This document shows, in pieces, positions 1 through 64,000 of a stretch of 64,000 bases of DNA. Under the pieces are notes generated by a model. That model had not been told where the DNA came from. It searched no databases and saw only the letters and a list, made by a program, of their open reading frames with translations. Numbering within the stretch: position 1 is the first letter of the stretch; each line of letters starts with the position of its first letter. The DNA is taken from positions 1-64,000 of the forward strand of contig DURQ01000041.1 of assembly GCA_012840725.1 (NCBI GenBank). The letters run 5' to 3'. The DNA comes from Bacillota bacterium (GTDB taxonomy: Bacteria > Bacillota > Limnochordia > Darwinibacteriales > Darwinibacteriaceae). Position numbers and translations under genes: made by a program.

Positions 1-677
1 CCCATGTCGTGCGTGACCAGGATGATGGTGTTGTGCAGCCGCTCCTGGATGTCCTTGAGCAGCTGAACCACACCCCGCTGCACAACCACATCGAGGGCAG
101 TGGTGGGTTCGTCGGCAAAGATCACACTTGGCCGAAGCAGAGCCGCCAGTGCGATGGCCACCCTCTGGCGCATCCCGCCGGAAAGCTGGTGCGGGTAGGC
201 TTCCAGGATGGTCACGGGCAGCCCCAGCTGTTCAATGTGCTCTTTGGCGATCTCAAACATCTCATCCACAGTCTTGCCCGGAAGGTGGCTGCTGAGGAAA
301 TCCCGGTAGGTTTCCTTGATCTTGATTACCGGATTGAAGATGCTCATGGCCCCTTGAGGCACATAGGCGATGAACCGCCAGCGCAGTTCCCGCAGTTCCT
401 GCTTACTCAGGCCGTAGACATCAAATTCGGAACCGTCTCTTGTGTAGTACACACTGCCGCCAACCAGCCGCAGCGGCCTCTGCATCCAGGCGTAGAGCGT
501 CCGCATCAGGGTGCTCTTGCCGCATCCGCTTTCGCCTGCGATGCCGTAGATTTCATTCCTGCGGATCTGGAGGTCTACTCCGTCCACCGCCTTGACAATT
601 TTCTGTCCGCCGGGCACCTCGAGGATATAGTGAGCTTGGAGGTTATCCGTTCGGAGTACTACATCGCTTTGCTTCAT
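1..677 (-). CDS. Oligopeptide-type ABC transporter ATPase (DppD/OppD family), partial
   Basis: This is the ATP-binding subunit of a peptide- or oligosaccharide-type importer, acting on the inner face of the membrane. The frame is open to the left edge, so the C-terminus is missing. Visible motifs in order are Walker A GESGCGKS (about residue 45), the signature LSGGMRQRV, Walker B VIFADEPTTALD and the H-loop VTHDM right at the window edge. The ATG at 677 lies one base past the TGA (681-679) of the upstream permease, so translation is probably coupled. It is the third gene of a permease-permease-ATPase operon; a second ATPase (DppF type) is expected beyond the window. The substrate cannot be told, since this family also carries glycans in many anaerobes. 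Confidence 0.92.
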   Translation of the reverse strand, partial: MKQSDVVLRTDNLQAHYILEVPGGQKIVKAVDGVDLQIRRNEIYGIAGESGCGKSTLMRTLYAWMQRPLRLVGGSVYYTRDGSEFDVYGLSKQELRELRWRFIAYVPQGAMSIFNPVIKIKETYRDFLSSHLPGKTVDEMFEIAKEHIEQLGLPVTILEAYPHQLSGGMRQRVAIALAALLRPSVIFADEPTTALDVVVQRGVVQLLKDIQERLHNTIILVTHDM

Positions 678-678
678 C

Positions 679-1548
679 TCATTCTCCCCCTACTCTCTGC
701 ACCCGGGTGCGCGGATCTAGGTATTCACTGATGCTTACAGACATCCAGTACAGGGCAATAAAGAGCAGAACGGAAAGGGTGACCGGGGTGAGAATCCAGT
801 ACCAGCGCCTCATGAGGATAGCCTGGTAGTTAAGGGCCCATTTCAGATTCGTGCCCAAAGTGGGAATATCCATATTGGTCAAGCCGATGATGGACAGTGT
901 CATTTCCATCCCGATTGCCCAGGACATGTTGTTGATCAGCGTGGAAAAGGCCAGCGGAGTAATGTATGGCATGTACTCCTTAAAGACGAGCTGCAGAGTG
1001 GGCGTGCCGGAAAGAACGGCCGTCTTGGTGAACTCCCGTTCCCGCAGGCTCAAGACCTGTGCTCTGAGTACCCGGGCGTCCCACGCCCAGCCGAAGACCG
1101 CCAGCAGCAGCCCTGTGTTGACGATGTTCATCTTGTCCCGGATCAGCATGGCCAGCATGACCAAGATCAGGAAGAGCGGTATGACAAGAAACCCATCGCT
1201 GATGAACATCAGGACCCTGTCGGTTCTGCCGCCTTGGTAGCCGGCAACCAAGCCAACTACCACGGCGATGATGCGGGAGATCACGCCGGCTACCAGCGAG
1301 ATGATCAGCGAGTTGCGGATGGCAAAGGTCGCCTGCCAGAAGATGTCCTGCCCCCGCGAATCGGTTCCCAGTATATGCTCGTTCGAGGGTCGCAGATCCC
1401 GGGGCGCATAATACCACAGCGTGGGATCGTAGGGCGAAAAGAACGACATCACAGCCAGGGTCACCAGGAAAAGGAGAACAATGAAGGCGACAACAAACCG
1501 GTAATCTCTGAATAGGTCCCGTAACGTGCTTCCGAATGCCATGACCAT
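679..1548 (-). CDS. ABC transporter permease, DppC/OppC family
   Basis: A 289-residue inner-membrane permease. An N-terminal membrane helix (about residues 18-36) is followed by an extracytoplasmic loop with the family motif GTDSRGQDIFWQ, then about five more helices with the conserved cytoplasmic coupling region near residues 195-225 (NNMSWAIGMEMTLSIIGL). Length and layout match DppC/OppC proteins. It lies 18 bases downstream of the DppB-like gene and its stop abuts the ATPase start, so the three form one operon. No substrate-binding protein gene is present in the visible part of the operon, so it must lie elsewhere or beyond the left edge. Confidence 0.9.
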   Translation of the reverse strand: MVMAFGSTLRDLFRDYRFVVAFIVLLFLVTLAVMSFFSPYDPTLWYYAPRDLRPSNEHILGTDSRGQDIFWQATFAIRNSLIISLVAGVISRIIAVVVGLVAGYQGGRTDRVLMFISDGFLVIPLFLILVMLAMLIRDKMNIVNTGLLLAVFGWAWDARVLRAQVLSLREREFTKTAVLSGTPTLQLVFKEYMPYITPLAFSTLINNMSWAIGMEMTLSIIGLTNMDIPTLGTNLKWALNYQAILMRRWYWILTPVTLSVLLFIALYWMSVSISEYLDPRTRVQRVGGE

Positions 1549-1566
1549 TTCCTTTCTCAGCCTAGA

Positions 1567-2571
1567 TCACTTGTATCTAATTCTCGGGTCAAACAGCGGA
1601 TAGACCAAATCCACAATGAGCACCAGCGTCGTGATGGTCACGATTGAGAGGGTGATGATGCCCATGATCAGGTTGTAATCTCCGGTTGAAATAGCCGAGT
1701 AGAGCAGATGCCCCAAGCCCGGGTAGGAGAACACGATTTCCGTAATCAGTGCGCCGCTGAGAATCTGCCCGAGGGAGAGAGCAAGGTTAGTGATCTGCGG
1801 CAGCATGGCGTTGCGGATGATGTAGCGGAACATGATCCTGCGCTCCCTGATCCCGCCGAGCTGTGCGTACTGCACGAAGTCTTCAGCCTTGACGTTCTGC
1901 ACGACCAGTTTCGAAGTCTGGAACCAAGATGCACCGCCCAGAAGAACCATGGAAAAGGCAGGCAGGAAAGCGTGCCGCAGCACGTCTTTGACAAAGGCCA
2001 ACGTCCAGGCGGGCCGATGCCCGATTGTAGCGCCTCCGGAGATCGGGAACACCCGGTAGACATACCCGAACAGGATCAGAAGGCCCAAAGCGACTACATA
2101 GTAGGGGATGGGCCGGATGAACATGGCAAAGAAGTCCAGAATCTTGGACCAGAACCGGTTATTCGCGTAACCGGCCATGCCTCCGACAATGTTGCCGAAC
2201 AGCCACGAAAGCATAGTCGTGGTGAAGAGCAGCCCCACCGTCCAAGGCAGTGCGTTTTTGATGAGGGTGATAACGGGTGTGGGGAACTGGAAGAACGATA
2301 CTCCGAAGTCTCCGTGGAACAGCCGCACCCAAAAGTCCTTGTACTGTTCGAGCCAGGAGCCGGACAGCCCGTACATCTCAGTCAGAGCGTCAACCATGGC
2401 CTGGATGTGTGCTGGATCGAGGTACGTCCCCCGGGATCGGATTTCGGCTATGGTCCGCTCCACGGGGTTCGTAGGTGCCAAACGGGGGATAAAGAACACG
2501 ATGGTTATTCCCAGGAAGATGACCAAGAAGTATTGGATCAAGCGGGGAATGAGATATTTTCTGAGGAACAT
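1567..2571 (-). CDS. ABC transporter permease, DppB/OppB family
   Basis: A 334-residue permease that pairs with the DppC-like protein to form the channel of a peptide-type importer. It starts with a short cytoplasmic N-terminus (MFLRKYLIPR), then a helix, a large external loop with the usual APTNPVE segment, and the permease core with the coupling motif near GGIRERRIMFRYIIRNA and the late motif ITEIVFSYPGLG. The frame is open further upstream, but the ATG at 2571 is preceded by AGGAGG with a 7-base gap, so that start is preferred. It is the first gene of the operon. Confidence 0.9.
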   Translation of the reverse strand: MFLRKYLIPRLIQYFLVIFLGITIVFFIPRLAPTNPVERTIAEIRSRGTYLDPAHIQAMVDALTEMYGLSGSWLEQYKDFWVRLFHGDFGVSFFQFPTPVITLIKNALPWTVGLLFTTTMLSWLFGNIVGGMAGYANNRFWSKILDFFAMFIRPIPYYVVALGLLILFGYVYRVFPISGGATIGHRPAWTLAFVKDVLRHAFLPAFSMVLLGGASWFQTSKLVVQNVKAEDFVQYAQLGGIRERRIMFRYIIRNAMLPQITNLALSLGQILSGALITEIVFSYPGLGHLLYSAISTGDYNLIMGIITLSIVTITTLVLIVDLVYPLFDPRIRYK

Positions 2572-2791
2572 CTTCTGCCTCCTAACTCCGCCCGGGACGC
2601 GCGTCTGAAAAAATTGATACAGATTGAAATGCAACGGCTAACGAATCTGTTACGTTAATAACTACTGTGGATACTACCGGAATCCTTCAATTTATTCGAT
2701 CAGCTTTGTTTTCTCCGTTTAATTTTAACTGCAAAAAGGCGTGGTTTGGGACCGGTTTTTCATTATTTTCACGAGAATGAGCAAGCAAAAT
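2572..2791. other. Intergenic region upstream of the peptide-transporter operon
   Basis: Together with the two hairpins to its right, this makes about 320 bases without a gene between the transporter operon and the nucleotidyltransferase gene. The left part is AT-rich and should hold the transporter promoter on the minus strand, but no pair of boxes was convincing enough to call. No coding frame with a plausible start was seen. Confidence 0.5.
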
Positions 2792-2850
2792 GCCCGCCAG
2801 ATGCGGGCTTTGGAGAAAATGAGGCCCCGGGATACTCCTTTTCCGGGGCC
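2792..2850 (-). terminator. Tandem hairpin terminators
   Basis: There are two stem-loops downstream of the nucleotidyltransferase gene. The first one met by minus-strand transcription pairs 2843-2850 with 2823-2830 (8-bp GC stem) and is followed by TCATTTTC. The second pairs 2803-2808 with 2792-2797 and is followed by ATTTTG. The T tracts are short, so termination strength is uncertain. Confidence 0.6.
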
Positions 2851-2893
2851 GGTTTCCTTTCGTTGTTTTTTGAGCAAACTCCAAGCTCATGCC

Positions 2894-3901
2894 TTAGAAG
2901 CGGGAAGAGCGCACCGCCTCAACAACTTCGTAAAACCAGCTGTACATATCGTCCGGTCGCAGAGCCAGAAACCGATCCGTGTCAAGGAAGATCTGTCCGT
3001 CCCGAACCTCGACGCAGGAGTGAAACGGTTCCGAATTGAGCAAGCCCATCCCGCCCGCCTCTGCCCACTCGCTTAACGGGACGCTGCCTCTTACCGCCAG
3101 AGTGCTCAGCAGGTCGTAGAAGTGTTTCTGCATCATGCTGACCCTTGATCCAGATTTCTCACGCAGCTTGGCGTCAATGGCTGACCAGAGCCTGTCGATG
3201 GCTCCTTGGCGTGCGGACAGGCTTCCTGAATCGAAGGCTCCAGTTGACAGGGCGGTCTCAAGATCCTCCTCCCACCCCTCAGGCTTCCAACCCAGTGTGC
3301 GGCTCAGATGCACGAGCCACTTGTCGTGGGGCACATACTCACCGTTTGAGACAAACAGAGCGCTCAGCAGGGGCCTCACGGCGTTGTTCAGCACAAAATG
3401 CCCCTGTGCCGCATCGTTTCTGTGCAGCCAGATGTTTCCCGCGAGGCGGTAGTGCCACCAAGCTTCAAACAGGAAGCGTTCAGCAAGCGATAGATCGACA
3501 GGCTGAGAAAGCTTGGCCTGGAGCAGAGCAGCCAGTTTCTCCTCCGGGTCGTAGAGGATCTGGGCGTAGGACAGGTCCCACAGCGCCGCCATGGCGTACT
3601 CCCTGCAGAGGGCATCGTCGTAGTTCTCCAGCTTGATATCGTAAAGCTGCCCGTCGATCACGGCAATTCCGGTGGGAACTGGAGTCTTCTCCCGCTGGTA
3701 CCTCTCGAAGTGCTCCCGTTTCAAGAGAATCGTCAGATCGATTTCAGACAGGTGGTCGGCATATCCGCGGGACAGCCCTCCGCTGAGCAGGATGCCGATC
3801 AAGCCCTGGAAGGCAAGGAACCGGTCAAGGTTCCGGCCCACGTGGCCCAGGAGTTCCTCGCACTTGTTTTCACTCTGGAGTTTCACGTACGGCCTGGCCA
3901 T
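2894..3901 (-). CDS. Nucleotidyltransferase-fold protein
   Basis: A 335-residue protein with a minimal nucleotidyltransferase motif near its N-terminus: LSGGLSRGYADHLSEIDLTI, that is G-G-x-S-R-G followed by an acidic D-x-x-x-E-I-D pattern like the metal-binding residues of kanamycin-type and DUF4037-type enzymes. The remaining helical part, with many Trp and His residues, is not assigned. A longer open frame exists, but the ATG at 3901 has GGGAGGGGG six bases upstream. It overlaps the acetyltransferase gene in front by 32 bases, so the two are probably co-translated. It may modify a small molecule such as an aminoglycoside; no substrate is visible. Confidence 0.6.
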   Translation of the reverse strand: MARPYVKLQSENKCEELLGHVGRNLDRFLAFQGLIGILLSGGLSRGYADHLSEIDLTILLKREHFERYQREKTPVPTGIAVIDGQLYDIKLENYDDALCREYAMAALWDLSYAQILYDPEEKLAALLQAKLSQPVDLSLAERFLFEAWWHYRLAGNIWLHRNDAAQGHFVLNNAVRPLLSALFVSNGEYVPHDKWLVHLSRTLGWKPEGWEEDLETALSTGAFDSGSLSARQGAIDRLWSAIDAKLREKSGSRVSMMQKHFYDLLSTLAVRGSVPLSEWAEAGGMGLLNSEPFHSCVEVRDGQIFLDTDRFLALRPDDMYSWFYEVVEAVRSSRF

Positions 3902-4430
3902 GATGTACCCCCTCCCCGGCATGGCGATAGACATATCTGCAGACTTCGTGCTCTTCTCCCTGGTAATCCCCTCTTCCGGAGAATACGAGCTCAAATCCGC
4001 ATTTCTCCAGAACCCGCCGGGATGCAGTATTGCCGCCTCGACATATGCCCCAAATCTCGTCAATGCCCAGCCGGGGCATGATCTCCGTCAGAAAGGCCTT
4101 TACCGCTTCCGTGGCAAAGCCGCGGCTTGTGAAGGGTGCCGCGATGTGATAGCCGATCTCCCAAGCCTCCCCCAAGCACACAGCCTGCACGTAACCGATG
4201 TTTTCACCGCTTTTCAGCAAAACGGGATAGACAAAGGGGCCGTCAGTTCCTCTGTAACAGGAAATGAGGAACCGGATCACCTCCTGCGCCGCCTCCACCG
4301 TAGGAAAGACCTCATCCGGCACAAACCTGCGGTTGTCATCGTCCAGGGAGTTGCGGTGAACGCTCTCTGCCATGTCTTCGCTAAACTCGGTGATCAGCAG
4401 GCGATCCGTGGTGATGCTCAGCTCGTCCAT
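3870..4430 (-). CDS. GNAT family N-acetyltransferase (RimJ/RimL-like)
   Basis: A 186-residue acetyl-CoA-dependent acetyltransferase of the Acetyltransf_3 type. The N-terminus (DELSITTDRLLI) and the block AWEIGYHIAAPFTSRGFATE, the acetyl-CoA-binding region, followed by IWGICRGGNTASRRVLEKCGF, are typical of RimJ/RimL relatives. The start at 4430 has GGGAGGGAG upstream; the frame is open further but without a better site. Its 3' end overlaps the nucleotidyltransferase start, forming a two-gene unit of group-transfer enzymes. The target (protein N-terminus, antibiotic or metabolite) is unknown. Confidence 0.85.
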   Translation of the reverse strand: MDELSITTDRLLITEFSEDMAESVHRNSLDDDNRRFVPDEVFPTVEAAQEVIRFLISCYRGTDGPFVYPVLLKSGENIGYVQAVCLGEAWEIGYHIAAPFTSRGFATEAVKAFLTEIMPRLGIDEIWGICRGGNTASRRVLEKCGFELVFSGRGDYQGEEHEVCRYVYRHAGEGVHHGQAVRETPE

Positions 4431-4549
4431 GATCTGCTCTCCCTCCCTCTCCAGGAATTCTGATAGAAAAACGCAAACCCTGCCGTGCGGCAGGGAACTC
4501 GCTGGTTTTCCGGAATACAAAGCGTAAGAGATCCCGAAGGAGGATGTCT

Positions 4550-5407
4550 ATGGGCTTTCACGATGCGCACGCTACCTACGTGGGCAGCTTGCAGCTTAGA
4601 ACACTGGACCTCGAGCGGGCGGTGCAGTTCTACCGCCAAGTTGTCGGTCTGAAGACCCTTGAACAGGACGCCGGCTCCGCCACTCTTTCGGCAGATGGGA
4701 AAACTCCCCTACTCTCGCTGGTTCAGCCTGCGGGGGTGATCCCGAAGCCGCCCGGAACCACGGGCCTCTACCACTTCGCCCTCCTGCTGCCAGAACGCGC
4801 AGACCTGGCACTGTTCATCAGGCACCTTGTGGATAAAGTCGTGCGGTTTGGCGCCTCCAATCACCTGGTGAGCGAAGCCGTCTACTTCTCCGATCCCGAC
4901 GGCAACGGTATTGAGGTCTACGCAGACACTGACCCGGACACCTGGAGCTGGAGGCAGTCTGGAGTGGCTATGGACACCCTGCCCCTGGATTTTCAGGACC
5001 TGATGAAGGCCGCTCACCCTATGAAGCAGGCTTGGGATGGGCTGCCGGGGTCGACTGTCATCGGCCACATCCACCTGCAGGTCTCCGAGCTGCTTCCTGC
5101 CGAGGCCTTCTACAGAAAAGGCCTGGGCTTCGAAGTTGTCTCCCGCTACGGCCCAGGGGCACTGTTTATGTCGACTGCGAAGTACCACCACCACATCGCG
5201 CTCAACACCTGGCTCGGAGTCGGCGCGCCGCGGCCCCCCAAGAACAGCGCCGGGCTTGATCACTTCACCCTGGTCTTCCCCGATCAGCAGCTCCTGGCCG
5301 AAGCCGTTGAACGGCTGAAGGAACTGGGGACACCGATCGACGCAGCAGGCTCCCATGCGATGGTGGAAGATCCTTCGGGGAATGCTATTGTGCTTCGCAA
5401 TGCCTGA
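4550..5407 (+). CDS. VOC family protein (two-domain glyoxalase/dioxygenase fold, CatE-like)
   Basis: A 285-residue protein with two vicinal-oxygen-chelate modules, about residues 8-125 and 165-280. The first carries LRTLDLERAVQFYRQVVGL and FSDPDGNGIEVYAD; the second carries HIHLQVSELLPAEAFYRKGL and VEDPSGNAIVL. This arrangement matches CatE/YfiE-type ring-cleavage dioxygenase relatives. Metal ligands would be His and Glu in these blocks, but no substrate is evident. An ATG also occurs at 4544, directly against the AGGAGG, so the ATG at 4550 with a 6-base gap is preferred. It is the only plus-strand gene in this part of the window. Confidence 0.85.
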   Translation: MGFHDAHATYVGSLQLRTLDLERAVQFYRQVVGLKTLEQDAGSATLSADGKTPLLSLVQPAGVIPKPPGTTGLYHFALLLPERADLALFIRHLVDKVVRFGASNHLVSEAVYFSDPDGNGIEVYADTDPDTWSWRQSGVAMDTLPLDFQDLMKAAHPMKQAWDGLPGSTVIGHIHLQVSELLPAEAFYRKGLGFEVVSRYGPGALFMSTAKYHHHIALNTWLGVGAPRPPKNSAGLDHFTLVFPDQQLLAEAVERLKELGTPIDAAGSHAMVEDPSGNAIVLRNA

Positions 5408-5419
5408 CCCAGCGGTGAC

Positions 5420-6550
5420 CTAGAGTGCAACCTTCACATGAGCCAGGATCTGCCATCCGATAGTCTCGTCTTCTCGCAAAGATACTCGCTCACTTGGGAT
5501 GCTGAAGTCCGGTTGGGCAAGTCTTGCTCTTAAGCGTCCGCTACTTGCCACCTTGAGGGACTCGATCACCCATTGCGTGTTCCTATACGAGATCAGAAGA
5601 TCGGTCACTGTTCCAAGTTCGAGTTGATCAGCCGTTATCACGAGTCTGCTAAGCAGGTGACTAACCAGGGGTTGTACCTCGGTCTGTGAAGCGATTGCCG
5701 CGTCCTTCAGGGCCTCTTCCCGCACGTGAACCACACCGTTACTCATCGCAAGATGATCTGTTGAAATAGCCATGGCTTTCCTGCCCAATAGTCGCCTCTG
5801 TTCATAAAGAACCAGCGTCAAACGGGGAAACATCGGGGCAGCGAAGTCCTTGAACGTGCCATTGAGCCCTACAAAAGGCAGCTCATCGACCATTGAATAC
5901 CAGAAGGAGTTGCTGACGGTAGTGGGAATCAGGAAGCCGGGAAGAGTTTTAGTTTCGAGGATCCGGTTGAAGTCGTCTATCTGCTGGCTCAACTTGCGAA
6001 CAAGATTCCTTCGTGTTATCTCCTCATGCAGACGATCCCTCTGTTTTCGTAGTTCCAACACAGCTTGATCTTCCAATGTGGAACGCCTCGGCGTCAGCTC
6101 TTCGGAGCTCATTTCCAAGACTTCGAGGGTAGCGGCGTCCACTGCGAGGATGCCCAAACGATCACACAGAGCTCTTGCCGTATCAGTAAACCCGCTGATG
6201 CTCACAAACATGGCCAGGTAGACGTTTTCACCATAGTTGTGCTCGATGTCGAAAACCTTTCCAAAGAAGTTTCTAACATGCCCGCAAGTAACCGGCCCGG
6301 TGGCGTAGTACTCCTTGCATTCAGCTACCGCCACTCGCTGATTCTCATCTTCTCCCCAGACGTCGATTTCATGGTCAAAGACAATCTTGTTTGTTACCGC
6401 TCGATAACCCTTTGCTTGAAAAAGAGCCCTAACGCGTCCCTCTAGAGTTGATCCTCGTTTGGGAGTTTGTGCGGTCTGCAAAGGTTGCAGGGACAGGTCT
6501 TCGTGGGCATCCTCGTTCTCACTATCTTCCCAAGGCAGCCTGTCACTCAC
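5420..6550 (-). CDS. Mrr-like PD-(D/E)XK nuclease-domain protein
   Basis: A 376-residue protein. Residues about 30-140 form a restriction-endonuclease-like fold: GSTLEGRVRALF, then an Asp in HEIDVWG, then VAECKEY giving the E-x-K catalytic pattern. This matches Mrr-type modules that cut modified DNA or act in repair. The C-terminal 230 residues are not recognised; they begin with a heptad-like helical stretch (KQRDRLHEEITRR). The start is taken at the GTG at 6550, eight bases after AGGAGG, rather than an upstream TTG. The gene stands alone, convergent with the VOC gene, with no methyltransferase or specificity subunit beside it. Confidence 0.65.
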   Translation of the reverse strand: MSDRLPWEDSENEDAHEDLSLQPLQTAQTPKRGSTLEGRVRALFQAKGYRAVTNKIVFDHEIDVWGEDENQRVAVAECKEYYATGPVTCGHVRNFFGKVFDIEHNYGENVYLAMFVSISGFTDTARALCDRLGILAVDAATLEVLEMSSEELTPRRSTLEDQAVLELRKQRDRLHEEITRRNLVRKLSQQIDDFNRILETKTLPGFLIPTTVSNSFWYSMVDELPFVGLNGTFKDFAAPMFPRLTLVLYEQRRLLGRKAMAISTDHLAMSNGVVHVREEALKDAAIASQTEVQPLVSHLLSRLVITADQLELGTVTDLLISYRNTQWVIESLKVASSGRLRARLAQPDFSIPSERVSLREDETIGWQILAHVKVAL

Positions 6551-6685
6551 GGTAGGGACCTCCTGTCTATTCAAATTATTCGCAACTTAACCTTCTACTT
6601 TGTTTCTCCAACACCTCCTCGAGCTGAGTGGATAAATGAGGTCGGAACTCCAGAGTCGCGGAGTAAGATCGAGCTCAAGAAAAGA

Positions 6686-6702
6686 CCCCTCGCTTGGAGG
6701 GG
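6686..6702 (-). terminator. Rho-independent terminator
   Basis: A 6-bp stem CCCCTC/GAGGGG with a 5-base loop is followed on the minus strand by TCTTTTCTT. It lies just past the uracil-DNA-glycosylase-like gene. Confidence 0.8.
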
Positions 6703-6713
6703 CTCCATCCACT

Positions 6714-7307
6714 TCACAGCTTCAGCAGCCTTGCTGTGATCTCCTTTAGAACAGGAACTACCTCAGCCTCGAACCAGGGGTTCTGCTTCAGCCACCCGAT
6801 ATTTCGGGGCGAAGGATGTACGAGAGGTAGGTAGCGAGGCAGGTACTCCCGAAAACTTCGCACTGTTTCCGTCAGCGTCTCCTTGCGGCTTTCTCCCAGG
6901 TAATAGCCTTGGGAGTAGCTTCCCACCAGGACGATCGTCTCAACGTTTGGCATCGCCGCCAGCAGGCGGGGGTGCCATTTTTCTGCAAAGCCCCGCCGGG
7001 GAGGAAGGTCTCCTCCTTTGGATTTTCCCGGGAAGTAGAAGTCCATGGGCAGCTGCGCCAGATACTCTGAACCGTAGAATTCCTCGCGGGTGACGCCCAT
7101 CCACTCCCGCAGGCGATCGCCGCTTGCATCGTTCCAGTAGAGCCTCGTCGCCTCCGCTCTGCGGCCCGGGGCTTGCCCCACGATCACCATCCGGGCCTCT
7201 TCTGCTGCCTTGAAAAGGGGCATAATCCCCCGCTCTGAGTAATCGCGGTTCATGGGATCAGCCGCAATTTCCGCCCGGATCTGCTCGAAAACGGTCAACG
7301 GCGCCAC
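6714..7307 (-). CDS. Uracil-DNA glycosylase superfamily protein
   Basis: A 197-residue protein of the UDG superfamily, which removes uracil or related bases from DNA. Motif 1 is VIVGQAPGRRAE, the late catalytic-loop motif is LVHPSPRNIGWLKQNPWF, and the middle has the WNDASGDRLREWMG block that replaces the usual PFVGxxG loop. The four-cysteine iron-sulfur pattern of family 4 enzymes is not seen, so this is an atypical group. The start is uncertain: the GTG at 7307 lies close to AGGAAG, and a TTG at 7298 has better spacing. It begins 7 bases after the chemoreceptor gene and is probably co-transcribed. Confidence 0.75.
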   Translation of the reverse strand: MAPLTVFEQIRAEIAADPMNRDYSERGIMPLFKAAEEARMVIVGQAPGRRAEATRLYWNDASGDRLREWMGVTREEFYGSEYLAQLPMDFYFPGKSKGGDLPPRRGFAEKWHPRLLAAMPNVETIVLVGSYSQGYYLGESRKETLTETVRSFREYLPRYLPLVHPSPRNIGWLKQNPWFEAEVVPVLKEITARLLKL

Positions 7308-7313
7308 CTCTTC

Positions 7314-9164
7314 CTAGACTCCAATCTTGAACCGACCGCTCAGCTCCTGGAGGTTCTCCGCCATATGGGTCAGGGTCTGCGCGATGTCGGCGATCTGGTC
7401 CATCACCGCGAACTGCTCCTCAGCAGCTGCGCCAATTTCCATGCTGGCGTTGTTGAGCTGGATGATGTTCTGGCGAGCCTGATCCACCAAGGAGGTGATC
7501 CTGCCGATGGTCTCCACGATCCGCTCCAGGGCGGCGCCGCTCTTGAGAACTCGCTGGCTTGTCTCTTCGGCCTGCTGGGAGCTCTGAGCCATGCCCGCTA
7601 CCGCTTCCTTGGTTTCCTGCTGGATGGCCTCGATCAACTGGCTGATCTCTTTTGTCGCCCGCGCTGACTGTTCCGCTAGTTTCCGCACTTCCTCAGCTAC
7701 CACCGCAAAGCCCCGGCCTTCGTCGCCAGCCCTGGCCGCTTCGATGGCAGCATTGAGGGCCAGCAAGTTGGTCTGATCAGCAAGGCCGCTGATCACATCC
7801 ACGATCCGGCCGATCTCCTCGGAGCGCTGGGCAAGGGCCTGGATGAAGTCGGTGAGGCGGCCCATCGTCGTCCTGAGCTCTTCCGTGCCCCGCACCGCCT
7901 GTTCTACCACAGCATTTCCTTCGTCAGCAGCGTTGACAATGCCATTTACGGCATCGGTGATACTCTGCATGGCTTCAGCCGCGGCCGTGAACTCATCGGC
8001 CGTTTCCGTAACGTGCCCCATGGACGCCCGGGCCTGGGCAGTCGATGAAGCCAGTTGTTGGCTGGAGGAACTCATCTCATTTACGGCCTCCGTGATGGAA
8101 CCGATCATCTCCTTCAGGGAAGCGGCCATGCCTCCGAAGGCCCTGACCAGGCCGCCCACTTCGTCCCGGCTGCGCACATCGGGCAGGGACACCGTGAGGT
8201 CACCGCCCGCGATGGCATCTGCGGCCCGGCCAACGGCTGACAGGGGAGACAGGATCCTGCGCACTAGGACAAGAAGGAAGGCGATGAACACGACGGATCC
8301 GGCAGCCAAGCTGAGCACTACCTGCAGGCTCTGACGCCTGATCATCTCCTGGTACTCGGCGGTGTTCTGGTGGACCGCCACAACTGCGAGTTCTGCGCCA
8401 TCGTAACTGATCACAGGCAGGAAGGCGCTGGCCCAAACTCCCGTGCCTTTCTGCGCCGCTGAACCGGGCACTCTCTTCTGCAGGTCGGAAGACTGCTGCA
8501 CAGCGGCGGTGGCGGCCAACAGGTTGTAGCCCTCGTCGCCGCCTACGAACACCGCCAGTTCCACTCCTGCCTCCTCGTGGATTTCCTGCAGGAGCTGCTC
8601 TGTGAAGGGGATGTTGGTTTCCACCGTTCCGACCACTCTGTCTCCGTCTTTGATCGGCGCCCAGCCCCGCATGCCCATGCCGAAGGGCCCTCGGTCAAAT
8701 CCCGAGAGCGGACGCCCCTCCCGGCCGGCGGCGAGGATACCGCCGCGGCTCTGCACATCACCGTATGTACCCGGGCTCTGGCCTCGCACCAGGGAGGTAT
8801 CGTAGGGTGCCCGAACGTGCAGCACGTCAACCCCCAGAGATGCATTGACCTCCTGGTAGATAGACACCACTGTATCCACAATAGCAGTTCGATCCTGGGC
8901 AGCGGCGGCAGAGATGATCTCAGGCATGCCGGCCACCGCGAGAGAAACGCCCAGGGCCTGCTCTGCCTTTCCTCTGAGCTTGCTTTCGACAACCATTTCT
9001 GCCGCCTGCAGGCTGTCTTCAACCATGGCCTGTAGCAGGCGCTGCTGATTTGTCAGCACCAGCATGCCCACCAAAGCGACGGATATAACCAACGCGGCGG
9101 TGATCACTGCAAAAAGCTTCGTGCGCAGGCTGATTCCAGCTGCAGCTGCTCGGATGTTCTTCAC
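7314..9164 (-). CDS. Methyl-accepting chemotaxis protein
   Basis: A 616-residue transmembrane chemoreceptor. Helix 1 (about residues 15-40) and helix 2 (about 285-310) enclose a periplasmic sensor domain of about 240 residues that looks like a single-Cache type ([36 protein letters not shown]). A HAMP linker ([17 protein letters not shown]) leads to the cytoplasmic signalling coiled coil, whose hairpin tip holds [20 protein letters not shown] and [13 protein letters not shown]. The start is set at the GTG at 9164, eight bases from AGGAG; a GTG at 9173 touches the site. The ligand is unknown. A weak sigma-D-like promoter lies upstream. Confidence 0.93.
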
Positions 9165-9246
9165 CGTCTTCACTCCTAATGTCTGGGTAAATTAGGAATG
9201 AATTTCGTTATCAAAGCCTGGAATCCTGCTGTCCGTCCAGGGGGAT

Positions 9247-9271
9247 CCATCGGCCATAACTGGTTTTTTTA
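9247..9271 (-). promoter_or_regulatory. Possible sigma-28/sigma-D-like promoter for the chemoreceptor
   Basis: Read on the minus strand there is TAAA (9271-9268), 13 bases, then GCCGATGG (9254-9247). The flagellar sigma consensus is TAAA, about 15 bases, then GCCGATAT. The second box is close to consensus, but the spacing is short. Confidence 0.3.
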
Positions 9272-9287
9272 TCTGAACCCTGCGGTT

Positions 9288-9419
9288 CTACTCTTCGTTC
9301 CCCTGACCGCTGCCTCCGCCCTTCTCTTCCCAGTACTCCACCCGCTCCTCAAAGTTGAATTCTCGGTGGATCTGGTGCCAGCTGGTACTCGGGGTTTTCG
9401 TTACCTCTATCCCCTCCAC
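9288..9419 (-). CDS. Candidate small protein overlapping the pyrophosphatase-like gene
   Basis: A 43-codon frame begins at a GTG inside the last codons of the pyrophosphatase-like gene and ends at TAG 9290-9288. The peptide is rich in charged and aromatic residues (WHQIHREFNFEERVEYWEEK, then a Gly-rich tail), which is unlike random coding. There is no clear ribosome binding site, so it would depend on coupling with the upstream gene. It could also be a frameshifted old C-terminus of that protein. No family was recognised. Confidence 0.3.
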   Translation of the reverse strand: MEGIEVTKTPSTSWHQIHREFNFEERVEYWEEKGGGSGQGNEE

Positions 9420-9790
9420 ATCTCGATGCGAGTCTGGTAGTACTTCTCATGGAAGGCCACCGCCTCCGCGATCTCCTCAGGTGTGAAGCTCGTGCCTTCT
9501 GGAGCCACAACGAGCTTGTCCTCCACATCATCCGCCCTGTGGATGATGGCGATCACCTGCCCGGAGAAACTCTCCAACGGCTCATTCACACCCAGGACAT
9601 AGGCATCCAGGTACTCTCCATCGGGCGCCAGTTCGCCCGGGATGTACCCGTAGTTGATCGGGTAATAGATCTCTGGATGCTCGGGATGGGTCGAGCCCAG
9701 GGGACGATCCACAGTCACCGTTACCAAACGGCCCAGGTAGCGGCGTACTAGAACGGCGCGCCACTCCCGCTCTTCCCTGCTTTGATCCAT
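9407..9790 (-). CDS. Short inorganic-pyrophosphatase-like protein
   Basis: A 127-residue protein similar to the core of family I soluble inorganic pyrophosphatases, which split PPi to phosphate. The blocks RPLGSTHPEHPEIYYPINYG, YIPGELAPDGEYLDAYVLG and IAIIHRADDVEDKLVV resemble the substrate- and metal-binding strand region. At 127 residues it is shorter than the usual 170-180. Short forms of this kind are known in Firmicutes under the same family name, but their activity is uncertain. The ATG at 9790 is the obvious start. It is followed by the candidate small frame at 9288-9419. Confidence 0.75.
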   Translation of the reverse strand: MDQSREEREWRAVLVRRYLGRLVTVTVDRPLGSTHPEHPEIYYPINYGYIPGELAPDGEYLDAYVLGVNEPLESFSGQVIAIIHRADDVEDKLVVAPEGTSFTPEEIAEAVAFHEKYYQTRIEMWRG

Positions 9791-9844
9791 GGTCTCTCCC
9801 CTCCGATCTTCCAGACGTTCTACACGGCTTGTGCCAGCTCCCTG

Positions 9845-10636
9845 CTAGTACTGGGCTTTTTTGATAAAGAGCCTGTAACCCGCCGCCAGCAGGAGCAGGT
9901 TGTAGGCGGCTCCGATCAGCAGATAGCTGGAGAACGGGAAATCTGCCGGCAGGGCTACGGGCATCAGCTGCACCAGCATCCCCCTGATCGCCCAGAAGTT
10001 AGGAAACACTCCCAGCAAATACTGCAGCTTCCCCTGGAAGGACTCCAGGAGCAGCAGAGCGGGCAGAAGGGCGAGTATCCCGGTACCCTTGATCAGGGCA
10101 AATCCCTCCACTTTGTTCCTGGCCAGGGCACTCTGCAGAAGAGCCAGCACCAGCGTGAACAGGGAATTCACCGCGGCGAAAGCAACCATGTGAGCCAGGC
10201 TGATCTGGTCGAACAGGGAGATCCCCATGAACGAGTATTCGTCCCCTGCGAGGAGTTTCGTCCCGAGAAGCACCAAAAGGTCTCCGAGGACGGACATCAG
10301 GTAGATGTAGGCCATCTTGAAGCGCAGGTAACCCGAAGTGCCCACAGGGGTGACGGCGATGGTGTGCAGGGTATTTTCGTCCTTCTGCTCGAGCAGCAAG
10401 AACGTTGCCATGGCCGCGAGGCAGAAGGATCCGAAGGCCAGGACTGCAACCAGCAGCAGGACCATCACCGCCCTGAGCACGGCTCCCTCCACTGCCGGCA
10501 TGGACTCGAACAGCATGGGGAACACATAGGCGGCCAAAAGCAGCATGATCACGGGGAAGACGCACATGAAGAGGTTTATGGGGTCGCGGACGATCGTCTT
10601 GGCTTCATACCTGAACAGGGCCAGATACTTGTTCAC
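9845..10636 (-). CDS. ABC-2 type permease (second of pair)
   Basis: A 263-residue membrane protein with six predicted helices, beginning MNKYLALFRYEAKTIVRDP and ending with a positively charged tail (LFIKKAQY). The N-terminal 'RYE-x-K-x-x-x-RDP' pattern is typical of ABC-2 exporter permeases, some annotated as fluoroquinolone or drug export permeases. It starts at a GTG 6 bases past the first permease, with AAGGGGG upstream. It is the last gene of the TetR-ATPase-permease-permease operon. Confidence 0.85.
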   Translation of the reverse strand: MNKYLALFRYEAKTIVRDPINLFMCVFPVIMLLLAAYVFPMLFESMPAVEGAVLRAVMVLLLVAVLAFGSFCLAAMATFLLLEQKDENTLHTIAVTPVGTSGYLRFKMAYIYLMSVLGDLLVLLGTKLLAGDEYSFMGISLFDQISLAHMVAFAAVNSLFTLVLALLQSALARNKVEGFALIKGTGILALLPALLLLESFQGKLQYLLGVFPNFWAIRGMLVQLMPVALPADFPFSSYLLIGAAYNLLLLAAGYRLFIKKAQY

Positions 10637-10642
10637 AGCAGG

Positions 10643-11362
10643 TTACCCCCTTGCCGCATGGTCTTTGAACTGCGGATACACAGCGAACTTGAACAGCGCT
10701 CCAGCCAGAAGCACAAGGTAGACGCAGGCTGCCGCAGCCATGCCGGCCTGGTACTTGCCAAGAACGGCGGAATTGATCAGGTGGCTGGCAGCATGGGATG
10801 GCGAGAGCAGGAGCAGCCATTCGTACTTCGCCGGGATCGCACCGACGCTGAACAGCAGCGAAGGCAGGGTATAGAGCAGAATGTAGGCTGTAAAGATGCC
10901 GATGAGGGACGTGAAATCCCGGCTCCGAAGCGAGAGCACAAACCCGATGGCCGCATGGGCGGCCCCGGCGATGGCAACGAAAAAGAGCAGTGCTGCATAG
11001 TTGAAAGTGACACCGTGGATGAAGAACAGGGCCGCCGAGGTGACTACCGCCGACTCCAGGGCCAGCACCATGGAAGCAAGGGCCTTGGCCGTCAGGATCT
11101 GCCCCAGCGGAACGGGCAGGACCATCATCGTCCGTATGGTGCCGTCCTGCTTTTCCAGGTGGTGCGAGGCGCCCAGCAGCAGGATTGACATACCGGCTAC
11201 ATCCACAAAGATGACCAGGGGTGCTATCTTCCAGGCTTCCTCTGCCGACATGAACAGAAAGAGCCCGATCCAGAGCACAGCCGTGGCCAAGCTGACCGGC
11301 AGGATCTTGTACCGCACAAGCCGCAGCAATTCGCCCTTGACCAGCCTATTCAGCTTGCCCAT
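10643..11362 (-). CDS. ABC-2 type permease (first of pair)
   Basis: A 239-residue membrane protein with about six helices (MGKLNRLVKGELLRLVRYKI at the N-terminus). Its start overlaps the 3' end of the ATPase gene by 17 bases, so the genes are translationally coupled. With the following permease it should form a heterodimeric exporter channel. The central segment SSHHLEKQDGT-like (ASHHLEKQDGTIRTMMVLPV) is the cytoplasmic loop that touches the ATPase in this family. The substrate is unknown; drug or lipid export under TetR control is likely. Confidence 0.85.
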   Translation of the reverse strand: MGKLNRLVKGELLRLVRYKILPVSLATAVLWIGLFLFMSAEEAWKIAPLVIFVDVAGMSILLLGASHHLEKQDGTIRTMMVLPVPLGQILTAKALASMVLALESAVVTSAALFFIHGVTFNYAALLFFVAIAGAAHAAIGFVLSLRSRDFTSLIGIFTAYILLYTLPSLLFSVGAIPAKYEWLLLLSPSHAASHLINSAVLGKYQAGMAAAACVYLVLLAGALFKFAVYPQFKDHAARG

Positions 11363-12218
11363 TGAGCTTCACCCCTGTCACTATGATGAAGATTTCCTCC
11401 ATGGAGGTCTCTCCGCTGTGGATGGTCTCCACTTCCCGGTTCTGCAGCAGGTTTTGGAACTCCTGGTTGAAGCCGATCCCATCCAGGGGGAACACAGCGC
11501 TGGCCAGAGCTCCGTTCTCCCGGTATTCCACCTTCACTTCCCGCCTGCCGTACTTGAGCTTGAGATCCCGCGGCGTGGAGGTTTCCACAAGCTGGCCGTC
11601 AACGCAGAAAGCCACGCGGTCGCAGAGCTGCTCCACGTCGTTCATCAGGTGGGTGCTCAGGAAAACGGTGCCTCCCCTGTCCCTGTACTCTGCGATCATG
11701 TCTTTGATGATCCTGGCATTGGCGGGATCGAGCCCGTTGGTTACTTCATCGAGAAACAGCACCCGAGGGCTGTTGAGCATAGCCCGCACGAAGTTCAGGC
11801 GGACCTTCATTCCCTTGGAGAACTCGCCCACTTTCCTGTCGCGGTACTCCCAGAGTCCCACTCTTTCCATGAGCTCCTGGATGTCTGCCCGGCTTCTGTA
11901 GAAGCCGGCGAAGAACTCCATGTTTTCTAGAGCCGTCAGCTTGGTGAAGTGTACGGGCATCTCAAAGCCAACCCCGATTTCCTCATAGTACGAATGGCCC
12001 ATGGCCCGCAGGTCCTGGCCGAAGTAGCTGATGCTGCCCTGGTAGTTCTCGAGGAGCCTGACCAGGATCTTCTGCGTGGTAGACTTGCCGGCCCCCGAGG
12101 GTCCGAGCAGCCCGAAGATTTCCCCTTCCCGAACATCGAAACTGATGCCCTTTATCGTGTCTCCGGCAGAAGAAGGATAGCGAAAGCGCAGGTCTCTAAT
12201 TTGAAAAGCGGTCCCCAT
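11346..12218 (-). CDS. ABC-2 exporter ATP-binding protein
   Basis: A 290-residue ATPase with Walker A GLLGPSGAGKS, a Q-loop region, a divergent signature segment VGEFSKGMKVRLNFVRAM, Walker B RVLFLDEVTNGLD and H-loop LSTHLM. The 'SKGMK' signature in place of LSGGQ is common in NatA/CcmA-type exporters. The C-terminal 80 residues form the usual extension. The start is set at the ATG at 12218, 8 bases after AAAGGAG; it overlaps the end of the TetR gene by 23 bases. It is the second gene of the operon. Confidence 0.9.
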   Translation of the reverse strand: MGTAFQIRDLRFRYPSSAGDTIKGISFDVREGEIFGLLGPSGAGKSTTQKILVRLLENYQGSISYFGQDLRAMGHSYYEEIGVGFEMPVHFTKLTALENMEFFAGFYRSRADIQELMERVGLWEYRDRKVGEFSKGMKVRLNFVRAMLNSPRVLFLDEVTNGLDPANARIIKDMIAEYRDRGGTVFLSTHLMNDVEQLCDRVAFCVDGQLVETSTPRDLKLKYGRREVKVEYRENGALASAVFPLDGIGFNQEFQNLLQNREVETIHSGETSMEEIFIIVTGVKLNGQAE

Positions 12219-12870
12219 CGTGTTTCTCCTTTCCATATTCGGGTCTGGGGGCGATTCCGTGCTGAAGCACATCCACCACTTGGTAGGCCGTGGCCAGCAG
12301 GTGGTCGGGATCGCCGCTGGAGATCAGTTTGTTGAGGTTGGCGGTCAGGATCTCAATCACGTTGGCCACAAAGGCAGGAGGGTAGCGGCTGTCAACCTGC
12401 CCCGACTGCACTGCTTGATACACATACTCGTTGAAATTCTGGGTGTAATCATTGACAAAGAAACCGTAGAACCTCTTCCTGAACTTTTCTTCTTCGTCCA
12501 TGAACCTGATGGATAGGTGATGCATGCGCTCATCAGCCATCATGAACTCCAAGGTGGCGCGCATGACGGCCTTCAGCGTCTCGAAAAAGTCGCTGAAATC
12601 TATCCCCTGCTGCAGCAGAGGATAAAAGAACGAAAGCTTTTTCTGAACGATGAGATCCATCATGGCGAGGTACAGCCCGAACTTGTCGCCGAAGTGATGG
12701 TAGAAGCTTCCTTTGCTCATCCCTGCCTTCTTGAGGATCTCGTTGAGGGAAGCGTCGCTGAAGCTCTTCTCCGAAAACTCGTCGATGGCCGCCTCCTTGA
12801 GCGCAGGAAAGCGCAGAAGTGGATTGTCTTCGCCGATGAGGGCTTGGTAGTTGAACTCCCGCTTCTTCAA
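12196..12870 (-). CDS. TetR/AcrR family transcriptional repressor
   Basis: A 224-residue DNA-binding regulator with an N-terminal helix-turn-helix: AAIDEFSEKSFSDASLNEIL followed by KKAGMSKGSFYHHFGDKFGL. The C-terminal ligand domain is all helical and not assigned. The start is a TTG at 12870, seven bases from GGGAGG; no ATG is available nearby. It heads an operon with the ATPase and two permeases and is followed without a gap. The palindromes in front of it make autoregulation, relieved by the exporter's substrate, the simplest model. Confidence 0.92.
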   Translation of the reverse strand: MKKREFNYQALIGEDNPLLRFPALKEAAIDEFSEKSFSDASLNEILKKAGMSKGSFYHHFGDKFGLYLAMMDLIVQKKLSFFYPLLQQGIDFSDFFETLKAVMRATLEFMMADERMHHLSIRFMDEEEKFRKRFYGFFVNDYTQNFNEYVYQAVQSGQVDSRYPPAFVANVIEILTANLNKLISSGDPDHLLATAYQVVDVLQHGIAPRPEYGKEKHDGDRFSN

Positions 12871-12890
12871 AACAGCACCTCCCAGAGCGG

Positions 12891-12952
12891 TTTAGACCAG
12901 GCGGTCTAAACCATCTGGTCTAATAATAGCACACATCACTCGCACCCGGCAA
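12891..12952 (-). promoter_or_regulatory. Promoter and overlapping TetR operator
   Basis: The minus-strand promoter has TTGCCG (12952-12947), 18 bases, then TATTAT (12928-12923). Just downstream are three copies of GGTCTAA or its complement. TTTAGACC (12891-12898) and GGTCTAAA (12903-12910) form an inverted repeat with a 4-base gap. TTAGACCAG (12892-12900) and CTGGTCTAA (12915-12923) form a second, overlapping one. A dimeric repressor here would block the start of transcription. Confidence 0.8.
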
Positions 12953-12973
12953 CACACTCCTGAAAAGCAGAGA

Positions 12974-12993
12974 GACCGGGAAGCATCCCGGTC
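12974..12993 (-). terminator. Rho-independent terminator after dapL
   Basis: A perfect 8-bp stem GACCGGGA/TCCCGGTC with a 4-base loop is followed on the minus strand by TCTCTGCTTTTC. The T tract is interrupted. Confidence 0.65.
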
Positions 12994-13010
12994 CCAACAA
13001 TATAGTCTGT

Positions 13011-14192
13011 TCAAAACACAGCGGTTTGCATGCGCTCCAGCGCTCTGAGAACATCTTCGCGCCGGCCGAAGGCAGTCAAGCGGAAGAAACCCTCGCCGTT
13101 TCTTCCGAAGCCCGCTCCGGGCGTGCCCACTACCCCACAGCTGTCGAGAAGGAGGTTGAAGAATTCCCAAGAATCCATGCCCCCTGGGCACTGCAGCCAG
13201 ATGTAGGGGGCATTCCTGCCGCCGGTGAACCAGATTCCCAGCCGGTTCAGGGCCTCTGCGATGATGCGGGCGTTTTCCATGTAATAGCCGATGGCCGCCC
13301 TGTTCTGCCGCAGACCTTCTTCGCTGAAGGCAGCCTCAGCGCCCCGCTGGACGATGTAGGATACGCCGTTGAACTTGGTGGTCTGGCGTCTGAGCCAGAG
13401 AGCGTTGAGGGAAACCCCATCCCTGACCAGGGCCTGCGGCACGACAGTATAGCCGCAGCGCACCCCGGTAAACCCGGCGGTCTTTGAGAAGGAGCAGAAC
13501 TCGATGGCGCACTCCTTGGCCCCCGGGATCTCGTAGATGGTCGTGGGCAGCTCCGGATCCTGGATGAAAGCCTCATAGGCGCTGTCAAACAGGATGACCG
13601 CGCCCCGCTCCAGCGCCCAGTCTACCCACGCCTGCAGCTGCTCTTTTTTGTACACAGCGCCAGTAGGGTTATTGGGCGAGCAGAGGTAGATGATATCTCC
13701 GCTCAGCTCGGCTGAAGGCAGGGGAAGGAATCCGTTCTCTGCGGTCCCGTTCAGAAACTCGATGCGGCGGCCTGCCATGATGTTGGTATCGACATAGACC
13801 GGGTACACAGGGTCCTGGATCAGCACGGTGTTCTCCACAGAGAAGATGTCCAGGATGTTGCCCAGATCGCTCTTGGCCCCGTCTCCCACAAACACTTCGC
13901 TTTCTGCCAGGTCAACACCCTTGGCGGCATAGTAGCGGCAGATCGCCTGCCTCAGAAAGGCATAACCCTGCTCTTCCCCGTATCCCCGGAAGGTCTCTGC
14001 CCGTCCCATCTCGGCAACTGCCTGCTGCATGGCCGTAACCACAGCTGGGGCCAGGGGCAGGGTTACATCGCCGATCCCCAAGCTGATGATCTCCCGGCCC
14101 TGGTGCTGGGCTCTGTATTCCCTCACCTTCTGCGAAATAGTGGAAAAGAGGTAGCGGTCCTTCAGATTGAGATAGCCGCGGTTGATGTTCAT
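13011..14192 (-). CDS. dapL: LL-diaminopimelate aminotransferase
   Basis: A 393-residue class I/II aminotransferase that converts tetrahydrodipicolinate to LL-diaminopimelate in one step for lysine and peptidoglycan synthesis. The N-terminus ([20 protein letters not shown]), IISLGIGDVTLPLAPAV, FVGDGAKSDLGNI, CSPNNPTGAVY and the PLP lysine block EFCSFSKTAGFTGVRCGY are characteristic of DapL. The length is close to the usual 385-410. Its start overlaps the nadE stop by 4 bases (ATGA), and it is the last gene of pyrG-nadE-dapL. Confidence 0.93.
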   Translation of the reverse strand: MNINRGYLNLKDRYLFSTISQKVREYRAQHQGREIISLGIGDVTLPLAPAVVTAMQQAVAEMGRAETFRGYGEEQGYAFLRQAICRYYAAKGVDLAESEVFVGDGAKSDLGNILDIFSVENTVLIQDPVYPVYVDTNIMAGRRIEFLNGTAENGFLPLPSAELSGDIIYLCSPNNPTGAVYKKEQLQAWVDWALERGAVILFDSAYEAFIQDPELPTTIYEIPGAKECAIEFCSFSKTAGFTGVRCGYTVVPQALVRDGVSLNALWLRRQTTKFNGVSYIVQRGAEAAFSEEGLRQNRAAIGYYMENARIIAEALNRLGIWFTGGRNAPYIWLQCPGGMDSWEFFNLLLDSCGVVGTPGAGFGRNGEGFFRLTAFGRREDVLRALERMQTAVF

Positions 14193-14923
14193 CGTCTGCC
14201 TCCGTAGGCAAGCGGCAGGCGGCGCTTGTGCTGGCTGGCCTGGTGGTACCTCACGATGATCTCCCGGGCCGTTTCAGGTACGCTGCCCCCTGTGAGGAAA
14301 GCGTCGATCTGGGCATAGGTGACTCCCATTTCCCCCTCATCGGTCTGACCGTCATAGAGGCCGGCTGAGGGAGCCTTCTCCAATACGCAGGCGGGTGCCT
14401 TAAGAAAGCGCAGAAAGTCGTAGATCTCCGTTACGGTGAGGTCCGCAATGGTGTTGAAGTCGTAGGCCCCATCGCCCCACTTGGTGAAGTAACCCATGAA
14501 AGCCTCGCTCCGGTTGCCCGTGCCCGCAACCAGCCGGTTCTCGCTGGCGGCCACGGCATAGAGCAGCGCCATGCGCAACCGGGGCGGCATGTTCACCCGA
14601 GCCGTCTCACTGAGCTGCACAGCCTGCCCCGCAGCCTTCTCCATTTCGCTGAGGACGGGCTGGAGATCAACCACCCTAGTCTCGATGCCGAAGGCAGCGG
14701 CCACCGCTTCAGCGTCCTTGCGGTCCTGATCGTAGTTCCGCTTGGAGCGGCAGGGCATGATCAGCCCAACCGTGTTCTCACAGGCCAGTTTGCAGAGGAT
14801 GCCCACCAGGGCGCTGTCCTTGCCGCCGCTGTTCCCGTAGACGATGCCCTGTGCGCCGGCTGCCTGCAGCGACCCCCGGATAAACCCGATTCTGTCCTTT
14901 AGTTCCAGCTCATAGTCCCTCAT
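14189..14923 (-). CDS. nadE: NAD synthetase, ammonia-dependent type
   Basis: A 244-residue enzyme that amidates nicotinic acid adenine dinucleotide to NAD. The P-loop of the N-type ATP pyrophosphatase is [19 protein letters not shown]. Later motifs include [20 protein letters not shown] and the [19 protein letters not shown] segment. No glutaminase domain is present, so ammonia must be supplied. The gene overlaps pyrG and dapL by 4 bases each, giving tight translational coupling. Confidence 0.93.
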
Positions 14924-16521
14924 GATCTTCCCTCCATAGAAGCCTTGACGAGGCCGAGAAACAGCGGGTGCGGCCTGGTAGGCCGGCTCTTAAACTCTGG
15001 ATGGAACTGCACTCCTACGAAAAAGGGGTGTCCGGCGAGTTCCACCGCTTCCACGAGATGGCCGTCGGGCGAGGTACCGCTCAGGACCATGCCGTGCCTG
15101 CTCAGGATCTCCCGGTAAGCGTTGTTCACCTCAAAGCGGTGGCGGTGCCGCTCGCTGATCTGCAGAGCGCCGTAGAGGCTGTGCAGCAGGCTGCCCTCCT
15201 GAACCTGGCAGGGATAGGCGCCCAGGCGCATAGTTCCTCCCTTATCCACGATGCCCTTCTGCTCTTCCATCAGGTCGATCACCGGGTGTGGCGCACGCTC
15301 GTCGAACTCGGCCGAGTTCGCCCCTGCCAGCCCGCAGACGCTTCGGGCAAACTCGATCACCGCTACCTGCATGCCCAGGCAGATCCCGAGGAAGGCGATG
15401 CCGTTCTCCCGCGCGTAGCGGGCGGCTGCCACCTTGCCTTCGATACCCCGCTCCCCGAAACCGCCGGGTATGATCATCCCGTCGATGCCGCTCAACTGCT
15501 CCGCCACATTCTCTGGGTTAACGACCTCGCTGTCCACCCACGTGATCTCCACGTACACCCCGGCGGCATAGCTTGAGTGGTTGAGGCTCTCGATAATAGA
15601 CAAGTAGGCATCGTGCAGCTTGGTGTACTTGCCCACAATAGCGATGACAACCCGGCCCGAGCGGGTGCGGATCCTCTGCACCAGCTCTTCCCATTCCCTG
15701 AGATCGGGCTCTGCCGTCTGAAGCTGCAGCTCCCGGCAGACCACGGTATCAAGGCCCTCGCGGTGCAGCATGAGGGGCGCTTCATAGAGGAAGGGCAGAG
15801 TAAGGTTTTCGATCACGCAGTCGGGCTTTACGTTGCAGAAGAGGGCAATCTTCGATCTGATCTGGTCGTTCAGGGGATGATCTGTGCGGGCGACGATGAT
15901 GCTCGGCGAGATGCCCATGGAGCGCAGCTCTTTGACCGAATGCTGCGTGGGTTTGGATTTGTGCTCCCCTGCCCAGCTGAGGTAGGGCACCAGGGTTACA
16001 TGGATGAAGAGGCAGTTCTCCGGACCCCGCTGGAGGGAAATCTGCCTGATAGCCTCCAGGAAAGGCTGGCTTTCGATGTCGCCGACGGTGCCCCCAATTT
16101 CGGTGATCAGGACATCGGCCCCGCTCCTCTCGGCAGCCCGGTAGATGAAGTCCATGATTTCCCCAGTAACATGGGGAATGACCTGGACCGTGCGTCCCAG
16201 GTAGCCGCCGGAACGTTCCCGGCTGAGCACGCTCCAGAAGATTTTGCCTGAAGTCATGCTGGAAAACTCGTTCAGATCTTCGTCCATAAACCGTTCATAG
16301 TGGCCCAGATCGAGATCCGTCTCTACTCCGTCGTCTGTCACGAACACCTCTCCGTGCTCATAGGGGCTCATGGTTCCGGGATCCACGTTCATGTAAGGGT
16401 CCAGCTTCAGGGCTGCGACGCGCAGGCCTCTCTGTTTGAGCAGCCTGCCCAGGCTGGCAGCGGTGATCCCCTTGCCGAGCCCAGATACAACTCCTCCTGT
16501 GATAAAGATGAACTTCGCCAC
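14920..16521 (-). CDS. pyrG: CTP synthase
   Basis: A 533-residue enzyme making CTP from UTP, ATP and glutamine. The N-terminal synthetase domain starts [20 protein letters not shown] and holds [20 protein letters not shown] and the [10 protein letters not shown] motif. The C-terminal glutaminase domain has the nucleophile motif FLGICLGMQ and the HPEFKSRP catalytic histidine block. The GTG at 16521 has GAGGAGG at a 6-base gap and gives the normal N-terminus, so the longer frame upstream is discarded. It is the first gene of the pyrG-nadE-dapL operon. Confidence 0.96.
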
Positions 16522-16620
16522 GCTTTCCCTCCTCTTTGCTTCGCTCCTGAGACATCCAAAGACTGCCAAAAAGCCCATCTGTTCGATGTTTCACAAGCTC
16601 TCCCTGCTTATTCTCTGAGA

Positions 16621-16650
16621 ATTGTACCACAAGGGGAGGGGTCCTGCGAA
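16621..16650 (-). promoter_or_regulatory. Promoter of pyrG-nadE-dapL
   Basis: On the minus strand TTCGCA (16650-16645), 18 bases, then TACAAT (16626-16621), preceded by TG for an extended -10. The leader to pyrG is about 95 bases. No initiating run of G followed by C, as used for pyrG control by reiterative transcription in Bacillus, was seen. Confidence 0.55.
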
Positions 16651-16695
16651 CCCTTTTTTTGGTAAAAAATGTTGGAGCAGCTGAAGATCAAAAAA

Positions 16696-16716
16696 CCCCA
16701 GCTAATTCAGCTGGGG
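16696..16716 (-). terminator. Rho-independent terminator after the methyltransferase gene
   Basis: An 8-bp stem CCCCAGCT/AGCTGGGG with a 5-base loop is followed on the minus strand by TTTTTTGATC. This is a strong, canonical terminator. Confidence 0.93.
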
Positions 16717-16727
16717 CAGCGAGCGCT

Positions 16728-17663
16728 TTACTCCAGGAGCAGGGTGCTCTGGGCCGTTTCGGCCTTGATCCGCCTTTCCGCGAGCTCACAGTACTCGGGA
16801 GAGATGTCGTAGCCCACGTAAGGGCGTCCCGTGAAGGCGGCGGCAAGGCAGGTTGTGCCCGAACCGCAGAATGGATCGAGGATCACATCGTCTTTGTAGG
16901 AAAAGAGCCGGATAACCCGATCAGCCAGCGCCACCGGGAAAGGCGCAGGATGGCCAACCTTGCGAGCTGATTCGGGCGGAATGTTCCACACCGACAGGGT
17001 GGCATTCATAAACTCTTCCTTGGAAATGTCCGACTCCCCCCGCTCGGGTCGGCGGAAGTCCTCCTTTGCAAAGACCAGGAGGTACTCGTGGAGGTCCCGC
17101 AGCCGCGGCGAACGGGCCGAGAGCCAGGAACCCCACGCGCAGTTGGCGTTCATGCCCTTCCCCTTCTGCCAGATGATCTCGCCCACGGGCAGAAAACCAA
17201 GGGCAGTGTGGATGCCGTAAAAGTAAGCGTGGAGGGGGATGTACGGTTTGCGCCCGAGATTGGCCAGGTTGACAACGTACCGACCGCCTGGCGTGAGCAC
17301 GCGGTAGACCTCCCGGCCAACATTGGCGATGACGGTTAGGTATTCCAAGAGCCCCAGGTCCTCATCGAAGTCCTTCCCAGCGTTATAGGGCGGTGAGGTG
17401 AAGGCCAGCCCCACGGATGCGTCGGGAAGGTGGTGCATATCTTCCGAGGTGTGGCAGTAGATGCGGTTCACCCATTCTTCCCTGGGGCGGTCCGGTACCT
17501 CACGGGGCTTCCCGCCCGCGATCACCTCGTTCAGCTGGGCAAAGACTGAGAACAGGTCTCGGCCGTACAGGCTGCGGTTGTAGAACTCAGAAGCGTCATG
17601 GCCTTCCCGGCTGGACGTGCCGAAGGAAGAGGTCTTGGTCTTTGCTCTGGCCAACGTCGTCAC
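16728..17663 (-). CDS. Site-specific DNA methyltransferase (beta class, TSPPY type)
   Basis: A 311-residue S-adenosylmethionine-dependent DNA methyltransferase. The catalytic motif [14 protein letters not shown] comes first (about residue 90), and the SAM-binding motif [13 protein letters not shown] comes near the C-terminus, the beta-class order. TSPPY is most common in N4-cytosine enzymes but also occurs in N6-adenine ones, so the base is undecided. A variable target-recognition region lies between (residues 150-240). No cognate nuclease is adjacent; the Mrr-like protein lies 10 kb away. The start may be the GTG at 17663 or a TTG at 17654, which has better spacing from GGAG. Confidence 0.88.
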
Positions 17664-17697
17664 TCCACTCTGCGTGCGCTGTGTTCATGCGGCAGGC

Positions 17698-19316
17698 TCA
17701 CCAGGTGAACTGCACACCCACACCCCTCCCGATCTGCCAGACTGCAGAAAGCTGGGACGTGAGATTCCAGGCGAGGCTGTGCGCAAGCTCCCATTTGTTC
17801 GGACCCACTTCGTAGGTGAAGCGGGCGGCTGCGGAGAGCCGTCCCAGAGTCAGCTCATAGACGCCGCCGACCAGGATGGCTGACTCCTCCGGGGCCACCT
17901 TGGCTCCGGCGCCCAACCAGATGCGGGATAAGAAGGTCGAGTACAGATCCCACTCCACACCCAGCGAAGCGCTGTGCAGACCGGCCATCTCAAGCCGGCT
18001 CCTCAACCGGTATGCGGGAGAAAGCTCAAGGTCCACCACGGGCCCGTTGGGAGAACTGAAGGCGGCAACCTTGTTCTGATCCCTCGCGGGGACGAAGTCG
18101 AAGTCGACGGGAGCATACTCGGAGTAGAGATCATGCAGCCACATGGTCTCCATGCCCCGCAGCTGCTCAAAAGCGGGCCCTTTGAGCAGGATGGGGACCA
18201 TGAGATCGGTTGTGGTCAAACCCGTGTGATTGGCCTTATTTGAAAGCGGCGTTTTCGGCAGCTTCGGCGGGGTGATACTGATCACAAAATCTCCAACGTA
18301 GGGATTCTGGAGATAGCTGTAGACATTGGGGGGAACGGCCGGGAACCGGAGATCAGCCGTTAACTCCAGCCACTCTTCTCTGCTCAATGCCTCCCCGCGG
18401 TAGCCCGCGGCGTAGTACCCGAAGGGATCGCTGCCGGTGAAAGTGTACCTGAACAGCCCATCGTGCTCTGTGAAGTACGCCAGGCCTCCTCCATGGCAGG
18501 CCACTACCGTTTCGCCTTCCCGGTAGAAGACGAAGTCGATCCCGGCGTCAACCAGCTCCCTCGCCTTTTGGCTGCGGTCCACTTCAGCAGATATGTAGAT
18601 GTTGGGGTAAGTGCAGAACTTGAGGTCAGGTCCAAAAACCTCTCGCGCGGCGGCGTTGTAATCAACGAGCCCCGATTCCCCAAAAGACATGCCGTGGTCG
18701 GCATAGAGGATTATGTTCACATCTTCCAGCTCGTCCAGGGGCAGGAAACGCCCGATAGCCCTGTCAAAGTTGTACAGGGAAGCAAGGTAGGCCCTGGGGC
18801 CAACGACATGTCCGAGGAGATCGGTGCAGAACCAGAGGACCTCGGCGTAGCCGAACTTCTCTAAAACACGCGGCACATTGAGCAGCGAGAGGGATGCCAG
18901 GTGGTGCAGCCCGGGGACGCCGTAGGTCCAGAAGCCCAGCGACTCTCTGGGCATATGGCTCAACATCTCGCGGAGGATCACGGGCTGGTGATGATCTCTT
19001 CCGTTTCCGGATCGACCAAGCCCCAGCTGACGGTGCGTCCCTGATCATTGCCAATGCCCATTTTCAGGCGGGGGTAGATCACTTCAGTGCCGCCGGGATA
19101 AAGGGTCAACCCGTGTTTGATGTGGATGCCTCCCGCAAACAGCCGTTCGATATTTGGCAGGTTGCCGGCCTCCAGTTCGCGGAAGAAGACCGGAGAGCTG
19201 ACAGCATCAAGATGGAAGATAAGATAGGGACTGGACGCGCCGACACCGGCAGAAACTGCGAGCAGTACTACCAACAAACCAAGCAGGATCTGTTTGTGCA
19301 AATGAATCTCCTCCAA
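17698..19316 (-). pseudogene. Type I phosphodiesterase/alkaline phosphatase superfamily protein with beta-barrel-like tail, frameshifted
   Basis: Two frames together make one protein. 19316-18978 encodes a signal peptide (LLGLLVVLLAVSAGVGA) and the start of the phosphatase fold (YLIFHLDAVSSPVFF). 18981-17698 continues it with metal-site blocks such as IILYADHGMSFGE. Frame 1 stops exactly where frame 2 begins (GTGA at 18981-18978); one extra base near 18982 would fuse them. The last 110 or so residues alternate hydrophobic and polar residues with aromatic girdles and end in FTW, like an outer-membrane beta-barrel. It may be a sequencing error, a true mutation or a programmed shift. The enzyme's substrate is unknown. 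Confidence 0.7.
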
Positions 19317-19336
19317 AGCTCCTATGCATTCTTCGT

Positions 19337-20485
19337 CTACTTGCTCAGATAACCGGCGATGATGCTGGTAAGGGCCTTGTACCCTGTGACCAGGGTCTGG
19401 CAGGGAACGAGGAAGCGGGGATTGTGGAGCTCATTCACGGCTCCTTCCTGTCCCGATCCGATAAAGAGCAGGATGCCTGGCACCTCCTGAAGGAAGCAGC
19501 CTACGTCTTCCCCGATCAGGCTGGCCAGTCCTTCGGAAACAACGGGGATATCAGGGATCCGGGCCGCAAAGAAGCCGGCGATCTCGGCAGTAACTGCAGG
19601 ATCGTTGACCACCGCGGGGACTCCTTCTTCATACATCAGTTCATAGGAACCTCCGTGCAGGTCGGCTGCTGCTTTGAAGGCCTGGTGCAGAAGGCGGATC
19701 ATCAGGGCTTGATCCTCGCTGCGGACAGTGCGCACCGTGCCCTCCAGGACAACCTGCTCAGGGATGATGTTGAAGCTGGTTCCGCCCCGGATTGCTCCAA
19801 ACGACAGCACCTGGGGAGAAGCGGGATCGGCGCGCCTCTGCGCCAAGGTGAAGGCATTCTGCACAGCGGCGGCCGCCATGGCGATGGTGTCCCTGGTTTG
19901 GTGCGGACGCGCTCCGTGGCCGCCAACACCCCTCAAGACCGCCTTAAACTGATCGGTAGACGCAGTGATCGGCCCGCTCTGCAGGCCCAAGGTGCCTGCG
20001 GGCAGGTCAGGCCAGTTGTGGATGCCAACGAGGCGGAAGGGCTTGAGCCGGGAGAAGACACCTGCCTCAAGCATGGATCTTGCCCCCATCCCAACCTCTT
20101 CTGAAGGCTGGAAGATGGCCATGAGCGTGCCTCTCAGCCGCTCCTCATTGGCCACAGCATAGCGGCAGGCTCCCAGCACCATGGCCATGTGGCTGTCATG
20201 GCCGCAGGCGTGCATCACTCCAGGGTTCTGGGAGGCGAAGTCCGCCCCCGTTTCCTCGCTGACCGGCAGGGCATCCATGTCGCAGCGCAGGGCCAGGGTC
20301 GGGCCCGAACCAACCAGCGGGAACACTCCCACCACGCCGTGACCGCCAACTCCTGTGGTCACAGTAAAGCCCATCTCCTTCAGTTCAGCTGCGACGAAGG
20401 CGGCCGTCTGGGCTTCCTGAGCCGACAGCTCTGGCTGGGCGTGGAGCTCTCGGTAAACCTTCTGAAGATAACTCATGATATGCAT
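19337..20485 (-). CDS. M20 family amidohydrolase
   Basis: A 382-residue metal-dependent hydrolase of the M20D group (hippurate hydrolase/N-acetyl-diaminopimelate deacetylase-like), which cleaves N-acyl amino acids or related amides. Motifs are LALRCDMDALPV, VMHACGHDSHMAMVLG and the catalytic FQPSEEVGMGARSM, with the lid domain between about residues 180 and 290 (GGHGARPHQTRDTI). The frame is open for 118 codons further upstream, but the ATG at 20485 follows a GGGGGGTT site and gives the family N-terminus (SYLQKVYRELHAQPELS). It probably acts in the cytoplasm in amino-acid scavenging. Confidence 0.88.
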   Translation of the reverse strand: MHIMSYLQKVYRELHAQPELSAQEAQTAAFVAAELKEMGFTVTTGVGGHGVVGVFPLVGSGPTLALRCDMDALPVSEETGADFASQNPGVMHACGHDSHMAMVLGACRYAVANEERLRGTLMAIFQPSEEVGMGARSMLEAGVFSRLKPFRLVGIHNWPDLPAGTLGLQSGPITASTDQFKAVLRGVGGHGARPHQTRDTIAMAAAAVQNAFTLAQRRADPASPQVLSFGAIRGGTSFNIIPEQVVLEGTVRTVRSEDQALMIRLLHQAFKAAADLHGGSYELMYEEGVPAVVNDPAVTAEIAGFFAARIPDIPVVSEGLASLIGEDVGCFLQEVPGILLFIGSGQEGAVNELHNPRFLVPCQTLVTGYKALTSIIAGYLSK

Positions 20486-20619
20486 GGCCAACCCCCCAAA
20501 CCCCGTCTTGAGCCCGCTGTTCGCGGCAAGTAGGCGTTTCTCTCTATATTCTGGCATATCGCAAAAACTCCTGTTGGAGGTTGAGAATTCGGGTTCTTCA
20601 CCTTGGGGCGGAAAGCCTG

Positions 20620-21281
20620 CTAGAAGAGGTTGTTCAAGAAGTGCGCGATAACTCCCCCCAGCACCGAACGGGAGCGGTGCGCGGCATAGCCAAAACCGAG
20701 GCTGACCAGGAAGATGGACAGAGCCCAACCTGCAGGTTGGGTCAGGTTCTCCCACAGCACTCCCATGAAGAACCAGCCCGGAATGTGGAGAAGGACAAAG
20801 AGCAGCGAAGTCAGGATGTTCGCCTTCCAGAAGGGACACTGCCGGCTCAGGTTCGCCTGAACCGCGCCGCGCATCAGAAACTCCTCAAGGTGGGTGCGAT
20901 GACGATCACATTCAGGAGCGGGAAGTCCACCTTGGTGGGCAGAACGGGCCTGCCCTGCAGGTAGTTGGGGATGATCCCGGTGAGGGCGATGAGAAGACCG
21001 ATGCCGCCGCCCCAGGCCAGGGCAGCCTTCCAGTTGGCCAGGCCCAATACCTCTTGCAGGCTGCGCCCAGAACGCCCAATCAGCCACAAAGCGGGCACGA
21101 TCCAGACGATCAGCTTTGCCGCCGTCCAGTAGGCAAAGCTTCCGCCTCCGGCCGTGAGCCAGCTCCAGCGCTGGTCCAAGTTAATCTTCACGAGCCAGGC
21201 GGCGGTCCAGGCTGCGATGATGACGGCAAATGCAAGGTAAGTGAGGGCTGCGGTTCTCTGTTTAAGGGTTGGTTTTTCCAT
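20620..21281 (-). pseudogene. CPBP family intramembrane protease (CAAX protease/Abi), frameshifted
   Basis: The first frame (21281-20874) encodes a membrane protein start MEKPTLKQRTAALTYLAFAV with about three helices and stops just after VIVIAPTLRSF. The second frame carries on with EEFLMRGAVQ, FVLLHIPGWF and AHFLNNLF, the three CPBP catalytic motifs (EExxxR, FxxxH, HxxxN/B). Adding one base near 20888 would read APTLEEFLMRG in one frame. The intact protein would be about 220 residues. Either the gene is inactive or the base is a sequence error; a second frameshift lies 1.9 kb away. Confidence 0.8.
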
Positions 21282-21394
21282 GCTTCCACTCCTTTGTTGT
21301 CAGCCAGTGCGGTTGCATACCGCTAAAAGGCCCGTGTATATCAGGTTTTGATACAAACAGCCTGACCCCTGCCGCACAGCCCATCGCGAAAAAA

Positions 21395-21416
21395 GTGCCG
21401 GGCATATGCCCAGCAC
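21395..21416 (-). terminator. Rho-independent terminator after the solute-binding protein gene
   Basis: A nearly perfect 22-base hairpin (GTGC, GGGCAT/ATGCCC, GCAC with one mismatch) is followed on the minus strand by TTTTTTCG. Confidence 0.9.
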
Positions 21417-21446
21417 CTTTTGTGAATCGCATGTTCAGTTGTGAGG

Positions 21447-22493
21447 TTAGAACCGGGTCCTCATGTAGATGTCGTTCCAGCGCTGCAGGACATACTCTTT
21501 GTTCTCGATCAACCACTCGATGTCCCTGTCAGACCAGGTGACCTCTTCGGTTGCAGGCAGGTACGGCGTGGAGTAAACAGCCTTGGAGTTGGTGAAGCGC
21601 AGGGTGCCCAGGGCGGTACCCAGCTCGGACTGACCTTCAACGCTCATCAGGTAGTCAACCAAGAGCTTAGCGGCTTCCATGTTCTTGGCGCCCTTGATCA
21701 CGGCGACGCCGAAAGCGGATGCGGAAGCGCCTTCCTCAGGGTACACCAGCTTGATGTTGGTAGCGCCGGCCTTGAGCAGGGTGGAAGCACCGTCTTCATA
21801 GGACATACCGACAACATACTCACCAGACAGGACGCTGCGGAAAGCAACGGACGAAGAGGTGGAGATCACGACGCCGTTCTTCATGAGGCCTTCGATGAAC
21901 TCCCATGCCTCAGGGCTGTCATTGCCGAAGACGGCGAAGATGTTGCACACATGGTTCCAGCCAGAAGACGAAGAGTTCGGGTCAGGCAGAACGATCCTAC
22001 CCTTGAGCCTGGGATCCAGCAGATCCTTGTAGCCGGTGATGTTCATGCCCAGCTCTTTCTCCAGGTCGGTGTTGACGCAGAAGACGATGGTGGACAGGTG
22101 ATCCAGGTTGTAGAAACCGTTGTTGGACCTGTATGCCGGGTAGATCTCTTCCTCGTAAGGGGAGAGATAGTGCTCGAACAGATCCTCATAGATCATGCCG
22201 TCGCTGTTGCTCAGGCCGCCCCACATAACGTCGCCCTGCGGGTTGTTCTTCTCAGCCCTGATTCGAGCAGTGAGCTCACCAGCGGAACCGTTCACGATCT
22301 CAATGCGGATGCCGGGGTACCGCTGGGTGAACAGCCTTACCAGGTTGTTCAGGTCGTTGTCTGTCATACTGGAATACAGTACGAGGTCGCTCTTGAAGTT
22401 CGGGTCGGCCAAGGTTTGAGCCAGAGCAAACGCCGACACGAGCAGCGACAGCACCAACGCGAACGAAAGCATAAGACCAAGATGCTTTTTCAT
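21447..22493 (-). CDS. Extracellular solute-binding protein, FbpA/AfuA-like
   Basis: A 348-residue secreted binding protein with a signal peptide (LMLSFALVLSLLVSAFALAQ). The mature part begins DLVLYSSMTDNDLNNLVRLF, a pattern seen in the FbpA/PotD/AfuA group that binds Fe(III), polyamines, thiamine or hexose phosphates. No Tyr-Tyr iron pair near the C-terminus was identified, so iron is not proven. The start at 22493 has GGAGGAG at 8 bases. It follows the permease gene with a 177-base spacer that is unusually rich in GCAGCT words and was not explained. It ends at a strong terminator. Confidence 0.88.
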   Translation of the reverse strand: MKKHLGLMLSFALVLSLLVSAFALAQTLADPNFKSDLVLYSSMTDNDLNNLVRLFTQRYPGIRIEIVNGSAGELTARIRAEKNNPQGDVMWGGLSNSDGMIYEDLFEHYLSPYEEEIYPAYRSNNGFYNLDHLSTIVFCVNTDLEKELGMNITGYKDLLDPRLKGRIVLPDPNSSSSGWNHVCNIFAVFGNDSPEAWEFIEGLMKNGVVISTSSSVAFRSVLSGEYVVGMSYEDGASTLLKAGATNIKLVYPEEGASASAFGVAVIKGAKNMEAAKLLVDYLMSVEGQSELGTALGTLRFTNSKAVYSTPYLPATEEVTWSDRDIEWLIENKEYVLQRWNDIYMRTRF

Positions 22494-22670
22494 TCTTTCA
22501 GCTCCTCCTTTTATCTGTTGCTTTTGTTCTGTATTTTTACAGCTTCGGTTCCCGCAGCGTCCACTTCTGCCGCGCCCGCCAAAGCACGCCTCGATCCTGC
22601 TTCCCCGGACAGCAGAAAGAGCTGCTTGAGGAGCTGCAAACGGCACTGCGAGAGCAGCTGCAAAAACCAC

Positions 22671-24323
22671 TTAAATCTTGACATCCTCCGTCTTGCTGAC
22701 CTTGAGGTAGATCATGATCGACACGGCCGTTACAACCGTGGTGATGGCCGCAAAGGCTGCCGCCAGTCCGTCATTGCCCCGGGAGATGGCCACATAGGTG
22801 GACATAGTCAGGGTAATCGTCCGGTTGTTGTAGAGGATGATAGCGCTGGAGAGCTCTGTGACGATTGAGATCCAGCTCAGGATGGCGCCGGAGATGATGC
22901 CGTTGCGCATCATGGGCACGGTGATCCGGAAGAAGGTCTTGGGCTTTGAAGTACCCAAGCTCGTGGCCGCCTCTTCCACATCCCGCGGCACAAGCTGCAA
23001 AGTAGCCGTTGCCGACCTGATGGTGTACGGCATACGGCGGATCACCCAGGCGATGATCATGATCAGCGCCGTTCCGGTCAGAGCAAAGGGCTTGTTGCTG
23101 AAGGCGATGACCAGAGCAACACCGATAACCGAACCGGGCATGATGTAGGGCACCATGGATAGAGTGTCGATCACGTTGTTCAGCATGCTTGCCCGGCGCA
23201 CTACCAGGTAGGCGATGATCACGGCCAGAAGGACGATGATGGCCAGGGCTGCCAGGCCCAGGAGCACGGTGTTGTTCACCGAGCGGCCGAGCAGGCGCGT
23301 TACCGCCATGCGGTAATTGGTAAACGAGTAACCCGGCAGGAACACCGCACCGTCCGAGTTACGGAAGGACAGGTAGACGATGTATGCCTGAGGCAGGAAA
23401 GCCAGGCCAACCAGCGCGTAGGAATACAGGTACATCAGGAAGCCGCCGATGCCCTTAGGCTTCTTCTTCTCCACGGGATGCATGGCGCTGATGGAGAAAT
23501 TGTAGCGGCTGGTCGCCCACTTCTGGAGCAGGAAAATGGCCGTGGTCATGATGACCCCGATCACGCTGATCGCCGCTGCAAAACGGTAGTCCTGCCCGTG
23601 TTCTCCCAGGTACTGGTTGTAGATCTCCACGGGGAAGGTCCGGTACCCTTCACCGATCAGGAGCGGCGTGCCGAAGTCGGCAAAGGCCCTCATGAACACC
23701 ACCAAGGACGCTGCCAAAATGGTGGGCATGGAGAGCTGAAGGATCACCTTGAAAAACCGCTTCACCCCGACCACACCCATGTTGGCCGATGCTTCCAGCA
23801 GGGAGTTGTCTATGTCCTTGAACGCACCGTTCATGTAGATGAAGACCAGCGGGAACAGCTTCAATGACTGCACGAACAAGATCCCGTCGAAGCCGTAGAT
23901 CGAGCCGATGTTGAGCCCGAAGGTGTTGGCCATGAACTTGGTGATCACGCCCTGGCGCCCCAACAGCAGGATCCAGGCATAGGCTCCGATGAACGGCGCC
24001 GACATGGCACAGAGCAGACTGACCACAAACAGGAACTTGGCGCCCTTGAGCTGGTAAAAAGAGTAGAAGTAAGAAATGGGGATGCCCAAGAGCAGGGTCA
24101 CCAGCGTGATGGCCAGAGACACCTTGATACTGTTGAATATGGTGACAGTGTAGTAGCGGTACTGGAAGAACCGCTTGAAGTACTCCAGGGTGAACTCACC
24201 CTTGGCGTTGAACACAGACTGGCGCAGCAGACCCCACAGCGGATAGAGCAGGAAAAGCACGAAGAAGCCCAGAGTAACCAGGGATACTACTGTCCAGAGA
24301 TCAAATCTGCGTTTTGCCTGCAT
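22671..24323 (-). CDS. ABC permease, FbpB-type fused permease
   Basis: A 550-residue protein with two tandem permease domains (about residues 50-270 and 330-540), each with the EAA-like loop: ASANMGVVGVKRFFKVILQL and AATSLGTSKPKTFFRITVPM. Fused double permeases of this size are typical for FbpB/AfuB transporters. The N-terminus MQAKRRFDLWTVVSL starts 19 bases after the ATPase stop. It works with the flanking ATPase and binding protein as one importer. Confidence 0.92.
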   Translation of the reverse strand: MQAKRRFDLWTVVSLVTLGFFVLFLLYPLWGLLRQSVFNAKGEFTLEYFKRFFQYRYYTVTIFNSIKVSLAITLVTLLLGIPISYFYSFYQLKGAKFLFVVSLLCAMSAPFIGAYAWILLLGRQGVITKFMANTFGLNIGSIYGFDGILFVQSLKLFPLVFIYMNGAFKDIDNSLLEASANMGVVGVKRFFKVILQLSMPTILAASLVVFMRAFADFGTPLLIGEGYRTFPVEIYNQYLGEHGQDYRFAAAISVIGVIMTTAIFLLQKWATSRYNFSISAMHPVEKKKPKGIGGFLMYLYSYALVGLAFLPQAYIVYLSFRNSDGAVFLPGYSFTNYRMAVTRLLGRSVNNTVLLGLAALAIIVLLAVIIAYLVVRRASMLNNVIDTLSMVPYIMPGSVIGVALVIAFSNKPFALTGTALIMIIAWVIRRMPYTIRSATATLQLVPRDVEEAATSLGTSKPKTFFRITVPMMRNGIISGAILSWISIVTELSSAIILYNNRTITLTMSTYVAISRGNDGLAAAFAAITTVVTAVSIMIYLKVSKTEDVKI

Positions 24324-24342
24324 GATCTCTGCCCCCCTTCCC

Positions 24343-25494
24343 TCAACCTACCGCCAGGCGCTTGCCGCCTGCTCGGGACACAGCTGAGGGCTGGGCATCG
24401 TTCTGCACGCCCGTGAGGATGTTCGTCGACCCATCGGCAGTGAAAAGGTTGATCTTGTCGGTATTGAAGGTAACCGATACCTTTGTCCCCGGCTCGATAA
24501 TGCTGTCCAGCGTCGATTCGTGGACCGATTCCATCTGCATGCCGTTTTCCAGGCGCATGAAGTAGTGCGTGTTCAGGCCAAGGAAGATGCTGCTGATGAT
24601 CGTCGCTTTGAAGCCGCCATTGTCCTCGCGGCTGATGGACAGCTCCTCAGGCCGTGCAGAGATGATCACTTTTTGGGGCTTCCTGAATTCACTCGCCACC
24701 GCAGGCACCGGTGCTTCATACTGCTCAAAGCGGACGTAGGGCATGTCGCCTTTCATCACCAGCTCACCCTCGAGCAGGTTGCTGCGACCGATAAAGGCCG
24801 CGACAAAGGTGTTGGCCGGCCGCTGGTAGATGCCCTTAGGAGTCCCGATGTGCTGGATAACTCCTTTGTTCATCACCGCGATGCGGTCGGAAATGGCCAT
24901 GGCTTCTTCCTGGTCATGCGTCACGTATATGGTGGTGATGCCCACGGTCTGCTGGATGTCCTTGATCACGCTGCGCATTTCGATGCGCAGTTTGGCATCC
25001 AGGTTGGACAGGGGCTCGTCCATAAGCAGCACATCAGGCTCGATGCAGAGCGCCCGCGCCAGGGCGACGCGCTGCTGCTGACCGCCCGAAAGGCTGGTGG
25101 GCATACGGTCTGCTAACTCGCTGATCTGCATGAGGTCCATAAACTTCTCGGCCCTGCTGCGGATTTCGGCTTTGGAGAGGTTCTTGTTCGTCAAGCCGAA
25201 CTCCACGTTCTTACGCACCGTCATATGAGGGAAAATGGCGTAGCTCTGGAAGACCATGCCGATGTTGCGCTTGGCAGGGTTCAGATCGTTGATCCGGCGC
25301 TCGTCGAAGTAGAAGTCGCCGCCGTCGATTGTGTTGAACCCGGCAATCATCCGGAGCAGCGTAGTCTTACCGCAGCCAGAGGGCCCCAAGAGGGTAAAAA
25401 ACTCGCCCTTCTTTACAGTAAGGCTGAGATCTGGGATGATGACGTTGTCACCGAACTTTTTGAGAGCATTCTTGATCTTGATATCCACACTCAT
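24343..25494 (-). CDS. ABC importer ATPase, FbpC/PotA/UgpC-like
   Basis: A 383-residue ATPase: Walker A LLGPSGCGKTTLLRM, signature LSGGQQQRVALARAL, Walker B VLLMDEPLSNLD, H-loop YVTHDQEEAM, then a C-terminal TOBE domain (about 285-350) that often carries regulation. It is the first gene of the importer operon and is transcribed divergently from the DeoR regulator. The final residues (NAQPSAVSRAGGKRLAVG-like tail) extend a little past the family norm. Confidence 0.93.
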   Translation of the reverse strand: MSVDIKIKNALKKFGDNVIIPDLSLTVKKGEFFTLLGPSGCGKTTLLRMIAGFNTIDGGDFYFDERRINDLNPAKRNIGMVFQSYAIFPHMTVRKNVEFGLTNKNLSKAEIRSRAEKFMDLMQISELADRMPTSLSGGQQQRVALARALCIEPDVLLMDEPLSNLDAKLRIEMRSVIKDIQQTVGITTIYVTHDQEEAMAISDRIAVMNKGVIQHIGTPKGIYQRPANTFVAAFIGRSNLLEGELVMKGDMPYVRFEQYEAPVPAVASEFRKPQKVIISARPEELSISREDNGGFKATIISSIFLGLNTHYFMRLENGMQMESVHESTLDSIIEPGTKVSVTFNTDKINLFTADGSTNILTGVQNDAQPSAVSRAGGKRLAVG

Positions 25495-25643
25495 CTGCTG
25501 TTCTCCCCTTCCCAGGCTGCACGATCACGCGCAGCCATCCATTACAGACAAAAACGCGTCCTACACCAACCCCTCGAAGACAAGACCGCCTCGGGTGTCA
25601 GGAGCGCGCACTTTCTCCCTCATTCCACAGCGAGTACAGGGTA

Positions 25644-25689
25644 ATTATATCGTAAAAAACTTGTACCCAAAAGGGCAAGGTGATAAAAT
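25644..25689. promoter_or_regulatory. Divergent promoters and candidate DeoR operator
   Basis: Plus strand: TTGTAC (25661-25666), 17 bases, TAAAAT (25684-25689), serving the DeoR gene. Minus strand: TATAAT (25649-25644) with a weak TTTTGG (25672-25667) at 17 bases, serving the transporter. The two -35 boxes overlap an imperfect inverted repeat CTTGTACCC-AAAA-GGGCAAG, a fitting place for the regulator to control both sides. Confidence 0.6.
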
Positions 25690-25759
25690 TGAAAACAACG
25701 CACGATGGGAACGTCAAATGCGCAAAATCGAGCAGAAACACGCAGAAGGGGAGAGCATT

Positions 25760-26524
25760 ATGGGCCTGGAGAGAATCGATTTCATCAGGGAACAGCTGAA
25801 AAGTAAAAAGGTGGTCTACGTTAACCAGTTAGCAGAAAAACTCTTCGTAAGCCCGTCCACCATCCGGCGCGATCTTGGCCATCTTGAGAAAGAAGGCCTC
25901 GTCCGCCGCTTCTACGGCGGGGCCAAGCTCATGGAGCATCCGAGCAACGAAATCCCCTTCTTCACCCGCAAGGAAGAAAACCTGGCAGCCAAGGAGATCA
26001 TCGCCGAGCTGGCAGCGGATCTGGTCGCCGATAACCAGGTCATCTCCTTGGATGCAACCACCACGGCGGCCACCCTGCCCCGCTTTCTGCACAACAAGGA
26101 AAACCTCAAAATCATCACCACCAGCGCCCAGATCGCCTTGGACTGTCTTGATCTCCTTCTGCCGGCGCGGATATTCTGCACGGGAGGCTGGCTGAGCGCC
26201 ACCAGCCGTGGCTTCACAGGGGAGACAACCCGCATGCGCATTGCAGAATACTACACTGACCTGGCCTTCTTCTCTGCCCGGGCCTTTTCATGGGAGAACG
26301 GGATCACTGACGTCAATGAAGAAGACGTCTGCCTCAAACAGGAGATGATTCGCAGGACGCGCAAAGCAGTCTTCCTCTGCGACCACACCAAGTTCGACCA
26401 GATTTCTTACCGCCTGGTCTGCGGAGCCGCAGAGCTGGACTGCTTGGTTACTGATCGGCGCCCCTCTGATGAATGGCTCAAGCGGCTGGAATCAGCGGGA
26501 GTGGAAGTCATCTTCCCAGAATGA
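25760..26524 (+). CDS. DeoR/GlpR family transcriptional regulator
   Basis: A 254-residue regulator. The N-terminal helix-turn-helix is RIDFIREQLKSKKVVYVNQL followed by AEKLFVSPSTIRRDLGHLEK and RRFYGGAKL. The C-terminal sugar-phosphate-binding DeoRC domain has the blocks VISLDATTTAATLPRFL and LCDHTKF. Such proteins sense sugar phosphates. The ATG at 25760 sits 5 bases after AGGGGAG. It is divergent from the FbpABC-like transporter, suggesting that transporter carries a phosphorylated sugar or related compound rather than iron. Confidence 0.92.
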   Translation: MGLERIDFIREQLKSKKVVYVNQLAEKLFVSPSTIRRDLGHLEKEGLVRRFYGGAKLMEHPSNEIPFFTRKEENLAAKEIIAELAADLVADNQVISLDATTTAATLPRFLHNKENLKIITTSAQIALDCLDLLLPARIFCTGGWLSATSRGFTGETTRMRIAEYYTDLAFFSARAFSWENGITDVNEEDVCLKQEMIRRTRKAVFLCDHTKFDQISYRLVCGAAELDCLVTDRRPSDEWLKRLESAGVEVIFPE

Positions 26525-26526
26525 AC

Positions 26527-26937
26527 CTACTGCGCCGCGCCCCTCAAGGCTGAGCCGGCGTAGAAGCGGGATTCCACTTCCTCCCTCTCCACCAGGATAG
26601 CGCTCTGGTTAAGTGCGCTCAAGACTTCGTCCATGATGTGATTGATCTGTTCTTCTGAAGCCCCGATAATCTCGCAGATCAGGGTGTTCTCACGGGTTAC
26701 GACTCCGAGATGATCGGTATATACGCCCTGGGCGGTGATGAGGGTGAAACCCTCCACATACTTGAGGGCGATTTCGGCCACCAGCTCTTGGGCTTCCTCA
26801 GTTGATTTCACCTGCTGATACGTATCTTGGTCATTGAGGCCGATGTACAGCCTATATTTCACTGTGCGCCCGCTGTCCCAGCCGGCCAGTGCTAACACGA
26901 GCACCAGGATCACAGCCGCCCATAGATACCGTTTCAT
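26527..26937 (-). CDS. Small membrane-anchored or secreted protein (DUF3574-like)
   Basis: A 136-residue protein with a hydrophobic N-terminal segment (YLWAAVILVLVLALAGW) acting as a signal or anchor. The mature region YRLYIGLNDQDTYQQVKS, FTLITAQGVYTDHLGV and ENTLICEIIGASEEQI has the look of the small DUF3574 proteins, but this is a resemblance only. It begins 12 bases after the LivJ-like binding protein and should be in the same transcript. Function unknown. Confidence 0.65.
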   Translation of the reverse strand: MKRYLWAAVILVLVLALAGWDSGRTVKYRLYIGLNDQDTYQQVKSTEEAQELVAEIALKYVEGFTLITAQGVYTDHLGVVTRENTLICEIIGASEEQINHIMDEVLSALNQSAILVEREEVESRFYAGSALRGAAQ

Positions 26938-26948
26938 CGCCCATCCCC

Positions 26949-28085
26949 CTAGCGGAACACTCCATCGCGGCAGGTCAGCATGGGAAGCTTCGTGATATCC
27001 ACTTCCAAGGCTCCTCCCGGCTGGAACTTGATCAACCGCCCCACTCCCTGGTAGCCGGCGGCATCGTGCAGGCCTTCCGCAATACTCGCCGGATCAACTT
27101 TCCCCAGCCTCGCTGCCGTGTCCACCACCAGCCGCACCACATCATAACCCTGGACAGCCCAGGTGTCCGGCTCGTACCCGTATTTCTCCCGGTAGCGCTC
27201 CCGGAAAGCGGCCAGCCTTTCGCTCTCTTCCAGCACCAGGGTGGAAGGGACCACCATACCTTCAGCGATGTCCTTGTAGACCGCCAGGGCATTGGCCCGG
27301 TTGAAGATGGGCTCGCCGATCACCGCCACCGCGCTGTTCGCTTCTCTGATGATCTCCAGAACCCTGAAGGCAGGGTCGAGCCCGTACTGGGCCATAACCA
27401 CCGCTTCCACCCCGAGGGCCTGCCAGCGGTTGTTGATGCTGATGAACTGGCTCGGTGAGATGATCGAAGAGACATAGTCCACGACCTTGGCGTCGCTGTC
27501 CATAAGGGCCAGCTCGAAGGCTGTTACCAGCTCTTCCTGGGACTGCAGCCCGTTGTAGTAGACAGCGATGCGCTTGTAACCGGCGTCCATGGCATACTTG
27601 GCCATGGCTTCGCCCAGGTTGGCAAAGGACGGGACACCGCAGAAAAGGTACGGGTTGCCCCTGGCAAACAAGCTGTCATAGGCTCCATAGGGGAAGAGGA
27701 CCACCTTGCCGGCGGCAGCCAGCATGTCCGCGGTTGTCTTGCTGACATCGAAATTCTGCAGGTTAAGCACGGCAGTAACTGCCGGGTCGGCGGCAACCTG
27801 CGCCGCGATCTTCACACCTTGTTCATAACCCCCCGCATCATCCAAGACTTCCGCTTTGACCTCGATGCCCCGGTCCGCATACTCCCGGTTGAGCTCCTCC
27901 ACGGCCATGTTCACGCCGCTGATGAACGCACCGTCGGCGAAGAGCCAGGAAGCGTCTGCCAAGATGGGGATGTAAATGAGGCTCTGCCCGTTGCCCTTCT
28001 GCTGAGTGCAGCCGGCAAGGAGCAGCGCCGGGAGGATCAGCAAAAGCACAAAAAAGCACCCTGCTCTGAGCGCGGCCCTTGTCAT
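26949..28085 (-). CDS. Lipoprotein, branched-chain-amino-acid-type ABC substrate-binding protein
   Basis: A 378-residue type I periplasmic binding protein of the LivJ/AmiC group. The signal peptide ends in the lipobox LLLAGC, so it is lipid-anchored. The fold is visible in FISGVNMAVEELNREYADRG, VTAVLNLQNFDVSKTT, IAVYYNGLQSQEE and WAVQGYDVVRLVVDTAARLG. No permease or ATPase gene is adjacent, so it is either an orphan binding protein or a sensor component, followed only by the small DUF3574-like protein. The ligand is unknown. Confidence 0.87.
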   Translation of the reverse strand: MTRAALRAGCFFVLLLILPALLLAGCTQQKGNGQSLIYIPILADASWLFADGAFISGVNMAVEELNREYADRGIEVKAEVLDDAGGYEQGVKIAAQVAADPAVTAVLNLQNFDVSKTTADMLAAAGKVVLFPYGAYDSLFARGNPYLFCGVPSFANLGEAMAKYAMDAGYKRIAVYYNGLQSQEELVTAFELALMDSDAKVVDYVSSIISPSQFISINNRWQALGVEAVVMAQYGLDPAFRVLEIIREANSAVAVIGEPIFNRANALAVYKDIAEGMVVPSTLVLEESERLAAFRERYREKYGYEPDTWAVQGYDVVRLVVDTAARLGKVDPASIAEGLHDAAGYQGVGRLIKFQPGGALEVDITKLPMLTCRDGVFR

Positions 28086-28173
28086 AGTTCCTCACCCCTG
28101 GCATGTGGATCGTGTAAATATTACATATTCCCCGCGGGAGTCCTGCCGGTTTCTTCCTGCCACGAAGATGCAA

Positions 28174-28204
28174 AAAAGAGGAACGCGAGCTGCGCCCCTC
28201 TTTT
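28174..28204 (-). terminator. Rho-independent terminator after the hemerythrin gene
   Basis: AAAAGAGG (28174-28181) pairs with CCTCTTTT (28197-28204), with a small GCG/CGC stem inside. On the minus strand the hairpin runs into TTTTTTGC. Confidence 0.8.
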
Positions 28205-28215
28205 CCCGAAATATT

Positions 28216-28611
28216 CTACTTGCTGCGCACAAACTCCCCGATCTTCCGATCTAAGTTGGAGATGTGCTTGGTAAGCCAATCGATAACGATCTTATTCGCA
28301 GCGATAATGACGGAAATGCTGCCGCTTGACGACTCATAGTCGTCCCGCAGCTTAGCCAGCTGGGAGATAAAGGCCGCGTGCGCCTTTTTCTGCTCGTCCA
28401 GCCCAGGATAGCCGATCTGCTGCATATACCGCTCTTCATCGGCAAAGTGCTTCTTGGTATATCTGTCCAAGAACTCCAGCATCTCGCCGATATACTCCTT
28501 GGCTTTTCCCTGCTTGCCTGCCTCGAACAGGTTCTCTGCCCGCCTAAACCACTCTTTATGCTGCTCGTCGATCTGTGCGATGCCCACGGATAACGACTCA
28601 TGCCACGGCAC
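28216..28611 (-). CDS. Bacteriohemerythrin
   Basis: A 131-residue four-helix protein that binds O2 at a di-iron site. The ligand pattern is visible: VPWHESLSVG, QIDEQHKEWF, HFADEERYM, a His in KKAHAAF, and WLTKHISNLDRKIG. The frame is open 38 codons further upstream, but the GTG at 28611 follows AAGGAGGG at a 6-base gap and gives the normal length. It overlaps no neighbour and lies 100 bases after the LacI gene. In an anaerobe it may act in oxygen sensing or scavenging. A Dps-like protein is encoded nearby. Confidence 0.93.
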   Translation of the reverse strand: MPWHESLSVGIAQIDEQHKEWFRRAENLFEAGKQGKAKEYIGEMLEFLDRYTKKHFADEERYMQQIGYPGLDEQKKAHAAFISQLAKLRDDYESSSGSISVIIAANKIVIDWLTKHISNLDRKIGEFVRSK

Positions 28612-28711
28612 GGCTAGCCCTCCTTCGTGGAAACTTGTCCCAGTGTCTACTGTTATCGTACCACAAACTACTCTATCCCTCAACCAGAGAGGACTTCTTT
28701 TGGGCCTATCT

Positions 28712-29737
28712 TCAGGCTTTGGCACCGCAGGAGCGCCGCACCACCAGCTCCGCCTCGAGCCTCACTTTCACTGTCTTGCGCACGGGATGGTCGATCTGCT
28801 TCACAAGCTCTTCGGTGGCGATGCGCGCCAGATCTTCGTAGGGCACCCTGATCGTCGTTAAGCTGGGCTCGACATAGGAAGCCAGGACCACATCGTCAAA
28901 ACCAACCAGACGGGTATCTCCGGGTATCTTCACCCCAGCGTTCTGCAGTACCCGCATGCAGCCGATGGCCATCATGTCGTTGGCGGCAAAGATGCCATCG
29001 GGAAGCTTGTCCTGCCTGAGCAGGTACTCAGCGCAGCGTTCACCGGCTGGCTCGTGGAAGTCCCCCTGGAACACGGCGATCTGGCGGTTCTCCAGCCCGT
29101 GATCGCGGCAGGCCTGCAGGAACCCTTTCTGTCTTTCCATGGCGTCGCGGGAGTTCTTGGGACCGGCGATGTGCAGAAGAGACCTGCAGCCCAATTTGGC
29201 GAGGTGTTCCCCAGCCCGGTAGCCTCCGGCGTAGTCATCTACCGCTACATAGCTCAAGGCCCCGCCCGCGTCCAGGGGCGGCATCGTCAGGTGAAAGAAG
29301 GGGATGCCGGCCGTTCTCAAGTGCTTGACATAGGTAAACTCCATGGTGTCGTAGCTGCCGACGATCAAGGCTCCCTCGAACTGCTTGGTCGCTATCTCCC
29401 AGCGCAGAAAAGAAGAGAGCTTCCCTTCTGGCGTGCCGAAGTGGAACACCAGATGGTAGCCCAATCTCTCGGCTGCCACATAGATGGGGTGCAGGAACAT
29501 CATGGCATATTGACTGTCCTGCAGGGTCTGGGTTGGCGAGGTACTCGGCCAGGTGACCAATACGGCCAGGGTCTGTTTCAACTTTTTTCCTGTTCTTTTC
29601 TCGTAACCTAGTTCGGCAGCGGCCTCCAGCACCTTGGCAGCTACCACCGCGTTTGCAGTTTGGTGCCCGTTCAGAACGCGGCTCACGGTTGCCAGGGAAG
29701 TGCCAGCCCGCTGGGCTATGTCTCGCATCGTGGCCAT
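28712..29737 (-). CDS. LacI family transcriptional regulator
   Basis: A 341-residue regulator with the LacI helix-turn-helix and hinge ATMRDIAQRAGTSLATVSRV (residues 2-21) followed by LNG and a ribose-binding-type effector domain (LVGFDDVVLASYVEPSLTTI, GIFAANDMMAIGCMRVL). The ATG at 29737 has GAGGAG upstream at 8 bases; the frame extends 12 codons further. No sugar operon is adjacent: the nearest downstream gene encodes hemerythrin. A perfect 14-base palindrome lies 90 bases upstream and may be its own operator. Confidence 0.92.
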   Translation of the reverse strand: MATMRDIAQRAGTSLATVSRVLNGHQTANAVVAAKVLEAAAELGYEKRTGKKLKQTLAVLVTWPSTSPTQTLQDSQYAMMFLHPIYVAAERLGYHLVFHFGTPEGKLSSFLRWEIATKQFEGALIVGSYDTMEFTYVKHLRTAGIPFFHLTMPPLDAGGALSYVAVDDYAGGYRAGEHLAKLGCRSLLHIAGPKNSRDAMERQKGFLQACRDHGLENRQIAVFQGDFHEPAGERCAEYLLRQDKLPDGIFAANDMMAIGCMRVLQNAGVKIPGDTRLVGFDDVVLASYVEPSLTTIRVPYEDLARIATEELVKQIDHPVRKTVKVRLEAELVVRRSCGAKA

Positions 29738-29825
29738 GTGTATTCTCCTCATTGCTTCACAAGTTTCATTCATTTTCTTCTATATCAGCGGCATTTCTCC
29801 TTCCTTGTTCCAAAGGTTTCATGAA

Positions 29826-29839
29826 TTGTCGCGCGACAA
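29826..29839. promoter_or_regulatory. 14-base palindrome, candidate LacI-family operator
   Basis: TTGTCGCGCGACAA is a perfect palindrome with a central CG, the usual form of LacI-family operators. It lies in the 100-base gap between the LacI gene start and the terminator of the Dps-like gene. Confidence 0.55.
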
Positions 29840-29842
29840 AAA

Positions 29843-29872
29843 GCCCCGCTGCCCGGCCCGGGCAGCGAGGCT
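29843..29872 (-). terminator. Rho-independent terminator after the Dps-like gene
   Basis: A long GC stem (GCC.CGCTGCCCG/CGGGCAGCG.GGC) with a tight loop is followed on the minus strand by TTTTTGTC. Confidence 0.9.
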
Positions 29873-29884
29873 GGCCGTTTGGGC

Positions 29885-30640
29885 TTACTGCAGGGGAGTG
29901 TTGGGGTCCATGGGGCGGTCGCCGGCGATGTTGCCAGACTGGAATACCAGATGTTCCATGCCGCGCACCAGGGTGTCGTCTTCGAGGACGCTGTAGAGGT
30001 GGTAACCCAGGTCCTCCCGCTCCACCAAAATATCCTCCAGCACCTCGACTGTTCCGTAATCCTTCAGCTGGTGAGCACGCTCGATGGTCTTGCGCAGCAT
30101 CTGCTGGATCTTCAGTTCGTGTTCCAGGTCGTTGCGCAGGAAATCGCGGATGGAGTACCTGCCCTCAGGTTCGCACTTGATATACGACAGCTCATGCTGG
30201 GTCACTGGATGCGCAGTGGGAACTGCGCCCAGCCTGGCCACCCTCTCCCCGATGTCATCGATGTGTTTCATCGTCTTCTCAATGTGTTCCTCCAGGAGGT
30301 GGTGCAGGCTGATGAACCCCTCGGCTCCTTCGCTCAGCCAGTGGTGTTTGTTGTACTGATGCAGGGCTACCGAGAGGGCGCACTGGTGCTCATCGAGCAT
30401 GAGGGCGATCTCCTGGCGGACCTCCAGGGGCAGGCTGATGCCGCAGCCGACTTTCTTCGCTGTCCGCGGCTCTTGGCGCACGATCATCTCGTGTTCGGTG
30501 GCGTGCCCCGGCATCTGAGGATCGAAGCCGTACTTATCCAGCTTGAACCGGCCGTCAAAGGCCTTCATGTCCTGCGCGACTATCTCCATATCCTGCATGG
30601 TAGGTGTGGGCGGCTGTAAGTTGTCCGGCAATACTGTCAC
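29885..30640 (-). CDS. Dps/ferritin-like protein
   Basis: A 251-residue, mostly helical protein. Residues about 80-230 look like a ferritin-like four-helix bundle of the Dps group: LHQYNKHHWLSEG, then FISLHHLLEEHIEKTMKHID, DDIGERVARLG and a late ERAHQLKDYGTVEVLEDILV block. Dps proteins store iron and guard DNA from peroxide. The N-terminal 75 residues are unusual and the total is longer than a normal Dps (about 160). The start could be the GTG at 30640 or a TTG at 30631. It is a single-gene unit with its own terminator. Confidence 0.65.
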   Translation of the reverse strand: MTVLPDNLQPPTPTMQDMEIVAQDMKAFDGRFKLDKYGFDPQMPGHATEHEMIVRQEPRTAKKVGCGISLPLEVRQEIALMLDEHQCALSVALHQYNKHHWLSEGAEGFISLHHLLEEHIEKTMKHIDDIGERVARLGAVPTAHPVTQHELSYIKCEPEGRYSIRDFLRNDLEHELKIQQMLRKTIERAHQLKDYGTVEVLEDILVEREDLGYHLYSVLEDDTLVRGMEHLVFQSGNIAGDRPMDPNTPLQ

Positions 30641-30689
30641 CCTTTCTGCGAGGTTCTTTCCCTCCTAGTTTCCCAGCAAAGGGAGGGAA

Positions 30690-31436
30690 TTATCCAGCAG
30701 AGGACAGAAGGCCCTCTATGCGCTCCAGGGAGCTGCTCACCAGGGCGCGGTTGAGCAGGCGCCGCTTCCTGGGGGTAGCGAGAACCACTTCCTTGAGGAT
30801 CCTTGCGGGCCTCGGTGAAAGCACGACCACCCGATCGGCCAGGAGTACAGCTTCTTCCGGATCGTGGGTCACGAGCAGGGCCGAAAAGCCCTCGCGCCCG
30901 TGTTCGGACTGCAGGAGAGCGTGGAGCTCCTGTCTTGTCGCTCCGTCGAGGGACCTGAAGGGCTCGTCTAAAAGCAGCAGGCGCGGCCGTACGGCCAGTG
31001 CCCTGGCAAGCTCAAGGCGCTGCTTCATCCCTCCGCTGAGCTCGCGGGGATAGGCCCTGCGAAACTCTGCCAAGCCCGTTTCTTCCAAGATGCGGCGGCG
31101 GGCGGCGGCGGCTTCACCGGCAGGCAGCAGGCCTTCCTGCACAAAGCTGATGTTCTCCTCCACTGTCTTCCAGGGCAGAAGCCGCGGCTCCTGAAAGGCG
31201 TAGGCAAGCCTGGCATTAGGTGTCAGCACCACCCGGCCCCTGGTTGGGCGCAGGATGCCTGCAGCCAGATTGAGCAGAGTGGTCTTGCCGCAGCCCGACG
31301 GCCCGACCAGGGCAACGATCTCGCCGGCAGCGGCTGACAGGGAGATGCCTTCCACCGCAGCGAGCCTGCCCCGTTCTGTCTCAAACTCCCTGAAAACCTG
31401 CACGAACTCAAGCATGGGGTTGATCAACTGCACCAC
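30690..31436 (-). CDS. ABC importer ATPase, SsuB/TauB/NrtD-like
   Basis: A 248-residue ATPase with Walker A ALVGPSGCGKTTLLNLA, signature ELSGGMKQRLELARAL, Walker B RLLLLDEPFRSLD and H-loop LLVTHDPEEAV. The SsuB/TauB subfamily serves sulfonate, taurine, nitrate, pyrimidine-precursor and riboflavin-type importers. The start is uncertain: GTGs at 31436/31433 overlap the permease end, and an ATG at 31415 gives the tidier N-terminus (MLEFVQVFREF). It is the last gene of binding protein-permease-ATPase. Confidence 0.9.
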   Translation of the reverse strand: MVQLINPMLEFVQVFREFETERGRLAAVEGISLSAAAGEIVALVGPSGCGKTTLLNLAAGILRPTRGRVVLTPNARLAYAFQEPRLLPWKTVEENISFVQEGLLPAGEAAAARRRILEETGLAEFRRAYPRELSGGMKQRLELARALAVRPRLLLLDEPFRSLDGATRQELHALLQSEHGREGFSALLVTHDPEEAVLLADRVVVLSPRPARILKEVVLATPRKRRLLNRALVSSSLERIEGLLSSAG

Positions 31437-32200
31437 CTCGCAGCCCGGCGCCTCAAGGGGATGAGGAGCCCGTATTCACAGATCAGCATCAGCACGGCCA
31501 GGACCACAACCCAGGCAAAGACCCTCTCCGTATCCAGGTTGCTGTTGGCTGTGCTGAGCAAAAAGCCCACCCCGCTCGTGCTGCCCATGAACTCGGCAAA
31601 GATCGCCGCTTTCCAGGCGAAGGAAAAGCCTACACCAAGGGTTGCAGCCAGGTGGGGGACGAGGGCCGGGAGATAGATGTCCCGCAGAACCCGGCTTTTA
31701 CGGCAGCGGTACACCTGCGACATCTCCACGAGCCTCCGGTCAATGCCCTCCAGGCCGGCCGCAGCTTGGGAAAAAGCAAGGGGCAGGGTGACGATGAAGA
31801 TCAGGAACACTGGCGCACCGCCGCCTGAAATGCCAAACCAGATCACGGCCAAAATGGTCCAGACAACCGGCGGGATGATCTGCACCACGGCCAGCACGGG
31901 CTTGAGGAGGGCCTGCCAGAAAGCCCCGATGCGGGAAAAGGCGGCGAGGCTGAAACCGATGAGCAGAGCAAGGCCGTACCCATAGAGCGTCCGGTGCAGA
32001 GTGATGGCGATGCTTGGGACCAGGCTGCCTTCTTCCCACAGATCGCCGAGGGCCTGCCATGTCTCCCTGGGCGAAGGGAAGATCAGCGGGTGGTAGCTCG
32101 CAGATAGGATACTCCAGAGCAGAAAGATGCCTCCCAGGCCCAAAAGCCCGGCAAGCACCTTCTGCAGTTCTGTTTTGTGCCTAGTAATAAAAGCCATCAT
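31424..32200 (-). CDS. ABC importer permease, SsuC/TauC-like
   Basis: A 258-residue permease with six predicted helices. The coupling loop is SQVYRCRKSRVLRDIYLPAL and the following LGVGFSFAWKAAIFAEF block is typical of SsuC/TauC. The ATG at 32200 is chosen; an ATG at 32197 is equally possible, and an AGGTGG lies 11 bases upstream. The start lies inside the 3' end of the binding-protein gene, so the two are coupled. Confidence 0.9.
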   Translation of the reverse strand: MMAFITRHKTELQKVLAGLLGLGGIFLLWSILSASYHPLIFPSPRETWQALGDLWEEGSLVPSIAITLHRTLYGYGLALLIGFSLAAFSRIGAFWQALLKPVLAVVQIIPPVVWTILAVIWFGISGGGAPVFLIFIVTLPLAFSQAAAGLEGIDRRLVEMSQVYRCRKSRVLRDIYLPALVPHLAATLGVGFSFAWKAAIFAEFMGSTSGVGFLLSTANSNLDTERVFAWVVVLAVLMLICEYGLLIPLRRRAARWCS

Positions 32201-33137
32201 CGGGCAGCGTCCCACCTATCATTTCTGGAAATAGGTCCATGATGGCGCTGAAAAAGACTTCGATCAGCTCCCTCTCTTCCGCTCTGGGATAGACCTGAAC
32301 ATGAGTCCTCTTGAGCGACTCCTGGAACACCTCCGCCGGCTGGCCGAAATGCCGCTCAGCTAGGGAGGCAGCCTCTTCTGGATGGGCCTCCATCCAGGCA
32401 GCGCCTGCTTGGTAGTACTCGCGGATCAGGCGGACAAGCTCTTGATTCTCCCGGGCAAAGCCGCCCCGGGCGAAGAGCCCCACGAAGGGGATGCGTTCAT
32501 CGCCGCCGTGCAGCCGGCCCCATTCCTCCTGCAGGTCAAGGGACAGTACAGCCTGCTCAAAGCTGCGGAGGGTCACGGTGGCTAAGGGTTCGGGCAGGAT
32601 GATGGCATCGACGCGGCCAAGCTGAAAGGTCTTCGCCCCGCTGTTTGACGGCAGGTAGACAAACTCCACCCGCCCCAGGTCGGCCCCGTGCTGCAGCAGG
32701 AAGTAGCGGGCGAGGAAGTCCAGGGGCCCTCCTTGAAGGGGCAGACAGAGCGATTTCCCCTCCAAATCCCGCCAGTTCTCGGCTTGAAAGCCGGCTGTGA
32801 GCAGATAATCCAGCCCCCAAGTGTTGGTGCTGAGGAGCTTAAGGTCTATGCCCTTGTTGTAGGCTTTGGCGCCCACGTTGACGCCGGTGACCAGAAGATC
32901 CAGATCAGAAGCGGCGGCGAGGGCAAGACCCCGCTGGTGGTCCTGGGAGAAAGTGATCTCCAGCTCTGCCTGCCCGGCCAGAAGGCCGCTCTCCTGCAGC
33001 CAGATCAGGGGCAGCATCCCTGCGGCAGGCGGACCCTGGATGCGAACCTTGACCGGTTCTCCTGCCCAGGCAGCGGCGCATGGAAGCAGCGCGCACAAGA
33101 TGACCATGCCGGCCATCAGAGCTTGCAGCCTTTTCAT
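32181..33137 (-). CDS. ABC substrate-binding protein, NMT1/SsuA-like
   Basis: A 318-residue secreted binding protein with a signal peptide (MVILCALLPCAAAWAG). The mature part has the NMT1/SsuA layout: KVRIQGPPAAGMLPLIWLQE, a central VGAKAYNKGIDLKLLSTNTW and GRVDAIILPEPLATVTLRSF. These proteins bind sulfonates, nitrate, thiamine precursors, riboflavin and similar small compounds; the ligand is not shown. It starts 13 bases after the hydrogenase gene, so it is probably on the hydrogenase transcript. Confidence 0.85.
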   Translation of the reverse strand: MKRLQALMAGMVILCALLPCAAAWAGEPVKVRIQGPPAAGMLPLIWLQESGLLAGQAELEITFSQDHQRGLALAAASDLDLLVTGVNVGAKAYNKGIDLKLLSTNTWGLDYLLTAGFQAENWRDLEGKSLCLPLQGGPLDFLARYFLLQHGADLGRVEFVYLPSNSGAKTFQLGRVDAIILPEPLATVTLRSFEQAVLSLDLQEEWGRLHGGDERIPFVGLFARGGFARENQELVRLIREYYQAGAAWMEAHPEEAASLAERHFGQPAEVFQESLKRTHVQVYPRAEERELIEVFFSAIMDLFPEMIGGTLPDDGFYY

Positions 33138-33149
33138 GGTAGCCCTCCT

Positions 33150-34868
33150 TTACCTCGGCCGGGCTTGGTAGGTTGTGTGCAGCAGCTCGTGAGCCCGCCC
33201 GCTCTGCGGCTCTCCGAGATATTCCTCGTACAACCTGATCACATCGGGATTCTCATGGGACTTGCGGATGGTGTTGCTCCGGTCGAGCTGGGCCAGGCCC
33301 TGCGCCCGCTTGTCCATGATCGCTTTGCTGTTGGGCCTGGGCTGCCCTCCCCCTCCCACACAGCCGTGGGGGCAGGCCATAACCTCAATCCAGTCCAGGT
33401 CGGATCTTCCCGCCCGGACTTCGTCCAGGATGCGCCCGGCCTCGGCCAGGCCGCTTACTACAGCGATCTTGAAGGTGCGGCCGCCGATCTCGACTTCCGC
33501 TTCCTTGCGGCCCAAAAAGCCCAGGTTGAGCCGGTCCAGCGGTTCGCCGGTGAGCACTTCTTTCACCGTGCGCAGTGCGGCTTCAGTCACGCCGCCCGTG
33601 GTCCCGAAGATGGTGGCCGCTCCGGACTGGCTGCCCATGATCGAGTCGTAGTGCTCCTCGGGGAGGTGCACCAGGTCGATACCGACCTCTTTGAGCATAC
33701 GCGCCAGTTCTCTCGTAGTAAGGACGGCATCCGTGTCCTGATAGCCGCTGTCGCGGTGCTCCGGCCGCTCTTTCTCGAATTTCTTAGCGGTACAGGGCAT
33801 GATGGAAACAGTGTAGATCTGCGCCGGATCGATCCCCAGCTGCTGCGCGTAATAGGTCTTGGCCAGTGTTGAAAACATCTGCTGCGGCGACTTGGCTGAA
33901 GAAAGATGATCGATCAGGTCGGGGTAGTTGTGCTCAGCGTACTTGACCCAGCCAGGGCAGCAGGATGTGATGTGGGGCAGGTCCTTGTTCCCCTCAATGC
34001 GGGAGATAAACTCCCAGCCTTCTTCCAGGACGGTCAAATCAGCAGTGAACTCTGTGGAAAAGACCCGGTCGAAGCCGAGCAGCCTGAGAGCTGCCACCAG
34101 CTGGCCGGTCACCACCGTCCCGGGCTCCAGGCCGAACTCTTCTCCGATCGTTGCCTGGATGGAAGGAGCAGTCTGCACCACTACGAACTTGTCCCTATCC
34201 TCCAGTGCCCGCCAGACCGCGTTGATCTCGCTCACTTCAGTGATCGCCCCTACGGGGCAGACGGCCGAACACTGGCCGCAGTTTGCGCAGTTGATCTCGC
34301 TGAGGGGAAGATCAAAGGCTGTGGTCACGATGGAGTTAAAGCCGCGGCCGGCAAACCCCAGGGCCGCGATGCCCTGAATCTCTTCACACGCCCGCACGCA
34401 GCGGCCGCAGAGGATGCACTTGTTCGGTTCCCTGCGCAGGGCGGGACCGGTTTCGTCATCGGGGAAGCTGCGCTGCTCGCCGCGGAGGCGGTCAACGTCT
34501 TCCTTGGTCACGCCAAGCCTAAAGGTGATATCCTGCAGCTCGCAGCTGCCATTGCGGTAGCAGCTCAGGCAGTCCCGGGGGTGGTTGGCGAGCAGCAGTT
34601 CCACATTGCGCCGCCGTGCCCGGCGGGCCCGGCTGCTGCGGGTGCTGATCTCCATACCTTCTGCTGCTTCAGTGGCACAGGAAGCGAGGAGCCTGCCGCT
34701 GCGCACATCCTCCACCATGCACACCCGGCACGATACGTGCAGTGACAGGTCTGGATGGTAGCAGAGGGTGGGGATGTCGATGCCCAGGGAATGGGCTGCC
34801 TGCAGAATGGTAGTCCCCCGTTCCACTTCGACGGTATGTCCATCTATGGTAAAGGTGATCTTGTTCAT
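33150..34868 (-). CDS. hydA: [FeFe] hydrogenase large catalytic subunit (HydA/HndD type)
   Basis: A 572-residue iron-only hydrogenase. In order: an N-terminal plant-type [2Fe-2S] domain (TLCYHPDLSLHVSCRVC), a His-Cys3 cluster segment (NHPRDCLSCYRNGSCELQ), two [4Fe-4S] motifs (CILCGRCVRAC, CANCGQCSAVC), and the H-cluster domain with L1 TSCCPGWVKY, L2 MPCTAKKFEKERPE and L3 MACPHGCVGGGGQ. The usual L3 is ACPGGC; here a His replaces Gly. The short C-terminal domain is present. With HydB- and HydC-like genes just upstream it should form an NAD(P)- and ferredoxin-linked, electron-bifurcating complex in the cytoplasm. Confidence 0.96.
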   Translation of the reverse strand: MNKITFTIDGHTVEVERGTTILQAAHSLGIDIPTLCYHPDLSLHVSCRVCMVEDVRSGRLLASCATEAAEGMEISTRSSRARRARRRNVELLLANHPRDCLSCYRNGSCELQDITFRLGVTKEDVDRLRGEQRSFPDDETGPALRREPNKCILCGRCVRACEEIQGIAALGFAGRGFNSIVTTAFDLPLSEINCANCGQCSAVCPVGAITEVSEINAVWRALEDRDKFVVVQTAPSIQATIGEEFGLEPGTVVTGQLVAALRLLGFDRVFSTEFTADLTVLEEGWEFISRIEGNKDLPHITSCCPGWVKYAEHNYPDLIDHLSSAKSPQQMFSTLAKTYYAQQLGIDPAQIYTVSIMPCTAKKFEKERPEHRDSGYQDTDAVLTTRELARMLKEVGIDLVHLPEEHYDSIMGSQSGAATIFGTTGGVTEAALRTVKEVLTGEPLDRLNLGFLGRKEAEVEIGGRTFKIAVVSGLAEAGRILDEVRAGRSDLDWIEVMACPHGCVGGGGQPRPNSKAIMDKRAQGLAQLDRSNTIRKSHENPDVIRLYEEYLGEPQSGRAHELLHTTYQARPR

Positions 34869-34889
34869 GCAGCTTCTCCTTTCTCCGTC

Positions 34890-36764
34890 TCAAGCGCCCT
34901 GGGCGATGGCGTGCACCGGGCACTTGGCAGCGCACGCGCCGCAGACCAAGCAGCTTCCAGCATCGATGTGGTGAGGCTGGCGCCGCTCGCCGCTGACCGC
35001 GCCCGCGGGGCAGACCCTTACGCAAAGCCCGCAGCCTATGCAGACAGCAGCGTTGATCTGGTAAGGTGCGCTCGTGCCTGCGCAGACATTCGCCGGGCAG
35101 CGCTTGTCCCTAATGTGGGCTTCGTACTCATCCCGGAAGTACTGGAGGGTGCTGAGAACGGGGTTCGGAGCGGAACCGCCCAGCTGGCAGAGGGAGGTGT
35201 CCCTGATGTGGCAGGCGAGCTCCTCCAAAAGTTCGAGATCGCCATCCTTGCCATCGCCCGAGCAGATCCTGTCCAGGATCTCCAGCATGCGCTTGGTGCC
35301 CTCACGGCAGGGGGTGCACTTGCCGCAGGATTCGTTTTGGGTGAATTTCAGGAAAAAGCGGGCCACATCGACCATGCAGGTGTTCTGGTCCATGACCACC
35401 ATACCGCCGGAACCCATCATCGCCCCGACTTCCCGCAGAGACTCGTAGTCGATGGGAAGATCGAGGAGTTCAGCGGGGATACAGCCGCCCGAGGGGCCGC
35501 CGATCTGCACCGCTTTCAGCTGAGCACCCGCAGGGAGTCCGCCGCCGATGTCGTAAATGACTTCCCGCAGCGACATGCCCATGGGAACTTCCACGAGGCC
35601 GGTGTGGGCGATCTTGCCGGTGAGGGCAAAGACTTTCGTACCCTTGCTCCCCTCGGTGCCGATGCCCGCAAACCACTCGGCTCCGCGGTCTATGATTTCA
35701 GCCACGTTGGCGAAGGTCTCTACATTGTTGATGTTGGTGGGTTTGCCCCAGAGGCCGGAAACGGAGGGGAAGGGAGGCTTGGGCCGGGGCATGCCCCGCC
35801 GGCCTTCGATGGAAGCCATAAGCGCAGTCTCTTCGCCGCAGACGAAGGCGCCCGCTCCCTTTTTGATGTGGAGATCGAAGCTGAAGCCGCTTCCAAAAAG
35901 GTTCTCCCCCAAAAGGCCCTGCTCCCGCGCCTGCTTGAGGGCGATCTCAAGGCGCTTAATAGCCAGGGGATACTCGGCTCTGACGTAGATATACCCTTCA
36001 TCGGCCCCGATAGCATAGGCGCCGATGATCATGCCTTCGATAACCCGGTGAGGATCGCCCTCCAGCAGGCTGCGGTCCATGAAGGCACCGGGATCGCCTT
36101 CGTCAGCGTTGCAGACGATGTACTTCTTATCGCTGGGCGTGCGGCTGGTCAGCTCCCATTTGAGGCCGGTTGGGAAGCCGGCACCCCCCCGCCCGCGCAA
36201 GCCGGCCTTCTTGACCTCGGAGATAACCTCTTCCGGGGTCATCTCGGTCAAGGCCTTCGCACAGGCGGCATAGCCGCCGCAGGCGATGTACTCAGTTATG
36301 CTTTCAGGGTCAATACGGCCGCAGTTGGCAAGAGCGATGCGCAGCTGCCTGCCGAAGAAATCCAGTTCATCATAGGTTGGGACTCCTTCCACAAGCGGTT
36401 CGCCATCGGCCATCTGAGCCACAGCCAGCTCTTCCACAACCCTGCCGCCCATCACATGGCTGGCGATGATGCGCGGCACATCCTTCACTGCCACACTGCC
36501 GTAGGTTACCCGCGGCCCGCCGGGCAGCTGCACATCGAGGAGCGGCTCGTACTGGCACATGCCGATACACCCCGTCTGGCATACCTCCACATCGAGCCTG
36601 CGGTTCTCCACTTCCCGCAGTACTGCTTTGAGGATCTCCCTGGCTCCAGCTGCTATCCCGCAGGTCCCCATGCCTATGATGATCCGAGGCTTAGCTCGCT
36701 TTCTTTCAGCCAGCTGCTGGGCAAGGGCCGCCCTCAACTCGTTCAGTTCCTTTGCTGACCTCAT
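34890..36764 (-). CDS. hydB: NuoF-like subunit of bifurcating hydrogenase (HydB/HndC type)
   Basis: A 624-residue flavoprotein. The N-terminal thioredoxin-like [2Fe-2S] domain has CQTGCIGMCQYEP; the FMN/NADH core has GRGGAGFPTGLKW and GAFVCGEETAL; the [4Fe-4S] motif is ESCGKCTPCREGT; and the C-terminus adds two ferredoxin motifs (CIGCGLCVRVCPAG and CLVCGACAAKCPVH), as in HydB/HndC. It takes electrons from NAD(P)H or passes them to NAD(P)+. It overlaps the HydC gene by 4 bases and lies 21 bases before hydA. Confidence 0.95.
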   Translation of the reverse strand: MRSAKELNELRAALAQQLAERKRAKPRIIIGMGTCGIAAGAREILKAVLREVENRRLDVEVCQTGCIGMCQYEPLLDVQLPGGPRVTYGSVAVKDVPRIIASHVMGGRVVEELAVAQMADGEPLVEGVPTYDELDFFGRQLRIALANCGRIDPESITEYIACGGYAACAKALTEMTPEEVISEVKKAGLRGRGGAGFPTGLKWELTSRTPSDKKYIVCNADEGDPGAFMDRSLLEGDPHRVIEGMIIGAYAIGADEGYIYVRAEYPLAIKRLEIALKQAREQGLLGENLFGSGFSFDLHIKKGAGAFVCGEETALMASIEGRRGMPRPKPPFPSVSGLWGKPTNINNVETFANVAEIIDRGAEWFAGIGTEGSKGTKVFALTGKIAHTGLVEVPMGMSLREVIYDIGGGLPAGAQLKAVQIGGPSGGCIPAELLDLPIDYESLREVGAMMGSGGMVVMDQNTCMVDVARFFLKFTQNESCGKCTPCREGTKRMLEILDRICSGDGKDGDLELLEELACHIRDTSLCQLGGSAPNPVLSTLQYFRDEYEAHIRDKRCPANVCAGTSAPYQINAAVCIGCGLCVRVCPAGAVSGERRQPHHIDAGSCLVCGACAAKCPVHAIAQGA

Positions 36765-37282
36765 CCAGCGGCCACCTCCGTATGCACCGGCTGGCGGTAG
36801 CCGTCGAGGATGGACTTGATGTTCTCGGGATTAACCCGTCCGTGGGTGTCGTCGTTGATCATGATCACGGGCGCCAGTCCGCAGGCACCGATGCAGGCCA
36901 CAGTCTCCAGGGTGAACTCCAGATCGGGTGTGGTGCCGCCCGCCTCGATACCAAGGACATTCTGGATGGCCTTAAGCACTTCTCCGCCTCCCCTGACGTG
37001 GCAGGCAGTCCCCGTGCAGACCTTGATCACGTTCCTGCCCCGCGGCCGGAGGTGAAACTGACTGTAGAAAGTGGCGACTCCGTACACCTTCGTGAACGAG
37101 ATGTTCAGGCTCCGGGCGATCTCGCGCATCACCTCAGCGGGCAGGTAGCCGTAGGCTTCCTGGGCATCCTGGAGAATCGGCACAAGGAAGCGTTCTTCCC
37201 TGGCATAGCGGTTCAAAACCTGCTGCAGGGGCTGCAGGTAGGCCTGCATGCTCTGTTTGTCCTGACCACAAATGCATCCCAT
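36761..37282 (-). CDS. hydC: NuoE-like subunit of bifurcating hydrogenase (HydC/HndA type)
   Basis: A 173-residue [2Fe-2S] protein of the 24-kDa (NuoE) family: PAEVMREIARSLNISFTKVY, CTGTACHVRGG and ETVACIGACGLAPV give the four cluster cysteines. The ATG at 37282 follows AAAGGAG with a 9-base gap; the longer open frame includes the untranslated leader. It is the first gene of hydC-hydB-hydA, behind a consensus promoter. Confidence 0.94.
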   Translation of the reverse strand: MGCICGQDKQSMQAYLQPLQQVLNRYAREERFLVPILQDAQEAYGYLPAEVMREIARSLNISFTKVYGVATFYSQFHLRPRGRNVIKVCTGTACHVRGGGEVLKAIQNVLGIEAGGTTPDLEFTLETVACIGACGLAPVIMINDDTHGRVNPENIKSILDGYRQPVHTEVAAG

Positions 37283-37405
37283 GATCCCATCTCCTTTGCA
37301 AATTTCGTAACGTCCAGGCAACAACCATCTTGCTGATCCGGGTAGAAACTCGAGGTCCATTTCTTTCTGCTGGTGAATTTCGTTATTTTTTTCACGAGCA
37401 ACTTC

Positions 37406-37435
37406 ATTATACTAACCCTGCCCAGAGCCTGTCAA
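37406..37435 (-). promoter_or_regulatory. Consensus promoter of the hydrogenase operon
   Basis: On the minus strand TTGACA (37435-37430), 18 bases, then TATAAT (37411-37406): both boxes match the housekeeping consensus exactly. The leader to hydC is about 115 bases and holds a GTGAA/TTCAC inverted repeat just after the -10 box. Confidence 0.88.
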
Positions 37436-37482
37436 TTGATGGTCAGTCAAATTTCCCGCAGATATGTTATGGTTCTATTAGT

Positions 37483-38016
37483 TTACATGCGGTGAGGTGC
37501 GAAATCTTCCGGCAGGAGTTCGTAGTCAATGGATGACTGCAGCTCACCCAGCTGGTCTTTCCAGGAGTCGATCCTGACCCCGGCCTTCCTAAAACCGAGT
37601 TTCTCTTCGTAAACGTGCTGGGCACGGGTGTTCTTCACATTTGTGTCCAGGATTATCCTGGTAAAGCCCAGTTCATCGAAGAGATAGGCGATCAGCATCT
37701 TGAGGAACTTGGTGCCGTAACCCTTTTCCTGATGGTCGAACCGGCAGATCTTGATCCCGATCTCCGCCGTGCCCCCGCCTTTATTGCGGTAGTTCATCTC
37801 ACCTACTGGCACCGAGGCAACCTCCAAGATCAACCTGCGGTGGATGCCGTCTTCGTCCTGTGCCAGCAGCTTGACAACCTCTTCCTCAGTGGTGCCGAGT
37901 CCCAGGGGGAACCCGGCATGCTCCATCACCTTGCCGTCGTTCCACCACTGGCAGAGCAGCCTGGCGTCCCCGACTTCTGCATCTCTGATTACCAGTTCGC
38001 TGTGTTCTAAGCGCAT
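37483..38016 (-). CDS. GNAT family N-acetyltransferase
   Basis: A 177-residue acetyltransferase of the RimJ/RimL or SpeG type. Visible blocks are LVIRDAEVGDARLLCQWWND, the acetyl-CoA region EIGIKICRFDHQEKGYGTKF and FTRIILDTNVKNTRAQHVYE followed by KLGF. The ATG at 38016 has AAGGAGG at 5 bases. Its 3' end lies about 50 bases in front of the hydrogenase promoter, and no terminator is seen between them. Target unknown. Confidence 0.9.
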   Translation of the reverse strand: MRLEHSELVIRDAEVGDARLLCQWWNDGKVMEHAGFPLGLGTTEEEVVKLLAQDEDGIHRRLILEVASVPVGEMNYRNKGGGTAEIGIKICRFDHQEKGYGTKFLKMLIAYLFDELGFTRIILDTNVKNTRAQHVYEEKLGFRKAGVRIDSWKDQLGELQSSIDYELLPEDFAPHRM

Positions 38017-38107
38017 AGCGTCCTCCTTGGGCAGAAGAAACCTGCCTAAATGTGTTTTTGCGTTCCACGCACCTGTTTCCATTTCCTTCTATCCAAGCAG
38101 CAAAAAA

Positions 38108-38131
38108 AGAGCCCAGATTGCACTGAGCTCT
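38108..38131 (-). terminator. Rho-independent terminator after the PAS chemoreceptor-like gene
   Basis: A 9-bp stem (AGAGCCCAG/CTGAGCTCT with one G-U pair) and a 6-base loop are followed on the minus strand by TTTTTTTGC. Confidence 0.9.
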
Positions 38132-38167
38132 ACCTCGTCTTAATCTGTTCGGCCGGTACTGATCGCG

Positions 38168-38974
38168 TCAGCGGCGCTCGTCCGCCTGACTGCGGGTCTT
38201 CCAGACCTCTAGAATTCGAGACACCAGCGTCTCTACTTCGGCGATGGCCGCCCGCACCTGGGCAGCTGCCTGGTTGGAACGATCGGAAAGCTGACCCACC
38301 TCTTCTGCCACAACTTCGAAGCCGCGGCCGAGGTCCCCCAACCGGGCAGCTTCGATGGTGGCGTTGATCGATACCATCTTGGTCTGCTTGGCTATGTAGG
38401 TGATGGAGTTGACCAGTTTGCCGATGTTATCAGGGATCTTGGCCAGTTCGGAGATCATGGCTTCCACCGCGTCTTCCTGCTCCCTGATCTTGGCAGCGGC
38501 CTCCGCGTTTTCCTGTTCCAGCTGTTTTTCCACAGTGATGTCCTGGCCGAAGCCCACCAGGCCGATAACCTGCCCGCTGTCGTCACGGATGGGCAGTTTG
38601 GAGGTGCGCAGCCACCTCTGCCGGCCGGTTGCCTTTTCAATCAGGAGCTCTTCCCGGTCGATAATGGACTTGCCCTGCTGCAGCACGGCACAGTCATCGC
38701 GCCAAAACTGCTCGGCGATGTGCCTTGGAAAGAGATCGAAGTCGGTTTTGCCCAACACCTGGGATTCGTCTCTGATCCCCTGGTTGTCTAGATCCACAGG
38801 GTTGGTAAGAAGCTTCCTGCCTTCAAGGTCTTTGGCGTAGACGGCGATCTTGAGATTATCTTTGACCGCCCGCAGCAGGCGCCTCTCCCAGTTGAGCTGT
38901 TCCTCAAGCTCCCGGATGCGCTCTCTGGCGGCCTGCAGGTCCAGTTCGTCCAACTGATCCAGGTGGTTGCTCAT
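38168..38974 (-). CDS. Soluble PAS-domain methyl-accepting protein, short
   Basis: A 268-residue cytoplasmic protein without membrane segments. An N-terminal coiled coil (ARERIRELEEQLNWERRL) leads to a PAS domain (about 40-155; VLGKTDFDLFPRHIAEQFW, GLVGFGQDITVEKQLEQE), then a shortened signalling hairpin (TKMVSINATIEAARLGDLG, FEVVAEEVGQLSDRSNQAAA). The signalling arm is only about 100 residues, much shorter than in full receptors. It may sense an internal redox or small-molecule signal and feed the chemotaxis kinase. It lies beside the c-di-GMP-controlled gene, which fits a link to motility. Confidence 0.88.
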   Translation of the reverse strand: MSNHLDQLDELDLQAARERIRELEEQLNWERRLLRAVKDNLKIAVYAKDLEGRKLLTNPVDLDNQGIRDESQVLGKTDFDLFPRHIAEQFWRDDCAVLQQGKSIIDREELLIEKATGRQRWLRTSKLPIRDDSGQVIGLVGFGQDITVEKQLEQENAEAAAKIREQEDAVEAMISELAKIPDNIGKLVNSITYIAKQTKMVSINATIEAARLGDLGRGFEVVAEEVGQLSDRSNQAAAQVRAAIAEVETLVSRILEVWKTRSQADERR

Positions 38975-39069
38975 GGCCTCTTCCCCCCGTGGTATATCAC
39001 CGCTGTTTTTTTACCAGATCTTTTCGTCCTTTGAACGCCAAATCCCTTTCTTTTCATGTGATTTTTCCA

Positions 39070-40956
39070 TCATGCTGGAGGCACTGCCTCTCGCCGGGAC
39101 TGGTAGTGCCTGCTGTGCAGTTCGCCATCGCTCGCGTAAAACAGCCTGTTGGCACAATCTGTACCGATGGTCCCCTGCACAGAGCCGATCCGCAGCCGCA
39201 CTCCGGAGCAGAACCGGCGAGCCGCGATCACCCCTCCGTCGCACACCGTTAGAGACGGCGCTCCCATGCCAGTGGAACCCACCACCTGGGCATAAATGGA
39301 GGAACCGGTATAGGAGCCGCTGCGGCACTGCCCGCCCAATTCCAAAGTCTTCCCGGCAGTGATCTCGCAGTCGTAGATCAGCAGACCTGCCACCGTAACA
39401 TTACCGGTAGCCTCGATCTTAGCGTTCTGACAGTAGTGCACCACGACATCTGCTGCCGCGTCAACGTGCTCCTCCAGTTGACTGGCAAGGGTGCGCAGCT
39501 GCAGCCGGTAACGGGCGACCTCTTCAGAGCAGGCGATCTCCAGAGGGGCTGCACCTAGAAACCTTTCAGCGATATACTTCAAAGCCGCGGACGACTTGGC
39601 AAGCTCTTCTGCACCGGGATCCAGGTCGCCGCTCAGCAGCTCGTGCAGCTGACCAAAGTGTTTCGGGATCTGGGGCAGGCGGGTCTCCAGCAGGACTTTG
39701 ATCAGGTAGCCGTCGCCGCGCCAGCCAAAGGAGTTCCCGCTCCCAGCAAGATGTTCCCGGAGCTGATAAAAAGCAAAAAGAAGCTGATCCAGATCACGGT
39801 CCAGCCAGCTCAAGAGCTTGACGGCCTTTGCAAGTCCTGGCTGATTGATGCCGGCGATCACAGAGCCTCCGATCAGCTTGCCAGCGATGGTCACTCCCCC
39901 ATCGGCGATAATAGTCGCATGGTAAGCGCTGCCGTACACATCAACCCCGCCGCCAGCCCTAACGGTCAGAGATTCTTCCACATCGCCCATGATCAACACA
40001 TCGCCTTTGAAATCGACGTTCCCCGAAGCTACCGTCACATTCCCGCCGATCACGAGCTGAGTGTTGACCTGCAGCACCCCCCGCTGGAAAGTGGGCCTTC
40101 CGGTCACTTCGGCGACGGCGATCCGCCCGTCCTTGATCAACTTCACACCGGGCCCTGCCGTGAACTGCACCGGGCGCGGCAGCCGGGGCGGAACCTCGCG
40201 GCCGAAGACATCTTTCCCGGGCTTGCCCGGTTCAGAAGGATGGAGTACGGCCAAGACTTCGCCGGCATTCACAGCGTTATAGGTGCCTCGGTCCAAAATG
40301 TCTACCCGGTCGCCCTCCTTCTCACTGGGGACCCGGGGCTTGAGGTCACAGACCAGTTCCACACGACCGTCCACTGGAGGAACGGGCGCGACGCCCCGGG
40401 CGATCACCACATCGGCATCGCGGCATTCACTGCAGGCCTGCAGGAGCAGGTCAGTCTCGACTGTCTCAGGTTGAACACCCATTTCCTGCAGCTTGGCCAA
40501 GACCAACGCGGGATCGATCGGCTTAGGCGGCACGTCTGCAGCCGGAACCGCTTTGAGCACCAGCCGCTGCTGAAACTCCTCATCCCGCAGCTTGTACACC
40601 GTCCCGAAACGAAAGCGCGTTTTCAAGGTCACCTTCATCCTGTCCCGGGAAACGATCAGCTCAAACTTGCTCTGCGGCGGCTCGTGCTGGAGCGCGATGG
40701 AAAAGCCCTCCAGGCTCTCCACAATTGTCGGCCCTGTGACCAGCTTGTCCCCCTGGCGCAGGCTCAGGTGAGGACCAGGTACAATCACCGGCCAGGCGCC
40801 TCGCCCCTGCGGCTCTTCCATGCGCAGCTGCCCGCAGACGACGGCAAGCCTTCCCTCCCGGTCGATCTGATCGGCTTCTACTACATTTTCGGTTATTTTT
40901 TCTAATTCTTTCGACGATTCCGCGCCCAAATTGGACAACGATACTCCGTTTGTCAT
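39070..40956 (-). CDS. FapA/DUF342 domain protein
   Basis: A 628-residue protein of the DUF342 (FapA) group. The central part (about residues 190-430) shows the right-handed beta-helix character of the family, with runs such as GGNVTVASGNVDFKGDVLIM and ADGGVTIAGKLIGGSVIAG. The N-terminal 150 residues contain a second small domain, and the long helical segment (430-540) precedes a last beta-helix piece (IEATGNVTVAGLLIYDCEIT). DUF342 proteins are often encoded near motility or cell-surface genes; function is unsettled. The ATG at 40956 follows GGGGGG. The c-di-GMP riboswitch and terminator in front control it. Confidence 0.88.
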   Translation of the reverse strand: MTNGVSLSNLGAESSKELEKITENVVEADQIDREGRLAVVCGQLRMEEPQGRGAWPVIVPGPHLSLRQGDKLVTGPTIVESLEGFSIALQHEPPQSKFELIVSRDRMKVTLKTRFRFGTVYKLRDEEFQQRLVLKAVPAADVPPKPIDPALVLAKLQEMGVQPETVETDLLLQACSECRDADVVIARGVAPVPPVDGRVELVCDLKPRVPSEKEGDRVDILDRGTYNAVNAGEVLAVLHPSEPGKPGKDVFGREVPPRLPRPVQFTAGPGVKLIKDGRIAVAEVTGRPTFQRGVLQVNTQLVIGGNVTVASGNVDFKGDVLIMGDVEESLTVRAGGGVDVYGSAYHATIIADGGVTIAGKLIGGSVIAGINQPGLAKAVKLLSWLDRDLDQLLFAFYQLREHLAGSGNSFGWRGDGYLIKVLLETRLPQIPKHFGQLHELLSGDLDPGAEELAKSSAALKYIAERFLGAAPLEIACSEEVARYRLQLRTLASQLEEHVDAAADVVVHYCQNAKIEATGNVTVAGLLIYDCEITAGKTLELGGQCRSGSYTGSSIYAQVVGSTGMGAPSLTVCDGGVIAARRFCSGVRLRIGSVQGTIGTDCANRLFYASDGELHSRHYQSRREAVPPA

Positions 40957-40983
40957 TCCCAACCCCCCTAGGCATAAAAAAAC

Positions 40984-41009
40984 GCTTCCCAACCAGGCAG
41001 TTAGGAAGC
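40984..41009 (-). terminator. Riboswitch expression-platform terminator
   Basis: GCTTCC.AAC pairs with GTT.GGAAGC around a short loop, followed on the minus strand by GTTTTTTT. It stands between the aptamer and the DUF342 gene, so it is an intrinsic terminator that the aptamer can open or close. Confidence 0.9.
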
Positions 41010-41105
41010 ATTCGAAACCGCAACTGGCTGGCATACACGTAACGTGCTTAGCCCCTCTAGCTTTGCGTCCCATGATTTCTCATGGTTTGCCAAATATTCA
41101 CTTCC
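41010..41105 (-). promoter_or_regulatory. Cyclic di-GMP-I (GEMM-I) riboswitch aptamer
   Basis: On the minus strand the sequence runs TTTGGCAAACC, then a perfect CCATGA-GAAA-TCATGG hairpin with a GNRA loop, then GGGACGCAAAGC, then a second arm with a CACG/CGTG tip, ending at GCCAGCCAGTTGCGG. The order AAACC, GNRA hairpin, GGACGCAAAGC, second hairpin is the class I c-di-GMP aptamer. It is followed at once by an intrinsic terminator and the DUF342 gene. Confidence 0.92.
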
Positions 41106-41299
41106 TCCAGTCAAACCAAGGGCAAAAAACGACCCGCGCCATCCCTTCAGTCCGTAACCGTGGTCGAAACGCGGTTGTGAATAGTGGTGCAATGCGCATT
41201 ACGAAAAACGTCGAACGGTTCAGTCGCCTGCACTATAACGCTTGCATGTTGCGTTATTATCAACCATGCGTAAAGTGTCTGTAAATGCCCGGCGGCTTT
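41106..41299 (-). other. Long leader upstream of the c-di-GMP riboswitch, with promoter
   Basis: A promoter is visible on the minus strand: TTTACA (41285-41280), 18 bases, GATAAT (41261-41256). This places about 140 bases of transcript in front of the aptamer. In it are an AACGC/GCGTT hairpin and, just before the aptamer, a CGACC/GGTCG pairing followed by TTTTTT that resembles a weak terminator. No coding frame or second known aptamer was recognised. Confidence 0.45.
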
Positions 41300-41665
41300 T
41301 CAAAGGCGGCTGCCGCAGTAGGGACAGTAGCTGAAGGAGCTGTGCAGCTGCGCGCCGCAGCTGGGGCAGGAGTTCCCAACTGGTTCGCTGCACTTGACAT
41401 CAGCTGAAGTGATGGTCACGGCCTGCCCCTGCTCGATGCGCTGACCCACTTCTTCCCGCAGCGCGCAGATCCTCCGGCAGCAGCGGGTGCGCAGGAAGTA
41501 GCGCTTATTCCACTTCCAGACCGGGATGAAGAAGATGTGGAAGTAATTGTACACCCGCAGCACCTCGTAGCGGTCATAGGCCCCGCAGAGGGGGCAGGTC
41601 ACGGCCTGCTCCGTTCTGATCGTTTCTTCTTTGTCCTGCACTCCAAAGATCCCGATAAAAAACAT
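41300..41665 (-). CDS. Zinc-ribbon domain protein
   Basis: A 121-residue protein with two zinc-binding parts: an N-terminal VTCPLCGAYDRYEV knuckle with a partner CC pair (RTRCCRRIC), and a C-terminal ribbon SCPSCGAQLHSSFSYCPYCG. Between them is an aromatic, hydrophobic segment (YNYFHIFFIPVWKWNKRYFL) that recalls small zinc-ribbon proteins anchored at the membrane. The ATG at 41665 is the only clear start. Function unknown. Confidence 0.8.
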   Translation of the reverse strand: MFFIGIFGVQDKEETIRTEQAVTCPLCGAYDRYEVLRVYNYFHIFFIPVWKWNKRYFLRTRCCRRICALREEVGQRIEQGQAVTITSADVKCSEPVGNSCPSCGAQLHSSFSYCPYCGSRL

Positions 41666-41756
41666 CGCTCATCCACCCCGATCAATTGTACACCAGCTCC
41701 TGAGGAGGCTCAACCTGATGAAGCGCAAAAAGCGGACCCAACAGGGCCCGCGCAGA

Positions 41757-41895
41757 AGGACGGACAGGGCAGTCAGAGCACTCTGCATGGAAACACTCAT
41801 GAGTGGTCTTGCACTCCTGCCGAGTCCGTCCTGACCCTATTTTGCTCCGCACACGCCCCGCCTATACTGGTAAGTTGTGCCAGAATGTCCGTCCT
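41757..41895 (+). promoter_or_regulatory. Structured leader with alternative pairings upstream of the CapA-like gene
   Basis: AGGACGGAC (41757-41765) can pair with GTCCGTCCT at 41824-41832, supported by an inner GGCAG/CTGCC. It can also pair with TGTCCGTCCT at 41886-41895 (10 bases). The two pairings exclude each other. A -10-like TATACA occurs near 41922, close to the CapA-like start. Confidence 0.35.
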
Positions 41896-41946
41896 GCCGC
41901 ATGCCCGCAGCAGGGGATCAGTATACATTAGCGGGAGGCGGTTACT

Positions 41947-43623
41947 GTGCTGGTATTGATCGTGCGAAGGCAGATGCTGGTCAGGCTGCTCTGGCTCCCC
42001 ATACTAGCCTTCCTGGCCGCGGGGGCAGCGCTTACCGCACTTGCCTGGCTGGCCGATCCACCTCCCCCGCCGCGGCTGGGACTTGCCGCCCTATCGGCCG
42101 AGCTGGTCTTTGACCTGTTCCCCGGTGGCAGGTTTTCCGAGGTGGTTCTAGGAGGAGAGCGCCAGCTTGAGGAAAGCCTGGTCAGCGGCGACCTGGACTA
42201 CCTTCTGGAAATCGGAGCGCCGGGTGACGGCTTGGTGAGCTGGCCCCTGGGCTATCTGGTCCCTGCGGTTGTTGTGCCGTTCTTCTCCGAGCGCCAAGGG
42301 CTGGATGTGAGAGAACTTGAGGACCTCCTTTTCTTCCGCCCGGAACAAGTCTTGGTCGCCGCGGAGCTGGCTCTGCCGGGCTTCCCCTGGTCAGGAAAGC
42401 CGGTGCAGTACCTGCCCGCCGGCCAGGTGGTTGAGACTCTGCGTGAAAACCGCGCCGCCCTGGGGATTATCCCCCTGCAGGCACGGAGGCCCGCCGTGCG
42501 GGTTCTGCCCCTTGGCGGCGTCGATCCCCGGGAGTGCGCCGATGACCCGGAAGCCTATCCCCTGACCCGGGGCATCTACCTCAGCCAGGCGCCTCAGAGC
42601 CTCCCCGATCGGCTGAGGGCATGGGTGCAGAACCGGCTGCGCAATCCCATAGATGCTTTCCGCCTTCTGGCCCAGCAGACTGACTACGCCGATCCCTGGG
42701 CGGGGGAGGTTTCCCTTTTGGCGGCCGGGGACATCATGCTCGACCGGGATGTGAAGAAATCGGGGCTGGAAAAGGGCTGGGAGTACCTTTTTGCGGAGAC
42801 CGCTCCCCTCCTGCGCAGTGCAGATCTGAGCTTCGCTAACCTGGAGTCGCCCATCGGCGCGGCCGGCCGCTTCATCAACATGTTCCAAGCCCCTTCTCAG
42901 GCCGTGGAGGGCCTGGCCTTCGCCGGGCTCGATGTTCTGTCCCTCGCCAACAACCACGCCCTGGATTACCACCATGAAGGCTTGCTTGAGACCATGCGGC
43001 TTCTGCGGGAGTACGGAATCGACTGGGTCGGCGCAGGCCGCAATATCGAAGAAGCCCGCCGCCCGCTGATCCGGGAGGTGGGCGGAGTGAAGGTCGGTTT
43101 TCTGGCATACACCGAAATGTGGTTTGTCTATGCCCGGGAACCCATCAGCTGGCAGGCCACCCCGGACGAACCTGGTGTCGCCCCTGCAGAGCTCGATCAA
43201 GTGGTGGAAGATGTGCACCGCCTGCGGGGGCAGGTGGATGTGCTGGTTGTCAGCGTGCACTGGGGAAAGGAATATGTACACGAGCCTACGCCCGAGCAGA
43301 TGTCCCTGGCCCGGGCTGCAGCTGAAGCGGGCGCGGATATTGTACTCGGCCACCACCCCCATGTCCTTCAGGGGATCGAGTTTTGGGGGAAGGGCGTGAT
43401 CGCCTACAGCCTTGGCAACTTCGTCTTCGACCTCAACCTGCCGAGCACCTGGGAGACTGTGCTCCTCCAGTTCACCTTCACGAGGGGCGGCGTCCGCGAC
43501 TTAGACATCATTCCTGCCTACATCTCCGGCGTTCAGCCCCGCATACTTGAAGGAGCGCACAGAGAGGCGGTGTACCAGCGCCTGAGGCAGTACTCCCTGC
43601 CCCTGATGGCTCCCAGTTCTTAG
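41947..43623 (+). CDS. CapA-family (PGA capsule synthesis-like) protein
   Basis: A 558-residue membrane-anchored protein. An N-terminal helix (LWLPILAFLAAGAALTALAW) is followed by a domain of about 200 residues that looks like part of a periplasmic binding fold. The CapA metallophosphatase-like domain runs from about 255 to 540: LLAAGDIMLDRDVKKSGLEK, FANLESPIG, LSLANNHALDYHHEGL and LVVSVHWGKEY, ADIVLGHHPHVLQG. CapA proteins take part in poly-gamma-glutamate production or export, but many relatives have other roles, and no capBC genes are here. The start is a GTG at 41947 with GGGAGG upstream. Confidence 0.85.
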   Translation: MLVLIVRRQMLVRLLWLPILAFLAAGAALTALAWLADPPPPPRLGLAALSAELVFDLFPGGRFSEVVLGGERQLEESLVSGDLDYLLEIGAPGDGLVSWPLGYLVPAVVVPFFSERQGLDVRELEDLLFFRPEQVLVAAELALPGFPWSGKPVQYLPAGQVVETLRENRAALGIIPLQARRPAVRVLPLGGVDPRECADDPEAYPLTRGIYLSQAPQSLPDRLRAWVQNRLRNPIDAFRLLAQQTDYADPWAGEVSLLAAGDIMLDRDVKKSGLEKGWEYLFAETAPLLRSADLSFANLESPIGAAGRFINMFQAPSQAVEGLAFAGLDVLSLANNHALDYHHEGLLETMRLLREYGIDWVGAGRNIEEARRPLIREVGGVKVGFLAYTEMWFVYAREPISWQATPDEPGVAPAELDQVVEDVHRLRGQVDVLVVSVHWGKEYVHEPTPEQMSLARAAAEAGADIVLGHHPHVLQGIEFWGKGVIAYSLGNFVFDLNLPSTWETVLLQFTFTRGGVRDLDIIPAYISGVQPRILEGAHREAVYQRLRQYSLPLMAPSS

Positions 43624-43683
43624 TCCGCCGCTCCAACCTTCGGCATATACTGGGACTGTCAGTCAGCAGAGAGGAGGTCGACC

Positions 43684-43953
43684 GTGATGTATCTCAGCCC
43701 CCACGGCCTGCCGCACTGTCCGCCGCCGCCAAGACGAGACCCATGCCCCTGCCCAGTCACCCTCAGGGACTTTCTCAACCGCTTCGTTGAGGTGACGACA
43801 CGGTGCGGAGAGGTGTCCGGCAGACTGGTGTTCGTGGGCGAAAACTCGATTGTCCTTCAGGAATCGAGATCGGGTCAGCACATCGTGGTACGCTGCGGCG
43901 AGATCTGTTTCGTCCGGATCCCCAAGTTCGGCCCGCAGGAGGAACAGCCATGA
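43684..43953 (+). CDS. Small DUF2642-like protein, copy 1
   Basis: An 89-residue protein. After a Pro/Cys/His-rich start (LPHCPPPPRRDPCPCP) comes a single small beta domain: LRDFLNRFVEVTTRCGEVSG, RLVFVGENSIVLQ and HIVVRCGEICFVRIP. The order 'V-T-x-x-G-x-x-x-G-x-L-x-x-V-x-x-x-x-I-x-L ... V-R-x-x-x-I-x-x-V' resembles the Sm-like fold of DUF2642 (YuzF-type) proteins of spore formers. The start may be the GTG at 43684 or the ATG at 43687, both in reach of GAGGAGG. It overlaps copy 2 by 4 bases. Confidence 0.65.
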   Translation: MMYLSPHGLPHCPPPPRRDPCPCPVTLRDFLNRFVEVTTRCGEVSGRLVFVGENSIVLQESRSGQHIVVRCGEICFVRIPKFGPQEEQP

Positions 43954-44162
43954 GCTGCCGCTGCTGCCGCTGCCCGGATGGGCTGATTCCCCTTCTGGAC
44001 CGCAGGGTGGTAGTGGTGACCAAGTGCGGAGAGATCTCGGGCACACTCCGCGCGGTTGGGGAAACGTTTCTGGAAATCGAGGAAACGCATCCCAGGCTCC
44101 AACTGACGGTGGTTCAGTGCGAACAGATCTGCTATGTCAGGACAGTGCGGGTGCACCCATGA
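43950..44162 (+). CDS. Small DUF2642-like protein, copy 2
   Basis: A 70-residue paralogue of the preceding gene: a Cys-rich start (MSCRCCRCPDGL) and the same domain, VVVVTKCGEISGTLRAVGET, FLEIEE and LTVVQCEQICYVRTV. The ATG at 43950 overlaps the TGA of copy 1 and AGGAGG precedes it, so the two proteins should be made together, perhaps as a heteromer. The conserved T-x-C-G-E and x-C-x-x-I-C/F residues in both copies suggest a shared metal or structural site. Function unknown. Confidence 0.65.
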   Translation: MSCRCCRCPDGLIPLLDRRVVVVTKCGEISGTLRAVGETFLEIEETHPRLQLTVVQCEQICYVRTVRVHP

Positions 44163-44204
44163 AAGGAAAAGCCAGGCCTCTGCTGAGCCTCGCTCTTTTC
44201 GCGA

Positions 44205-44912
44205 TTAGATTGACCCGTTTAGGAACGCCTTTCTCAGGTCGGGGTCGAACTTCTCTATGGCGTAGCGCAGCATGGTGCGGGGCATTCTGCGGTAGTGCTC
44301 CTGGAGAAAGGCGTACTCGATCTCAAAGTCCCGTTTGCCGATCTCCCGCAGCATCCAGCCAACGGCCTTGTGCATCAGGTCATGCTCGTGATCGAGGAAG
44401 AACTCGGCGAGCCTTAAGGTGTCGGCAAAGTCTCCCTTACTTATGAAGTATTGAGTCGCGAGCACAGCGATGCGCTGGCGCCAGAGATGCCCCGAGCGGG
44501 CCAGCTCCCACAGGACGCTGCGATCGCGATCGTAGAGATAGGCGCCTAAGATGTTAGGTGCGGAGGTATCCACCAGATCCCAGTTGTTGATGAAATCGGC
44601 GGCTCCGAGGTAGAGCTCCACGATTTCTCTGCGCTCGGCTTCGCTCTTGGCCCGCTTAAACTTTGACACCGCCATAGCTAGGGCGGTAAAGCGGCACTCG
44701 TGGATGGGGTCCCGCAGCAGGGCCTCCAGTTCGGCCAGGGAGATCTGGCGGTAGAACTTCCGGGCTACCCGCCGCTGGTCGGGGACAGTGATGCCCCACA
44801 GGATGTCCCCCTCGCCGTAACCGCCAGGCTTTACCTGGAAGTACTTGAGCAGGAACTCTGCTTTTTCCGGATTGCTGTACTTCTGGAGTTCCTGTTTGAT
44901 CTGCTCTATCAC
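44205..44912 (-). CDS. DNA alkylation repair protein, AlkD family
   Basis: A 235-residue all-helical HEAT-like-repeat glycosylase that removes alkylated bases such as 3-methyladenine or 7-methylguanine. Matching blocks include FQVKPGGYGEGDILWGITVP, DQRRVARKF, the central NNWDLVDTSAPNILGAYL (the acid-aromatic site region) and MLREIGKRDFEIEYAFLQEH. The length is the family norm. The GTG start overlaps the stop of the GTPase-NYN gene by 4 bases, so the two are co-translated. Confidence 0.92.
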   Translation of the reverse strand: MIEQIKQELQKYSNPEKAEFLLKYFQVKPGGYGEGDILWGITVPDQRRVARKFYRQISLAELEALLRDPIHECRFTALAMAVSKFKRAKSEAERREIVELYLGAADFINNWDLVDTSAPNILGAYLYDRDRSVLWELARSGHLWRQRIAVLATQYFISKGDFADTLRLAEFFLDHEHDLMHKAVGWMLREIGKRDFEIEYAFLQEHYRRMPRTMLRYAIEKFDPDLRKAFLNGSI

Positions 44913-47545
44913 TGCTTCTTCCTCCCTGCATTCTGCCTGATCTCTTCCATCCGCTCCCTGATTTCCTCAGGGAGCCCTTCTTCCAGAGCAGCGCGGCCCA
45001 GCCTCCGCCTGTTCTTGTAGGTCGTTTCCAGCCTTTCTCGGGCCGCCTCTAATTCTTCCTTGAGCTCCCGTGCGGAGAGCAGCGCACAGCCCGCGCTCCG
45101 CAGGATCACCTGCTGCAGGGCGTCGCTGGTGGCAACCACGATTTCGTAGTCTTTCTTGAAATCGTAGGCGAACTTCTCGATGTACTCGTCGGCCGTCTGG
45201 GCTTCTTTGGTGTACACGACTTGGATGTTGTGGTGCTGTTCAACCTCGGCCACGGTGCGGTCGGGCACCGCGTAAGCGTCAAATACCACCATGACCTTGT
45301 TCTGCTTCAGTCCCTGGTAGTTGGCGAGGGCATCGAGCAGCCGGATGCGCGCGATATCCATGTTGTCCTCGGCCAGCTCTTTCAGCTCGGGCCAGGCATG
45401 GATGACGTTGTAGCCGTCCACAAGGAGGTACTGTTCCCGGGGCTCGGGCAGCCGGCCGGAAGCAGCCTGCCTGTCCTGCTTCCCGCCCGCGGCCCTGCTC
45501 TGCTTGAAGCCTGCCTGTGTTCCCCGGTTCGCGGCGGTGTCCCAGAAACCCCAGTCCTCGTAGTCGTCGGCGGAGCTCGTCACTGGATGCCTGATAACGG
45601 GGCCGGAGCCTGCCTGCCGCTTCTCCTCCTGAAGGAAAGCGGGTGCGTGCATCACGCGCTTGACCTCGTGCCAGGGCACGTACACGCTTGAGCCGTTGAA
45701 GAAAAAGATCGAGCCGGAGGGGTTGGCCGCATCGCGCTCCGGGTCGTAGCCGATGGCAGCGATCACATCCTGAGCATTGTGGCACGGCCGGTAGCCCTCA
45801 ACGCTCAGCGAAAGGCGCCCCAAACCTCTGGTATATGCGGCTACTTCCCGGTGGTAGTTGCGCATGGTTACCACAGGTGCACTGCCCACCAAAACGGCTG
45901 ACTCCCCAACTGAAGGAGCAAGCTCCCAGCTTGCCTGCATCTTTTCCATGTCGCTCATGGCGCGGCCGACCTGCTTTTCCGGGACCTCCAGGCGGAAGGA
46001 GTAATAGGGTTCCAGAAGGACGGAACGGGCTTCCATGAGCCCCTGGCGCACGGCCCGGTAGGTGGCTTCCCGGAAGTCTCCCCCTTCCGTGATCTCCCTG
46101 CTTGCCTGTCCCCCGACCAAGGTGATCTTCATATCGGTGATGGGCGAACCAGTCAGGACGCCCACATGGGTTTTTTCCTGGAGGTGGGTGAGGATCAGGC
46201 GCTGCCAGTTCTTGGCCAGCACATCTTCGCTGCAGCCCACGGCAAACTCCAGCCCGCTGCCCCGCTCACCGGGCTCCAGCAGCAGGTGGACTTCTGCATA
46301 GTGCCCCATGGGCTCGAAGTGCCCCACACCCTCAACCGCGCTCGAGATGGTCTCTTTGTACAGGATGCTGCCTTCGCCAAACTGTACCAGAAGACCAAAG
46401 CGCTCCGCGATCAGGCGCTGCAGGATCTCGGTCTGCACCTCTCCCATGAGCTGGACTTGGATCTCCTGCAGCAGCTCATCCCAGAGGATGTGCAGCGCGG
46501 GCTCTTCTTCCTCGAGCTCCCGGAGTTTGGGCAGGATGTTGCGGGCATCGCATCCCTCAGGGAGGATGATGCGGTAGGCCAGCACAGGCTCCAGTACAGG
46601 AGTGCGCGCCTGCCCCTCCGCCCCCAAGCCGTCTCCTGGCCTGGTGCGGCTGAGCCCCGTTACTGCGCAGACCGTTCCCGGACCCACCTCCTGGACCACT
46701 TCGTACTTCCCGCCCGAATAAACCCGGATCTGGTTGACTTTTTCTTCCCAACCGCTCCCCTGCACGGCATCTTTAACCTTCAGGCTCCCGCCCGTGATCT
46801 TCAGGTGTGTGAGGCGGGCACCCTGATCATCGCGGGAAATCTTGAAGACCCGGGCCCCAAACTCTCGGTGATAGCACGGCTCTTTCGTATAGGCGGCAAG
46901 CCCTTCCAGGAATTCAAGTACGCCCTCTACCTTGAGGGCCGAGCCGAAATAGACTGGAAAGAGCCGGCGGCCGGCAACTGCAGCCTGGATGGATTCGGGA
47001 GTCAGGGTGCCGGTGGCCGTGTACTCCTGGAGGAGTTCCTCGCTGCAAAGGGCTGCCTGCTCCAGGAAGTCCTCGGAGGTAAGATCGACGCAGCGGGCGT
47101 CCAGCACTTCCCAGAGCTCCCTCAGGAGTGCCTCCCGATCTGCCTTGGGCTGGTCCATCTTGTTGACAAAGATGAAGACGGGGAGCCTGTACAGTTCCAG
47201 CAGGCGCCAGATCGTGCTGGAGTGCCCCTGTACGCCGTCTGCGGCGCTGATCACGAGGATTGCGCTGTCCAGAACCTGCAGAGTCCTTTCCATTTCGGGG
47301 GAAAAATCGACATGGCCGGGGGTGTCCAGCAGAGTGAACTCCGTGCCGCCGAAATGGAAAACAGCCTGCTTGGCAAAGATGGTGATGCCCCGCTCCCGCT
47401 CAAGATCGTGGGTATCGAGGTAGGCATCGCCCTTGTCGACCCGGCCCAAACGCTGGATGCGGCCGCTTACGTAGAGCATGCTCTCGGATAATGTGGTTTT
47501 CCCTGCATCGACATGGGCCAGGATGCCCACCACTCTTCTCCCCAT
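44909..47545 (-). CDS. Tet(M)/EF-G-like GTPase fused to a Rae1/YacP-like NYN ribonuclease domain
   Basis: An 878-residue fusion. Residues 1-650 form a translational GTPase of the ribosomal-protection type: G1 AHVDAGKTTLSE, G2 RGITIFAKQ, G3 DTPGHVDF, G4 NKMD, then EF-G-like domains II-V with the domain-IV-like ending (MHAPAFLQEEKRQ). A Gly/Arg/Gln-rich linker (about 655-705) joins a C-terminal NYN domain (706-835) with YLLVDGYNVIHAWPELKEL, VVFDAY, TADEYIEKF and VVATSDALQQ, the acidic active-site pattern of YacP/Rae1, an endonuclease that cuts mRNA in the ribosomal A site. A charged helical tail ends the protein. It probably acts on ribosomes. Drug resistance is not implied. Confidence 0.88.
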   Translation of the reverse strand: MGRRVVGILAHVDAGKTTLSESMLYVSGRIQRLGRVDKGDAYLDTHDLERERGITIFAKQAVFHFGGTEFTLLDTPGHVDFSPEMERTLQVLDSAILVISAADGVQGHSSTIWRLLELYRLPVFIFVNKMDQPKADREALLRELWEVLDARCVDLTSEDFLEQAALCSEELLQEYTATGTLTPESIQAAVAGRRLFPVYFGSALKVEGVLEFLEGLAAYTKEPCYHREFGARVFKISRDDQGARLTHLKITGGSLKVKDAVQGSGWEEKVNQIRVYSGGKYEVVQEVGPGTVCAVTGLSRTRPGDGLGAEGQARTPVLEPVLAYRIILPEGCDARNILPKLRELEEEEPALHILWDELLQEIQVQLMGEVQTEILQRLIAERFGLLVQFGEGSILYKETISSAVEGVGHFEPMGHYAEVHLLLEPGERGSGLEFAVGCSEDVLAKNWQRLILTHLQEKTHVGVLTGSPITDMKITLVGGQASREITEGGDFREATYRAVRQGLMEARSVLLEPYYSFRLEVPEKQVGRAMSDMEKMQASWELAPSVGESAVLVGSAPVVTMRNYHREVAAYTRGLGRLSLSVEGYRPCHNAQDVIAAIGYDPERDAANPSGSIFFFNGSSVYVPWHEVKRVMHAPAFLQEEKRQAGSGPVIRHPVTSSADDYEDWGFWDTAANRGTQAGFKQSRAAGGKQDRQAASGRLPEPREQYLLVDGYNVIHAWPELKELAEDNMDIARIRLLDALANYQGLKQNKVMVVFDAYAVPDRTVAEVEQHHNIQVVYTKEAQTADEYIEKFAYDFKKDYEIVVATSDALQQVILRSAGCALLSARELKEELEAARERLETTYKNRRRLGRAALEEGLPEEIRERMEEIRQNAGRKKQ

Positions 47546-47633
47546 GGTCCACCTCGTTCAAGCACCCGCTCGCTTCTTTCCTATTATGGTATCAGTCGCT
47601 CCTCCTCCTGACAATGCTCCTGCCCGCGAAAAA

Positions 47634-47652
47634 GCCAGCATCAGCTGCTGGC
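47634..47652 (-). terminator. Rho-independent terminator overlapping the XRE gene stop
   Basis: A 6-bp stem GCCAGC/GCTGGC with a 7-base loop is followed on the minus strand by TTTTTCG. The stem includes the last codons and the stop of the small regulator gene. Confidence 0.85.
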
Positions 47653-47856
47653 TTCTTCTTGATACTCCAAGATGTCTCCCGGCTGGCACTCCAGCTCCCG
47701 GCAGATGGCCTCGAGAGTGCTGAAGCGGATGGCCTTCACTTTCCCTGTCTTCAGGTTCGACAGGTTGACCAGGGAAATTCCAACCTTTTCGGCGAGAACG
47801 GTGAGGGGCATTTTGCGGTCGGCTAAGACCCGATCGAGTCTCACGATGATAGGCAT
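47641..47856 (-). CDS. Small Cro/C1-type (XRE) regulator, YozG-like
   Basis: A 71-residue single-domain DNA-binding protein: IIVRLDRVLADRKMPLTVLA, EKVGISLVNLSNLKTGKV and FSTLEAICRELECQPGDILE are the five-helix fold of the short 'YozG/HTH_26' regulators. The ATG at 47856 follows AGGAGG at 6 bases. It lies 10 bases after the DUF2975 gene. DUF2975 plus this regulator is a pair that recurs in Firmicutes, as in B. subtilis YoaS/YozG. It probably controls its own operon. Confidence 0.92.
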   Translation of the reverse strand: MPIIVRLDRVLADRKMPLTVLAEKVGISLVNLSNLKTGKVKAIRFSTLEAICRELECQPGDILEYQEEASS

Positions 47857-47866
47857 AAGGACCCTC

Positions 47867-48469
47867 CTAGACCGTCTGATCCATTTCCTGCTGCAGGTAG
47901 CAGCCGTAGGCAAACACCGCCGCCAGCACTGTGAGCAAGAATCCGATGAAGGCCAGCTCCACATCGGGGGAATAGGTGACGGAAAAACCGGCAAGGGAAA
48001 AGGTGGATATCATCTTCACCGCGACCCAGCTGTTGGCGGCGGGGAATATGAAGCCACCTGCGATCACAGCCGCACCGATGTCCCGAACCCGCTTGGGGTT
48101 GCCCGGATGGAAGGGGTTGCCCGAAGCCACCGTGTCCATCACCTGCCGCAAACGCAGCACGATGAAGATAAAGAAGAGGAGATAGACGATGGCTGCCGCA
48201 GCAATGCCCTGGAATACCTCCCTCACGCCCCGCGCGGGATCGATCTTGGCGGTGTCTACCCGGTAGCGCACGAGCCCGTTGAGCTCGAAGGTGAAGCTGC
48301 TGCTGGCGAAGCGTTCTGGTGCGAAGTAGCGGTCAGGTCCGAGCACAGTGAACACCGCCATGAGCACTGCGAGGACGAGGGCAACGATCCCAGCCCAATG
48401 AAAGACCTTGAGTACTGTTCTGACCGGTCCGGCGAACTTAGCCGCCAGCCGTGCTTCTGCTGCCTGCAT
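47867..48469 (-). CDS. DUF2975 membrane protein, YoaS-like
   Basis: A 200-residue protein with four predicted helices: VFHWAGIVALVLAVLMAVFT, GIAAAAIVYLLFFIFIVLRL, a third around AAVIAGGFIFPAAN and a fourth near AFIGFLLTVLAAVFAYG. The segment RQVMDTVASGNPFHPGNPKR between helices 2 and 3 is the DUF2975 hallmark. The start at 48469 has AAAGGAGG at 8 bases. Function unknown; it is encoded with its small regulator behind a consensus promoter. Confidence 0.88.
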   Translation of the reverse strand: MQAAEARLAAKFAGPVRTVLKVFHWAGIVALVLAVLMAVFTVLGPDRYFAPERFASSSFTFELNGLVRYRVDTAKIDPARGVREVFQGIAAAAIVYLLFFIFIVLRLRQVMDTVASGNPFHPGNPKRVRDIGAAVIAGGFIFPAANSWVAVKMISTFSLAGFSVTYSPDVELAFIGFLLTVLAAVFAYGCYLQQEMDQTV

Positions 48470-48500
48470 AGTTGTGGCCTCCTTTGAACTTCTTGATCTC

Positions 48501-48530
48501 AGCATAGCACGGCGGTTTTATGTGTGTCAA
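48501..48530 (-). promoter_or_regulatory. Promoter of the DUF2975-XRE operon
   Basis: On the minus strand TTGACA (48530-48525), 18 bases, TATGCT (48506-48501). An AT-rich stretch with ATAAC and GTTTAT words just upstream may bind the small regulator. Confidence 0.8.
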
Positions 48531-48619
48531 TAACTATTTCATGTTTATCATTAAATCCTTTATGCAGAACGATAACCTCCTGCCCTCAACCCTATGCGGA
48601 ACCCAGGCAAAAAAAAAGA

Positions 48620-48633
48620 AGGCCCGCAGGCCT
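48620..48633 (-). terminator. Rho-independent terminator after the CDF gene
   Basis: A short AGGCC/GGCCT stem with a 4-base loop runs on the minus strand into TCTTTTTTTTT. The T tract is long, the stem short. Confidence 0.8.
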
Positions 48634-48634
48634 C

Positions 48635-49555
48635 TCAATGTCCACCGCCCAAACCAGCCTCCCTGGGCACGGGATCGTAGTGGATGATCAGGTGGATGCC
48701 GTCTTCCTCGAGGAAGCTCCGTTCAATGGAATCGATGATCGCATGGGTGACTACCGGGTCTTCATCCTCAGGCATCTCCACATGTGCGCTCACATAGCGC
48801 CTGTCAGGCCCGTAGTCGTGGACGATCAGGTCATGGATACCCAGGACCTGATCGTGGCCAGTGATCTTGTCGCAGATGTAGTCTACCAGCTCCGGCGAGG
48901 GGGCTTCCCCCACCAGCTGGCTGACGGTCTCCCTGATCAACCCCCAGCCATTGTTGATAATGAACAGAGCGATGATGATCGCGGCCCAGCCGTCCAGCTG
49001 CAGTCCTGTCCAGTGGTAAAGCAGCGCGCTGACCAGCACTGCCGCAGTGGCCAGCACATCATTCCTGCTGTCAAAGGACACTGCCCTCAGGGCCGAGGAA
49101 CCGATCCTGCGGCTCAGGCGGCCGTAGTACACCGCCATCCAAGTCTTGACCAGGATCGAGGTGCAGAGAACTGCGAAGAGGAGCGGGCTCAGCTTGAGGG
49201 GAGACGGCCGCAGGATTTCTCCCACTCCGCTCCTTGCCAACTCGATTCCGACAAGCAGGATCAGGACGGCCGCGCCAAGCCCGGCCAGGTACTCATAGCG
49301 GCCGTGGCCGAAGGGGTGTTCTTTGTCCGCTTTCTTCCCGGCCATCTTAAACCCAGCCCAGGTAATAACCGACCCGGCCGCATCAGTCAAGTTGTTGAAC
49401 CCGTCGGCCACCGTCGAAACGCTGCCCGCAAAGATGCCTGCGGCCAACTTGGCCGCAACCAGCAGCAGGTTCAGCGCAATTCCCCGGCGGCTGGCTGAAC
49501 TGCCCACCAGGTTCCGCGTACCGCCCTCGGCCACCTTGCCCACTCCCTCAACCAT
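48635..49555 (-). CDS. Cation diffusion facilitator family transporter
   Basis: A 306-residue metal-proton antiporter exporting Zn, Mn, Fe or Cd from the cytoplasm. Six helices: TM2 and TM5 carry the metal ligands in VADGFNNLTDAAGSVI and FDSRNDVLATAAV, and the loop HPFGHGRYEYLAG is typical. A C-terminal cytoplasmic domain (HVEMPEDEDPVVTHAIIDSI) binds metal in relatives. The motif DGFNN/DSRND departs from the zinc-type HxxxD/HxxxD pattern and is closer to the Mn- or Fe-type (DxxxD) clade. The start may be the ATG at 49555 or a GTG at 49534 with a better upstream GAGGGAG. It follows the IMPase gene by 2 bases. Confidence 0.9.
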   Translation of the reverse strand: MVEGVGKVAEGGTRNLVGSSASRRGIALNLLLVAAKLAAGIFAGSVSTVADGFNNLTDAAGSVITWAGFKMAGKKADKEHPFGHGRYEYLAGLGAAVLILLVGIELARSGVGEILRPSPLKLSPLLFAVLCTSILVKTWMAVYYGRLSRRIGSSALRAVSFDSRNDVLATAAVLVSALLYHWTGLQLDGWAAIIIALFIINNGWGLIRETVSQLVGEAPSPELVDYICDKITGHDQVLGIHDLIVHDYGPDRRYVSAHVEMPEDEDPVVTHAIIDSIERSFLEEDGIHLIIHYDPVPREAGLGGGH

Positions 49556-49557
49556 CG

Positions 49558-50325
49558 TTAACCCTGGATTAACCCAAGCAGCTCCGCGTGGATCAGCCCG
49601 TTTGAAGCGCAGATGTTAGTTCCCAGGGGATTGAACTTCCCTCCTGTACAGTCGGTGACCTTGCCCCCAGCTTCCTGCACGATCAGGCCTCCTGCAGCTA
49701 GGTCCCAGGGCTCCAAAACCAGCTCCCAGAAGGCATCCAACCGGCCCGCTGCCACCTGGCAGAGATCCAGGGCTGCTGCCCCCAGGGAGCGTACCGCCTG
49801 GGAAGCTTTCATCACACGGCAGAAGGGCTCCAGGTTGTTGACCTCTGATGTGGCAACATCATAGGGAAAGCCCGAGGCCAGCAGGCTCCGGAGAACCGTT
49901 TCTGTCTTGGAAACCTGGATCCGCTGACCGTTTAGAAAAGCTCCGCTGCCCTTTTCAGCCGCATAGCACTCTTGATGTAGGGGATCGTAGACGACGCCCA
50001 AAACCGCATCTCCACCCTTAACCAGCGCGATAGATACACAAAAATGCCGAAAGCCGTGGGCAAAGTTGGTAGTTCCATCCAGGGGGTCGATAACCCACAG
50101 GTAATCGTCGGCGCCAGCAGTCTGCCCGCCCTCTTCCGCCAGGATGGCGTGTTGGGGAAACCTCCTGCGCAGCTCCCCCACGACGTATGCCTCGGATGCC
50201 TTGTCGGCATCGGTAACCAGATCGATCGTGCCCTTGGCCTGCACACATACTCCAGTGTGAAGCTTCTCGATCAAAATCCTACCCGCGCCCAGTGCTATTT
50301 CCTTTACAACATCGATTTCTACCAA
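49558..50325 (-). CDS. Inositol monophosphatase family protein (SuhB-like)
   Basis: A 255-residue Mg-dependent sugar-phosphate phosphatase. Metal and catalytic motifs are ILAEEGGQ, WVIDPLDGTTNFAHGF and EPWDLAAGGLIVQEAGG. Members act on inositol phosphate, fructose bisphosphate or related compounds. It starts at a TTG (50325) with GGGAGG 8 bases upstream. It is the third gene of an ATPase-permease-IMPase-CDF run with small gaps. Confidence 0.93.
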   Translation of the reverse strand: MVEIDVVKEIALGAGRILIEKLHTGVCVQAKGTIDLVTDADKASEAYVVGELRRRFPQHAILAEEGGQTAGADDYLWVIDPLDGTTNFAHGFRHFCVSIALVKGGDAVLGVVYDPLHQECYAAEKGSGAFLNGQRIQVSKTETVLRSLLASGFPYDVATSEVNNLEPFCRVMKASQAVRSLGAAALDLCQVAAGRLDAFWELVLEPWDLAAGGLIVQEAGGKVTDCTGGKFNPLGTNICASNGLIHAELLGLIQG

Positions 50326-50343
50326 CTAGAGAACCTCCCGTGA

Positions 50344-51192
50344 TTATCGCTTTAACATCCGCCAGACGGCGAGAACAAAGAACACTGCTGTAGTGGCGAG
50401 GAGTATGGCCACACTGCCCGCGGCGCTGAACGCCTCTCCTCCGATTGTGAACACGACTCCAAGGCTCTGCTTAAACTCATCCACCACCTGCGGCGGAGCT
50501 CCTGCGAAGCTCTCTGCCAGGGGAACTTCCATGAACACCTGTCTTAGAAGGGCCGCAGCATGGGCAATGGGAAAGGCCTTGATCACCGTCTGAACGGCCT
50601 TTGGCAGGACGCTGATGGGCACGTATATTCCCATGAGAAATCCAGATAGGGTGCCGACTACGGTGCTGGCCACGGCCAGGGCGTTGGGCGTCTTGAGGAA
50701 GGAAATAAGAAGCGACACCATGGCCCCGCTGGCCGCTGACGAGAGTATGATCAGCCCCAGCACTTTCAACACCGCCGCGGCAGACAGAAGCTTACCCCCG
50801 TTGAGAGCGATGTAGATCTCGGCGGCAGCAAAGGCTGCTGTGGACATGATCACCCCCACCACCACCGCGGACAGGAGGTAACCGCCCACAATGGTGCTCC
50901 GCTTCAGCGGCAAGCAGCGGAAATCTTTGGAAATGCCCTTGTTCTGATCATCGACCATGACTCCGGCAGCTCCGAGGGTAGTGGTGATCGACGCGACCGC
51001 GAGGAGCCCGGCCATGATCCAGCTGTCCATCAGAAACCGCGCCCCGGGCATGCCTTCCATACCCTGAGTGAGGGTATTGCCCAGAAAGGCAGCGTAAAGA
51101 CCGATGATGATCAGGACCGCGATCAGGGAAAAGAACACGGAGGCGCGGTCGCGGAAAAAGACCCTCAGATTGCGTACGGCAAAGGCGATCAT
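50344..51192 (-). CDS. ABC-2 type exporter permease
   Basis: A 282-residue membrane protein with six helices. The N-terminus FAVRNLRVFFRDRASVFFSL, the segment NKGISKDFRCLPLKRSTIVG and the loop IYVPISVLPKAVQTVIKAFP followed by HAAALLRQVF are standard for ABC-2 permeases of drug and polysaccharide exporters. It overlaps the ATPase gene by 4 bases (ATGA). The substrate is unknown. Confidence 0.9.
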   Translation of the reverse strand: MIAFAVRNLRVFFRDRASVFFSLIAVLIIIGLYAAFLGNTLTQGMEGMPGARFLMDSWIMAGLLAVASITTTLGAAGVMVDDQNKGISKDFRCLPLKRSTIVGGYLLSAVVVGVIMSTAAFAAAEIYIALNGGKLLSAAAVLKVLGLIILSSAASGAMVSLLISFLKTPNALAVASTVVGTLSGFLMGIYVPISVLPKAVQTVIKAFPIAHAAALLRQVFMEVPLAESFAGAPPQVVDEFKQSLGVVFTIGGEAFSAAGSVAILLATTAVFFVLAVWRMLKR

Positions 51193-52103
51193 GCGCCCCG
51201 CTCCTCTCCGATGATCTTGAGGAATGCATCATCCATGGTGCCCTGCAGCACCTCAAAACCGTAGATGTACTCGCCGCAGCGCTCCAAGATGGGCAGGGCA
51301 TCCAGCGTTCCCGAGAGGGCGACGATACTGGCATCACCCTGCTGTTCCCAGTTCAGCTCAAGCTCCCTCAAGACAGCGGAGAGTTCCTCAGTCTGGGAAG
51401 AGTACAGCCGGAGCTGGTCAGAGGCGTAGGCCTCTTTCAGCTGAGCAGGAGTTCCCTTGGCGGCGATCTGGCCCTGCCTGATCACGATCACGTAATCGGC
51501 CTGCGCGGCCTCTTCCATGTAGTGGGTGGTGAGGAACACGGTCATGCCCGTTTCCTCCTGCATCCTGCGGATGAAGTCCCACACATCCCGGCGAGTCTTG
51601 GCATCGAGGCCGGTGGTGGGTTCATCGAGGAAGAGGATTTGCGGTTGGTTGACAAGCGCCCTGGCGATGTCAGCCCGCCGGCGCTGACCGCCCGAGAGGT
51701 TCCCGTAGCGCCGGTCCAGGAAGTCTGATGCTGCAGCTTCACGGGCCGCACGCTCTGCAGCCTGCTGCAGCGCATCTCCCTTCAACCCGTAGAAGCTGCC
51801 CCGGCAGAGCAGGTTCTCCCGCACGGTGAGCCGGTCATCAAGCACATGGCCCTGGAACACAACGCCAATAGAGGCGCGGATCCCATCGTCATCCTGCCCC
51901 AGGGTGAAACCGTTGATGGTTACTTCTCCCCCATCTTTCTTGAGGGCAGTACACAGAATCTCCACGGTAGTAGACTTGCCCGCACCGTTGGGCCCGAGAA
52001 AAGCAAAGAGCTTGCCTCTCTCCACGTAGAAGTCAAGCCCCCGCACAGCCTGAACCGGGCCATAGGATTTGACCAGGCCGCGCACTTCAATAATCCTATC
52101 CAT
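51189..52103 (-). CDS. ABC-2 exporter ATP-binding protein
   Basis: A 304-residue ATPase: Walker A FLGPNGAGKSTTVEIL, signature NLSGGQRRRADIARAL, Walker B ILFLDEPTTGLD and H-loop LTTHYMEEAAQAD, with a C-terminal extension typical of the NatA/DrrA group. The ATG at 52103 follows GAGGTGCAGC. It pairs with the overlapping permease gene. The AI-2E-type protein gene lies 17 bases upstream and may be in the same transcript. Confidence 0.92.
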   Translation of the reverse strand: MDRIIEVRGLVKSYGPVQAVRGLDFYVERGKLFAFLGPNGAGKSTTVEILCTALKKDGGEVTINGFTLGQDDDGIRASIGVVFQGHVLDDRLTVRENLLCRGSFYGLKGDALQQAAERAAREAAASDFLDRRYGNLSGGQRRRADIARALVNQPQILFLDEPTTGLDAKTRRDVWDFIRRMQEETGMTVFLTTHYMEEAAQADYVIVIRQGQIAAKGTPAQLKEAYASDQLRLYSSQTEELSAVLRELELNWEQQGDASIVALSGTLDALPILERCGEYIYGFEVLQGTMDDAFLKIIGEERGA

Positions 52104-52120
52104 GCTGCACCTCCTCGACT

Positions 52121-53188
52121 TTAGGCAGCAGGCTCTCCTTTACCGTGAGTGTAGAAGTACTTGATCACAAGGATGGTGATGGGCAGGCCGAACAACCCGA
52201 CCACGCCGAACAGCTTCAAGCCTGCGTACATGCACAGCAGCACCACAATGGGGTGCAGCCCAATCTGCTGACCAACCAGCCGCGGTTCAACGGCCTGGCG
52301 GATAAAAGTGATCACCACATAGAGCACCAGGAGCCCGAACCCCAAGAAGAGGTTGCCGCGCACCAGGTTGAAGAGCCCCCAGGGGATGACGATCCCTCCT
52401 GTACCCAAAACCGGAAGCACATCCACAACAGCAGTAAAGGCGGCGATCGGGATAGCGCCGTTCACCCCGAGGATGGAGAGGCCGACAGCCATCTCCGTAA
52501 AGGTTATGAGCATGATCAGGGCATATGCCTTCAGGTACTTGCCTAGGATGTTGGACGAAAAGGCGCGTATCTCGCCGCTCATCCCCTGCCACTTGGCTGG
52601 AAGCAGGCTCTGGAAAAAGCCCATAACCATCTCAAAATCCATGGCGAAAAAGGCTGAGGAGATCACCGCGAGTACAATTCCAAAGAAAGCCTTGGGTACC
52701 GAGGAAACCGCCGATGTGACGGCCGAAATCGCTGCCGACGAAACCTCGGAAACGATCTTGCCCAAAGATTGGGATAGGGTGACGTGGAAGTCCTCCAGAA
52801 AGTCCGCCACGGTCATATCAAAGCGGAGCATGATCCTTTCCACCGACTCAAAGACATCCATGAGGAAAGGCTCGATGTCGTTGGCATACACAGCCGGAAG
52901 CCGTTCCACCAAAACCTTAACCCCAGCGAACACGCTCATCGCCAGCCAGAAGAGGAGAACGCCCAGCACAGCGTAGAAGACCAGGACCAACAGCACCGCG
53001 GCCAGCTTCTTGGGCAGGCGGAGCTTCGCCGAGAAGAAAGTGATGCTCCTCTGCAGCACCAGGGCTACTAGAAAGCCGATAATAAAAGGAGCCACCAGAC
53101 CAAGTACATACTTCATGACTAGGTAGGCGATTCCGGCGATGATGGCGAAATAAGAGGCGTTGATGACAAACTGCTTGCGCTGTTCCAT
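52121..53188 (-). CDS. AI-2E family transporter, YtvI-like
   Basis: A 355-residue protein with about eight helices. The family pattern is seen in VLGLVAPFIIGFLVALVLQR, the central soluble loop (LPAVYANDIEPFLMDVFESV, RLRFDMTVADFL-like) and the conserved DVLPVLGTGGIVIPWGLFNL, QAVEPRLVGQQIGLHPIVVL. In Bacillus YtvI is made in sporulation. The start is put at the ATG at 53188, though AGGTGAG is rather far upstream; the frame is open 8 codons more. Confidence 0.85.
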   Translation of the reverse strand: MEQRKQFVINASYFAIIAGIAYLVMKYVLGLVAPFIIGFLVALVLQRSITFFSAKLRLPKKLAAVLLVLVFYAVLGVLLFWLAMSVFAGVKVLVERLPAVYANDIEPFLMDVFESVERIMLRFDMTVADFLEDFHVTLSQSLGKIVSEVSSAAISAVTSAVSSVPKAFFGIVLAVISSAFFAMDFEMVMGFFQSLLPAKWQGMSGEIRAFSSNILGKYLKAYALIMLITFTEMAVGLSILGVNGAIPIAAFTAVVDVLPVLGTGGIVIPWGLFNLVRGNLFLGFGLLVLYVVITFIRQAVEPRLVGQQIGLHPIVVLLCMYAGLKLFGVVGLFGLPITILVIKYFYTHGKGEPAA

Positions 53189-53367
53189 GGACAGGGACTC
53201 ACCTCTTTTCAATAGTTTATCAAGAGGTTTCTCCGCTTACAATGCCTTTTTTGGCGTTCCGGACTGATGCAGGCAGAAATTTCCTGCCAGAACAGCAAAC
53301 TTCCCGGCGCCTCGAAGGATATATAAGGTGAAAGCAAGTCCAAGACATGAAAGAAAGGAAGATCAAG

Positions 53368-54090
53368 ATGCGCAGAACGGTGTTTCAGGTAGGGATGCAC
53401 ACTCTCCTTTTGCTGGTCGTTCTTGCTGCTGCTGTCCAACCTCAGGAGGCCCTGGCGGATTCCGTTGGGAGGCGGCTGCAGGTTACAGGCACGGCTGTGA
53501 TTTCCGCGAGCCCCGACATCGCCTACATCACCCTCGGTGTGGAAACTCAAGATCCCTCTGCGGAGAAGGCTGCCCAAGACAACGCCAATATCATGGCCGC
53601 GGTCCTGTCTGCCATGGAGGATCTGGGGCTTAGTAAGAGAGAGGTAACCACAAGCGGCTACAACATCTGGGGTTCCACACAGATACTCAACCGCGGGACG
53701 CAAGATGAGCAGACGGTCACCACCTACTGGGTGCAGAACCGGATCAACATCACCACCAAGAACCTGGAACAGGTCGGGGAGATCATCGACCGGGCTGTCA
53801 AGGCTGGTGCCAATCAGGTGTATGGTATCAACTTCGATGTCCAGGATAAGCAGGACATGCAGATCGAAGCACTGAAGCTCGCCGTGAAGCAGGGCATCGC
53901 CAAGGCAGAGGCCATGGCCGAAGCAGCCGGCGTTAGCCTGGGCGAACTCGTCTACATGACCGAAAGCTACAGCACCTACGCTCCCATGACCGGCTACATG
54001 GCCCTGCGGGCCGATGCAGAGGCCGCCACACCCATCAACCCCGATGATGTGGAAGTCAGAGCCACCGTCGAACTCGAATTCGCCTTCTAA
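53368..54090 (+). CDS. Secreted SIMPL (DUF541) domain protein
   Basis: A 240-residue protein with a signal peptide (LLLLVVLAAAVQPQEALA) and one SIMPL domain: RRLQVTGTAVISASPDIAYI, YITLGVETQDPSAEKAAQDN, TTSGYNIWGS, TYWVQNRINITTKNLEQVGE and VRATVELEFAF. SIMPL proteins such as E. coli YggE act in the cell envelope, some in stress tolerance; the exact role is unknown. The ATG at 53368 follows AAGGAAG. The gene has its own terminator and is convergent with the MFS remnant. Confidence 0.9.
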   Translation: MRRTVFQVGMHTLLLLVVLAAAVQPQEALADSVGRRLQVTGTAVISASPDIAYITLGVETQDPSAEKAAQDNANIMAAVLSAMEDLGLSKREVTTSGYNIWGSTQILNRGTQDEQTVTTYWVQNRINITTKNLEQVGEIIDRAVKAGANQVYGINFDVQDKQDMQIEALKLAVKQGIAKAEAMAEAAGVSLGELVYMTESYSTYAPMTGYMALRADAEAATPINPDDVEVRATVELEFAF

Positions 54091-54107
54091 CAATAGAAGA
54101 GATAACA

Positions 54108-54129
54108 GGGAGAGCCCAGCGGCTCTCCC
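54108..54129 (+). terminator. Rho-independent terminator after the SIMPL gene
   Basis: A perfect 9-bp stem GGGAGAGCC/GGCTCTCCC with a 4-base loop is followed by TTTGTTC. Confidence 0.88.
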
Positions 54130-54135
54130 TTTGTT

Positions 54136-54352
54136 CTAGCTTCCTGCCCCCTGCCTCGTTCTCAGGGCTTCCGATGCGGCCAGCAGGTAATAGGGCATCA
54201 GCTTGAGGGAAGTGGCTGAAGCCAGCGCTCCGAACAGCGGTGCTCCGAAGGTGCCGCCCCACGCGGGCCGTGCCAAAGCGGGCGATCAAGCGGCTGCTGA
54301 GCAGGCTCGAGACCACTGTTCCAGCGCTGATGGTCATGGCCAGGTAACCCAC
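54136..54352 (-). pseudogene. Remnant of an MFS transporter gene
   Basis: The frame starting at 54352 reads GYLAMTISAGTVVSSLLSSR followed by LIARFGTARVG, which looks like helices 8-9 of a major facilitator protein. Reading then changes: in a different frame 54243-54136 gives PLFGALASATSLKLMPYYLL ending at a TAG, which looks like the end of the same kind of protein. The middle of the C-terminal half is missing and the N-terminal half is absent. This is a decayed, internally deleted gene between the SIMPL and RocB-like genes. Confidence 0.6.
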
Positions 54353-54361
54353 CTCTCCACC

Positions 54362-56017
54362 CTAGTCCAGAAGTCTTTTGACGGTTCTGTAGGTGATGTT
54401 GGGTACGATTTCAAACGTGTGCCGCATGTGCACTCTTTCAGTAAGCTTGTGGCCGTCCTTTCCAAAGCTGCCGATGTTGACCACTGGCACGTTTATGGCC
54501 GCGATATCCTCAACCGGATGGGTGTACCCGCTCCCCCAGGCCGGTGTGTTCTCGGCCAGTTCCTCAAGCTCCTGCTGCTCCCCGCCCAAGGACATGAAGC
54601 TGGCGTCGGAGATGTAGGGGTAGAACATCTTGGTCACGATCGGCCGGTCGGAATGCTCCTGCACCTCCGCCACCGCAGCCTTGACGCTCTCGAGGAGCCG
54701 CTCTTCATCTGGAGTCCTGCCGGTTACCTCCACTCTGCCGAAGTAGGTGGAAGAGTTGAAGACGATGATGGCTGGGTTCTGATCAGGCGCCCACTGCCAA
54801 GCCTCCTCCACGATCCGCAGGTTGAGCTCCCGCAGATCCAGGGCAGGCCTACTCTGCTGAAGCTTAAGGGTGAACTGTTTCAGGTGCTGCTCGAAACCCT
54901 CCCCATGGTGCTGCAGCAGTTCCCGGTAGAACTCTGCCCAGGTGTATACCCGGCCCTTCCAGGGAAGTCTTGTATAGGGGTGCCCGCTGCGCTGGCAGTA
55001 TGCCTTGTAGCAGGCGTTGACATGGGCGATCACATTCTCAAAGGCTGTGACGGCCTTTTCCTTCATCCTCTCAAGGACTTCACCAGGGCCCAAACTGTGC
55101 ATGAAGACATTGTAGTAGGCATAGGCGGCGAGGGGTGTCTGCACATCATAGGCGCCCTTCAAATCCGCCTGCTTGAGACAGGTAGGCGGCATGGTGACCT
55201 CTCCCTGAGCTTCGTCGCACAGAGCGGGATCGAGTTCGATGAGCCTGGTGAGTTCCGCTGTGACCAGGTTCGGGTTCAAACCTCCGAAGGGCTGGCCGGC
55301 ATGGGTTTCCCTGCCGACCACGTAGAAGGTGGGCAGGAGTTTACCGATGGTCCCGCAGTAGACGTATCGGTTATCATCGAGCTCGTGATAGGGTGTGGAG
55401 TAGTCCGCATTGATGGCCGCGATGTACTCCAGCCCGTGCTCTTCCTTCCACTGCTTCAGAACCTTCAGTGCGGAGATGATGCCCCGGGAGTTGTCTTCTT
55501 CATCGCATTCTGCGATGGCAATGAGACAGCCGTTTAGCTCTTCGGGATGCTCGGCGAAGTAACGCACCAGCCACATCTGTCCTGCCACGCCCGATTTCAT
55601 GTCCAAGGCGCCCCGGCCGAATAGGTACTCGCCCGAATCCAGGTCCCTCTGCACTTCCTCCCTCAGGTCCATCTGGCGCAGCAGCCCCTCCAGTGTCTCT
55701 GGATCCCAGGCGTGTTCCCTGAGGCTGCCGAAATCCTCAACGCCTACCGTGTCGATGTGCCCGAGGAGGATGACGGCCCTGCGGGAATCTCCCTGGGTAC
55801 CTCTGACCATGGCCAGGACATTGAAGCGCTCGATGTCGTCCTCCACTGTCCTCTGAAGGATCAGCTGGGCGGGATGCTGCCGGAAGTACTCGAGTCCGCT
55901 GTAGAACCCATAGATCCTGCGAGCACACTCTGCCTCGCCGCTTGTCCGGACGACGCTGGGAGTCTTGACCAGCTCCACGGTTAGTTCCTTGACTTCCTTG
56001 AAGCAGGGCAGCAACAT
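54362..56017 (-). CDS. M20 family peptidase, RocB-like
   Basis: A 551-residue zinc hydrolase resembling RocB, the arginine-catabolism-linked member of the M20 family. Metal-site blocks are AVILLGHIDTVGVEDF, the FGRGALDMKSGVAGQMW segment and AIAECDEEDNSRG; a lid domain with VVGRETHAGQPFGGLNPNLV follows. The N-terminus LLPCFKEVKELTVELVKTPS is typical. The ATG at 56017 lies 6 bases after AGGAGG. No other roc genes are near. It is likely a cytoplasmic amidohydrolase or peptidase. Confidence 0.88.
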   Translation of the reverse strand: MLLPCFKEVKELTVELVKTPSVVRTSGEAECARRIYGFYSGLEYFRQHPAQLILQRTVEDDIERFNVLAMVRGTQGDSRRAVILLGHIDTVGVEDFGSLREHAWDPETLEGLLRQMDLREEVQRDLDSGEYLFGRGALDMKSGVAGQMWLVRYFAEHPEELNGCLIAIAECDEEDNSRGIISALKVLKQWKEEHGLEYIAAINADYSTPYHELDDNRYVYCGTIGKLLPTFYVVGRETHAGQPFGGLNPNLVTAELTRLIELDPALCDEAQGEVTMPPTCLKQADLKGAYDVQTPLAAYAYYNVFMHSLGPGEVLERMKEKAVTAFENVIAHVNACYKAYCQRSGHPYTRLPWKGRVYTWAEFYRELLQHHGEGFEQHLKQFTLKLQQSRPALDLRELNLRIVEEAWQWAPDQNPAIIVFNSSTYFGRVEVTGRTPDEERLLESVKAAVAEVQEHSDRPIVTKMFYPYISDASFMSLGGEQQELEELAENTPAWGSGYTHPVEDIAAINVPVVNIGSFGKDGHKLTERVHMRHTFEIVPNITYRTVKRLLD

Positions 56018-56135
56018 GGGCAACCTCCTGGTTAAGAATATTTTCGGCTTTTCTGGCTAGCTTCTCCTTATGGGCGGTACTTCCTGCTTCCTCAGGCGGG
56101 TACTCTGCCCTGCCCGCGGCTCGCGGCAAAAACGC

Positions 56136-56164
56136 TTGACAGGGGCGCGGCGGCGCGGTATGCT
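56136..56164 (+). promoter_or_regulatory. Consensus promoter of the DUF6530-like gene
   Basis: TTGACA (56136-56141), 17 bases of GC-rich spacer, TATGCT (56159-56164). Confidence 0.88.
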
Positions 56165-56176
56165 TGGATCGACTGA

Positions 56177-56198
56177 TTTACTAATTTACTGCTTTACT
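56177..56198 (+). repeat. Three TTTACT repeats with an 8-base period in a 5' leader
   Basis: TTTACT occurs at 56177-56182, 56185-56190 and 56193-56198, exactly 8 bases apart, between the promoter and the start of the DUF6530-like gene. It could be a binding site array or a leftover of slippage. Confidence 0.6.
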
Positions 56199-56226
56199 GA
56201 TGTACCAAACGGCAAGGGGGATTATT

Positions 56227-56706
56227 GTGAAGATACCTACTGATCTGAAGCACAAACCGGTTATCGTGGTGGAAGACTACAGCAACATCGATGGGAGAAG
56301 CGCCTACAACTCCGACGCGAAGGGGCTGTCCTTGGGGCTCGCCCAGTGGAACGACCGGGGCCGGGGGGACATATCCGCCAAGGTCTGGCGCCACACGGGA
56401 GAGCGTTGGTCAAGGCAGTCTGAGGAACTGCCTCTGCACAGAGTGCTCGATCTGGCCATCTTGGTCTGCCGGGCGCGGCTCTACTTCGCCGAAGCCTACC
56501 GCTACCCCAAGTTCTATGACCCAGAAAAGCCGGTCATCGACAGGGTAGGCCTGCAGGGCGATGCCATGACCGTAGCCGTCTGTACGGAAAACGAGAAGAT
56601 CGACGAAGATATCCAGCTGTTTGTCGATGCCCTCGCCCGGGATGGCGAGCTGATCGGCGAGCGCCTCAGCACCCTCGCCCGCATCCTCAAGGAACTGGGT
56701 TACTAA
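56227..56706 (+). CDS. DUF6530-like conserved protein
   Basis: A 159-residue soluble protein resembling the DUF6530 group known from Firmicutes: VKIPTDLKHKPVIVVEDYSN, GRSAYNSDAKGLSLGLAQWN, DISAKVWRHTGERWSRQSEE, LPLHRVLDLAILVCRARLYF and KIDEDIQLFVDALARDGELI. The strong conservation of WRHTGxxWSRQSEELPLHR suggests a defined function, but none is known. The GTG at 56227 follows AAGGGGG. It has a consensus promoter and a bidirectional terminator, so it is a monocistronic gene. Confidence 0.75.
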   Translation: MKIPTDLKHKPVIVVEDYSNIDGRSAYNSDAKGLSLGLAQWNDRGRGDISAKVWRHTGERWSRQSEELPLHRVLDLAILVCRARLYFAEAYRYPKFYDPEKPVIDRVGLQGDAMTVAVCTENEKIDEDIQLFVDALARDGELIGERLSTLARILKELGY

Positions 56707-56710
56707 AAAC

Positions 56711-56734
56711 AACGGCGGCCCAGCAGCCGCCGTT
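56711..56734. terminator. Bidirectional terminator
   Basis: A 9-bp stem AACGGCGGC/GCCGCCGTT with a 6-base loop sits between convergent genes. The minus strand runs into GTTTTTAG, the plus strand into TTTCAACATCG, so it works best for the HD-GYP gene. Confidence 0.8.
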
Positions 56735-56759
56735 TCAACATCGTTTCATTCTATTAGGC

Positions 56760-57377
56760 CTAAGCTATATTAGATACCAATCCACAAAAAGCTTGTACGA
56801 CTTTGGCGTCAAACTGCCTTCCTGCGCCTCGCATCAGTTCCTGCATGGCTTGGCAGTGACTGTAGGCATACCGATAAGGTCTCGGACTGACCATCGCATC
56901 ATAGGCGTCCGCTACCGCCACAATCCTGGCCATGAGGGGGATCTGTTCGCCACGGCGCCCGTACGGATAGCCGGTTCCATCCATGCGCTCATGGTGGGCC
57001 AGGGTCGCTTCGGCAATTTCTGCCATCCCAACCACGGCACTCAAGAACCGATGTCCATTGACGGGGTGCTCGTGTATCTCTTTCCACTCCCGCGGCAGGA
57101 GCGGCTCCGCTTTGTTGAGAATCTCGCTGGGTATGGAGATCTTGCCGATGTCGTGCAGCAGCCCGACTTTGGCCAGCTGGATTTTTTCTGCGTGTTCCAG
57201 GCCAAGCTGCTCACCGATGGCAAAACAGATCTGGCTCACTCGGCGTGAATGTCCCTCTTCGCGCGGGCTCTTCTCATAGAGGACATGCATTAGTGCGTTG
57301 ATAACTCTGTCTTCGATCTCAAAGGTTGGTGTCACAAGACCGGGTAGTCTCGGTTCATGCCTAGAAACAGCCGCCAC
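56760..57377 (-). CDS. HD-GYP domain phosphodiesterase
   Basis: A 205-residue protein that is almost only the HD-GYP domain, which degrades c-di-GMP to GMP or pGpG. Motifs in order: PREEGHSRRVSQICFAIGEQ, LLHDIGKISIP, HPVNGHRFL, HHERMDGTGYPYG (the HD-GYP signature) and RIVAVADAYDAMVSPRPYR. No sensor domain is attached. The GTG at 57377 sits close to GAGGGG; no better start was found. With the c-di-GMP riboswitch 16 kb away it shows that c-di-GMP signalling is active in this organism. Confidence 0.93.
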   Translation of the reverse strand: MAAVSRHEPRLPGLVTPTFEIEDRVINALMHVLYEKSPREEGHSRRVSQICFAIGEQLGLEHAEKIQLAKVGLLHDIGKISIPSEILNKAEPLLPREWKEIHEHPVNGHRFLSAVVGMAEIAEATLAHHERMDGTGYPYGRRGEQIPLMARIVAVADAYDAMVSPRPYRYAYSHCQAMQELMRGAGRQFDAKVVQAFCGLVSNIA

Positions 57378-57396
57378 CCCCTCAGGACATCCTAGG

Positions 57397-57422
57397 TTTA
57401 TTCAGTTAGTCAGGTGAATAAA
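57397..57422. promoter_or_regulatory. Inverted repeat upstream of the HD-GYP gene
   Basis: TTTATTCA (57397-57404) and TGAATAAA (57415-57422) form a perfect 8-bp inverted repeat with a 10-base gap, 20 bases from the HD-GYP start. It looks like a dimeric-regulator operator; the regulator is unknown. Confidence 0.5.
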
Positions 57423-57603
57423 TACATGATCGCCTTATTCGACAGATAGATAACAAACCCTGCCAATTAGGTTCTTTATCTCAGAGTTTGTGGATCTTTT
57501 TTCAAAGGGGTTGGGTACAACTGCCAGAGAAAAAATGCACTCGGCAGTCAACCTTTTCACCCCAGCTTGGATATATCAAGTGAGGGCAGAAAGGAGGATC
57601 GGA

Positions 57604-58167
57604 GTGGAACTTGCGGAGCAGGAACTCATCAGGCGCGCCAAGCGGGGGGAGCAGGCCGCTTTGGAGCAGATCTTCAGAACTCATCTAGACAGCGCCATCC
57701 GCTTGGCCTACCTGGTCACCCGCAACTGGGCCACTGCTGAAGATGCGGTTCAGGAGGCGTTTGTGCAGGCATTCCGCTCTCTCCACGGCTTTCAGGACGG
57801 CAGGCCGTTCAAGCCTTGGTTCACGCGCATTGTGATCAACAAGGCTAAGCGCACGAAAAGCCGGCTCGACCGGGTCCATCTACCCTATGAACTGGAGGAG
57901 GAAGACAGCGGCGCTGCGGCAGACCCGGAGAGCAGCGCCCTGGACAGGGCTGGCCTGGACCAGCTCTTCCAGGCGATCAACACTCTCGATGACAAATACC
58001 GCATTCCCCTCCTGTTGAAGTATGTATCGGAGCTTACAGAAGCGGAGATTGCTCAGACGCTCCGCATCCCCCTTTCCACCGTAAAGTCACGTCTCTATAC
58101 CGCCAGGCAGCGCTTGAAGCAGAGCGTCGCGGCCCTCCAAGGAGGTGGCATTGATGATTCCAGATGA
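57604..58167 (+). CDS. ECF-type RNA polymerase sigma factor
   Basis: A 187-residue sigma-70-family factor of the SigW/SigM group. Region 2: AALEQIFRTHLDSAIRLAYL, NWATAEDAVQEAFVQAFRSL; region 4: LDDKYRIPLLLKYVSELTEA, EIAQTLRIPLSTVKSRLYTA. The GTG at 57604 follows AAGGAGG with a 6-base gap; the frame is open 38 codons further. It overlaps the next gene, a probable anti-sigma factor, by 14 bases. The leader has TCAACCTTTT (57548-57557), like the -35 part of SigW promoters, but a clear CGT -10 was not seen, so autoregulation is only possible. Confidence 0.93.
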   Translation: MELAEQELIRRAKRGEQAALEQIFRTHLDSAIRLAYLVTRNWATAEDAVQEAFVQAFRSLHGFQDGRPFKPWFTRIVINKAKRTKSRLDRVHLPYELEEEDSGAAADPESSALDRAGLDQLFQAINTLDDKYRIPLLLKYVSELTEAEIAQTLRIPLSTVKSRLYTARQRLKQSVAALQGGGIDDSR

Positions 58168-58723
58168 GCGGATCAGCGAAGCGCTGAGGACCAACAGCCA
58201 GTGGCAGGGCTCCCCCGATGCCCTTTGGGCGAAAGTTTCGGAGCAGCTGCGCAGAGAGCCCCGTCGCTCCAGACAGCCCCTCTGGCTGGGTACGGCGGCG
58301 GCCGCGGTTCTGATCCTGGCCTTGTTTGCCCAGTCATTGTGGAAGCCCCAGCCTCCCCCGCTGCCGGACGTCGAGGAACCCGTTCCCCTGCGCATGTTTT
58401 CGGTACCGGTACCGCTTCCCGAGCCCCAGATTGTCCAGGGAGGAGCCGAGCTCAAGCTGGTGTTGACCATGGAGCCTGGTGCCGCTGGTGAGGAAGAAGG
58501 GCCGATCCTGGAGATCTGGCCCGAAAAGGAGGGCGCGAGCCCTGCCATATTGGAACTCACGGCGAGAGGCGCTCAGCTGCTGCAGGACGGTTACCTCATG
58601 GTTCGGGCACCGGAAGAGCCAGGTTCCTACCTCATGGTAGTGCGGGGAACGGTTCGGGACAGGGATCAGCTGTACAGCATCTACGCTGAAGAAAGGATAA
58701 CGGTTGAGGCTGAAAAGGAATAA
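58154..58723 (+). CDS. Probable membrane-bound anti-sigma factor
   Basis: A 189-residue single-pass membrane protein. A short N-terminal cytoplasmic part (MIPDERISEALRTNSQWQGS, ending RREPRRSRQ) is followed by one helix (WLGTAAAAVLILALFAQSLW) and a Pro/Glu-rich outer domain with a beta-sandwich-like segment (LMVRAPEEPGSYLMVVRGTV). No zinc-binding ZAS motif (HxxxCxxC) is present. The role is inferred from overlap with the ECF gene and topology. The ATG at 58154 has AAGGAGG at 8 bases. Confidence 0.7.
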   Translation: MIPDERISEALRTNSQWQGSPDALWAKVSEQLRREPRRSRQPLWLGTAAAAVLILALFAQSLWKPQPPPLPDVEEPVPLRMFSVPVPLPEPQIVQGGAELKLVLTMEPGAAGEEEGPILEIWPEKEGASPAILELTARGAQLLQDGYLMVRAPEEPGSYLMVVRGTVRDRDQLYSIYAEERITVEAEKE

Positions 58724-58797
58724 GCGGCGGAGCTGGACCTTGGCGTCCAGTTCCAGCGCGTTCAGGAAATTTATCACATAGATCCCTGCACCTGTGC

Positions 58798-58803
58798 TAT
58801 AAT
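58798..58803 (+). promoter_or_regulatory. Extended -10 promoter of the NatAB-like exporter
   Basis: TATAAT at 58798-58803 is preceded by TGTGC, so a TG extended -10 element is near; the -35 region (CACATA) is weak. It lies 30 bases in front of the ATPase start. Confidence 0.5.
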
Positions 58804-58832
58804 ATTCCAAATAACGACCAGGGAGGGAAATC

Positions 58833-59768
58833 ATGGACGGTCTTCACGTAGAAGGGATCACCAAGTCCTATGGCTCCACCACTGTGGTAGACAATGTTTC
58901 CTTTCAAGCCCCTCAGGGTAAGATCCTAGGCCTGCTCGGTCCCAACGGTGCAGGAAAAACCACCATTCTGCGCATGATCATGGGCATCACCGCCCCTGAC
59001 CGCGGCCGGGTGGTCTTCCAACAGGGTAGTAACCAAACTCAAGGGGTCCCCTTCTCCTCCGTAGGCTACCTGCCGGAGGAACGGGGATTGTACAAAGAAG
59101 CAAAGGTTCTGCGGATTCTGCTCTTTCTGGCTGGCCTCAAGGATGTGCCCCCTGCTGAGGCCAGGAAACGCGCCCTGCAGTGGCTGCGCAAGTTCGGATT
59201 AGAAGACTGCGCCAACAAGAAGGTGGAGCAGCTCTCCAAAGGGATGGCGCAGAAGGTGCAGTTTATCGCTGCTGTACTCCACAAGCCAAAGTTTGTGGTG
59301 CTCGACGAACCCTTTTCCGGCTTGGATCCGGTGAGCCAGGATCTGTTCAAGGCGGAGATCAGGGCTCTTGCCAGCTCGGGTGCGGCAGTACTTCTTTCCA
59401 GCCATCAGATGAACATCGTGGAAGAGCTCTGCGATGAAATCTTCCTTATCAATAAGGGAAAGGAAGTTGTGAAGGGGAACCTCCAGTCCATCAAGGAACG
59501 CTACGGAAGCTTCCGCGTTGATCTCCTCTGCTCAGCTGAGCAGGCGCTCCGTTTCGACAGCGGCCTCGTGGAAGGCTGGGAAAAGCTGGACGACAGCCGC
59601 TTCAGGTGCATCTTGAGAGAAGGAGTTCAGCCAGTGCAGTTTATGCAGAGCCTGCCTGCCGACCTGGCACTGCGTGAACTGACTATCAGCCGTCCTTCGC
59701 TCCACGACATTTTCGTTCAAGTAGCTCAAGGAGGTGCGCAGCATGCGGAACGCCTGGAAGATCGCTAG
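58833..59768 (+). CDS. ABC exporter ATPase, NatA-like
   Basis: A 311-residue ATPase: Walker A LLGPNGAGKTTILRMI, signature VEQLSKGMAQKVQFIAAVLH, Walker B KFVVLDEPFSGLD, and H-loop LSSHQMNIVEEL. The 'EERGLYKE' segment and the 'SKGMAQKVQ' signature are typical of the NatA/YhaQ branch, whose C-terminal region (240-311) is about as here. ATG at 58833 follows AGGGAGGGAAATC. It is co-transcribed with the permease that follows with a 26-base overlap. Confidence 0.93.
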   Translation: MDGLHVEGITKSYGSTTVVDNVSFQAPQGKILGLLGPNGAGKTTILRMIMGITAPDRGRVVFQQGSNQTQGVPFSSVGYLPEERGLYKEAKVLRILLFLAGLKDVPPAEARKRALQWLRKFGLEDCANKKVEQLSKGMAQKVQFIAAVLHKPKFVVLDEPFSGLDPVSQDLFKAEIRALASSGAAVLLSSHQMNIVEELCDEIFLINKGKEVVKGNLQSIKERYGSFRVDLLCSAEQALRFDSGLVEGWEKLDDSRFRCILREGVQPVQFMQSLPADLALRELTISRPSLHDIFVQVAQGGAQHAERLEDR

Positions 59769-60939
59769 TTGGGAAGTCCTGCGCAACCTGACCAACAAGC
59801 AGTTCATCTTCGGACTGGTCATCACCCCTCTGATCATGGCCCTCTTCATCGTGGTGCCTGTGTTTTTGGAGCGGATGAACCAGCCGTCAGAAATAACGTA
59901 CTACGTGGTGGACGAGCTGGGTGCCGCGGACACCCTGAAGGAGCTGCTGCCAACCCACGTCGTGCTGGTGGAAGCAGAGCCTGGTTCAGATCTCCGCGAG
60001 CTCGTTCTGTCCAAGAAAGGGGCCGGTTACTTCCTGCTTCAGGAGAGCTTCGTCACCACCGGACAGCTGGAGCTCTTTTACAACGACTCCAACAGCCAGG
60101 CAGTGAGTTCCCTGCGCCAAGCCCTGACTGCACTTCTGCAGCAGCTGCGCCTTGCGGGGTCGGGGGTAAGCCCCGAGGAACTTGCCCTCCTCACAGCATC
60201 GGCACAGGTGCAGCAGGTACCTCTCAAGGAAGAGGCCCAGCCGCAGACCATGCACCTGGTGGTCTCCTCCGTGTTCACGGGCCTGGTCTACTTCCTGGTC
60301 TTTACCTCAGGAACAATGCTCATGCAGAGCGCCGTTCAGGAGAAGCGGGACCGCATGGCGGAAGTGGTGCTGTCTTCGATCAGCCCCCGGGAGCTGATGC
60401 AGGGCAAGATCGTTGGGCACTTCCTTCTGGGTCTTATCCAGCTCGGTTTCTGGCTGGCCCTCGGCCTGCCCTTCGCGGTCCGTTTTTTGGAATTCCCCAT
60501 CTTGGAAGCCCTGCGGGCGGTGAACCTCCCCGTGATCCTGGCCTTTGGCCTCGGCGGCTACCTGCTCTTCAGCGCCTTGTTTGTCGGACTGGGAGCGACT
60601 ATGGAGGACCTGCAGAGCGCCGGCAACGCCCAGAGCATCGTGATCATGCTTCCCATGCTGGCTTTCCTCTTCCTCGGGCCGGTGATCAGCAACCCCAACG
60701 GATCGATCGCTGTCTTTGCCAGCCTGTTTCCCCTCACCAGTTCGGCGATCATGATGCTGCGCAGCGGGTTTACCGCCGTCCCCCTCTGGCAGCAGCTCCT
60801 TTCCGCAGCACTGCTGCTCATCACGGCCTTCATCACTATGCGCGCCTCGGCCAAAATCTTCAGGGTGGGCATGCTCATGTACGGCAAAAACGCCACCCCC
60901 AAAGAAGTCTGGAAGTGGCTGCGCTACAGAGAAAGCTAG
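59743..60939 (+). CDS. ABC-2 exporter permease, NatB/YhaP-like
   Basis: A 398-residue permease: an N-terminal helix (IFGLVITPLIMALFIVVPVF), a large extracellular domain (about residues 40-170), then five helices with the conserved cytoplasmic loop QEKRDRMAEVVLSSISPREL, MQGKIVGHFLLG and the helix pattern of NatB. The start at 59743 has AAGGAGG at 8 bases and lies inside the ATPase gene. In Bacillus, NatAB and YhaQP export sodium or peptides. An envelope-stress role beside an ECF sigma factor is plausible. Confidence 0.92.
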   Translation: MRNAWKIASWEVLRNLTNKQFIFGLVITPLIMALFIVVPVFLERMNQPSEITYYVVDELGAADTLKELLPTHVVLVEAEPGSDLRELVLSKKGAGYFLLQESFVTTGQLELFYNDSNSQAVSSLRQALTALLQQLRLAGSGVSPEELALLTASAQVQQVPLKEEAQPQTMHLVVSSVFTGLVYFLVFTSGTMLMQSAVQEKRDRMAEVVLSSISPRELMQGKIVGHFLLGLIQLGFWLALGLPFAVRFLEFPILEALRAVNLPVILAFGLGGYLLFSALFVGLGATMEDLQSAGNAQSIVIMLPMLAFLFLGPVISNPNGSIAVFASLFPLTSSAIMMLRSGFTAVPLWQQLLSAALLLITAFITMRASAKIFRVGMLMYGKNATPKEVWKWLRYRES

Positions 60940-60951
60940 GAACTCAAAGGA

Positions 60952-60974
60952 GAACCCCACCAGCGGTGGGGTTC
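60952..60974. terminator. Hairpin terminator between convergent genes
   Basis: A perfect 10-bp stem GAACCCCACC/GGTGGGGTTC with a 3-base loop lies between the permease and the first lipoprotein gene. T tracts on both sides are short. Confidence 0.75.
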
Positions 60975-60979
60975 TTGCA

Positions 60980-61360
60980 TCACTGCTCTTCGTTTGAGTC
61001 TCCAAAGGCCGGCCTGATTTTGATCACTATGTCTTGGTTGCCAACATTTGGGACTCTTACAATAATACTTGTCACGTAATCGCCCGGCTTTACGAGAGTC
61101 TCCTCATGGGCGATCGGCGCACCTGTGACCGCCGTGTAGACTTCAGCCACGACACTTGTAAAGCTGTGCTTATAACTCGATTGCACCACAAACTCTGCTT
61201 GCATCGAATCGTACTTCCATACTTTTCCCGGATTGCTTGATATGGGGTAGAAATAGACCGGATCGTATTCGTACCAGACTTTGACCATCAGCCCCGAGCA
61301 CCCAGTCAGGAGAACAGCAAGAAGCACGACGCCGGCGAGCAACAACAACTTCTTTTGCAT
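60980..61360 (-). CDS. Lipoprotein, tandem family copy A
   Basis: A 126-residue lipoprotein with a signal peptide and lipobox LLTGC (LLLLAGVVLLAVLLTGC). The mature domain of about 105 residues starts VKVWYEYDPVYFYP and ends IIVRVPNVGNQDIVIKIRP, matching copies B and C in length and in the final 'P-x-V-G-x-x-x-I/L-x-V/I-x-I/V' strands. No database family was recognised. It should be lipid-anchored on the outer face of the membrane. It follows copy B with a 33-base gap. Confidence 0.85.
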   Translation of the reverse strand: MQKKLLLLAGVVLLAVLLTGCSGLMVKVWYEYDPVYFYPISSNPGKVWKYDSMQAEFVVQSSYKHSFTSVVAEVYTAVTGAPIAHEETLVKPGDYVTSIIVRVPNVGNQDIVIKIRPAFGDSNEEQ

Positions 61361-61393
61361 CCGGATTTACCCCCAAAGAGATGAATTCCCTTC

Positions 61394-61765
61394 TTACTGC
61401 TGCTCCGTCTTCAGTTTGATGCTGATCGTGATGTTCTTGGTACCCACATCAGGGATCTGAAGGTAAATGCCTTCAAAGTCGCTGCCAGCCACATTGCGGG
61501 CAGAGTACCTCAGCCCATCGAGGCTTCCATCGTCAATTCTGATCGTGAAATCGTCAACAGTCCTTCCCCTCTGATCCTCCAGGAACCAGAAGACACCCTC
61601 GAAAATGGCGTTCTTCTTCATTTGAGTGGCGTAATTGGGTTTCCTGAATACTTTCGGGTCTACATCGTATTTGACATTGATCAGGTTGATGGGCACCGCT
61701 TCGCACCCTGCAAGAAGGACAGCAAGGAGAAGAACGGCGGCAAGCACCAACAGGTTTCTCTTCAT
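61394..61765 (-). CDS. Lipoprotein, tandem family copy B
   Basis: A 123-residue lipoprotein, paralogue of A and C: lipobox LLAGC, then INLINVKYDVDPKVFRKPNY, FLEDQRGRTVDDFTIRID and the final LQIPDVGTKNITISIKLKT. The 'KYDVDPxVF' motif corresponds to 'WYEYDPVYF' in A and 'CTYDTDVF' in C. It starts 268 bases after copy C, which has a terminator between, so B and A form one transcript and C another. Confidence 0.85.
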   Translation of the reverse strand: MKRNLLVLAAVLLLAVLLAGCEAVPINLINVKYDVDPKVFRKPNYATQMKKNAIFEGVFWFLEDQRGRTVDDFTIRIDDGSLDGLRYSARNVAGSDFEGIYLQIPDVGTKNITISIKLKTEQQ

Positions 61766-61986
61766 GTTTGTTCACACCTCCATTTTGGCGGGATGGTCGC
61801 GCTGAGCTCAACACGTCTTCAGCTGTTCAGCTGCTTCAACACCCACCCCTTTCATCCAGCTCTTCAGCCAGGCGTTTTTGCTCAAACATTTCTATGGACT
61901 TTTCTACGCGGGAACAGGATTTTCCTACCAGCGCTGTCAACATTCCTGATTGCAAGCGGATGCAGCTGATGGGGCACAGACATAAA

Positions 61987-62010
61987 AAAACCCCACAGCC
62001 GTGGGGTTTT
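61987..62010. terminator. Bidirectional rho-independent terminator
   Basis: A 10-bp stem AAAACCCCAC/GTGGGGTTTT with a 4-base loop. The minus strand, the direction of lipoprotein C, continues into TTTATG; the plus strand into TGTGTG. Confidence 0.9.
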
Positions 62011-62032
62011 TGTGTGCTTTAGTACCCGAGTC

Positions 62033-62401
62033 TTACTTTTTCAGCTGGACCGTGACAGTCAGCGGTTTGTCGCCCACATTCGGGATGCTGATGAAGATGC
62101 CGATCACCTGATGATCCACATCATGGATTTCACCGGCCAGATGCTCTACGGGTTTGTCTCCAGCTTTGACCTCGATGACAAACGACCCAAGGTTGTACTG
62201 CCCTTTGGCCCCATCCTTGAAGGGGAAGAACAGGTCGACAGCATCACCCTTCTTCAGGCGATCGGGCAGGTTACCCTTTGCGAACACGTCCGTATCATAC
62301 GTACAATCCACCTTAATCCTGCTCCAGGGCAGCACATTGCAGCCGGAAAGCAATACAGTAACCAAGACAAGGGTGGTAAGTACTATGAAACTCCTTTTCA
62401 C
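62033..62401 (-). CDS. Lipoprotein, tandem family copy C
   Basis: A 122-residue lipoprotein: signal FIVLTTLVLVTVLLSGC, then IKVDCTYDTDVFAKGNLPDR, a middle strand LGSFVIEVKAGDKPVEHLAG and the final ISIPNVGDKPLTVTVQLKK. The GTG at 62401 follows GGAGG; a longer open frame upstream is not supported by a site. It ends before a strong terminator. Function unknown. Confidence 0.85.
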   Translation of the reverse strand: MKRSFIVLTTLVLVTVLLSGCNVLPWSRIKVDCTYDTDVFAKGNLPDRLKKGDAVDLFFPFKDGAKGQYNLGSFVIEVKAGDKPVEHLAGEIHDVDHQVIGIFISIPNVGDKPLTVTVQLKK

Positions 62402-62615
62402 TCTTTCTGCACCTCCAAAGTATTTCCCGTAGGTTGATGAACGTATCTGTCGGCTGTAACCTGGATAAGTTCGCCTTTTGCCTCCCCGTATCTGCTTCGC
62501 TGCCCACCTCCTTCCAGGGCATCGTTGACATATCCTGTCTTTCTGCGCCCAGGAGCATTTCTCCTGCTTAGGAGCGTGAGCTTTCACAGGTAAAGAACAC
62601 TGATAGGAACGAACA
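62402..62615 (-). other. Leader region of lipoprotein C
   Basis: About 210 bases without a gene. Read on the minus strand there is an AGGAG/CTCCT hairpin near 62551-62570 and no clear promoter boxes. No known riboswitch class was recognised. Confidence 0.4.
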
Positions 62616-62636
62616 AAGGGGGTGAGCGCCCCCCTT
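62616..62636 (-). terminator. Terminator of the sugar/nucleoside permease operon
   Basis: A 7-bp stem AAGGGGG/CCCCCTT overlaps the permease stop codon, followed on the minus strand by TGTTCG. The T tract is poor. Confidence 0.6.
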
Positions 62637-63714
62637 ATGCTGACACGTCTTCCTCCATGCTTGCTTTGGCTGCGGTCCTTGTCTGCCAGGCATGGAGGGC
62701 CAGGCTTATGGCAATGATCCCGTAAGCCACAAACACCCTGAAGTACTCGCCCACCTGAGCGCTGCCAAAGATAGCTTGGCCGGCAGTAGGCGAAACCACA
62801 AACAGCAGGTGGAACAGGAAGGTACCCATCAAGGCCTGTGCGATGGTGGCCTTTGTCACGGTCGCCCCGCCGATAAGCAGAGCGGCAATAGCAAAGGTTC
62901 CCACCTGCTCATGGCTGTTATACGTGTTCAAGGTGCCGATGTTCTGCAGGAAGATCAGCTGACCCCAAGCAGCGAGCACCGTAGAGAAGATGATGGCCAG
63001 CTTGCGGTTGCGGTCAACGTTAATTCCGGCCACGGCAGCAATATGGCGATCCTGACCGACAGCTCTAAACTCCTGGCCGAGCTTGGTCCGGAAAAAGGCC
63101 CAGATGGCCAGGGCCAGCACGGCAATTACGATGAAGGTCACCATCGGGAACTTGGTGAACCCGTACCGCACCTCCCAGATCCCATCAAGGGCGCCTTTCA
63201 GCCGGTACAGGTCGATGGTGTTGCGCAGACCCGGGCTTGTGGATATGCGCAGCTTCGGGTTGTCGAAGGGGATAACGGTACCCACCAGGAACAGGAAGAT
63301 AAACTGGTACACGCCGTTGGCAAAAAAGCCCATGACCATACCGGTGATCATCTCCCGGCCCTTAGCCTTGTTCAGCAGGATGCCGGCGAGGTACCCGAAC
63401 AGAACCGCCAGCGGCGTAGCCAGGAGGGCGGTGGCCAGCAGGCCGCCGATTCCGCCCCACTCCCAGTGAGTGGCAAGGATCAGGGCGATCTGGCCGGCGA
63501 GAGCCCCCAGCACGATGCCGAAGTTCAGGCCCATGCCAGCAGCCACAGGGATGATCAGGGACAGTACCAGGAAGGAGTTGCGGGCCATGCGCTTCACGAT
63601 CTCCATGAGTATGAACTGGCCCGGCATCTTGGCAAAGTAGACGCCCACAAGGCAGACAACGCCGAAGAGGATCGGTACTGCATTGCGCGAGATCAGCCGT
63701 TTGATTTGGTTCAC
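62635..63714 (-). CDS. ABC permease, sugar/nucleoside type (BPL_transp_2 family)
   Basis: A 359-residue permease with about ten helices, of the RbsC/NupP-type family. Matching blocks include NSFLVLSLIIPVAAGMGLNF, FRAVGQDRHIAAVAGINVDR (the cytoplasmic coupling loop), TFAIAALLIGGATVTKATIA and LMGTFLFHLLFVVSPTAG. It starts 4 bases inside the preceding permease gene (ATGA), so two different permeases form a heterodimer, as in nucleoside- or purine-type importers. The ATPase and binding protein must lie beyond the right edge. Confidence 0.9.
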   Translation of the reverse strand: MNQIKRLISRNAVPILFGVVCLVGVYFAKMPGQFILMEIVKRMARNSFLVLSLIIPVAAGMGLNFGIVLGALAGQIALILATHWEWGGIGGLLATALLATPLAVLFGYLAGILLNKAKGREMITGMVMGFFANGVYQFIFLFLVGTVIPFDNPKLRISTSPGLRNTIDLYRLKGALDGIWEVRYGFTKFPMVTFIVIAVLALAIWAFFRTKLGQEFRAVGQDRHIAAVAGINVDRNRKLAIIFSTVLAAWGQLIFLQNIGTLNTYNSHEQVGTFAIAALLIGGATVTKATIAQALMGTFLFHLLFVVSPTAGQAIFGSAQVGEYFRVFVAYGIIAISLALHAWQTRTAAKASMEEDVSA

Positions 63715-64000
63715 GCCTGTTCACCTCCGGTTGCCCGCGTCAGGGCGTACAAGATCATGCCGTTGCTCACAATCACCCGGGCAATCTCCGAAATGTTGCC
63801 CTCGATCAGCTGGTTCGTAACGGGCATGGCCACAGTGAGCAGCGTCTGGAAGAGGATCACGCCCAAGATGGCGTGGCTTACCTTGGCTTCCCTTGTGCTT
63901 GCCCCGCCGATCAGCACACCGGCTACTGCCGGGAAGGCTGTCATCAGAGGGCCGTTGTAGAGCTGGACAAAGCCGAAGCTCTGAGCGTAGGTGACGTAGC
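63711..64000 (-). CDS. ABC permease, sugar/nucleoside type, partial (N-terminus outside)
   Basis: The C-terminal 95 or so residues of a second permease of the same family. The frame is open to the right edge (YVTYAQSFGFVQLYNGPLM), then AFPAVAGVLIGGASTREAKV, a strand equivalent to the LIGGATVTKATIAQA block of the next gene, and ends in SNGMILYALTRATGGEQA. It overlaps the following permease gene by 4 bases. Confidence 0.85.
   Translation of the reverse strand, partial: YVTYAQSFGFVQLYNGPLMTAFPAVAGVLIGGASTREAKVSHAILGVILFQTLLTVAMPVTNQLIEGNISEIARVIVSNGMILYALTRATGGEQA

Follow-up and report, generated by a model that had tools for sequence, protein, structure and literature searches.

A predicted NPP-type phosphodiesterase with a putative ten-stranded outer-membrane barrel at its C-terminus in a diderm Bacillota bacterium

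Results

The gene and its frame break

The gene lies at positions 17698-19316, on the reverse strand, of the window (the whole stretch of 64,000 nucleotides of DNA that was analysed). Across these 1619 nt there are two overlapping open reading frames and not one open frame:

18978..19316, reverse strand: ORF A, 112 aa, with a predicted signal peptide and the N-terminal part of the AlkP/NPP domain
19301, reverse strand: likely start of ORF A, a TTG behind GGAGGAG
17698..18981, reverse strand: ORF B, 427 aa, with the remaining AlkP/NPP domain and the predicted C-terminal barrel
18978..18981, reverse strand: frame change, a 4-nt overlap of ORF A and ORF B, which are in different frames

Both the start and the signal peptide of ORF A were judged by eye, and the window copy, frame-broken as it is, may not be expressed as drawn. 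Two relatives from the same genus (L003, with a frame of 588 aa, and L004, with one of 547 aa) read through the ORF A/ORF B junction in single intact frames. The junction is also intact in the copy of genome G004, from the same genus (L005/L024, a frame of 611 aa), in which a different C-terminus replaces the last strands. Unrelated sequence at L024:4159-4482 stands there in place of the last barrel strands, and the missing barrel motifs were found in none of the other forward frames of L024.

Approximately 1.3 kb upstream of the phosphodiesterase gene, a gene for a CAAX-protease-like (Rce1-like, PF02517) membrane protein (20620-21281, reverse strand) is split over two overlapping frames. Since this nearby gene is broken too, and in a draft genome (103 contigs, 84% complete), an assembly error is likely, and it is the simplest cause of the frame break near position 18981. 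It is possible, if somewhat doubtful, that the break is a real mutation in the organism, which would make the window copy a pseudogene or a gene that has been switched off. The frame change itself and the altered C-terminus of the G004 copy would fit with this, but the catalytic and barrel features are kept on either side of the break, the split CAAX-protease-like gene points to assembly errors, and by eye there is no slippery run at the junction, for which reason a programmed frameshift was also rejected.

The catalytic domain

From its sequence and modelled fold, the protein is assigned to the NPP branch of the alkaline phosphatase superfamily, and phosphodiesterase activity is predicted. 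The features on which this assignment rests (the PF01663 profile, the fold match and invariant residues) are the following:

18099..19229 (approximate limits), reverse strand: AlkP/NPP catalytic domain
19206-19208 and 19086-19088, reverse strand: Asp and Thr of the catalytic domain
18820-18822, 18808-18810, 18697-18699, 18694-18696 and 18226-18228, reverse strand: Asp, His, Asp, His and His of the catalytic domain

We take these seven positions to be the Thr nucleophile and the Asp/His metal ligands, as in the NPP branch. All seven are found across ORF A and ORF B of the window, and in the alignment they are invariant where covered (17 of 17 rows for two of them, 19 of 19 for the other five). 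At E <= 0.1, the profile PF01663 (type I phosphodiesterase/nucleotide pyrophosphatase) finds all family members but one (18 of 19); the score of the intact relative L022 is 32.9 bits, for a cut-off of 23, and that of the broken ORF B alone is 18.2 bits, under the cut-off. The NCBIfam profiles gave weak AlkP-superfamily matches only.

An AlphaFold2 model was obtained for L022 (534 aa, 19 sequences, pLDDT 88.6, pTM 0.87). Its residues 23-402 superpose on ENPP6 (5egh) with Z 24.9 and rmsd 3.3 over 310 residues, and residues 22-402 on the Xanthomonas NPP (2gsn) with Z 23.2-23.7. Many NPP entries lie within about 2 Z units of each other, and therefore the substrate is not readable from the fold match.

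Structure of the C-terminal tail

The catalytic domain is followed by a C-terminal tail of approximately 125 residues, for which the models give these features:

17701..18072, reverse strand: predicted ten-stranded outer-membrane-type beta-barrel (AlphaFold2, superposition)
18052-18072, 18013-18045, 17983-18006, 17938-17973 and 17896-17928, reverse strand: barrel strands 1 to 5 (AlphaFold2 model)
17845-17880, 17806-17838, 17764-17796, 17734-17751 and 17701-17724, reverse strand: barrel strands 6 to 10 (AlphaFold2 model)
17701..17724, reverse strand: last strand, GVGVQFTW, beta-signal-like, with Gly at -5, Phe at -2 and Trp at the end

The tail of the window, modelled alone with AlphaFold2 (137 aa, 19 sequences), forms ten antiparallel strands (pLDDT 94.8, pTM 0.82), and the full-length model of L022 likewise has ten strands in its tail. 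The initial annotation, which had proposed structure prediction of the tail as a check, had counted about six strands and had left room for oligomerisation or for another beta fold, such as a soluble sandwich. Six proved too few: both models show ten strands, a full barrel, so that oligomerisation is not needed and a six-stranded partial barrel that would depend on it was discarded.

A Foldseek search with the tail model returned membrane barrels in nearly all of its best rows, with a best E-value of only 1.4e-3. Using VIA-align, the tail superposes on the omptin Pla with Z 18.4 (rmsd 1.6 A, 128 residues), on OpcA with Z 16.0 (rmsd 1.9 A, 126 residues), on OmpT with Z 13.2 and on a designed ten-stranded barrel with Z 12.4. 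The best soluble barrel was a nitrobindin domain (3ia8, Z 10.3), with OssO at Z 9.8, and EstA (3kvn) gave a weak match (Z 8.1). Thus the closest solved structures are outer-membrane barrels, and the fold search gives no support to the soluble sandwich. Judged by superposition on closed barrels, the modelled tail is probably a closed, even-stranded antiparallel meander, much like a ten-stranded outer-membrane barrel reduced to the part that spans the membrane, with no long outer loops. At the sequence level, the tail has no meaningful match among PDB sequences, it has no family in Pfam, and the Pfam matches at E <= 1 of 19 tails contained nothing meaningful, with neither the omptin family nor an autotransporter profile among them.

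Sequence patterns in the tail

Alignments A2-A4 were drawn from 22 loci; L024, with its altered tail, and L040, L042 and L043, which run into contig ends, were left out. L031, whose tail is cut by a contig end, is in the alignments but was excluded from the counts of C-termini, and L065, a duplicate of L038, was counted once.

The alternating strands ending in FTW that had been noticed after the AlkP domain are borne out by the hydrophobic/polar alternation, which is 0.50 over the strands of the model, against 0.19 (sd 0.04) in within-strand shuffles, of which 0 of 2000 reached that value; the strand ends are taken from the model, and hence the test is partly dependent on it. The same measure gives 0.27 for the strands of the AlkP domain. 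On the hydrophobic face, the fraction of Trp plus Tyr from one edge to the other is 0.21, 0.14, 0.04, 0.07 and 0.20, a double girdle, and aliphatic residues are most frequent at mid-strand (0.68), where Trp and Tyr are rare (0.04). The two strand faces hardly differ in mean conservation (entropy 2.29 and 2.21). The 22 most conserved positions of the tail comprise 9 in the polar face, 5 in the hydrophobic one and 8 that belong to no strand. The polar face, with its conserved charged residues, probably points inward, a direction that we infer from the sequence pattern.

The turns of the two sides vary to different extents. On the side where the termini lie, the four turns show a length variation of 0 residues each (19, 19, 19 and 18 covering sequences), whereas the five turns on the opposite side vary by 10, 9, 8, 5 and 1 residues.

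The C-terminal residue is Phe, Trp or Tyr in 26 of 27 tails, and Gly is found at -5 also in 26 of 27; the divergent ones are L068, which ends in Leu, and L071, without Gly at -5. The published beta-signal motif has Gly at -5 and a polar residue at -7 (PMC10945584, seen in part). Its Gly, -2 and 0 positions fit in 23 of the 27 tails and the whole motif in 13, and the last strand of the window carries Gly at -7, where the motif has the polar residue.

A tail forming a soluble ten-stranded ligand-binding barrel, of the calycin or nitrobindin kind, would leave the protein free in the periplasm or outside the cell. Such folds are also ten-stranded meanders, and the nitrobindin domain and OssO are among the structural matches. 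However, Pla, OpcA and OmpT all score above them, the hydrophobic face carries a double Trp/Tyr girdle, the C-terminal end is beta-signal-like, and the tail co-occurs with Omp85-bearing genomes (see below), so that we regard a soluble barrel as very improbable.

Distribution among genomes

The protein is carried by 16 of 60 relatives, the own genome of the window being counted, and the tail by 16 of 150 relatives. In 398 genomes drawn from the phylum, the tail was found in 10, all of them among the 102 with Omp85. If the own genome is set aside, 9 of 9 tail genomes have Omp85, compared to 101 of 397 genomes (hypergeometric probability 3e-6); counting only five other families, the probability of this association is approximately 1e-3. 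In a set of 24 tail genomes, Omp85 is present in 23, compared to the 102 of 398 in the phylum, and the tail genome with no Omp85 match (G016) is a fragmented draft.

The relatives are mostly Bacillota, Clostridiales or Firmicutes, with one from Limnochordia and one from Halanaerobiaceae, and two loci from Balneolaceae have the same architecture of enzyme plus tail. Every complete protein that was read has both parts, except for the altered C-terminus of L005/L024, and no free-standing tail was seen among them (a 209-aa fragment of G335:C288 and a second match in G335 were left out of this reading). Across 19 loci and the window we found no widely conserved gene neighbourhood, with at most 4 loci sharing flanking genes. 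One relative, L067 from G360, has a twin-arginine-like signal (SRRKFLIK) at its N-terminus, which suggests that this protein is exported in folded form.

The host envelope

The initial annotation had supposed that the host Bacillota has an outer membrane and had proposed a search of the genome for BamA/Omp85, LptD and TamB. A single 19-kb stretch of the own genome encodes BamA (Omp85, E 3e-57) with POTRA domains, together with OmpH, proteins of the LptA, LptC and LptF/G types, LpxB, an OstA_2 protein and FlgH of the flagellar L-ring. The host has an LPS-type outer-membrane gene cluster, and the supposition is supported. The search succeeded for BamA only: LptD (PF04453) and TamB (PF04357) gave no match in the own genome, which is 84% complete. 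At the place expected for LptD in the Lpt cluster there is a 712-aa OstA_2 protein (L044:5762-7900) with no match to PF04453. Between the OmpH and LptF/G genes lies a 201-aa protein (L044:9022-9627) with no Pfam match that ends in FKLAF and is a possible further small barrel of the outer membrane. Outer membranes have already been published for the class Limnochordia (PMC11456536, seen in part), and for this reason one is expected, and not new, in this host.

Discussion

Proposed mechanism and orientation

We consider it likely, from the models and the sequence patterns, that the gene encodes an exported NPP-type phosphodiesterase or phosphatase with a built-in outer-membrane barrel as its anchor. 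This agrees with the initial proposal of a secreted enzyme that carries its own barrel-like anchor, now with a ten-stranded barrel and with BamA in the host; the structural evidence is all predicted. The fold, the alternation, the girdle, the asymmetry of the loops, the catalytic residues and the set of outer-membrane genes are computed results; insertion by BAM, the inward face, the periplasmic orientation, the activity and the substrate are what we infer beyond them, as follows. The signal peptide, recognised by eye, would export the chain, and BAM would recognise the tail by its last strand and insert it into the outer membrane. There the tail would fold into a closed ten-stranded barrel, its hydrophobic side chains turned to the lipid and its interior filled by a charged network of conserved residues (Arg, Asp, Arg, Trp, Glu). 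A linker of approximately 8 residues would keep the enzyme on the periplasmic side of the outer membrane, where it might hydrolyse lipids, glycolipids or solutes at their phosphodiester or phosphomonoester bonds.

The termini and short turns of outer-membrane proteins lie on the periplasmic side. The enzyme is predicted to be periplasmic because the termini of the barrel and the turns of fixed length share one side, and it is probably not displayed on the surface.

An autotransporter-like arrangement would also place the barrel in the outer membrane and would bring the N-terminal enzyme to the cell surface, in the manner of EstA. The order of parts is the same (a signal peptide, by eye, an N-terminal enzyme and a C-terminal barrel), and the tail has a structural match to EstA, at Z 8.1. 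A classical (type Va) autotransporter, however, has a twelve-stranded barrel and a helix that precedes the first strand and passes through the pore. The models show ten strands and not twelve, residues 397-410 of the L022 model are coil and not helix, and no autotransporter profile was found. Three points make autotransporter-like display less likely: the models predict no pore helix, the linker is short, and the barrel interior is probably filled, with conserved charged residues on the putative inner face. We hold such display to be rather improbable.

Going further than the periplasmic anchoring favoured above, we propose tentatively that these tails make up a new family of ten-stranded barrels, natural and minimal in size (approximately 125 residues; several families of diderm Bacillota plus Balneolaceae), which might serve purely to anchor an NPP-type enzyme periplasmically, where it would edit the phosphodiester headgroups of lipids or glycolipids in the outer membrane. 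If true, a natural ten-stranded barrel of this size would serve well as a model in work on barrel folding and design. The outer membrane of diderm Bacillota is central to the debate on the origin of one-membrane bacteria, and the gene marks a putative outer-membrane enzyme activity that is open to direct assay.

Comparison with known systems

NPP enzymes, outer-membrane barrels of ten strands and enzymes carried on barrels are all of known kinds, but the tail family was found neither in Pfam nor among PDB sequences, and in the portions of the open-access PubMed Central literature consulted there was no description of an outer-membrane barrel joined to an enzyme of the AlkP superfamily. OmpM, an outer-membrane barrel of diderm Firmicutes with a periplasmic tether, is described as tether and nutrient channel, and not as an enzyme (PMC10628300, seen in part).

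With the NPP/ENPP family (ENPP6, Xanthomonas NPP) the protein shares the fold of the catalytic domain and the seven catalytic and metal positions, but these structures match the catalytic domain only (residues 18-402 of the L022 model), and here the C-terminal barrel comes after it. With the omptins (Pla, OmpT) and OpcA it shares the ten-stranded meander (1.6-2.0 A over 126-132 residues), but the tail has very short loops, serves a separate enzyme domain, and, in the 19 tails searched, has no match to the omptin sequence profile. EstA likewise has its outer-membrane barrel at the C-terminal end, after an enzyme domain; its enzyme fold is different and its barrel is twelve-stranded with a pore helix, in contrast to the ten strands and no pore helix in our models. 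Most known enzymes on outer-membrane barrels come from Proteobacteria, and most are surface-displayed esterases or proteases; here a different enzyme fold is predicted on a very small ten-stranded barrel in a diderm Bacillota.

Follow-up and report, generated by a model that had tools for sequence, protein, structure and literature searches.

In Bacillus subtilis, Rae1 (YacP) cuts mRNA in the ribosomal A site, and an R166P substitution in the enzyme results in loss of function (PMC6613710, PMC12320835). The A site is also entered by domain IV of the Tet and EF-G proteins, and a loop of the Tet proteins that bears Pro509 displaces tetracycline (PMC7456112, PMC8161019). In ten Clostridiales species, Tet proteins were reported to have gained an NYN RNase domain of the YacP kind, for which a new mechanism of resistance was suggested (Atkinson 2015, PMC4342817).

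Here we analyze a gene in a 64,000-nucleotide stretch of a Bacillota genome (hereafter the window) that encodes a protein of this type. By description it fits the proteins of Atkinson 2015, which consist of an EF-G/Tet-like GTPase followed by a YacP-like NYN domain and occur in Clostridia-type hosts. A preliminary description of this DNA could not tell whether such fusions had been catalogued; they have. The architecture is known because the 2015 study reported it and because RefSeq already names a Monoglobus homologue, 50% identical over residues 1-819, as a 'translation factor GTPase family protein.' No functional study of the fusion was found in the literature searched, which covered the Rae1 papers only in part. 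What is new is the evolutionary evidence that the fusion replaced standalone rae1.

Domain architecture of the fusion protein

The gene opens with ATG and encodes a single protein without internal stops (Table 1). Motifs G1 to G4, the catalytic His in DTPGH, and domains II to V place the protein among the EF2-family translational GTPases; domain III falls below threshold in Pfam, yet it is modelled by AlphaFold2. The extension that follows domain V is also found in relatives that lack the NYN domain but neither Tet(M/O/W) nor the EF-G-like sequence in the comparison has it. The AlphaFold2 model, built with 16 homologues, has a mean pLDDT of 79, with ordered GTPase and NYN parts on either side of a disordered linker. 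The best Foldseek matches of the whole model are EF-G structures, at query-normalised TM scores of 0.33-0.57 among the 50 matches listed; such modest scores are expected of a multidomain protein in which the placement of the domains is uncertain. By sequence, the fusion matches Tet(O) (the best match), EF-G, and Rae1/YacP in the PDB, and its NYN domain matches the B. subtilis Rae1 structures 5MQ8 and 5MQ9 at an E value of about 1e-26 (8e-27 for 5MQ9). An Rfam search found no leader RNA near the gene.

Table 1. Features of the fusion gene, of its surroundings in the window, and of the rae1 relics in other fusion carriers
Feature	Position	Strand	Evidence
Whole fusion gene, 878 aa	44909..47545	(-)	open reading frame
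G domain, GTP_EFTU, residues 4-220, 168.9 bits; G1 AHVDAGKT, G3 DTPGH, G4 NKMD	46886..47536	(-)	Pfam, alignment
Domain II, EF-G_D2, residues 229-307, 36.7 bits	46625..46861	(-)	Pfam
Domain III, EFG_III, residues 319-390, 21.1 bits, below cut-off of 27	46376..46591	(-)	Pfam
Domain IV, EFG_IV, residues 393-506, 57.1 bits	46028..46369	(-)	Pfam
Domain IV tip loop 3, residues 479-490; family GRAHxxHTxGGD, window copy GQASREITEGGD	46076..46111	(-)	alignment
Domain V, EFG_C, residues 509-591, 54.1 bits	45773..46021	(-)	Pfam
Conserved post-V extension, residues 592-634	45644..45772	(-)	alignment; ordered in AlphaFold2 model
Linker, residues 635-703, mean identity 20%; 641-700 predicted disordered	45437..45643	(-)	alignment, model
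NYN_YacP (Rae1) domain, residues 707-870, 172.8 bits, cut-off 24.6	44936..45427	(-)	Pfam PF05991
AlkD-like gene, DNA_alkylation 205.6 bits; overlaps fusion 3' end by 4 nt (GTGA)	44205..44912	(-)	Pfam
PGA_cap (CapA-like) gene	41947-43623	(+)	
HTH_26 and DUF2975 genes, overlapping frames	47641-48505	(-)	
c-di-GMP-I riboswitch RF01051, 71.9 bits	41016-41101	(-)	
FapA-like gene	39070-41073	(-)	
Broken standalone rae1 relics between rlmB and sigH in fusion carriers	L242 1444-1686; L243 1468-1581		

Conservation of the two active centers

Across an alignment of fusions drawn from many families, the key residues of the G motifs (AHVDAGKT, T55, DTPGH 74-78, and NKMD 128-131) are identical in 35/35 sequences, as are D710, N713, D756, D786, E790, and D808 of the NYN domain. 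The six corresponding active-site-type residues of Rae1 (D7, N10, D53, D81, E85, and D104) show no variation, whether among the 35 fusions or among 27 standalone Rae1 proteins. Mean identity among fusions is 60% for the NYN domain and 62% for the G domain, against 20% for the linker, and proteins of the same architecture, about 850-1000 aa long, recur in many families. These results bear out the preliminary description in its central point, that an intact EF-G/Tet-like GTPase and a Rae1/YacP NYN domain stand in one protein; the acidic NYN residues are conserved among homologues, and the C-terminal domain matches YacP in a profile search. We reject an assembly error that joined separate genes because the architecture recurs in many families and both sets of motifs are invariant in the 35 homologues. 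Judged from this conservation, the fusion is maintained as a unit and both of its centers are apparently functional.

Several positions do vary. The window copy carries S482 and I485 at the tip of domain IV, where 31/35 relatives have His and His, and the loss of these tip-loop histidines may have altered its function. Most fusions have changed residues that are invariant in standalone Rae1 (E78 to Q and R118 to L); the position of Rae1 R166 is Q871 in the window copy, the basic C-terminal motif is not conserved in fusions, and the last helix is missing from several divergent ones. Since E78 and R118 are changed and the basic C-terminus around R166 is not kept, substrate or docking may differ from those of Rae1.

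Origin of the GTPase

Our tree of the GTPase part comprises 59 rows and is rooted with a single EF-G-like outgroup, a divergent EF-G paralogue (DTPGY) on a long branch. The fusions form one clade (support 97/93) that includes three actinobacterial rows without NYN near its base, and it lies outside Tet(M/O/W), which is a separate clade. The actinobacterial rows, from Bifidobacterium and Collinsella (L113, L115, and L116), could reflect either loss of the NYN domain or early branching, since support there is 83. NYN_YacP is absent from both Bifidobacterium genomes, and that of Collinsella encodes a divergent one in a gene apart from the GTPase; because Bifidobacterium has the GTPase without any NYN domain, the GTPase can have a job of its own. 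The sister clade of the fusions consists of GTPases without NYN from Neobacillus, Intestinibacter, and three further genomes, all of which (5/5) carry a separate rae1. In the NYN tree, fused and standalone domains split with an SH-aLRT support of 85. Both trees fit a single fusion event followed by inheritance and possibly transfer.

A contig scan with generic G motifs found 80 loci, most of them EF-G. In the genome of the window, an incomplete draft assembly in which canonical EF-G was not found, the only other EFG_IV match (L187, contig C94) belongs to a divergent paralogue of EF-G in which DTPGY stands in place of DTPGH.

Distribution of fused and standalone rae1

How often the two domains are fused, a survey that the preliminary description had proposed, could be answered at three taxonomic scales. 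Within the class of the window genome, every full-length NYN_YacP match is a fusion of 873-909 aa, except in one genome (G044) where the frame is broken into two pieces. In the phylum, NYN_YacP occurs in 164/300 genomes, with 18 fusions and the other 146 mostly standalone proteins of about 170-215 aa, about a dozen of the matches being weak ones without a listed frame length; no genome of this survey combined two distinct intact copies. In the order of genome G198, NYN_YacP occurs in 226/245 genomes, and among the 150 listed, 68 are fused, 80 are standalone, and 2 are of intermediate length. Both states occur, in different genomes, within families f63, f89, f140, f144, and f145. No genome in the three surveys was seen to hold an intact fusion together with an intact standalone rae1, although these counts are not phylogenetically independent and most of the genomes are drafts. 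One genome (G269) has two standalone copies of the same length and equal score and no fusion. Two fusion carriers, G381 and G401, gave two matches each and were considered as exceptions to this either-or pattern; we rejected them because their second matches are broken relics.

The vacated rlmB-sigH slot

Standalone rae1 directly follows rlmB in 27/27 loci, and sigH comes next in 26/27. In the window genome, rlmB is followed by sigH after 53 nt on contig C65, and the slot holds no rae1; since the two genes adjoin, the missing rae1 cannot be put down simply to the incompleteness of the assembly (84% complete). The genes are likewise neighbors in 20/24 other fusion genomes, and of the remaining four, two run into the edge of a contig, one has the genes 1.3 kb apart, and one is without sigH nearby. 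No NYN domain was found beside rlmB in the window genome or in the 24 others. In G401 and G381, which carry a full-length fusion, precisely the place between rlmB and sigH is taken by a broken rae1, a stop-ridden remnant in G401 and only about the first 36 codons in G381. The relics and the vacated slot are the strongest new evidence in this study. Taken with the either-or distribution, they indicate that the fusion took over from Rae1 and rendered the free enzyme dispensable.

Gene neighborhood in the window

The AlkD-like gene that overlaps the 3' end of the fusion gene had been taken to suggest a link to alkylation damage of nucleic acids. That suggestion is not supported by comparison, as an AlkD gene lies beside the fusion only in five genomes of the same genus (contiguous in three) and none was found beside the fusion outside it. 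The AlkD-like gene is a genus-level neighbor outside the conserved unit, and no conserved operon partner of the fusion was found across families.

Other features of the surroundings may be recorded here. A PGA_cap (CapA-like) gene is convergent with the fusion unit and recurs near the fusion across the family of the window genome. Immediately upstream of the fusion, the frames of an HTH_26 gene and a DUF2975 gene overlap, and a palindrome resembling a terminator lies where the HTH_26 gene ends. Farther off, a c-di-GMP-I riboswitch lies directly upstream of a FapA-like gene.

Discussion

We consider it probable, on the strength of these comparisons, that the protein is this lineage's Rae1, recast as the C-terminal part of a dedicated translational GTPase and acting as a ribosome-docked, GTP-dependent A-site mRNA endonuclease. 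A ribosome-docked, mRNA-cleaving machine was envisaged in the preliminary description, and it looks plausible still, strengthened by the replacement of standalone rae1. In such a scheme, the GTP-bound GTPase part would, like EF-G and Tet proteins, bind paused ribosomes at the factor site, and domain IV would enter and clear the A site. After GTP hydrolysis and the departure of domain IV, the tethered NYN domain would occupy the A site and cut the A-site codon, whereupon the mRNA could be degraded and the ribosome rescued. We propose this swap because domain IV and the NYN domain cannot occupy the A site together; the flexible linker would permit it, and its order, GTPase first and NYN second, we infer. 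It is also possible, if short of probable, that the Rae1 function as a whole moved into a translational GTPase, yielding a GTP-driven rescue factor that, once docked, clears the A site and uses a covalently attached RNase to cut the mRNA, and that this factor, which is common in Lachnospiraceae-like and related Bacillota, either displaced the free enzyme on more than one occasion or was spread by transfer.

A rather unlikely alternative is that two independent activities, a specialized EF-G-like GTPase and an NYN domain working as an ordinary, unaided Rae1, were fused chiefly so as to be co-expressed. Compatible with it are the relatives of the GTPase that lack NYN, whose hosts have a separate rae1 or, in Bifidobacterium, none; the long, disordered linker; and the standalone Rae1 of B. 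subtilis, which according to the literature is not fused to any GTPase. The fusion, however, once gained, was retained across many families, and the drift of R118 and the basic C-terminus after fusion suggests that docking was taken over by the GTPase. An rRNA or tRNA target on the ribosome, matured or degraded by the NYN domain in place of mRNA, recalls an early proposal for YacP-like NYN domains (cited in PMC4342817) and the ancestral position of rae1 next to rlmB, an rRNA methylase gene; we regard it as very improbable given that B. subtilis Rae1 is described as an A-site mRNA cutter (PMC6613710, PMC12320835).

PMC4342817 suggested a role in antibiotic resistance, in which the protein would be a ribosomal protection protein of the Tet type that also acts as an RNase. 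The Tet-like order of the domains speaks for such a role, as does Tet(O), the PDB entry that matches best by sequence. We nonetheless find it improbable. The fusion scores 402.7 bits against a cut-off of 775 in the NCBIfam tet_protect model, its domain IV has no YYSPVST loop with Pro509 (loop 3 is given in Table 1), and its GTPase belongs to a separate clade, for which reasons we reject it as a Tet resistance protein. Two genomes, G133 and G198, carry a genuine YYSPVST tet gene besides the fusion, and the absence of the Tet loop together with such carriers makes plain tetracycline resistance unlikely; the commonness of the fusion in some clades and the replacement of rae1 look like housekeeping. 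The earlier label 'ribosomal-protection-type' therefore holds only loosely. A connection with alkylation damage or with defense against phages would draw on the 4-nt overlap with the AlkD-like gene, but the restriction of that neighbor to one genus, recurrent neighbors that differ between groups, and a single core copy per genome with no recurrent defense-like neighbor seen make it barely credible.

A natural fusion that replaced the free enzyme suggests a GTPase partner for Rae1 and opens the recognition of paused ribosomes by Rae1 to direct tests. Tet-like names raise the expectation that these abundant proteins of gut and anaerobic bacteria are tetracycline resistance genes, an expectation that the fusion corrects.

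The closest known systems each share a part of this protein. B. subtilis Rae1/YacP (5MQ8 and 5MQ9) has the NYN_YacP domain and all of its core acidic residues in common with the fusion; it is, however, a standalone protein of about 170 aa encoded between rlmB and sigH, whereas the fusion is located elsewhere and for the most part no longer has E78, R118, or the basic C-terminus. Tet(M), Tet(O), and Tet(W) possess the same G, II, III, IV, and V domains and G motifs at about 28-32% identity but differ in their Pro509 loop, their C-terminal extension, their clade, and the lack of an NYN domain. EF-G shares the fold and the catalytic His in DTPGH at about 25-29% identity, while the fusion scores well below the EF-G model cut-offs and has the NYN domain in addition. 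Nearest in the GTPase part are the NYN-less proteins of Neobacillus, Intestinibacter, and their relatives, which share loop 3 and the post-V extension but leave Rae1 to a separate gene. The clostridial 'Tet'-NYN proteins of Atkinson 2015 have the same domain order as the window fusion; they were read there as Tet proteins equipped with an RNase for resistance, whereas our data point to a GTPase clade of their own and to the replacement of standalone rae1.
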